Virus record (IMG/VR): IMGVR_UViG_3300006920_000236
Location: 1-24,647 of that record
DNA: 24,647 nucleotides
Direction: 5' to 3' (one strand)
Origin: a virus
Shown here: positions 1 to 24,647 of the stretch, piece after piece
How positions within the stretch are numbered: the stretch's first letter is position 1
How the letters are laid out: every line of letters begins with the position of its first letter
Notes under the pieces: model-generated
What the model saw: only the letters and a program-made list of their open reading frames with translations
Told to the model about the DNA's origin: nothing
Database searches by the model: none
Made by a program: the position numbers and the translations under genes

Positions 1-18
1 GTCACAAAGTATAGATAA
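1..18 (+). CDS. 3' end of an upstream gene (partial)
   Basis: Frame 1 reads Val-Thr-Lys-Tyr-Arg and then TAA at 16-18. The stop shares its last A with the ATG of the next gene, giving a TAATG junction of the kind seen at many other gene boundaries here. Frame 3 has a stop at once and frame 2 runs on into the next gene without a matching junction. Five residues identify nothing; from the order of genes in related phages a head gene such as the major capsid protein would be expected, which is inference only. Confidence 0.5.
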   Translation, partial: VTKYR

Positions 19-296
19 TGGCAGTAAGAAAGACAAAAGCAGGTCTAGCCTTAAAGAGATGGTTTAAGGAGGATTGGAAAGATGTTAAAACGGGCAAAGC
101 GTGTGGTCGTAAAAAGGGTGAAAAGAGGGGTACACCTTATTGTCGTCCAACTAAAAGAGTATCTAAGAAAACTCCGAAAACGTCTTCGGAGATGACTTCT
201 GCTGAAAAACGTAGTAGAATAAATCAGAAGAATAAATTAGGTCAACCAGCAGGTAAGCCTAGAAGAGTTAAATCACTTAAAAGAAGGAAAACATAA
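18..296 (+). CDS. Small basic DUF5872-like protein
   Basis: This 92-residue protein is extremely basic, with about a third of residues Lys or Arg. The N-terminal half carries the pattern WFKEDWKDVKTGKACGR followed by GTPYCRP and SKKTPKT, which I recognise as a DUF5872-type domain recurring in marine phages and some large DNA viruses. Two cysteines, C29 and C42, lie within it and could bind a metal or a partner, but two are too few for a standalone zinc site. The C-terminal half is low-complexity and basic. The start overlaps the upstream stop by one base, favouring translational coupling. Its place between the presumed capsid genes and the neck suggests a virion or DNA-condensing role; that is inference. 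The family match is from memory. Confidence 0.8.
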   Translation: MAVRKTKAGLALKRWFKEDWKDVKTGKACGRKKGEKRGTPYCRPTKRVSKKTPKTSSEMTSAEKRSRINQKNKLGQPAGKPRRVKSLKRRKT

Positions 297-538
297 TGCC
301 AATATTTATTTCAGAGAATTATAAAAATACAAACAAGAAAAAAGATAAAGCTGGTGGTGGTGGAATGGACATCGCTAAAACTAAAACTAAGAAGAAGAAA
401 ACAGTTGTTAAAAAAAATGTTGGAGGATCTAACGATTTAAATAAAAATTTAAAAAAAGCAGTTAGAGGAAAAGAATTTTTAAAATTAATGAATAAGCCTT
501 CTTCTTTAAAAAAGAAACCTATTAAAAAGAAAAAGTAA
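296..538 (+). CDS. Lysine-rich small protein of unknown function
   Basis: This 80-residue protein has about 26 lysines, several in KKKK runs, and almost no hydrophobic core, so it is probably disordered or folds only on binding nucleic acid. The start at 296 overlaps the preceding stop by one base. An in-frame ATG at 365 (Met24) follows a GGTGGTGGTGGA stretch and might be an alternative start giving a 57-residue, even more basic product. With the protein before it, it forms a pair of highly basic proteins directly upstream of the first adaptor. A role in binding packaged DNA or the inner capsid surface is plausible but unproven. I do not recognise a family. Confidence 0.7.
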   Translation: MPIFISENYKNTNKKKDKAGGGGMDIAKTKTKKKKTVVKKNVGGSNDLNKNLKKAVRGKEFLKLMNKPSSLKKKPIKKKK

Positions 539-1204
539 ATGGCAACATCAAATTCAAGAGATTTCGACTTAGATGTCGGTGAAATAATAGAAGAGGCTTA
601 TGAGCGTTGTGGTTTGGAGATGCGAACTGGCTATGATGCAAAGACTGCTAGACGTTCTTTGAATCTCATGTTTGCTGATTGGGCAAACAGAGGCTTGAAT
701 ATGTGGACAGTCACACAAGACACTAAATCTATTACTTCGGGTACGGCAACTTATTCTTTCGATGCTACTCATGTCGATCTCTTGGAAGTTGTTTTAAGAA
801 ATAGTAGTGGTACAGATTTTACTTTAACTCAAATGAGTCGAAGTGAGTATTTAACTATTCCTAATAAATCAACCACCGGACAACCAAGTCAATACTTTTT
901 TGATAGACAAGTTACTCCTACAATAACTTTGTGGGCAACACCGAATGCTACTTATACTCTTGTTTATTATTATGTAAGTCGTATCCAAGATGCAGACGCT
1001 TTAGTTAATACTACTGACACTCCATTTAGATTTCTTCCTTGTATGGTAGCAGGACTAGCTTACTATTTAGCTATGAAGAAAGCACCAGAGAGAGTTCAAC
1101 TATTAAAATCCGTTTATGAAGAAGAATTCCAAAGAGCTGCAGCCGAGGATGCCAACAGCACTCCTTTAAAATTAACACCTAGCATGACATACTATAGTTA
1201 CTGA
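539..1204 (+). CDS. Head-tail adaptor protein (SU10/P22 gp4-like)
   Basis: This 221-residue protein has the usual adaptor plan: an N-terminal helical segment (residues about 8-50, EIIEEAYERCG and ARRSLNLMFADWANRG), a central beta-rich part (about 60-150, with SITSGTATYSF and the YTLVYYYVSRI strand), and a C-terminal helical segment (about 160-205). This matches dodecameric adaptors that sit under the portal in P22-like and SU10-like phages. The helical start with R/CG followed by LNLMFADWANRGLNMW is characteristic of the marine versions as I remember them. The ATG follows the preceding TAA without a spacer base. A second, divergent protein of similar plan lies at 1936-2583, so the neck may stack two rings. 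Function is by family; the precise ring position is inference. Confidence 0.75.
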   Translation: MATSNSRDFDLDVGEIIEEAYERCGLEMRTGYDAKTARRSLNLMFADWANRGLNMWTVTQDTKSITSGTATYSFDATHVDLLEVVLRNSSGTDFTLTQMSRSEYLTIPNKSTTGQPSQYFFDRQVTPTITLWATPNATYTLVYYYVSRIQDADALVNTTDTPFRFLPCMVAGLAYYLAMKKAPERVQLLKSVYEEEFQRAAAEDANSTPLKLTPSMTYYSY

Positions 1205-1205
1205 T

Positions 1206-1442
1206 ATGGCAAAGATTATTGAAACAAAATTTGGAACTCTGGTTAGTCCTAGTAAGATGGCATCTGGAAGTGTTTCTACCATTAAAAAGTTTGGTGCTTT
1301 TTATAATTTTTCAATAAGAGTTGATAATGACGATATTCGTGAATACTCCTTTACTGATTTAGGTAGAGCCGAATATATGAGAAGGATTATGATTGGGCAT
1401 TTAGAAGAAAAAATTAAGATGAGTTTTAAGAAAAATGGCTAG
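1206..1442 (+). CDS. Small hypothetical protein between adaptor genes
   Basis: This 78-residue protein has a balanced composition and a predicted mix of beta strands (TKFGTLVSPS, GAFYNFSIRVDND, REYSFTDL) and a C-terminal amphipathic helix (AEYMRRIMIGHLEEKIKMSF). It starts two bases after the adaptor stop and overlaps the next gene by 8 bases in a different frame, so it is clearly part of the neck operon. I do not recognise the family. Its size and position suggest a minor virion or assembly component; that is inference from context. Confidence 0.65.
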   Translation: MAKIIETKFGTLVSPSKMASGSVSTIKKFGAFYNFSIRVDNDDIREYSFTDLGRAEYMRRIMIGHLEEKIKMSFKKNG

Positions 1443-1935
1443 ATATGCAACAGGAAAAAAAGCATGGGCATATTCAGATCGTTCTGGATTTCGTTATCGC
1501 TTGCGAGAAATGAAAACTGAATGGAATGGTTTGAAGGTTGGTCCTGATGAATATGAAGCTAAACATCCACAACTAGAACCTAATCATCCTGGACCAGATC
1601 CGACAGCCTTGTATCAACCACGAGTTGACACGAGGACAGAAGTGACCGTAGAGAATCTTCTTGGTTTGAATCCATTTACTAGTACGGCTAGTAGTGCAGT
1701 GATAACAGTATTAGAACCATCTCATGGGAGGTCAACAAGTGATACTGTTAGATTTAGAAATGTATCCAGTTTTGATAGTTTTACAAAAGCCGTGCTTGAG
1801 AGCTCAAGTGGTTATACTATAACTAAGGTTGATGATAATAAATATAGTTTTTCTGCTAGTAGTGGTACGGCAACAAGTGGAGTAAAAGGTGGTGGTGGTA
1901 GAGTTACTGCTGGTCCAGTTACATTGGGGACATAA
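1435..1935 (+). CDS. Conserved marine phage virion protein with C-terminal beta module
   Basis: This 166-residue protein has two parts. Residues 1-65 carry a pattern I recall from many marine phages (ARYATGKKA, DRSGFRYRLREM, EWNGL, VGPDEYEAKHPQLEP), of unknown function. Residues about 80-166 form a Ser/Thr/Gly-rich beta module with V-I-T-V-x-E-P-S-H-G (E94-G98), then SDTVRF and a YTITKVDDNKYSF strand pair, ending in a glycine-rich loop. A similar module is inserted in the gp10-like protein at 12489-14624 (residues about 101-187). The gene lies between two adaptor genes and ends directly at the ATG of the second. It is probably a structural neck or head component; direct evidence for that is only context plus the shared module. 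Confidence 0.7.
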   Translation: MARYATGKKAWAYSDRSGFRYRLREMKTEWNGLKVGPDEYEAKHPQLEPNHPGPDPTALYQPRVDTRTEVTVENLLGLNPFTSTASSAVITVLEPSHGRSTSDTVRFRNVSSFDSFTKAVLESSSGYTITKVDDNKYSFSASSGTATSGVKGGGGRVTAGPVTLGT

Positions 1936-2583
1936 ATGAGTTTTACATTAGCACAATTAAAAACAGCGATACAAGATTATACAGATAACAGTGAAACATC
2001 CTTTGTTACTCATTTGCCAGATTTTATTAAAGCGTCAGAAGAAAAAATATTTAAAAGTGTTGATCTTGATTATTTTAGAAAAAATGTAACAAGTGCTTTT
2101 ACTTCATCTGATCAATTCTTAACTGTACCAACCGACTATTTAGCATCATTCTCGTTGCAGATAACAACATCAGGTTCTGAAAATTTTTTACTTCAAAAAG
2201 ATGTAAACTTTCTAAGAGAGTATACCCCTAGTTCCTCAACAACAGGAGTACCTAAATATTATGCACGATTTGATGAAACTCATTTTATGGTAGCACCAAC
2301 ACCTAATAGTAATTACACGCTAGAGTTACATTACTATTACAGACCCGCTAGTTTGACCGCAGGAGCCGACAGTGGTACAACTTGGGTTAGTACAAATGCA
2401 CCTTTTGCTTTACTATATGGATCTCTAATTGAGGCTTATACTTACATGAAAGGTGAGGCGGATGTTATACAAAATTATAATAATATGTATATGCAATCAC
2501 TAGAAAGATTAAAAGATTTAGGAGAAGCCAGAGAAAATTTTGATGCTTATAGAAAAGGCTTACCTTCAAGACCGAGGACTTAA
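1936..2583 (+). CDS. Second head-tail adaptor protein (SU10 adaptor-like)
   Basis: This 215-residue protein has the SU10-type adaptor architecture. It has an N-terminal helix pair (FTLAQLKTAIQDYTDNSETSF, then HLPDFIKASEEKIFKSVD), a beta-rich middle (about 60-140: FLTVPTDYLASFSLQI, YYARFDETHFMVAPTP, YTLELHYYYRPA), and a long C-terminal helix (about 155-210: LIEAYTYMKGEAD, MYMQSLERLKDLGEA). The motif HLPDFIKASEEKIFKSVDLDYFRKN is typical of these adaptors. It resembles the protein at 539-1204 in plan (both have a YYY strand before a C-terminal helix) but not closely in sequence, so the two are either ancient paralogues or stacked neck proteins. It ends in TAATAA, and the tail fibre ATG follows at once. 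Assigned by family pattern from memory. Confidence 0.8.
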   Translation: MSFTLAQLKTAIQDYTDNSETSFVTHLPDFIKASEEKIFKSVDLDYFRKNVTSAFTSSDQFLTVPTDYLASFSLQITTSGSENFLLQKDVNFLREYTPSSSTTGVPKYYARFDETHFMVAPTPNSNYTLELHYYYRPASLTAGADSGTTWVSTNAPFALLYGSLIEAYTYMKGEADVIQNYNNMYMQSLERLKDLGEARENFDAYRKGLPSRPRT

Positions 2584-2586
2584 TAA

Positions 2587-5268
2587 ATGGCATTAGTTTT
2601 AAAAGATAGAGTTAAAGAAACCACCACTACAACCGGAACGGGTACTTATACTTTAGCGGGTGCAGAAAATGGTTTTGAGGCATTTTCATCTATAGGAAAC
2701 AGTAATACAACTTACTATTGTTGTACGGATGGGGTTGATTTTGAAGTAGGTATCGGTACTTACACATTATCTGGAACAACTTTAGCTAGAACAACTATAT
2801 TACAATCTAGTAATAGTGATGCGGCAGTTAATTGGACAGATGGTACAAGAATAATATTCTGCACTCAACCAGCTGAAAAAGCAGTCTTTCTTGATTCTAG
2901 TGGTAATATGCCTATTACTAATAATGCTACTATTGGTGGAACATTAGGTGTTACAGGTGTTTTAACAGGCAGCTCTTTAGATATATCAGGTGATGTAGAT
3001 ATAGATGGCACATTAGAAGCAGACGCAGTTACAGTTAATGGGACAGCACTTAACACTGTTATCGCAGGTGTTACTGTAACAAACGCAACAAACTCAGCAC
3101 ATGTAAGTGTGGCTGATAATGAAAGCACAAATGAAGAAAATCTTATAACATTTATTGAAGACGCATCTGCTACAGGAAACGTAGGCTTAGAATCAGATGG
3201 AGATTTTAGTTATAACCCTTCTACTGGTACAGTTAGTGCAACAGTCTTCAAAGGCAATATCGATGCAGTAGATGGAGATTTTGACGGAACTTTGGAAGCA
3301 GATGCGATAACAGTTGGAGGATCTGCTCTTAACACAGTAATCGCAGGCACTACAGTAACAAATGCGACCAATGCAGCACATGTATCTGTTGCAGATAATG
3401 AGAGTACAAATGAAGAAAACTTAATACCTTTTATTGAAGATACTTCTGCTACTGGAAATGTTGGGTTAGAATCTGATGGTGACTTTGCATATAACCCAAG
3501 CACAGGTACAGTGTCTGCTACAATATTTAAAGGTAATATAGATGCCGTAGATGGTGACTTTGACGGTACATTAGAGGCAGATGCTATTACATTAAATGGT
3601 ACTGCGATTACTGCAACAGCAACTTTATCCACAGGTATATCAAATAACAACGTGCCTAAGTTTACATCTGGTGTTGCAGATGATGACTTTTTGAGGGTAA
3701 ATGGCACAGCTATAGAAGGTAGATCAGCAAGTGAGGTTTTATCAGATATAGGTGCATCTGCTGTTGCAGGTAGTTCAAGCATAGTTACAACTGGTGCTTT
3801 AGACACAGGATCAATCACAAGTGGATTTGGTACTATTAACAATGGTGCTTCAGCAATCACAACTACTGGTGTAGGTTCATTTGGTTCATTAGATATATCC
3901 GGTGATATTGATGTTGATGGTACAACTAATCTTGATGTTGTGGACATTGATGGTGCAGTAGACATGGCATCCACTGCTACCATTACAGGTAACTTAACAT
4001 TAGGTGCTCAACTTATTATGCCTGATGTTACATCTACAAAAATATTAGTTGCAGACGGAACAAGCTATCAAGAAGTTGCAGTTAGTGGCGATGTTACTAT
4101 TGCTAACACAGGTGCAGTTACTATAGCAAACACTGCTGTAGAAACAGCTATGATTGCCGCAGATGCTATCACAGGTGCTAAGATAGCTGATGATGCTATT
4201 AATTCAGAACACTACACAGATGGTTCAATAGATACTGCTCACATAGCTGATTCACAAGTTACTCAAGCAAAGATAGCAGATGATGCCGTTGGAGCAGACC
4301 AATTAGCTTCAAGTGCAGTTGTCACTGCTTCTATTGTAGATGCTAATGTTACTTTAGCAAAGATAGCCAATCAAGCTGCAAACACAGTCTTAGTAAGAGA
4401 TGCTAATAGTTCGGGTGTTGTTTCTGCTAAAGCAGTTACAAATACACAAATACTTATAGGTGACGGAACAGGTTTTACAGCGGCAGCATTATCAGGCGAT
4501 GTAACGATGACAAATGGTGGAGCAGTTACGATTGCTGCTCAAGCAGTAGAAAATTCTATGTTAGCCGATGATGCAGTTGGAGCAGACGAGTTGGCTGCCA
4601 ATGCTGTGGTAGAAGCTTCTATTGTAGACAATGCAGTAACATTAGCAAAAATGGCAGGTATTGCTAGAGGTAAGTTAATAATAGGGGATGCTAGTGGCAA
4701 TCCTTCTGTTATAGGTCCAGGTAATGCTAATCAAGTATTAACATCGGATGGAACTGATATTGCTTTTGCAGATGCTGCGGGTGCTAGTTCTTTAGCCGCT
4801 GATAATTTGACAGCAGGTGACGCTGCCGTTCTTCTTACCACAAGTAGTGGTACTATAACTATTGATAATGCTGCCAATGATGCAGATATTATATTTAAGG
4901 GAACTGACGGTGGTGCTGATATAACTGCTCTTACACTTGATATGTCTGCCGCAGGAGCCGCAACCTTTAATAATGATGTAACTGCTTTTTCTGACAAAAG
5001 ATTAAAAACAGATATTAAACCAATAACAAATGGTCTTAATAAAGTTATGCAGATGCAAGGTGTTTACTACAAAAGAAATGATGTAGAAAATGCCAAAGAA
5101 CAAGTTGGTGTTTTAGCACAAGATATGGAACAAATACTACCTGAAGTTGTTCTTACAGCAGACGATGATATACAAACTAAATCTGTAGATTATGGCAAGA
5201 TATGTTCTGTTCTTATTGAAGCTATAAAAGAATTAAAAGATGAAATAGAGGAGTTAAAAGCAAAGTAA
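2587..5268 (+). CDS. Tail fibre with C-terminal S74 self-cleaving chaperone
   Basis: This 893-residue protein is a trimeric tail fibre candidate. Residues 1-105 are a conserved marine-phage fibre base (ALVLKDRVKETTTTTGTGTY, SSNSDAAVNWTDGTR). Residues 141-326 are two 93-residue repeats, with a third begun at 327. Residues about 500-700 are short repeats of the ADDA-V / IVDA-NVTLAKIA type that usually build beta-helical shafts; one 32-residue block recurs at 564 and 660. Residues about 802-893 are a peptidase S74 domain: SDKRLKTDI with Ser802 and Lys807 spaced as in the known Ser-Lys dyad, then LAQDMEQILPEVV and a coiled coil ending LKDEIEELKAK. In this family the domain trimerises the fibre and then cuts itself off before the serine, releasing about 92 residues. 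The gene is followed immediately by the glycine-rich adhesin. Confidence 0.88.
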   Translation: MALVLKDRVKETTTTTGTGTYTLAGAENGFEAFSSIGNSNTTYYCCTDGVDFEVGIGTYTLSGTTLARTTILQSSNSDAAVNWTDGTRIIFCTQPAEKAVFLDSSGNMPITNNATIGGTLGVTGVLTGSSLDISGDVDIDGTLEADAVTVNGTALNTVIAGVTVTNATNSAHVSVADNESTNEENLITFIEDASATGNVGLESDGDFSYNPSTGTVSATVFKGNIDAVDGDFDGTLEADAITVGGSALNTVIAGTTVTNATNAAHVSVADNESTNEENLIPFIEDTSATGNVGLESDGDFAYNPSTGTVSATIFKGNIDAVDGDFDGTLEADAITLNGTAITATATLSTGISNNNVPKFTSGVADDDFLRVNGTAIEGRSASEVLSDIGASAVAGSSSIVTTGALDTGSITSGFGTINNGASAITTTGVGSFGSLDISGDIDVDGTTNLDVVDIDGAVDMASTATITGNLTLGAQLIMPDVTSTKILVADGTSYQEVAVSGDVTIANTGAVTIANTAVETAMIAADAITGAKIADDAINSEHYTDGSIDTAHIADSQVTQAKIADDAVGADQLASSAVVTASIVDANVTLAKIANQAANTVLVRDANSSGVVSAKAVTNTQILIGDGTGFTAAALSGDVTMTNGGAVTIAAQAVENSMLADDAVGADELAANAVVEASIVDNAVTLAKMAGIARGKLIIGDASGNPSVIGPGNANQVLTSDGTDIAFADAAGASSLAADNLTAGDAAVLLTTSSGTITIDNAANDADIIFKGTDGGADITALTLDMSAAGAATFNNDVTAFSDKRLKTDIKPITNGLNKVMQMQGVYYKRNDVENAKEQVGVLAQDMEQILPEVVLTADDDIQTKSVDYGKICSVLIEAIKELKDEIEELKAK
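3007..3564 (+). repeat. Two tandem 279-bp (93-residue) repeats in the tail fibre
   Basis: Units run 3007-3285 and 3286-3564; a third starts at 3565 (GTLEADAITLNGTA) and then diverges. By eye the two protein units differ at about 9 of 93 positions, but the DNA differs at many third codon positions: in the stretch starting at 3121 about a quarter of bases differ, with two amino-acid changes in 20. The repeat is therefore old and held by selection on the protein, not a fresh duplication. It probably sets shaft length. Confidence 0.9.
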
Positions 5269-6561
5269 ATGGCTATACCTAGTTCTGGACAATCTTTATC
5301 TTTTTCTTCGCTAAGAACTGAATTTGTTGGTGGCAGTAGTGCATTGCCTATTGGTGCTTTATACAGAGGTGGCTCTAATATAGCTGCTAAACACCCATCT
5401 AATCCAGCAGTAAATGATGCAGCAGATGTTCCGACAAGTGGTGCTTTAGCCATAAGTGATTATTATGGTTCTGGTAAAGGATTTACATTTACATACTCTA
5501 GTGATGCTACAGACCAAAATGTTTCAGCTTTATTCGGTACAAATGACTATCAATTAGATTATCCTAAAAATATTGTTATACCATCAGATGTGACATTAGG
5601 AACAAATAACACTTCAGAATATGCTTTAGAAGTAGATTCAGGTGGTGATGGCACTATTACTATTACTAATAATGGAAACATTATAGGAGCAGGTGGAGCA
5701 GGTGGAGCTGCAGGTTCAGCAGATGCGGCAGGTGGGAATGGTGGAGCAGGTGGTGATGCCATGAAAGCTGCGGTTGCTTGTACCTTTATTAATAATGGAA
5801 GCATCCTCGCAGGTGGAGGTGGAGGTGCTGGTGGTGGTGGAGGTGGAGCAGGTGGTGCTTTACAACAACAATCTCAAAGTACTGCACAAAATGGTCCTAA
5901 TTATGGTTCTCCTTTTTCAGGTGATAAATGGGCATCTTATCAATATTCTGGTAGTCCAAATAAACCAGCAAATACTATAGGTATTCAAGGTCCTTTTGTC
6001 GCTACTGGTCAAGGAGCAAGGGCACAATACCCTACATATGGTGTTACTAGTCCGTCTTTTGGTAGCATGCCATTTCCCCAAACTTCTAAAACAATCGGAC
6101 AATTTACATATCATAGAGGTCCACAAAGAGTGTCTAGCAACATAGTAGTGAATCCTATGGAAAGTCAACAAGTAGAGGGAAGTTATAAAAATTATGAAAT
6201 AAGAAGAACGTTTCCACAACAACAACAAACACAAGTAGCAGGACACGCAGGTGGTGCAGGTGGTGCAGGTGGATTAGGTAGAGGACACAACAATCTTCCC
6301 GGAGGTGATGCTGGAGCAAGTGGTTCTTCTGGTACTACTGGTCAAGCTGGAAATGGTGGAGATGGTGGAGACGGAGCAGCTGGAGGTGGTTATGGTCAAG
6401 CAGGAACAGCAGGTCAAGCAGGTCAAGCAGGAACAGCATCTTCGGCTAGTGGTTCAGCAGGAGGTGCAGCAGGTTCGGTTGGAGCAGCAGGTAATTATAT
6501 AGAAGGAATAAGTAATGTTACGTTTACTAATAACGGAACAGCCACAGGAGGTACAGAGTAA
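5269..6561 (+). CDS. Glycine-rich adhesin, probable receptor-binding tip (gp38-like)
   Basis: This 430-residue protein begins with a conserved marine-phage start (AIPSSGQSLSFSSLRTEFVG), followed by a beta-rich part (residues about 60-140, with TITITNNGNIIGAGGAGG). From about residue 141 there are three glycine-dense blocks: about 141-165, 182-200 and 325-410. They are separated by Gln/Ser-rich and aromatic loops that include RRTFPQQQQTQ. Alternating glycine tracts and variable loops are the plan of T-even gp38 adhesins, which pack polyglycine-II helices and bind host outer-membrane receptors through the loops. It lies directly downstream of the S74 tail fibre, as expected for a fibre-tip adhesin, and overlaps the next gene by one base. 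The fold assignment is inference from composition and context; another possibility is a glycine-rich structural tail protein of T4-like cyanophages. Confidence 0.72.
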   Translation: MAIPSSGQSLSFSSLRTEFVGGSSALPIGALYRGGSNIAAKHPSNPAVNDAADVPTSGALAISDYYGSGKGFTFTYSSDATDQNVSALFGTNDYQLDYPKNIVIPSDVTLGTNNTSEYALEVDSGGDGTITITNNGNIIGAGGAGGAAGSADAAGGNGGAGGDAMKAAVACTFINNGSILAGGGGGAGGGGGGAGGALQQQSQSTAQNGPNYGSPFSGDKWASYQYSGSPNKPANTIGIQGPFVATGQGARAQYPTYGVTSPSFGSMPFPQTSKTIGQFTYHRGPQRVSSNIVVNPMESQQVEGSYKNYEIRRTFPQQQQTQVAGHAGGAGGAGGLGRGHNNLPGGDAGASGSSGTTGQAGNGGDGGDGAAGGGYGQAGTAGQAGQAGTASSASGSAGGAAGSVGAAGNYIEGISNVTFTNNGTATGGTE

Positions 6562-6941
6562 TGGCAACATATGCTTGGACAATAGATAAGTTATATACAA
6601 AAGATATCACAAAAAATGGAACTACCTATTCAGATAGTATACTCAGAGTAGAAGCAACTTTAACTGCAACAAGTGAAACTGTAGGAAGTATCAGTTCTGT
6701 AAGCACATTTGATTTAGACATGAATGTAGACAATATAGATAGTAGTTTTACAGCATATGCATCTGTAACAGAAGCTAATGTAAAAACTTGGGTAGAAAAT
6801 AAAGTAGGTTTAGCTACTATAACTGAAATTAAAAAGGGTATAGAAGCAGAAATAGATTTTTTAGAAAAGGTTAATGGTAGTGTAGCAAAAGGTAGCACTG
6901 ATTCAGACAATAATTTTACATCTGCGTTCCCTTGGGATTAA
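6561..6941 (+). CDS. DUF7936-like small phage protein
   Basis: This 126-residue protein starts ATYAWTIDKLYTKDI, alternates beta strands (SILRVEATLTATSE, STFDLDMNVD), and ends in a helix (VKTWVENKVG, then ITEIKKGIEAEIDFLEKVNG) with a short acidic tail finishing in PWD. The pattern matches a family (DUF7936, as I recall) common in marine phages, often beside glycine-rich tail genes. The start overlaps the adhesin stop by one base, implying coupled translation, so it may be a tail-fibre accessory or assembly factor; that role is inference. It is the last gene before the AT-rich enzyme cassette. Confidence 0.75.
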   Translation: MATYAWTIDKLYTKDITKNGTTYSDSILRVEATLTATSETVGSISSVSTFDLDMNVDNIDSSFTAYASVTEANVKTWVENKVGLATITEIKKGIEAEIDFLEKVNGSVAKGSTDSDNNFTSAFPWD

Positions 6942-6948
6942 AATTAAG

Positions 6949-6977
6949 TTGCTAAATTACTGTATATATGATTTAAT
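6949..6977 (+). promoter_or_regulatory. Weak candidate sigma70 promoter before the oxygenase cassette
   Basis: In the 43-base gap after the DUF7936-like gene, TTGCTA (6949-6954) and TTTAAT (6972-6977) are separated by 17 bases. Transcription would begin close to the ATG at 6985, so the message would be almost leaderless, and no Shine-Dalgarno sequence is visible there. The gap is so AT-rich that chance matches are likely. Confidence 0.3.
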
Positions 6978-6984
6978 TATATAA

Positions 6985-7521
6985 ATGAATAAAATATTAA
7001 AACTTTTAAATAATGAACATGCAAAATGTTTATCAACACACATGGAATATCTAGAACCTAGTATACCTAAAGTTACAGATAGTCCTTTTGCAGGTAGTAA
7101 AAGCATATATGCAGACCCTGTATTTGAAAGTTTATTAAATTATCTAAAACCTAAAATAGAAGAAAATTATGGTAAATCACTAGTTCCTACTTATTCATTT
7201 TGGAGAACATATTATAAAAATCAAGATTGTCCACCACATAAAGACAGACCATCCTGTGAAGTAAGTGTAACACTCTGTATTGATGCATCTTATAAAGATG
7301 ACATGTGGGCAATAAATGTAGAAGATAAAACATTTAAATTAAATGTAGGTGAAGGTGTTATATATAAAGGTTGTGAACAAGAACATTGGAGACATGAACT
7401 TACATATGATTGGCACAGACAAGTGTTTCTTCATTATATAGAAAAAGATGGGCAGTTCTATCCTGAGTTTAAATATGACAAAAGAATAAATATATATGAA
7501 AATATGGTAGTAGGGGAATGA
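6985..7521 (+). CDS. 2-oxoglutarate/Fe(II)-dependent oxygenase (first of four)
   Basis: This 178-residue protein has the short double-stranded beta-helix layout. PPHKDRP supplies the H-x-D iron pair (H85, D87). It is followed by the strand SCEVSVTLCID, a hydrophobic strand FKLNVGEGVIYKGC, and EQEHWRHEL with H134 as the distal iron histidine, then HRQVFLHYIEKD. The GCE-x-EHWR and QVFLHY segments resemble phage prolyl-hydroxylase-like proteins I recall from marine genomes. Such enzymes couple oxidation of 2-oxoglutarate to hydroxylation or related chemistry on a protein or small-molecule substrate. No signal peptide is visible, so it should act in the cytoplasm. It opens the cassette, after a 43-base gap without a clear Shine-Dalgarno, and its stop overlaps the next start (ATGA). 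The arginine that holds 2-oxoglutarate is not certain (R145 is a candidate). Substrate unknown. Confidence 0.78.
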   Translation: MNKILKLLNNEHAKCLSTHMEYLEPSIPKVTDSPFAGSKSIYADPVFESLLNYLKPKIEENYGKSLVPTYSFWRTYYKNQDCPPHKDRPSCEVSVTLCIDASYKDDMWAINVEDKTFKLNVGEGVIYKGCEQEHWRHELTYDWHRQVFLHYIEKDGQFYPEFKYDKRINIYENMVVGE

Positions 7522-8090
7522 AAAGAAATATAATAATAGCAAAAAAAGCTTTAGCTCCTCAACTATGTGAAGAAATTATAGAGCTAGGAAAAAATCAATT
7601 CCAAAAAGGTTGTATAGGTTCTGCTGGAGAACACGCAGGAATAAATAAAAAAGTTAGAAATAGTGAGGTATGTTTTTTTGATGGTAGTATACCTTATTTT
7701 AATTTGTATAAACCTATACTAGAATTAGTTACACACGTTAATAATACTTTTTATAAATTTGATATTAGAGAACCTGAGACATTTCAATTAACTAAATATG
7801 ACGAAGCAAACAAAGGTTTTTATAAACCACATGAAGATGGTGTTTATGATAATATTGAAGATATATCTGTAAGAAAACTTTCAATGTCTATACAATTAAC
7901 ACCCCCTGAATATTATGAAGGTGGTCAGTTAGAGTTTCCTAATGATAATGAAAAATTTATTGAGGAAGATGCAAGAGAACAAGGAACTGCTATATTTTTT
8001 CCGTCTTATTTAACGCATGGAGTACAGCCCGTTACAAAAGGTATTAGGTACAGTTTAGTTAGTTGGTTTAAAGGTCCATCATTTAGGTAG
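7518..8090 (+). CDS. 2-oxoglutarate/Fe(II)-dependent oxygenase, PKHD/P4H type (second of four)
   Basis: This 190-residue protein is the clearest oxygenase of the set. It has YKPHEDGVY with H105 and D107, then the strand KLSMSIQLTPP, YYEGGQLEFP (the usual GG-L-F turn), GTAIFFPSYLTHGVQPV with H167, and GIRYSLVSWFKGP with R177. The spacing of ten from H167 to R177 is standard for the 2-oxoglutarate-binding arginine. Overall it is close to PKHD-type hydroxylases (PiuC-like) and prolyl-4-hydroxylase catalytic domains, of about usual length for the former. It starts inside the preceding stop (ATGA), so the two are co-translated. Target unknown; candidates are a virion protein, a host protein or a small molecule. 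Confidence 0.9.
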   Translation: MKRNIIIAKKALAPQLCEEIIELGKNQFQKGCIGSAGEHAGINKKVRNSEVCFFDGSIPYFNLYKPILELVTHVNNTFYKFDIREPETFQLTKYDEANKGFYKPHEDGVYDNIEDISVRKLSMSIQLTPPEYYEGGQLEFPNDNEKFIEEDAREQGTAIFFPSYLTHGVQPVTKGIRYSLVSWFKGPSFR

Positions 8091-8097
8091 AGTTGAT

Positions 8098-8730
8098 ATG
8101 AATAAAGAACAATTTCTTGAAGCTTGTAAAAATGAAAATAGTTATGGTGATTGTTTTTATTCAGTTTATGATGAGTTTTTACCATACCAAGAGTTTGGAT
8201 TATTGCAAGACACTATGCTAACTTTAGGGTGGACTATTAGTGGTAAAATTAATCAGAATGATACATCAAACAAAGATTTCTATTTAGTTAAGTCCATATA
8301 TAACAATGAAAGATATGCTAGAGAACAATGGTCTCCTAATGTAAATATAGACCCCTTTTTAAGTATCACTAATAAAATTCATATAGATGCATTGATGAGA
8401 ATTAAAGCTAATTTATATATGGGGTCTAATATAAACAGTATACATGCACCCCATATAGACTATAACTTTTTTCATATAGGTGCTTTATTTTTTGTCTTTG
8501 ATTGTGATGCTCCGACTTACATGGCAGATGGTACTGAAATAGAATCAAAAAGGAATCGACTTATAGTATTTAATGCTGCAACACCACATTCAAGTTCAGC
8601 ACCGACAGATACACTATATAGAATGACAATAAATATTAATTATTTTGGGGCAGGGGTTAATCAAGACTACATAAGAAACCATTCAAATAGTATACCAACA
8701 CTACAATCTGAAAATTATCCTTTTAAATGA
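8098..8730 (+). CDS. 2-oxoglutarate/Fe(II)-dependent oxygenase (third of four)
   Basis: This 210-residue protein keeps all the core residues. HAPHIDYNF gives H119 and D121, followed by the strand HIGALFFVFDCD, a turn with ADGTEIESKRNRLIVFNAATPHSS (H164), and TLYRMTININYF with R175, eleven residues after the histidine. The N-terminal third is a helical lead with FLPYQEFGLLQD, as in phage oxygenases that recruit a substrate there. It differs strongly from the second oxygenase, so the cassette is not a recent tandem duplication. The gap before its start is 7 bases, and its stop overlaps the QueC-like gene (ATGA). Substrate unknown. Confidence 0.85.
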   Translation: MNKEQFLEACKNENSYGDCFYSVYDEFLPYQEFGLLQDTMLTLGWTISGKINQNDTSNKDFYLVKSIYNNERYAREQWSPNVNIDPFLSITNKIHIDALMRIKANLYMGSNINSIHAPHIDYNFFHIGALFFVFDCDAPTYMADGTEIESKRNRLIVFNAATPHSSSAPTDTLYRMTININYFGAGVNQDYIRNHSNSIPTLQSENYPFK

Positions 8731-9389
8731 GTGAAACGGAATTAGTTTTATTTTCTGGAGGACCAGATAGTACAATACTACTTAAACATCTTTTACAAGA
8801 AAACAAAAAGGTAAGAGTTCTGTATATCGAAATGGGTTGGGCATTAAGAACTCAACCTAGAATAAAGTTTCAAAACGTAGCGGCTAACAATGTTTTAAAT
8901 TATTTAAGAGAAAAGTATGGAAACTTTAAATATTCACAAGCATCTATACTTACTACTTTAGATGAAGAAAACGAAGATAAGTATTTTGGAACAGACCATC
9001 AATGGTGTGCTTTTTTTGGGTCAACGTTTTGTAATAACTATAACATAAAAAGAATGTGGGCAGGTAATTATACATATACAGATTTAGTTGTTCAAAAGAG
9101 AGATGGTAAATCAGAAGATTATTTATATAATGGTGGTTTAGACATGTGGATGAAAGCAGCTACAAAGTTTTTAAATGACCCACCTAAATATTGTACACCT
9201 AAATTAAACTTTAACGGAACTAGTATTGATAGATTTAAAACAAAAAAAGAAGCATGGGATTCACTAGAAATGGATTTAAAGAAAATGGTGCGAAGTTGTG
9301 TTTCTGATAAGTGGTTCTGTGGTAACTGTCCTAAATGTTGGACAGCAAAAGAATATAATTTAAGAGATAACATGGGTAATCCTTTATGA
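8727..9389 (+). CDS. QueC-like PP-loop ATPase (7-cyano-7-deazaguanine synthase family)
   Basis: This 220-residue protein begins with a PP-loop: ELVLFSGGPDSTILLKHLL, with SGGPDST at residues 10-16 binding ATP pyrophosphate. At the C-terminus C191, C198, C201 and C204 (C-x6-C-x2-C-x2-C, in SCVSDKWFCGNCPKCW) match the QueC zinc site. QueC converts 7-carboxy-7-deazaguanine to preQ0 in queuosine and archaeosine synthesis, and phage relatives feed 7-deazaguanine DNA modification; diverged homologues such as QatC belong to defence systems. QueD, QueE, FolE and a transglycosylase are absent from this window, so the substrate is open. The middle (about residues 60-170) looks divergent, with DHQWCAFFGSTFC and GGLDMWMKA. 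It overlaps both neighbours by ATGA junctions, placing it in the same translation unit as the oxygenases. The superfamily is well supported; QueC activity is not. Confidence 0.75.
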   Translation: MSETELVLFSGGPDSTILLKHLLQENKKVRVLYIEMGWALRTQPRIKFQNVAANNVLNYLREKYGNFKYSQASILTTLDEENEDKYFGTDHQWCAFFGSTFCNNYNIKRMWAGNYTYTDLVVQKRDGKSEDYLYNGGLDMWMKAATKFLNDPPKYCTPKLNFNGTSIDRFKTKKEAWDSLEMDLKKMVRSCVSDKWFCGNCPKCWTAKEYNLRDNMGNPL

Positions 9390-9958
9390 ATCCTGTTTAC
9401 ACTATAATGACACCAACTAAAATTCCTGTAGGCAAGGTAGATAAAAGTATAAATAAACAATTTATTAAAGATTGTAAGGAGTACCCTAATGAAGACCTTA
9501 AAGGAATGGCTCAATCAGGTTTAATAAATCCTAAATTTATGTCTAAAATGGATTTGCACTTGATAAAAAGTATTCAAGATAAGTATATAAGACCTTATCT
9601 ATTTGATATATTAATGTCATTATTTATAGATAGTACACATTATTCTCCTTTAAAAAGAGATGTAATTCAAAACTATCACAAACATATAAATATTAGAGAG
9701 TTATGGTTGGTTGAATATGATAATGAATCGTATTTTAAATCACATACTCATGTCTCTTTACCTAGTCATTATAGTTTTAGTTGGTATTTAAAATGTGACA
9801 CTAATAGAAAAGTAATATTTATATCAGAGAATAAAGAATATGAAGTAATAGTTTCAGAAGGGGATATATTAATGTTTCCCGGTTGGTTATCCCACAGGGC
9901 AGAAAGTAGTAATAGTATTTGTTGTTCAGGTAACTTTGAAATAAATGTAAGTATGTAA
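9386..9958 (+). CDS. 2-oxoglutarate/Fe(II) oxygenase-like protein with HxH motif (fourth of four)
   Basis: In this 190-residue protein, residues about 105-190 have the oxygenase plan: LWLVEYDNESYFKSHTHVSLP, then the strand SFSWYLKCD, KVIFISENKEYEVIVSEGDILMFPGWLSH and a final strand GNFEINVSM. The pattern GD-ILMFPGWLSH resembles the TIGR02466-type putative 2OG-Fe(II) oxygenases. The proximal iron motif reads H120-T-H122 instead of H-x-D, and the distal histidine is H170. The usual arginine after it is not obvious; the equivalent stretch reads SSNSICCSGNF, although R171 follows H170 directly. Activity is therefore less sure than for the second and third oxygenases. The N-terminal half is helical and unrecognised. 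It starts by ATGA overlap with the QueC-like gene and ends the cassette. Confidence 0.68.
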   Translation: MNPVYTIMTPTKIPVGKVDKSINKQFIKDCKEYPNEDLKGMAQSGLINPKFMSKMDLHLIKSIQDKYIRPYLFDILMSLFIDSTHYSPLKRDVIQNYHKHINIRELWLVEYDNESYFKSHTHVSLPSHYSFSWYLKCDTNRKVIFISENKEYEVIVSEGDILMFPGWLSHRAESSNSICCSGNFEINVSM

Positions 9959-9977
9959 AGTTTGTCTATAGTTGGTA

Positions 9978-9998
9978 ACAGATATTGTCACAGATATT
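9978..9998 (+). repeat. Two 9-bp direct repeats 12 bp apart over the -35
   Basis: ACAGATATT occurs at 9978-9986 and 9990-9998, a period of 12 bases, about one helical turn. The -35 hexamer TTGTCA lies between and overlaps both copies. Closely phased direct repeats at a promoter are typical of activator or repressor sites, but no binding protein is identified. Confidence 0.55.
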
Positions 9999-10012
9999 TT
10001 TATCATTATAAT
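9985..10012 (+). promoter_or_regulatory. Sigma70-type promoter for the second fibre gene block
   Basis: TTGTCA (9985-9990, five of six matches to TTGACA) and TATAAT (10007-10012, perfect) are separated by 16 bases. Start of transcription would fall near 10019, leaving a leader of about 25 bases before the ATG at 10044. This is the best promoter visible in the window and lies in the 85-base gap after the oxygenase cassette. It would allow the fibre and neck genes downstream to be transcribed independently of the cassette. Predicted only from the hexamers. Confidence 0.6.
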
Positions 10013-10019
10013 AATGATA
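10001..10019. promoter_or_regulatory. Perfect 8-bp palindrome over the -10 (operator candidate)
   Basis: TATCATTA and TAATGATA are exact inverted copies around a 3-base centre TAA, and the -10 hexamer sits inside. A dimeric repressor bound here would block polymerase. As an RNA hairpin it would be weak because it is nearly all A-U and has no G-C stem or dedicated U-tract, so a terminator is unlikely. Confidence 0.45.
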
Positions 10020-10043
10020 TTAAGTTAAAAGAAAGATAGAGTT

Positions 10044-10424
10044 ATGCTCTTTTGTAATGCACCATTTTCAACAAATCCGTTTAATGATATTAATATTACT
10101 TCTAGAGAATTCTATTTTGAAGTATTACCAAGTGGTGTTGAAACTTGGAGTGCTTTTACAGCACCAAACAATGAGGTTACTTTATCCGCATCTACTCCTG
10201 CAGCCTCTTTTTCAGAAGTTTCTTTTTCTCAAGTAGGGTTATCTGATTTAGGATTTCTATCGTTAAGGGAGTCTTGGTCTGATATTGCTAATCCTGTATA
10301 TGGACCAGCAACCGTTAACACTCAAACATGGGCAACCGTTTCACCTTCTGGAGACGAAACATGGACAACTATATCTTCACCCGAGAATGAAGGCTGGGTT
10401 GATATAAGCACTAGAATAATATAG
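10044..10424 (+). CDS. Small repeat-containing hypothetical protein, possible tail component
   Basis: This 126-residue protein contains an internal repeat: SGVETWSAFTAPNNE (about residues 31-45) and SGDETWTTISSPENE (about 102-116), with the shared pattern SG-x-ETW and P-x-NE. Several more W-x-x-[IV] steps lie between (SWSDI, TWATV, GWVDI). The composition is Ser/Thr/Pro-rich, with few lysines. Such regular Trp-containing short repeats suggest a small beta-sheet or beta-solenoid structural protein. It is the first gene after the promoter at 9985-10012, with only a weak Shine-Dalgarno (AGAG) before the ATG, and it sits directly upstream of a fibre gene. I do not recognise the family; a tail accessory role is inferred from place. 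Confidence 0.65.
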   Translation: MLFCNAPFSTNPFNDINITSREFYFEVLPSGVETWSAFTAPNNEVTLSASTPAASFSEVSFSQVGLSDLGFLSLRESWSDIANPVYGPATVNTQTWATVSPSGDETWTTISSPENEGWVDISTRII

Positions 10425-10478
10425 GATGTAAACATGGCAAGTACATATACAGGATGTAAACATGGCAAGTACATATAC
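10423..10478 (+). repeat. Exact 28-bp tandem duplication of a translation start
   Basis: Copies at 10423-10450 and 10451-10478 are identical, and two more bases continue the period. Each copy holds AGGA, a 7-base spacer and ATGGCAAGTACATATAC. Because 28 is not a multiple of three, the first ATG (10434) opens a 16-codon frame that stops at 10482-10484, inside the true gene starting at 10462. The copy is perfect, so it is recent, under selection or an assembly error. Confidence 0.95.
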
Positions 10479-10484
10479 AGTTAA
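10434..10484 (+). other. 16-codon decoy reading frame overlapping the true fibre start
   Basis: The ATG at 10434 has the same Shine-Dalgarno and spacing as the real start 28 bases later, but lies in another frame. It reads Met-Ala-Ser-Thr-Tyr-Thr, then Gly-Cys-Lys-His and so on, ending at TAA 10482-10484. Ribosomes starting here would finish 20 bases past the true ATG, so they might compete with or re-initiate at it. No protein function is proposed. Confidence 0.5.
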
Positions 10485-11394
10485 TAGTGGTGTAGAAAAA
10501 ATAGGTGCAGGTGAACAAGCTGGAACCTGGGGAACTACCACAAATAATAATTTAGATATATTAGATAGAGCTATAAATGGTGTCGGTGCTATTAGTTTGT
10601 CTGGTACAACTCACACACTTACAACAACCGATGGCACATTATCAGATGGTGGTTTTAAAGTTTTAGTGTTAGGAGGTTCGCCTTCTGGTACAAATACAAT
10701 TACCATAGCTCCTAATGATCAAGACAAGGTTTACATAGTTCAAAATGGAACAAATCAAACAGCTACATTTACACAAGGATCTGGTGCTAATATTTCAGTA
10801 GTTGCTGGTTCAAAGAAAATTATTTATGCCGATGGTGCGGGATCTGGTGCAGCCGTAGTTGATATAACGGACGCTTTGGACATAGCTACGTTGAGATTAG
10901 GTGGCACTGCTATTACATCTACAGCAGCAGAGCTAAATATATTGGATGGTGTTACGTCTACCGCAACAGAATTAAACATTGTTGACGGTGATACAAGTGT
11001 AGGGACTACTGCCGTAGCCGCAGGTGATGGTATAGTTACAAATGATGGTGGTACAATGAGACACACCACAGCGGCAACTTTTTCTACCTATTTTAATGCT
11101 AATCTTTATTCTGCTCCAAGTGCAATTACATCAACATCAACGCTAACTCCAAGTGCCGCACAATCAATATATCAAAGAGTTGACACTTCGGGTGGGAATG
11201 TGACTTTAACTTTGGCGGTGGGTAGTTTAGCAGTAGGTCAGTATATAATTGTAGATAAAACCTCCACAAGTAATACATTAACAATGGCTTATGCTAGTAA
11301 TTCACAAGGCATAAGTTTAAGCACTGCTTGCGATTTTGCTTTTGCTATATATAACGGAACTGCTTTTTCATTTATTGAGTCTATAAAGGGATAA
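10462..11394 (+). CDS. Tail fibre-like protein (conserved marine N-terminus)
   Basis: This 310-residue protein begins with ASTYTVNSGVEKIGAGEQAG and TWGTTTNNNLDILDRAINGV, which I recognise as the conserved N-terminal base of fibre or fibre-like proteins in many marine phages. The middle (about residues 40-135) is Gly/Thr/Ala-rich beta. At about 148-176 there is the fibre repeat STAAELNILDGVTSTATELN, followed by IVDG. The C-terminal third (about 205-310) forms a separate beta domain with TLTPSAAQSIYQRVDTSG and the closing FAIYNGTAFSFIESIKG. There is no S74 domain. The start at 10462 is chosen over the upstream ATG at 10434 because only it is in frame with the conserved N-terminus, and AGGA lies 7 bases ahead. 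Probably a minor fibre or tail-associated virion protein. Confidence 0.78.
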   Translation: MASTYTVNSGVEKIGAGEQAGTWGTTTNNNLDILDRAINGVGAISLSGTTHTLTTTDGTLSDGGFKVLVLGGSPSGTNTITIAPNDQDKVYIVQNGTNQTATFTQGSGANISVVAGSKKIIYADGAGSGAAVVDITDALDIATLRLGGTAITSTAAELNILDGVTSTATELNIVDGDTSVGTTAVAAGDGIVTNDGGTMRHTTAATFSTYFNANLYSAPSAITSTSTLTPSAAQSIYQRVDTSGGNVTLTLAVGSLAVGQYIIVDKTSTSNTLTMAYASNSQGISLSTACDFAFAIYNGTAFSFIESIKG

Positions 11395-11400
11395 AGACTT

Positions 11401-12489
11401 ATGACAATTCCTATGATTGGAAACACTGGCTTTACAGAAGTTAGCTCATCGGGAACTTTAAATGATAAAGCTGGAGCTAAAATAAATTTACCTGTGCAAA
11501 TATTTAAACTGACTGAGAATATTTCGGGTAATTTAACTTTAAACAACAATTCAAACCATAAAAAAATTATATTAGATACCAATGGAAAAACAATATTAAA
11601 TTCAGCGGGAGCTCCTTTAACTACAAACTCAAGCACAACACTAGAGCTTCAAGGCACGGGTAATATACAGTCAACCTTAAAAACTTTCACTAGTTCTGTT
11701 AGTGACACATCGAATACTGGCACAACAACTATAAGTGAAGCAGATAGTTCAACTATGGCAATTACAAGTACGGATACAACCACAAATAGCTTTGTAGATA
11801 AAGCCACTGCTAGTGGAAGTAGTCTTAGTTTAACAACTTCAAACTCACCTATTTCATCTAATGGCAATCAATTAGCTGGAGCGTTCTTCGTAGATCACGA
11901 TGATTTGGCTTCTGTTTTTCAGTCCGGTAGTGGTTTTGCATCTGGTATATTATTCACAGGAACAAGTGCTCGTAGCACCACGACACCCCCTGATCAATCT
12001 AGTGGAACTGGAACTGTATCTTTTCCCTTAACAATCGGAGCTACTACTAGTATTTCAAGTGTAGGAGGCTTTGGATCAATTCTTCAGCAAAACGGAACTG
12101 GTGGTGTTGCTGATCAAATATTAATATTTAAACCTGCTTCTGAAGCAAGTAATGATGAAAATGACAGCGGTAGCCATATTTCCGTTTCATTAAGAGCACA
12201 TTTTAGAATAACAGTATCAGGTGCTAATAGAATATTAACTTTTACTAATAATTTAGCTGTCTCGGTTGTTTTATCCGGAAGTGACCCTTATGATGATGTT
12301 ACAGTCAGTGCGGGAGCTACGGCAGTTGTCACTAGAACAGGATCAACAGACGGATCTTTTAGTCTTACTGGAACTATCTCTGGTAGTGATGGTAGTAGTC
12401 AACCCTTTGCTTTAGCTGTTGTGAACAGTGGCACAGGTAGTTTAAATACTGATGGTTATTCTGGAACTTTTTCTGCGAGTGGATTGTAA
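11401..12489 (+). CDS. Ser/Thr/Gly-rich hypothetical virion protein
   Basis: This 362-residue protein starts MTIPMIGNTGFTEVSSSGTL and is very rich in Ser, Thr and Gly. Residues about 45-85 alternate short strands with asparagines (NLTLNNNSNHKKIILDTNGK), as in beta-helix ladders. Residues about 95-150 are a Thr/Ser linker, and residues about 155-362 appear to be a globular beta domain (GAFFVDHDDLASVFQSGSGF, HISVSLRAHFRITVSGANRI, VVLSGSDPYDDVTVSAGATA). No enzyme motif is apparent. It lies 6 bases after a fibre gene and overlaps the gp10-like gene by one base, so a tail-fibre or neck-associated virion role is likely. Family not recognised. Confidence 0.7.
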   Translation: MTIPMIGNTGFTEVSSSGTLNDKAGAKINLPVQIFKLTENISGNLTLNNNSNHKKIILDTNGKTILNSAGAPLTTNSSTTLELQGTGNIQSTLKTFTSSVSDTSNTGTTTISEADSSTMAITSTDTTTNSFVDKATASGSSLSLTTSNSPISSNGNQLAGAFFVDHDDLASVFQSGSGFASGILFTGTSARSTTTPPDQSSGTGTVSFPLTIGATTSISSVGGFGSILQQNGTGGVADQILIFKPASEASNDENDSGSHISVSLRAHFRITVSGANRILTFTNNLAVSVVLSGSDPYDDVTVSAGATAVVTRTGSTDGSFSLTGTISGSDGSSQPFALAVVNSGTGSLNTDGYSGTFSASGL

Positions 12490-14624
12490 TGCCAATAACA
12501 AAATTAAAATTTAAACCAGGAGTTGTATCAGATATTACCTCTGAAAGTAATGAAGGCGGTTTCGTAGATGGAGATAAAGTAAGATTTAGATTTGGTTTTC
12601 CAGAAAAGTTTGGCGGTTGGGCAAAGTACAGTTCTAATACTGTTGAAGGATCAGCAAGAAGATTACATAATTGGGTCGCTTTGGATGGATCTGACTATAT
12701 GGGGATTGGCACAAATCTAAAGTATTACATAGAAGAAGGTCAGACATTTAACGATATAACACCCGTCCGAAGCACAACATCAGCGGGCGATGTAACCTTT
12801 TCTGCAACAAACGGATCAACAACAGTAACTGTAATAGATCCAGCACATGGTGCAAATGAAAGTGATTTTGTTACTTTTTCTGGTGCAGCTACACTTGGAG
12901 GTACTATAACAGCAACAATATTAAATGCAGAGTTTCAAATCGTATCTTTAATAAGCTCTAACTCTTATACAATTACATCTTCTGTCGCAGCAAATGGTTC
13001 CGACACTGGTAGTGGTGGTTCCAATGCTGTTGGCACATATCAAATAAACACAGGTCTTGATGTTACAGTTGGTGGAACTGGCTGGGGTGCTGGACAATGG
13101 AGTGGTACAACCTCTGGTGCTTTAGCTACACAACTGGCTGAAGCTTTAGATAATAGTGAAACTGCCATTGATGTAGACGATGAAACGGGTATGAACACAG
13201 CTAACGATGTTATCTTAGTTGATAACGAACTTATGCTTGTATCGGCAACCACGGATGACAATACAATGACCGTAACTCGTGGACATAGTGGCACGGATGC
13301 TGTAGCTCACGATGATGATACACTTGTACGATTAGCCGTAGGTAATGCAGATTCTGCCAATGATTTTGTTGGTTGGAACAATGCAGCGAGTGTCACGGTT
13401 TCCGGTGCACAGATTAGATTGTGGTCACACGATAATTTTGGTGAAGATATAATAATAAATCCAAGAGATGGTGGTTTGTTTTACTGGGATAGAACCAATG
13501 GTCTTAGCACTAGAGCGATAGAGTTAAGCACGATTAGTGGTACAAAGACTAGTGTTCCACAAGTTGCTAAACAAGTGCTTGTATCAGACCAAGACAGACA
13601 TGTGATTGCTTTTGGTTGTGATGGGTTTGGAGCTACTCGCACCACGGAAAAAGGTAGTGGGGTACAAGATCCATTGCTTATTAGATTCTCCTCACAAGAA
13701 AATCCTATTGATTGGTTTCCGACTGCTACAAACACAGCAGGTGATTTAAGACTTGGTGGTGGATCAACCTTTGTTCAAGCCGTAGAAACAAAGCAACAGA
13801 TACTTGTGTTTACTAATAAAACATTACACGCCATGAAATTTATAGGTCCTCCATTTACGTTTGGTTTGCAGGAACTATCTAAGAATATCACAATCATGAG
13901 TCCGTTTTCGGGTATAGCTGTTGAGGATGCTGTTTTTTGGATGGGTGTGGATACTTTCTATGTATATGCAGGTGGTCAAACTGCTCAACTGCCTTGCACT
14001 GTAAAAGATAAAGTGTTTTTAAATTTTAACTTTGAAGAACGAGACAAGGTTCATGTTGGATTAAATTCAGAGTTTAGTGAAATATTATGGTTTTATCCAA
14101 CTAAGTCTAGTACGGAAATAGATTCATATGTTGCTTATAATTATCAAGAAAAGGTCTGGTATTATGGAACACTAGCTCGTCAAGCATGGCTTGACAGAGG
14201 TATAAGAACATTACCTATGGCAACTGGTGGACAATATTTATATAACCATGAGGTAGGTTATGATGATGATGGTTCTGCCATGACATCTTTTATTGAATCA
14301 GCACCAATAGATATAGGTGATGGCGATAAGTTTGTGTTTTTAAAAAGAGTTATACCCGATATAACTTTTGATGGATCTACTAGTGTTAATCCCGATGTAT
14401 CTTTTACAATGAAAACAAAGAACTTTCCTGGATCTAACTTTAGTGAAACAACAGAAGGTACCACACAAAGATCTTCTACAAGTCCTATCGAACAGTTCAC
14501 AGAAAAGTTAGATTATAGACTACGAGGTAGATCTTTTGCTTTAAGAATAGATTCAACCTCCTTGGGTACAAAATATAAGCTAGGTACACCAAGAGTTGAT
14601 ATACGAGAGGATGGTAGACGATAA
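12489..14624 (+). CDS. Tail/DNA-stabilisation protein (P22 gp10-like) with inserted modules
   Basis: This 711-residue protein has the P22 gp10-type beginning PITKLKFKPGVVSDITSESN, then DGDKVRFRFGFPEKFGGWAKY and RRLHNWVALDGSDYMGIGTN. The conserved propeller region continues from about residue 300 (SHDNFGEDIIINPRDGGLFYWD, VLVSDQDRHVIAFGCDG, DPLLIRFSSQENPIDWFPT, TKQQILVFTNKTLHAMKFIG, VEDAVFWMGVDTFYVYAGGQ). Two modules interrupt it: about 101-187, with DPAHG at 117-121 and resembling the C-terminus of the protein at 1435-1935; and about 211-285, with ETAIDVDDETG and MTVTRGHSGTDAVAHDDDT. They help explain why it exceeds P22 gp10 (about 470 residues). In P22 this protein forms the hub between gp4 and the needle and plugs DNA leakage. 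It overlaps both neighbours by one base. Confidence 0.85.
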   Translation: MPITKLKFKPGVVSDITSESNEGGFVDGDKVRFRFGFPEKFGGWAKYSSNTVEGSARRLHNWVALDGSDYMGIGTNLKYYIEEGQTFNDITPVRSTTSAGDVTFSATNGSTTVTVIDPAHGANESDFVTFSGAATLGGTITATILNAEFQIVSLISSNSYTITSSVAANGSDTGSGGSNAVGTYQINTGLDVTVGGTGWGAGQWSGTTSGALATQLAEALDNSETAIDVDDETGMNTANDVILVDNELMLVSATTDDNTMTVTRGHSGTDAVAHDDDTLVRLAVGNADSANDFVGWNNAASVTVSGAQIRLWSHDNFGEDIIINPRDGGLFYWDRTNGLSTRAIELSTISGTKTSVPQVAKQVLVSDQDRHVIAFGCDGFGATRTTEKGSGVQDPLLIRFSSQENPIDWFPTATNTAGDLRLGGGSTFVQAVETKQQILVFTNKTLHAMKFIGPPFTFGLQELSKNITIMSPFSGIAVEDAVFWMGVDTFYVYAGGQTAQLPCTVKDKVFLNFNFEERDKVHVGLNSEFSEILWFYPTKSSTEIDSYVAYNYQEKVWYYGTLARQAWLDRGIRTLPMATGGQYLYNHEVGYDDDGSAMTSFIESAPIDIGDGDKFVFLKRVIPDITFDGSTSVNPDVSFTMKTKNFPGSNFSETTEGTTQRSSTSPIEQFTEKLDYRLRGRSFALRIDSTSLGTKYKLGTPRVDIREDGRR

Positions 14625-15013
14625 TGTTAGTAACTAGTATTCCTCAGTATATACAAGGTTTAACTAACGCTAAGTTGGATTTAACTACAACAAATGCAAC
14701 TGTTTTATACACTGCTCCTAGCGGAGCAGATTTTAATGCGTCTATTGTTAATTCAATATTAGTATCAGAAGATTCTGGCAACGCTGATACAATAACAGTT
14801 ACACTTACTAATGGAACCACTGTGTTTAGTTTGTTTCATGTAAAAGCTGTTGGAGCTAGTACAACGATAGAATTATTAACAAGAGATTTAATATTAGAAT
14901 CAGGTGAAATATTAAAGGTAACAGCAGCCACGGCAAATAGGCTTCATGTTGTAGCAAGTATACAAGAATTATCGAAGACAAGAGTAACAACAAGTGCAAT
15001 ATCACAGATATAG
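14624..15013 (+). CDS. Small conserved virion structural protein
   Basis: This 129-residue protein starts LVTSIPQYIQGLTNAKLDLT and is mostly beta, with repeated short strands (ATVLYTAPSGADFNASIVNS, DTITVTLTNGTTVFSLFHVK, STTIELLTRDLILESGEILK, NRLHVVASIQEL). The sequence VLYTAP followed by IVNSILVSE and LESGEILK is a pattern I recall from small virion proteins next to neck genes in marine phages. It overlaps the gp10-like stop by one base, so it is likely made with it. It may be a decoration, needle-base or tail-tip protein; nothing in the sequence decides between these. Confidence 0.7.
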   Translation: MLVTSIPQYIQGLTNAKLDLTTTNATVLYTAPSGADFNASIVNSILVSEDSGNADTITVTLTNGTTVFSLFHVKAVGASTTIELLTRDLILESGEILKVTAATANRLHVVASIQELSKTRVTTSAISQI

Positions 15014-15049
15014 TATTGAACAAACAGCAAATAGTTGGTATTATAAGAT

Positions 15050-15883
15050 ATGGGTATTTTTAAGAAAATAACAAAAGCATTAAAGAAAGCTGCACCAGTA
15101 ATAGGTGCAGGTATTGGTATGTATTATGGTGGTGCAAGTGGTGCGGCTATAGGTTCTGGTATAGGTTCTTTAGCAGGTGGACGAAGTGCAGAAGACGCTT
15201 TAAGAAATGCAGCCTTGGCTGGTGGTGCCGCATACATGGCAGGTGGTTCTGGTTTTGGTCAAAACGTAGAGGGACAAGAATATTTCAGTAAAGATACTTT
15301 TGATTTTGGTAAGTCACCTGTGGCTGGACTTTTCGGTGGTGGAGGTTCTGGTGAAGAACAAAAAGTAGTTAATAAGGCTATAAGTACTAGTTCAGATTCT
15401 AACGGAATTATGGATTTTGTGAAAGACAACAAAATGCTAACTGCCTCTTTAGCAGGAGGTGCTCTAGGTTTAATGAGTGCAGAGGAAAAAGAAATAGAAG
15501 ATGCTGAACAAAGAGCCTTTGCCGAAGGTAGCTATAGAGGTGGTACTCTAATGACTGAAGATGATGATGGTAAAATGGTTTATTTTGATGGTTCAGATCC
15601 GGAAGAAAGACAGGAGTATCTTAATCAGATAAGAAAAAACAATGAAGAAAAAAGCAAAAGAGAAGTAGTCACTAATTATGATAAATACGGCATACGCACA
15701 GTAGCCGCAGGTGGAGAAGTAAATGGTCCAGGAACAGGGACTTCTGATTCAGTTCCTGCTAGACTATCAGACGGAGAGTTTGTAGTCACCGCAAAAGCTG
15801 TTCGTGGTGCGGGTGGCGGAGACAGAAATGTTGGTGCAGCAAGAATGTATGACATGATGTCGCAACTAGAAAGAGTAGCATAA
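15050..15883 (+). CDS. Internal virion protein with glycine-rich N-terminus and conserved C-terminal motif
   Basis: In this 277-residue protein, residues about 1-13 are an amphipathic basic helix (GIFKKITKALKKAAPVIGAG). It runs into a Gly/Ala-rich hydrophobic stretch to about residue 65, with GASGAAIGSGIGSLAGG, which looks membrane-active. The middle is charged and helical (SAEEKEIEDAEQRAFAEGSY). The C-terminus (about 223-277) has GGEVNGPGTGTSDSVPARLS, DGEFVVTAKAVRGAGGGDRN and a final helix MYDMMSQLERVA, a motif I recall from the ends of tape-measure and internal proteins of many marine phages. There is no clear Shine-Dalgarno in the 36-base gap before it. It probably belongs to the set ejected with DNA; no lytic domain is seen. 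Confidence 0.7.
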   Translation: MGIFKKITKALKKAAPVIGAGIGMYYGGASGAAIGSGIGSLAGGRSAEDALRNAALAGGAAYMAGGSGFGQNVEGQEYFSKDTFDFGKSPVAGLFGGGGSGEEQKVVNKAISTSSDSNGIMDFVKDNKMLTASLAGGALGLMSAEEKEIEDAEQRAFAEGSYRGGTLMTEDDDGKMVYFDGSDPEERQEYLNQIRKNNEEKSKREVVTNYDKYGIRTVAAGGEVNGPGTGTSDSVPARLSDGEFVVTAKAVRGAGGGDRNVGAARMYDMMSQLERVA

Positions 15884-16893
15884 TGGCAGAAAAAGAAAAA
15901 GTTACCCAAGAACAAATTATGAGATTAGCTCCTTTTCAAGAGGAGTATTTAGCAGATATATTTCAGACAGCTAAAGATCTTACTGGTGCTGATTCTCAAA
16001 TGCCTTACTCTGCTCAACAAGTAGCAGGTTTATCAACAGGTCAACAAGGTGCTGTTGATACAGCTACGCAAGGAGTAGGTGCTTATCAACCTTTTTTACA
16101 AGCAGGCACTGATGCAATAGGTCAAGGAATAGGTGCAGTGGGTGTAGGTATGGGAACAATAGGTTCTGCTATAGGTCAGACCGCACAAGCAGATTTTAAT
16201 CCTATGGATTATCAACAATTCATGAATCCTTTTATGGAAGATGTGATCCAACAACAATATCAAGACATACAAAGACAAGGCGATATACAAAGAGGTAATA
16301 TAGGTGCAAATGCCTCAACACAGGGAGCTTTTGGTGGGTCAAGACAAGCAGTTGCAGAACAAGAGCTTGCTAGAAATATTATGGATCTACAAGCAAAATC
16401 TGGGTCGCAATTAAGATCGGCTGGATTTCAACAAGCACAGAATCTAGCACAGCAACAAGCACAGCAACAATTGAAACAAGCACAATTGACAGGGCAACTT
16501 GGTTCTACAACTGGAGCTCTAGGTCAAACTGTAGGACAACTTGGAACAGCAACAGCGGGTCTTGGTCAAATGGGGCAAGCAATGGGTGTTCAAGATGTAA
16601 ATAGTTTATTAGGTATTGGTAGCTTACAACAAGGACAAGCACAAAAAGCATTAGATGTAGCAAGAGCTAATGACATGGCTAGACAAGCCTTACCTTATCA
16701 ACAAGTTGGATTTATGTCTGATGTTTTCAGAGGTGTACCAGCATTGCAACAAACCTATTCATCAACATCAACTCCTAGTCCGAGCATGGGTTCTCAAATG
16801 TTAGGTTTAGGCATTGCAGGATTAGGTGCTGTAGGACAAGCGGGTGGATTTCAAAATATGTTTGGCACACCAGTGCCTACAACAAAAAAATAG
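15883..16893 (+). CDS. Gln/Gly-rich internal or ejection protein
   Basis: In this 336-residue protein, residues 1-40 contain QEQIMRLAPFQEEYLADIFQ and PYSAQQVAGLSTGQQGAVD, a start I recall in marine phage ejection-protein genes. Residues about 105-200 hold DYQQFMNPFMEDVIQQQYQD and ASTQGAFGGSRQAVAEQELA, then a long Gln-rich helix (QAQNLAQQQAQQQLKQAQL). After about residue 205 there are repeated LGQ and GTA/TTG steps (GSTTGALGQTVGQLG). The protein is rich in Gln, Gly and Ala and poor in charge, as in P22 gp7/gp20-like proteins that leave the capsid to form a DNA channel. It overlaps the preceding stop by one base (TAATG). Function is inferred from composition and gene order. Confidence 0.7.
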   Translation: MAEKEKVTQEQIMRLAPFQEEYLADIFQTAKDLTGADSQMPYSAQQVAGLSTGQQGAVDTATQGVGAYQPFLQAGTDAIGQGIGAVGVGMGTIGSAIGQTAQADFNPMDYQQFMNPFMEDVIQQQYQDIQRQGDIQRGNIGANASTQGAFGGSRQAVAEQELARNIMDLQAKSGSQLRSAGFQQAQNLAQQQAQQQLKQAQLTGQLGSTTGALGQTVGQLGTATAGLGQMGQAMGVQDVNSLLGIGSLQQGQAQKALDVARANDMARQALPYQQVGFMSDVFRGVPALQQTYSSTSTPSPSMGSQMLGLGIAGLGAVGQAGGFQNMFGTPVPTTKK

Positions 16894-16903
16894 GGAATAA
16901 TTA

Positions 16904-18607
16904 ATGAATGATCCTTTACAAAGAAAAATGTTCCGTCAAGCGGGTATGTCTAAACAACCTATGGGTATTCTTGCTTCATCTCCAGAGTTGATGAATGCAG
17001 CTAAAGGGTATGAAAACGGTGGTGTTAACTTTATACCAGTATTGGGTCAACAAGCTCCAACTAAAAAAATGTTATCGGGTTTTAGGAAAACTATTCCTTA
17101 TACTGCAATGAATACTGCGGGAGATAAGCTTGTAGATAATCCATTTCCAATAGTGTCTGATTATCCACCTTTAGCTTTTTCAGATGAAGCTAAACTTATT
17201 AAAAAAGAAAAAGAAAACGAAATTACCAAGTCGATGGTAGATTCTTCTGAATTAACAAAATCTAATGCAATTAATAAAACTAATAAAAAAATTATAGATG
17301 AAACAACAGCTGGAGAAGAAGCTAATAAATTTGGTGTTAAAAAATTAAGACCTTCATTCCCAGGTAAAAAAGATGGCAACACAACCACAACTGAATCAGA
17401 TGTATCAGCAGACACTTTATATGGTGGTGTATCTAAAAAGATAGAAGATGAAGCTAAACTTATTAAAAATGCTTATGATAAATTTAATAATAACACTGCC
17501 AATCTAAAAGATGCAGAGTTTTTAGGAACAACATATAATAAAGAAGTTGCTAAACAACTTGAATTATTACAAAAAGAAGGTAAAGAATTTTCAATTGCCG
17601 ATGCAAAAAAAGTTGCAAAGGATATGGGCATTTCTGATCCAGAAGAATTAGACGAACAATATGGTGAAGATAGAGAAGCTTCTTTCTGGTTGAATATGAT
17701 GAAGGCTGGTGCGGCAATGGCTGCAGGTGGCAGTTCTAATACGCTAACAAATTTTGCAAAAGGTTTTACTGTTGGATTGGAAGGCTATGGAAAAGATACG
17801 GGTGAGTTAAGAAAAGAATTAAGAGCCGATAAAAAAGAAGCGTCTAAAACAATATATAGTTTATTAAAAGATGGTAGATCGGAAGACCTTGCTAAGAAAG
17901 CTTTGGATCTTCAAAAGTCTGCGGCTATAACCAATATCTTAAAGACAGAAGTTGGAGAAGAAAGAACCAGACTTACAAACGAAGTTAATAATGAAGTGGC
18001 AAATAGAAAATTAACTATAAGCCTTTACAAAACTTTTGCAGACATGAATTTTGAAGCAAAGAAATTTAATGTAAGCCGTGATGATTTTGATAAATCTATC
18101 CAAATGGCATATGCTAAAATGATGCCAGATGATATAAAGATACTACAAGCAGCTGGTCAAATAACTGTTATAGATCCTAGTAAACCACTTACACCAGATA
18201 ATATAAAAGCTACACCAGACGGTGTAAAGAATATTGAGAATTTATTAACTAGGAATTTATCTGGTAAAATAACAGACAGTAGATTTAGTCAAACAACTGC
18301 TGGAGACAGAGGATTAACATCCTCTGGAATAGATTTAAAAATAGGTAATAATGATTATAATTCAAGATTAGCAGGTGATGCAATAGTTACTTACAACAAA
18401 ACAAGAGCAGACACTATTAAAGCAGCAGGTGGTGTTGAAACTCCAATGATTGCAAATCAAGACATACAATTTGCTAAAGTTAACAACGGTAAAATTGACT
18501 TTTCAAAACAAACAAATAGAATGAAACAGATCTTTACAGATCAATCAAAGGGGCAAAGTTTAGTGGATTTAAACTCAGACATATTTATTAATTATACCTC
18601 ACAGTAG
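16904..18607 (+). CDS. Internal virion protein, largely helical
   Basis: This 567-residue protein begins NDPLQRKMFRQAGMSKQPMG and ILASSPELMNAAKGYENGG, a conserved start I recall in marine phage internal or tape-measure-region genes. Residues about 85-165 are charged and probably disordered. Residues about 175-350 are strongly helical and charged (DEAKLIKNAYDKFNNNTANL, YNKEVAKQLELLQKEGKEF, GRSEDLAKKALDLQKSAA, VGEERTRLTNEVNNEVANRK). Within them is a Gly/Ala/Met patch (LNMMKAGAAMAAGGSSNTL) that could insert into a membrane. The C-terminal third looks like a mixed globular domain. AGGG lies about 8 bases before the ATG. With the genes on both sides it probably forms the injected protein set; no enzymatic motif is visible. 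Confidence 0.7.
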   Translation: MNDPLQRKMFRQAGMSKQPMGILASSPELMNAAKGYENGGVNFIPVLGQQAPTKKMLSGFRKTIPYTAMNTAGDKLVDNPFPIVSDYPPLAFSDEAKLIKKEKENEITKSMVDSSELTKSNAINKTNKKIIDETTAGEEANKFGVKKLRPSFPGKKDGNTTTTESDVSADTLYGGVSKKIEDEAKLIKNAYDKFNNNTANLKDAEFLGTTYNKEVAKQLELLQKEGKEFSIADAKKVAKDMGISDPEELDEQYGEDREASFWLNMMKAGAAMAAGGSSNTLTNFAKGFTVGLEGYGKDTGELRKELRADKKEASKTIYSLLKDGRSEDLAKKALDLQKSAAITNILKTEVGEERTRLTNEVNNEVANRKLTISLYKTFADMNFEAKKFNVSRDDFDKSIQMAYAKMMPDDIKILQAAGQITVIDPSKPLTPDNIKATPDGVKNIENLLTRNLSGKITDSRFSQTTAGDRGLTSSGIDLKIGNNDYNSRLAGDAIVTYNKTRADTIKAAGGVETPMIANQDIQFAKVNNGKIDFSKQTNRMKQIFTDQSKGQSLVDLNSDIFINYTSQ

Positions 18608-18615
18608 GATTACAA

Positions 18616-21600
18616 ATGCCAGAGTACATAATAGATGGTAAATCTTATTCTTTCGCTGATGAAATAGGACAAGAAAAAGCCGAAGAAATTATTGCAAGAG
18701 GGCAAAAAAATGCTTCTGGTGGTTCAGATACATACGAAGGTTTTTTTACTGAAGCTGGAGAAGGTGTAGCTTCTGGACTTATGAATATTGTTGAAGGTGT
18801 TACAACCTTACCAACTCTTGCCGTTGATTTAATTGCTGGAACAAACGCAACCGAAACAGTAGAAAACTGGTTTCAAGAACAGAAAGATGCTTTAGGAATT
18901 GATCCAGAAGGAGCAGCTGGTAAAGTCACTGAAGCTCTTGTACAGTTTGGTATCCCAGGAATAGGTGCGGCATCTGCCGCAGGTAAAGCAGGTCGTCTTG
19001 CTAGAATTGCTACTGGTAAATCAAAGATAGGTGTAAAAAGTGTAGGTGCTAAAGATGCTAGGCAACTAGGTCAGAAGTATGGAAACGTAGTAAAAGGAAG
19101 AGCATCTGCCTTAACAAGGTCACAAAGAGCAGGTGTCGTTGCTCAACAAGTTGCAGCAGCAGGTTTAGCTGATGCAATTGTATCTACTGATGGCACACAA
19201 ACAATAGGTGATTTCTTTGAACAAGGTCCGACTAGCACAAATGATGCAGTGGGTTATGAGGGCAGAGATAAAGCCTTTCAAAAGATATTAAATAAATTAA
19301 AGGTCGGTGTAGAAGGAGGTGTAGCTACTGCTATTCTGCCTCCAGTTGTAGGAGCTGGACTTAAAACAGTATCCAAGGTTGCAGCTATACGACCTTTTGA
19401 AGGATTAGGTTCAAGTACAAGTGTACTTGACATTGCTAGTGGTTTCACGATTCCCGTAGCACGGAAGGGTTTTGAAGTAGCAGGTAAAACAATAACAGAC
19501 GCTAAACAAAAAGTTTTAAAACAACCAGATGATTTAACAACATTAGACAAAGTTGTTGGTCACGGTGCTGCAATGCTTACATATGGTGGTTTTTTAGATC
19601 CAATAGTAGCGAGAGCGAAATCGTTAGTTAATCCAGAAATAGAAGGTGCAACTAAACAAGCTACAGATAGAATTAAAAATATTGATAAAAAAATTAAAGC
19701 TGTTTTGAAAACTAAACCATACGGAAACTTACCAGAAATAGAAAAACAAAAATTAGTTGATAACTTTATGGATATTTTGGAAGGAACTGATCCAGCAAAA
19801 ATAAACGAGTTACCAGATCAATTAAAAGATCTATACGTTGCAGCTAAGAGAGACATTGATAATCTTTCTAATAAAATATTAAATTCTGCCGCTTTTAAAT
19901 CTTTACCCGAAGCTAGTGCTAACACTAGAGAAATGACTCAAGAAAAATTTAAAAAAGAATTACAAAAGAACATGACAAAAGGGGGTTACCTAAGAAGATT
20001 ATATAGGGTTTTTAACGATAAGGACTATGTCATCAAACCCGAAGACAAAAAAATTATTTTTGATAAGATTGCATCGGGTGAGGGTGTTAACTATGGTCAT
20101 GTAAAAGGTCTTCTACAAGATACCGCCTTCGCAATTGATGATGCTCAGATGGCTCAATTAATGAGTGGGACTGCTAAACTAACGGACAGACAAGCAAAAG
20201 CATATGTTGATAAGTATCTTAGAATTAATAAAGAAAGAGGAGGTAAAGCAACCTCTGGAGCTATTAGTAGAGTATTCAATGTTAGATTAGACACTAGTCT
20301 TTTAGCTAAAAGAAAAGTAGACGATGAAATACAAAGATTGATTTTAGGAGAGATAAGAGACCCTAGAGAAGCTTATGTTGCGACTGTATCAGAACTTTCA
20401 AACTTCATAGCCTCTGATAAAATGTTAAACACTTTCAAACAAAGTGTTGACGCAAGTATTGCATCAACTATTGCTAGAAATGCAGAAAACGTAGCTAACA
20501 ATGTTAGAGGTGCAGACGGAGAAATAGTACAAGAAGGACAACTATTTTTCAAAATGGATGATGAAATTTTAAAAATAGTAAAAGAAAACCCAGAAACACT
20601 TAGAGATTCACTAGCCAAAGCAAAAATAGATAATGCAGATGACCTTACTTCTGTCAGTCAGTTAGACTCTAATGTTATTGCAGACGCAGTAGAGATATGG
20701 CAAGGAAGAAATGCAGGCTTTGAGATTTTAGGTCGAACTCTGGAGACAGCAGGAAGAAGAGCTTCTGATCCAATGGCTAACCCAACTCAAAGTGTGTTTG
20801 GAACTATGTTCGGTTACGCTATTCCAAGAGCCATGTATAATAATATGTCATCTAAAGTATGGGCTGATGGGGATGCTTTTCCGACAATGCTTCGCTATCT
20901 ATATCAACCTATGATGAAATTAAAAGGCTATTCTCAATACGCTAAAACAATTTTATCTCCAATTACTCAAGTTAGAAACGTAACATCTGCCGCTATGTTT
21001 GCTTTAGCCAATGGTAACTTTGGTAAAGGTGCAAGTTTAGGTACGTCTGTCAATGTTGTTTTAAGGGACATAATTGATAGAGAACTTAAACTAGGTGGTA
21101 AAACTTTTGACAGTATGAAGATGAATAATGAGGTTTTAGATTTTCTAACAGAGTTGCAAGAACGAGGTGTTATCGGTAGTTCGGCTCAACTTAGAGAGAT
21201 ACAAGACAACCTAAGAAAAGGCATGGGATACGACAGACAAGACAAAGCATCTTATGCTGCTAGAGTTGCGGCTGGTGGTGATGAAGTAACAGCAACTAGA
21301 CAGAACCCAGAATTCAAAGCAACGGAAAGAAGTAAATTAAAACAATTTCTTAGAACACCTTTTCAAAAAGCCGAAGACTTATACAAAGGTGGCGATGATA
21401 TTTGGAAAATATATAACTACACTTTTGAGATGAATAAGTTCCGTAATGCTAGACGAAAAATACAGAATGCAGAAATAAACAAAGCTAAACAAAGCAGTGC
21501 ATATAAAGCAGCAGAAGGTAATAATGAATTACAACTAAAGATAATTGGTGATGCTACGAGATCGGCAGATCAACAATTTGGTAAACATATTGCTCCTGGC

Positions 21601-23199
21601 GAAACACTTGAACCTAAAATGTTTGAAGAGAGATTAAAACAGTTTGCCGCAGACAATGTTCGTAATCTTGTACCCAACTACGAATTAGTTCCAGAAGCCA
21701 TTACTGGTTTAAGGGGACTACCTTTTGGTAACTTTATAGCTTTCCCAGCAGAGATATTAAGAACTGGGTTTAATATAATGGATGTGTCCATGAAAGAACT
21801 AGCCAGTAATAATGCCGCTATAAGAGAACTCGGAGCAAGAAGAATGATGGGTGCTATAACTTCTTTTGGTTTATTGGGTAATGGGCTACAAGAATTTGGT
21901 AAAATGATGACAGGTACTAGCTCAGAAGAAGTAGATATTATAAATAGATTAGCTGCTCCTTATCAGAGAAATGCTCAATTCATACCTATAGGCAAAGATG
22001 AGAAAGGTAACCCAGAAGTTATGGATTTTAGTCACACTAATCCATATGACATGTTATCAAAACCTTTAAACACTATGCTTAGAAGTCTAAGAGAAGGAAG
22101 TCGTTTAGATCAAGGCGGTATTGAGAAGACAAGAAATGCTATGTTCGAAACGATAGGTGAATTTTTTGAGCCCTTCTTGGGTGTATCAATGGTCTTCGAA
22201 TCTTTCTTAGATATCATGCCTAGAGGTAGTGGAGTAGGAAGAGGTGGAGAAACAGTTTCTGGTGCTAAAGTTTATAAACCAGAAGATACTATTGGAAAGC
22301 AATTAGAAAAATCTGTTATACATGTAATAGATACTCTTCTACCTAATGTCTTTGGTGTAAGAATTCCAGTGGGGGCAGACGTAGGTTTATCTGATTTTAG
22401 TTTTACACCAGTAAAAAGTATAGAAGCAGGTCGATTCGTAAGAGGTGCATTTATGGATCCCGACTCTGTTGAGCCTACAACAGGCAGACAATTTACAACG
22501 GGGGGTGAGTTATTCAGAGCTTTTACTGGTTTGAATAGTCAGATAATAGATAGAGAAAAAGTCTTAGGTTTTAAATCTCAAGAATTTAAATCTAAAAGAT
22601 CTGGAGCAGCCACTCTATTTAACGATGTTTTATTTTTAGAAAACCCATCTCAAGATACATTCGTAGAAGGATATGTTAGAGCAGATAATGCTAGATTAAA
22701 AGCATTTAGAGAATTGAAACTTGATGTTGATGGTTTACAAAAACTTGGTTTAAAAGATTATGAAATAAGAAGAATAATGAAAGAAAAAGGTCTTGGTAAA
22801 GATGAAATAAATTCTGTTATGAATGATATGTATAGATCCTTTAGACCTTCAAAGGAAAAAATAAAACAAGTAAATAGAAAAGGATTAGACTATCCGTATG
22901 CTGCAATACAAGACTTAATTGACTTGAGGGATTTTATGCAAATAACTCCACCAGAGCCTGTGGATCCGCCTGAAGAAAAAAAGAAAAACCCTTTAGATTT
23001 ATCAAATTTAACTATACAACAACCCAATGTTAGTAGTAATGTAGGTGTCAAAACACAACCTTTAAATGTTTCTTCGTTGGATCAAGTGATTGCTCCTTCT
23101 GTTAATGTAGCAAGCACGGCTAGAAACAGTCCTAGTTTCTTAGGTAGCAATCCAACAGACATTGCGAAGAACATGGATATTGCTAGGAGAACAGCATGA
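18616..23199 (+). CDS. Giant internal/ejection protein
   Basis: At 1527 residues this is the longest gene here. It opens with PEYIIDGKSYSFADEIGQEK, a short motif found at the start of large internal proteins of marine phages. Several hydrophobic or glycine-rich segments could be membrane-active: about residues 46-76, 107-126, 231-258 and 1031-1100 (GLRGLPFGNFIAFPAEILRT, then MMGAITSFGLLGNGLQEFG). The rest is mainly charged helix. The last 80 residues are Pro/Asn/Ser-rich and probably flexible, ending FLGSNPTDIAKNMDIARRTA. I see no lytic transglycosylase or polymerase signature. The size and final place in the run suggest the equivalent of T7 gp16 or P22 gp16, which are ejected and help DNA cross the envelope. 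AGGA lies 6 bases before the ATG, and the stop overlaps the endolysin start (ATGA). Confidence 0.72.
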   Translation: MPEYIIDGKSYSFADEIGQEKAEEIIARGQKNASGGSDTYEGFFTEAGEGVASGLMNIVEGVTTLPTLAVDLIAGTNATETVENWFQEQKDALGIDPEGAAGKVTEALVQFGIPGIGAASAAGKAGRLARIATGKSKIGVKSVGAKDARQLGQKYGNVVKGRASALTRSQRAGVVAQQVAAAGLADAIVSTDGTQTIGDFFEQGPTSTNDAVGYEGRDKAFQKILNKLKVGVEGGVATAILPPVVGAGLKTVSKVAAIRPFEGLGSSTSVLDIASGFTIPVARKGFEVAGKTITDAKQKVLKQPDDLTTLDKVVGHGAAMLTYGGFLDPIVARAKSLVNPEIEGATKQATDRIKNIDKKIKAVLKTKPYGNLPEIEKQKLVDNFMDILEGTDPAKINELPDQLKDLYVAAKRDIDNLSNKILNSAAFKSLPEASANTREMTQEKFKKELQKNMTKGGYLRRLYRVFNDKDYVIKPEDKKIIFDKIASGEGVNYGHVKGLLQDTAFAIDDAQMAQLMSGTAKLTDRQAKAYVDKYLRINKERGGKATSGAISRVFNVRLDTSLLAKRKVDDEIQRLILGEIRDPREAYVATVSELSNFIASDKMLNTFKQSVDASIASTIARNAENVANNVRGADGEIVQEGQLFFKMDDEILKIVKENPETLRDSLAKAKIDNADDLTSVSQLDSNVIADAVEIWQGRNAGFEILGRTLETAGRRASDPMANPTQSVFGTMFGYAIPRAMYNNMSSKVWADGDAFPTMLRYLYQPMMKLKGYSQYAKTILSPITQVRNVTSAAMFALANGNFGKGASLGTSVNVVLRDIIDRELKLGGKTFDSMKMNNEVLDFLTELQERGVIGSSAQLREIQDNLRKGMGYDRQDKASYAARVAAGGDEVTATRQNPEFKATERSKLKQFLRTPFQKAEDLYKGGDDIWKIYNYTFEMNKFRNARRKIQNAEINKAKQSSAYKAAEGNNELQLKIIGDATRSADQQFGKHIAPGETLEPKMFEERLKQFAADNVRNLVPNYELVPEAITGLRGLPFGNFIAFPAEILRTGFNIMDVSMKELASNNAAIRELGARRMMGAITSFGLLGNGLQEFGKMMTGTSSEEVDIINRLAAPYQRNAQFIPIGKDEKGNPEVMDFSHTNPYDMLSKPLNTMLRSLREGSRLDQGGIEKTRNAMFETIGEFFEPFLGVSMVFESFLDIMPRGSGVGRGGETVSGAKVYKPEDTIGKQLEKSVIHVIDTLLPNVFGVRIPVGADVGLSDFSFTPVKSIEAGRFVRGAFMDPDSVEPTTGRQFTTGGELFRAFTGLNSQIIDREKVLGFKSQEFKSKRSGAATLFNDVLFLENPSQDTFVEGYVRADNARLKAFRELKLDVDGLQKLGLKDYEIRRIMKEKGLGKDEINSVMNDMYRSFRPSKEKIKQVNRKGLDYPYAAIQDLIDLRDFMQITPPEPVDPPEEKKKNPLDLSNLTIQQPNVSSNVGVKTQPLNVSSLDQVIAPSVNVASTARNSPSFLGSNPTDIAKNMDIARRTA

Positions 23200-23651
23200 A
23201 ACTATCAGACAACTTTTCGTTAACAGAATTTACTAAATTACAGACAGCCGAAAGAAAAGGCATAGTCAACAAACCGAATGAAATACATGTTATGGCTATG
23301 GAATCTTTATGTCATAATATACTAGAAAGAGTTAGATCAGCATTTGCTAAACCAATCAATATTAATTCTGGCTATCGAAGTGTTGCTTTGTGTGAAGCCA
23401 TTGGATCAAAATCCACATCACAACATTGTGATGGAGAAGCAGCAGACATAGAAATATATGGCGTAAGTAATTACGACCTAGCAAAATATATAGAAAACAA
23501 TTTAAACTTTGATCAATTAATACTAGAATGTTGGGACGGTATTGACCCTAACTCTGGTTGGGTGCATGTATCTTATGTCAACGATGTTGCTAATAGAAAA
23601 GATGTGCTAACATATACAAGAGCAAACGGATATACGAAAGGTATTTTATAA
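23196..23651 (+). CDS. Endolysin, M15-family zinc peptidase
   Basis: This 151-residue protein matches single-domain M15 peptidases (Peptidase_M15_3 type) in length and motifs. It has the N-terminal LSDNFSLTEFTK, the substrate-side ININSGYRS (R61), SQHCDGEAADIE giving zinc ligands H77 and D84, and GWVHVSY giving H124, with E111 in LILECW as a possible acid/base. Such enzymes cut D-Ala or L-Ala-D-Glu bonds in peptidoglycan stem peptides and act as phage endolysins. No signal peptide or membrane segment is present, so release would depend on a holin encoded elsewhere or on another route. It starts inside the stop of the giant internal protein and ends by TAATG overlap with a small conserved gene. 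The late position fits lysis. Confidence 0.88.
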   Translation: MKLSDNFSLTEFTKLQTAERKGIVNKPNEIHVMAMESLCHNILERVRSAFAKPININSGYRSVALCEAIGSKSTSQHCDGEAADIEIYGVSNYDLAKYIENNLNFDQLILECWDGIDPNSGWVHVSYVNDVANRKDVLTYTRANGYTKGIL

Positions 23652-23833
23652 TGGAAGATGGTCCTTTTAAGCAGTGTTTAGAACAAAACACCGAAGGTGT
23701 TATTAGACAAGAACTAATAACATATAGAATAGAAGATGGTATTTTAAAAAGACAAATAGTCACAAGAGATTTTATTGAATCTGGTGACTACCATGATACT
23801 TCATACTCACTACCTTTGGTGACTATGCATTAA
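23651..23833 (+). CDS. 60-residue conserved marine phage protein of unknown function
   Basis: The protein starts MEDGPFKQCLEQNTEGVIRQ and continues ELITYRIEDG, IVTRDFIESGDYHDTSYSLP. I recall near-identical small proteins in many marine phages, always uncharacterised. It has no membrane segment, so it is not an obvious holin. It overlaps both neighbours by one base (TAATG at each end), between the endolysin and a second conserved protein. Its invariably small size suggests a structural or regulatory partner. Function unknown. Confidence 0.75.
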   Translation: MEDGPFKQCLEQNTEGVIRQELITYRIEDGILKRQIVTRDFIESGDYHDTSYSLPLVTMH

Positions 23834-24474
23834 TGTCCACTTTAATTTGTAACTTACCCTCCGTAGACGTATGGGTCAGACGAGAATATTTAAGGGATCA
23901 TCAAGATGGACATGGAGAATTCGTAAAAGGTGTCTGGGTTAGTGCTAAATCTATTCCAGGCAGAAGTTTTTATTTTGAAACTTACCTTCCTGATTATGGT
24001 GCTTTGTATGACAAACTACCTATTTCAGCATTCTTATCGAGCCCCGATACCCCGACCACAGATATGGATCTTTACAATCTTCAGTTTTGGAATTGCATGG
24101 ATTATGGCGTGGTATCTATTTGTAAACAATTTATAGGATCAATGGACTTTGAAATACTAACAAGGGATCACGGTACAATGATGGGTACATATATTTGTAC
24201 TCTTGATAATTATCATCAAGACCCAGACGTAATAGATTATTCTACCAGCGAAACACCAGCAGAACATAAATCATTTAACCTTTTAGAATTAAAGAACGGA
24301 CAGTTCTGTTTGTATCCGAACAATAGAATGAGAGTCTATGATAATTCTTTGACACCTCAAGAGCCATTGCAACCAGACTTCAAAGTGAGTACAATAGAGT
24401 ATCAAGTTGAGAATGGTCAAAAATTTAGACTTGGTGATACAGATGAATACTTTTGGAAAACCAAAGATGAATGA
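23833..24474 (+). CDS. Conserved marine phage protein of unknown function
   Basis: This 213-residue protein starts STLICNLPSVDVWVRREYLR, followed by DHQDGHGEFVKGVWVSAKSI, PGRSFYFETYLPDYGALYDK and LPISAFL. The pattern is highly conserved in marine phage genomes I remember, yet it has no assigned function. It is beta-rich, with many aromatic residues, several Asp/His/Cys positions (WNCMDYGVVSICKQF, LTRDHGTMMGTYICTLDNYH), and a C-terminal VSTIEYQVENGQKFRLGDTD. No known enzyme motif is evident. It overlaps the 60-residue gene by one base and the next gene by four (ATGA). In related genomes the large terminase often lies nearby, so it may serve packaging or late expression; that is inference. Confidence 0.78.
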   Translation: MSTLICNLPSVDVWVRREYLRDHQDGHGEFVKGVWVSAKSIPGRSFYFETYLPDYGALYDKLPISAFLSSPDTPTTDMDLYNLQFWNCMDYGVVSICKQFIGSMDFEILTRDHGTMMGTYICTLDNYHQDPDVIDYSTSETPAEHKSFNLLELKNGQFCLYPNNRMRVYDNSLTPQEPLQPDFKVSTIEYQVENGQKFRLGDTDEYFWKTKDE

Positions 24475-24647
24475 TAGAGTTTGCTTTAGTCTATATGATA
24501 GGCACGATAATAATTAATCAAGATCAAACATTCCCCAATGTTAATGATTGTCTGTATTTTGCCAGACGATTAAACGAACAACCAGAGATTCCATACCCAG
24601 ATGCCAAGTTCAGAAAGATCACAGCCTATTGTAAGCCCGTGCCAAAA
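24471..24647 (+). CDS. Small conserved protein, partial at window end
   Basis: The ATG at 24471 overlaps the preceding TGA (ATGA), and the frame stays open for 59 codons to the end of the window. It reads MIEFALVYMIGTIIINQDQT and later NDCLYFARRLNEQPEIPYPD and ITAYCKPVPK. I recall similar short proteins beside the 213-residue gene in marine phages, so this is likely nearly complete. The first 15 residues are hydrophobic and could be a membrane anchor or signal peptide, making it a weak candidate for a lysis-related membrane protein. Two cysteines (in NDC and YCK) may pair. Confidence 0.7.
   Translation, partial: MIEFALVYMIGTIIINQDQTFPNVNDCLYFARRLNEQPEIPYPDAKFRKITAYCKPVPK

Follow-up and report, generated by a model that had tools for sequence, protein, structure and literature searches.

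Recent work has shown that enzymes of the QueC family modify proteins as part of bacterial immunity. Cap9, the protein deazaguanylase of type IV CBASS, links CDG, a carboxylated base, to the N-terminal glycine of a protein (PMC13279940), whereas QueC (PF06508) is the preQ0 synthase and QatC is part of the qatABCD defence system. The accessible part of a 2026 survey of the family (PMC13329287) describes no cluster such as the one reported here. Marine phages, on the other side, frequently carry Fe(II)/2-oxoglutarate (2OG) oxygenase genes. The earlier note described them as common singly near tail genes; they are indeed common on their own and already known from host-recognition islands (PMC3909814, PMC9599517), where they are listed under host recognition (PMC3909814). 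In our literature search, no paper demonstrated what the oxygenases of phage tails do. Iron oxygenases and an ATP-dependent enzyme are known to work together in the nitrilobacillin RiPP pathway, where a single ribosomal peptide is processed first by the oxygenases and then by a nitrile synthetase of the asparagine-synthetase-like kind (PMC13060819).

Here we examine a 24,647-nt virus contig from IMG/VR (the window) in which four predicted oxygenase genes surround a gene for a QueC-like protein, PP. We regard the five genes as a modular, translationally coupled enzyme set that lies within a podovirus tail operon, in its host-recognition portion. The gene identities and the linkage of PP with oxygenases, taken alone, are held with high confidence.

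The cassette and its oxygenases

Five open reading frames on the + strand were confirmed at 6985–9958, exactly where the earlier note had drawn them: oxA (6985–7521, 178 aa), oxB (7518–8090, 190 aa), oxC (8098–8730, 210 aa), PP (8727–9389, 220 aa) and oxD (9386–9958, 190 aa). Three of the junctions are ATGA overlaps (oxA/oxB, 7518–7521; oxC/PP, 8727–8730; PP/oxD, 9386–9389) and the remaining one, between oxB and oxC, is a gap of 7 bases (8091–8097). Upstream lie g08 (5269–6561, + strand), also found in this position in the other loci of the window type, and g09 (6561–6941, + strand), the constant upstream neighbour in these loci, encoding a DUF7936 protein (PF25590, 5.5e-11). The g08 product is a glycine-rich tail protein matching phrog_10745 (unknown function, 4.7e-26) and phrog_11439 (‘tail fiber protein’, 2.9e-5); its Gly-rich sequence makes it a candidate adhesin, and it is a possible target of modification. 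The large gene g18 (12489–14624) has relatives, all below 60% identity, in HTVC023P-type pelagiphages, Roseobacter phages CRP-901/902 and the gammaproteobacterial phage DSL-LC04, and the window is therefore assigned to a podovirus-type tail region.

The four ox genes were assigned to Fe(II)/2OG oxygenases, one by Pfam (oxB), one by predicted fold (oxA) and, probably, two by motifs together with weaker profile matches (oxC and oxD). The oxB product matches PF13640 (2OG-FeII_Oxy_3; 1.6e-14, 55.1 bits for a cut-off of 27) and phrog_61, and its family keeps HxD/E..H..R/K in 38/38 distinct members. The oxA product has no Pfam match and falls in PHROG 2954, labelled ‘ferrochelatase’, a name also given to the family in HTVC023P-type pelagiphages (PMC9599517). 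The fold does not support this identity: the 178-aa protein is mainly beta and its confident AF2 model (pLDDT 93.4) resembles 2OG oxygenases and prolyl hydroxylases, its best PDB matches (VIA Z 14–15.9), and not the large alpha/beta chelatase fold. H85, D87 and H134 are invariant, and 24/24 distinct family members have the iron triad HxD/E...H followed by a basic residue. This indicates that the genes reported as ‘ferrochelatase’ in pelagiphages and cyanophages are members of an oxygenase family.

For oxC, the matching profile (phrog_274, 3.6e-34) carries the PHROG label ‘DNA endonuclease V’. Its H119-x-D121...H164...R175 is nevertheless invariant, with the motif present in 17/17 distinct family members, which, at the level of motif, argues for a probable oxygenase. 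The oxD product matches phrog_81 (1.2e-17) and, under the cut-off, PF13759 (5.8e-5). The variant site that had been noticed in this fourth protein, next to HxD...H...R/K in the three others, is H120-x-H122...H170; all three residues are invariant and HxH...H was found in 7/7 distinct members. A further family encountered at related loci, D6445 (DUF6445), keeps an HxD..H..R Fe-ligand motif in every distinct member. Comparison of profiles by hhalign did not reveal homology between oxC and oxB (probability 7.8%) or between oxA and oxB (0.5%). The oxygenases being so divergent, a recent tandem duplication is not their origin, in agreement with the earlier note.

The QueC-like protein PP

PP matches PF06508 under the Pfam cut-off (4.9e-4, 20.1 bits for a cut-off of 22). 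Its AF2 model (pLDDT 84.6) has Cap9 as best structural match (VIA Z 15.5, 169 residues, 3.0 A), followed by QueC (15.1 and 15.0; for 3bl5, Z 15.1 over 184 residues at 3.8 A), QatC (13.6), YcfA (12.7) and then other PP-loop enzymes, which places it in the QueC fold. When solved structures were searched by sequence, only sub-threshold QueC and Cap9 matches at the PP-loop were obtained. The PP-QueC profile alignment spans only the N-terminal 42 columns, short of placing the Tyr/Asp base-recognition residues of Cap9. Searching viral predicted structures by fold returned mostly QueC-like phage proteins and no closer lead to PP.

In the window, PP carries an SGGPDS loop and C191-x6-C198-x2-C201-x2-C204, the PP-loop and the four cysteines reported in the earlier note. 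Among 28 distinct relatives (<95% identity), the pyrophosphate loop SGGx[DE]S and the cysteine pattern C-x6-CxxCxxC were both present in 28/28; the canonical QueC zinc site near the C-terminus, C(x)8CxxCxxC, has the same cysteine order with a first spacing of x8 against x6. Two new motifs, DxQWxxF and KKEAW, are kept in relaxed form ([DE]x[QE]WxxF-type and KK[ED][AS]) in all 28. In contrast, the QueC substrate-site motifs YxQxHxxE, VPxRN and YPDC were each found in 0/28; the family survey (PMC13329287) supplies their definitions and gives Y35, R99 and Y131, which lie inside them, as required for activity of E. coli QueC. PP also differs from Cap9, which shares its size range (about 185–220 aa), SGGxDS loop and C-terminal four-cysteine site: of the motifs that Cap9 retains (Y/FxQ(x)5E, RN and YxDC), YxDC was found in 0/28 and RN in only 3/28, with no YGQ. 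The setting differs too, as PP is surrounded by 2OG oxygenase genes within a tail operon of a phage, and no CD-NTase operon is seen among its annotated neighbours. QatC, like PP, combines the QueC core fold with a loss of the canonical substrate motifs, but it is longer (about 400 aa), being extended at both the N- and the C-terminus, which PP is not. From these motifs we infer that PP forms a separate clade, a branch of the QueC family not reported before, which would have kept the ATP chemistry and changed substrate. The loop being intact in every relative suggests an active enzyme.

PP relatives were found in IMG/VR contigs only, from uncultured, mostly marine phages. None was detected by tblastn with three queries among the 50,697 phage records available, nor in the GTDB genome contigs searched. 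The 28-member set leaves out L129, where two QueC-like genes in tandem are more distantly related, lack KKEAW and have no adjoining oxygenase.

Could PP simply be a phage QueC that makes preQ0 for DNA or tRNA? The fold and the sub-threshold PF06508 match would fit, and QueC does occur in phages, with 303 records matching the E. coli protein. Canonical deazaguanine chemistry is nonetheless unlikely because all three substrate motifs are missing; PP is moreover located in a tail operon, and no PTPS (QueD) was matched in any of the 20 PP-bearing records, which are fragments. We consider preQ0 synthesis as hardly tenable.

That PP is closest, among solved structures, to Cap9, QueC and QatC could also point to counter-defence, in which PP would mimic or titrate the defence members of the QueC family, Cap9 and QatC, or what they act on. 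The profiles do not favour this: PP scores 12.4 bits on the QatC model NF041925 for a cut-off of 280, and PADLOC matches it by the generic QueC model only (4.5e-5). The constant oxygenase neighbours would be left unexplained, and the intact ATP loop speaks rather for a catalyst. An anti-defence gene inside a structural operon is also unusual, which counts against such a role. Counter-defence, which the earlier note had offered as an inference next to one in which a tail, capsid or host molecule is modified, is thus very unlikely. Both it and preQ0 synthesis rank as less likely than tail modification, small-molecule metabolism or mere co-residence of the genes.

Linkage of PP with oxygenase genes

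In 28/28 distinct cases an oxygenase gene is the immediate neighbour of PP, and the genes annotated around it code for oxygenases and tail proteins. The linkage was followed across three layouts near tail genes. In the window type, g08-g09-oxA-oxB-oxC-PP is followed by oxD, by an oxB paralogue or by another, non-oxygenase gene, with further oxygenases, including DUF6445, as optional extras. In the second layout (SBP type; L011, L013, L014 and L035), a gene for an amino-acid-binding protein stands beside PP, and the cassettes of L011, L013 and L035 are inverted relative to the tail genes, which run on the other strand. The pelagiphage type reads oxB-oxA-ox81-PP-oxC2-g18. At a second genomic site (L029), a D6445-PP pair lies between endolysin and adaptor genes. 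The comparison proposed in the earlier note, whether QueC-like and oxygenase genes stay together across tail modules, thus came out in favour of linkage. The fixed five-gene order, however, did not hold: oxD is replaced in some loci, oxygenases are inserted, one group has the binding-protein gene, and L041 and L043 have g08, g09, oxA, oxB and oxC in common with the window but lack PP. Of the proposal that the five genes act on one pathway, the partnership of PP and oxygenases stands, while the fixed set does not.

The dependence appears to run in one direction. A scan for the oxA family gave at least 595 relatives; among the best 80 loci, which are interrelated and often truncated so that counts describe this sample only, 73 loci beyond those reached through PP had no PP. 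oxB-oxA beside g18 without PP was the common state, and oxygenase counts in such PP-negative loci are too low, as fixed seed models miss some oxygenases (HTVC023P gp66 and gp71); Fisher tests based on such counts carry no weight here. The HTVC023P-type pelagiphages (PMC9599517) share with the PP loci several non-orthologous oxygenases, including the oxA family, at the same place beside g18, but the cultured HTVC023P has no QueC-like gene among them. Since PP-free oxA loci, L041/L043 and HTVC023P all keep oxygenases, PP depends on the oxygenases and not the reverse. With so many oxygenase loci devoid of PP, including two with the oxA-oxB-oxC core, we describe a modular slot and not a fixed five-gene cassette.

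Such a slot raises the question of whether PP shares a pathway with its neighbours at all. The region between tail fibre and g18 could gather oxygenases and cargo, PP being one cargo gene. The abundance of PP-free oxB-oxA pairs, the varying make-up of the cassette with alleles that swap singly, and the hypervariable host-recognition islands known in marine phages (PMC3909814) are all consistent with this. Co-residence alone would, however, hardly predict that every distinct PP adjoins an oxygenase, even when inverted, nor the pair at L029, a different genomic site beyond what a general slot explains, nor the oxC/PP reading-frame overlap kept in several loci. We judge it rather unlikely.

Proposed chemistry and selection

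The pairing of PP with oxygenases beside tail genes suggests a chemical modification late in infection. One or more oxygenases would hydroxylate or otherwise oxidise a substrate; PP would afterwards use ATP to adenylate a carboxylate, which it would turn into an amide or nitrile or join to an amine, by analogy with QueC and Cap9. The likeliest substrate would be a tail-tip or fibre protein of the virion encoded in the same operon, or else a small group that such a protein carries, and the modification would alter receptor binding or virion stability. A tail protein or tail-borne group is favoured because of the tail-operon position and the strict PP-oxygenase partnership. The nitrilobacillin pathway (PMC13060819) offers an analogy only, with iron oxygenases and an ATP-dependent carboxylate-activating PP-loop-type enzyme acting from one operon on one peptide; it is bacterial, with a defined precursor peptide, its oxygenases are unrelated (MNIO, HExxH) and its activating enzyme is asparagine-synthetase-like. 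As a whole, including the class of substrate, modification of a virion protein or attached group by the oxygenases and PP may be right but falls somewhat short of an even chance. L041 and L043 weigh against it, showing that the oxygenases need no PP, and so do the single-gene allele swaps described below. The narrower idea that several 2OG oxygenases and PP build an undescribed tail-tip modification for receptor binding (for example an amide, a nitrile, or a base or amino-acid conjugate) is possible but doubtful.

A further point against it is that SBP-type and pelagiphage-type loci lack g08 and g09 in the vicinity of PP, so that the PP loci do not all share one target protein. The SBP-type loci bear on a different substrate, which would be free in the infected cell (an amino acid, an amide or a purine) and on which the oxygenases and PP would act as small-molecule auxiliary metabolism and not on the virion. 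Their binding protein is of the ABC-type amino-acid solute-binding kind (PF00497, about 1e-14) with an apparent N-terminal signal peptide, and the structural neighbours of PP include the small-molecule enzymes YcfA and LarE. Yet the binding-protein gene is missing from the other two layouts, the cassette sits in a structural operon and no complete metabolic pathway could be recognised; we take this explanation to be unlikely. Modification of tail proteins, if true, would extend QueC-family chemistry to phage particles through a virus-only branch tied to tail-operon oxygenases, and would supply the frequent, unexplained 2OG oxygenases of marine phage host-recognition regions with a definite partner enzyme and a reaction that can be tested.

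PP is under strong purifying selection, with dN/dS of 0.05–0.18 in window-type pairs and 0.26 in one SBP-type pair; oxygenase values are mostly 0.1–0.35, and PP has the lowest of the five genes in 5/6 window-type pairs. Recurrence of this gene set across many independent contigs, under such selection, shows that the observation is not due to chance. Its members are also exchanged: between the window and L004, dS amounts to 0.09 for oxA, 0.54 for oxB, 0.71 for oxC, 0.34 for PP and 0.01 for oxD, and divergence so unequal along the cassette implies that single genes recombine and are also inherited separately.

Oxygenases and probable oxygenases under other names

In phrog_2954 and in many GenBank records, the name 'ferrochelatase' sits on a 2OG-oxygenase family, of which oxA (6985-7521) and gp67 of the pelagiphage HTVC023P (L031:8295-8915) are members. 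The 'ferrochelatase plus oxygenase' partner genes described in pelagiphages (PMC9599517) are probably oxygenases only. The HxD...H...R pattern is present in DUF6445 members (PF20043, phrog_1644 'minor coat protein') of two related loci (L010:2217-3614 and L022:2472-3149), and these proteins resemble oxygenases.

Cassette alleles and QueC-like genes

Compared with the related loci L003 and L004, the cassette (6985-9958) is a mosaic of alleles, synonymous divergence being very unequal from gene to gene (dS 0.01 to 0.71). At four loci (L011, L013, L014 and L035), the QueC-like gene is adjoined by a phage-encoded gene (L011:6047-7051) for an amino-acid solute-binding protein of the ABC type, which apparently has a signal peptide. 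Two more distant QueC-like PP-loop genes, with 39% identity over part, lie in tandem on another phage contig (L129:4036-5336); they lack the family motif KKEAW and no oxygenase gene adjoins them.

Other features of the window

The 213-aa protein encoded at 23833-24474 belongs to PHROG family 3704; despite its ferredoxin label, an iron-sulphur cysteine pattern is not obvious in its sequence. At the 10462 gene, the region for ribosome binding and translation start is covered by a 28-base tandem duplication (10424-10479, exact copies of GGATGTAAACATGGCAAGTACATATACA), and the frame opened by the first ATG meets an early stop.
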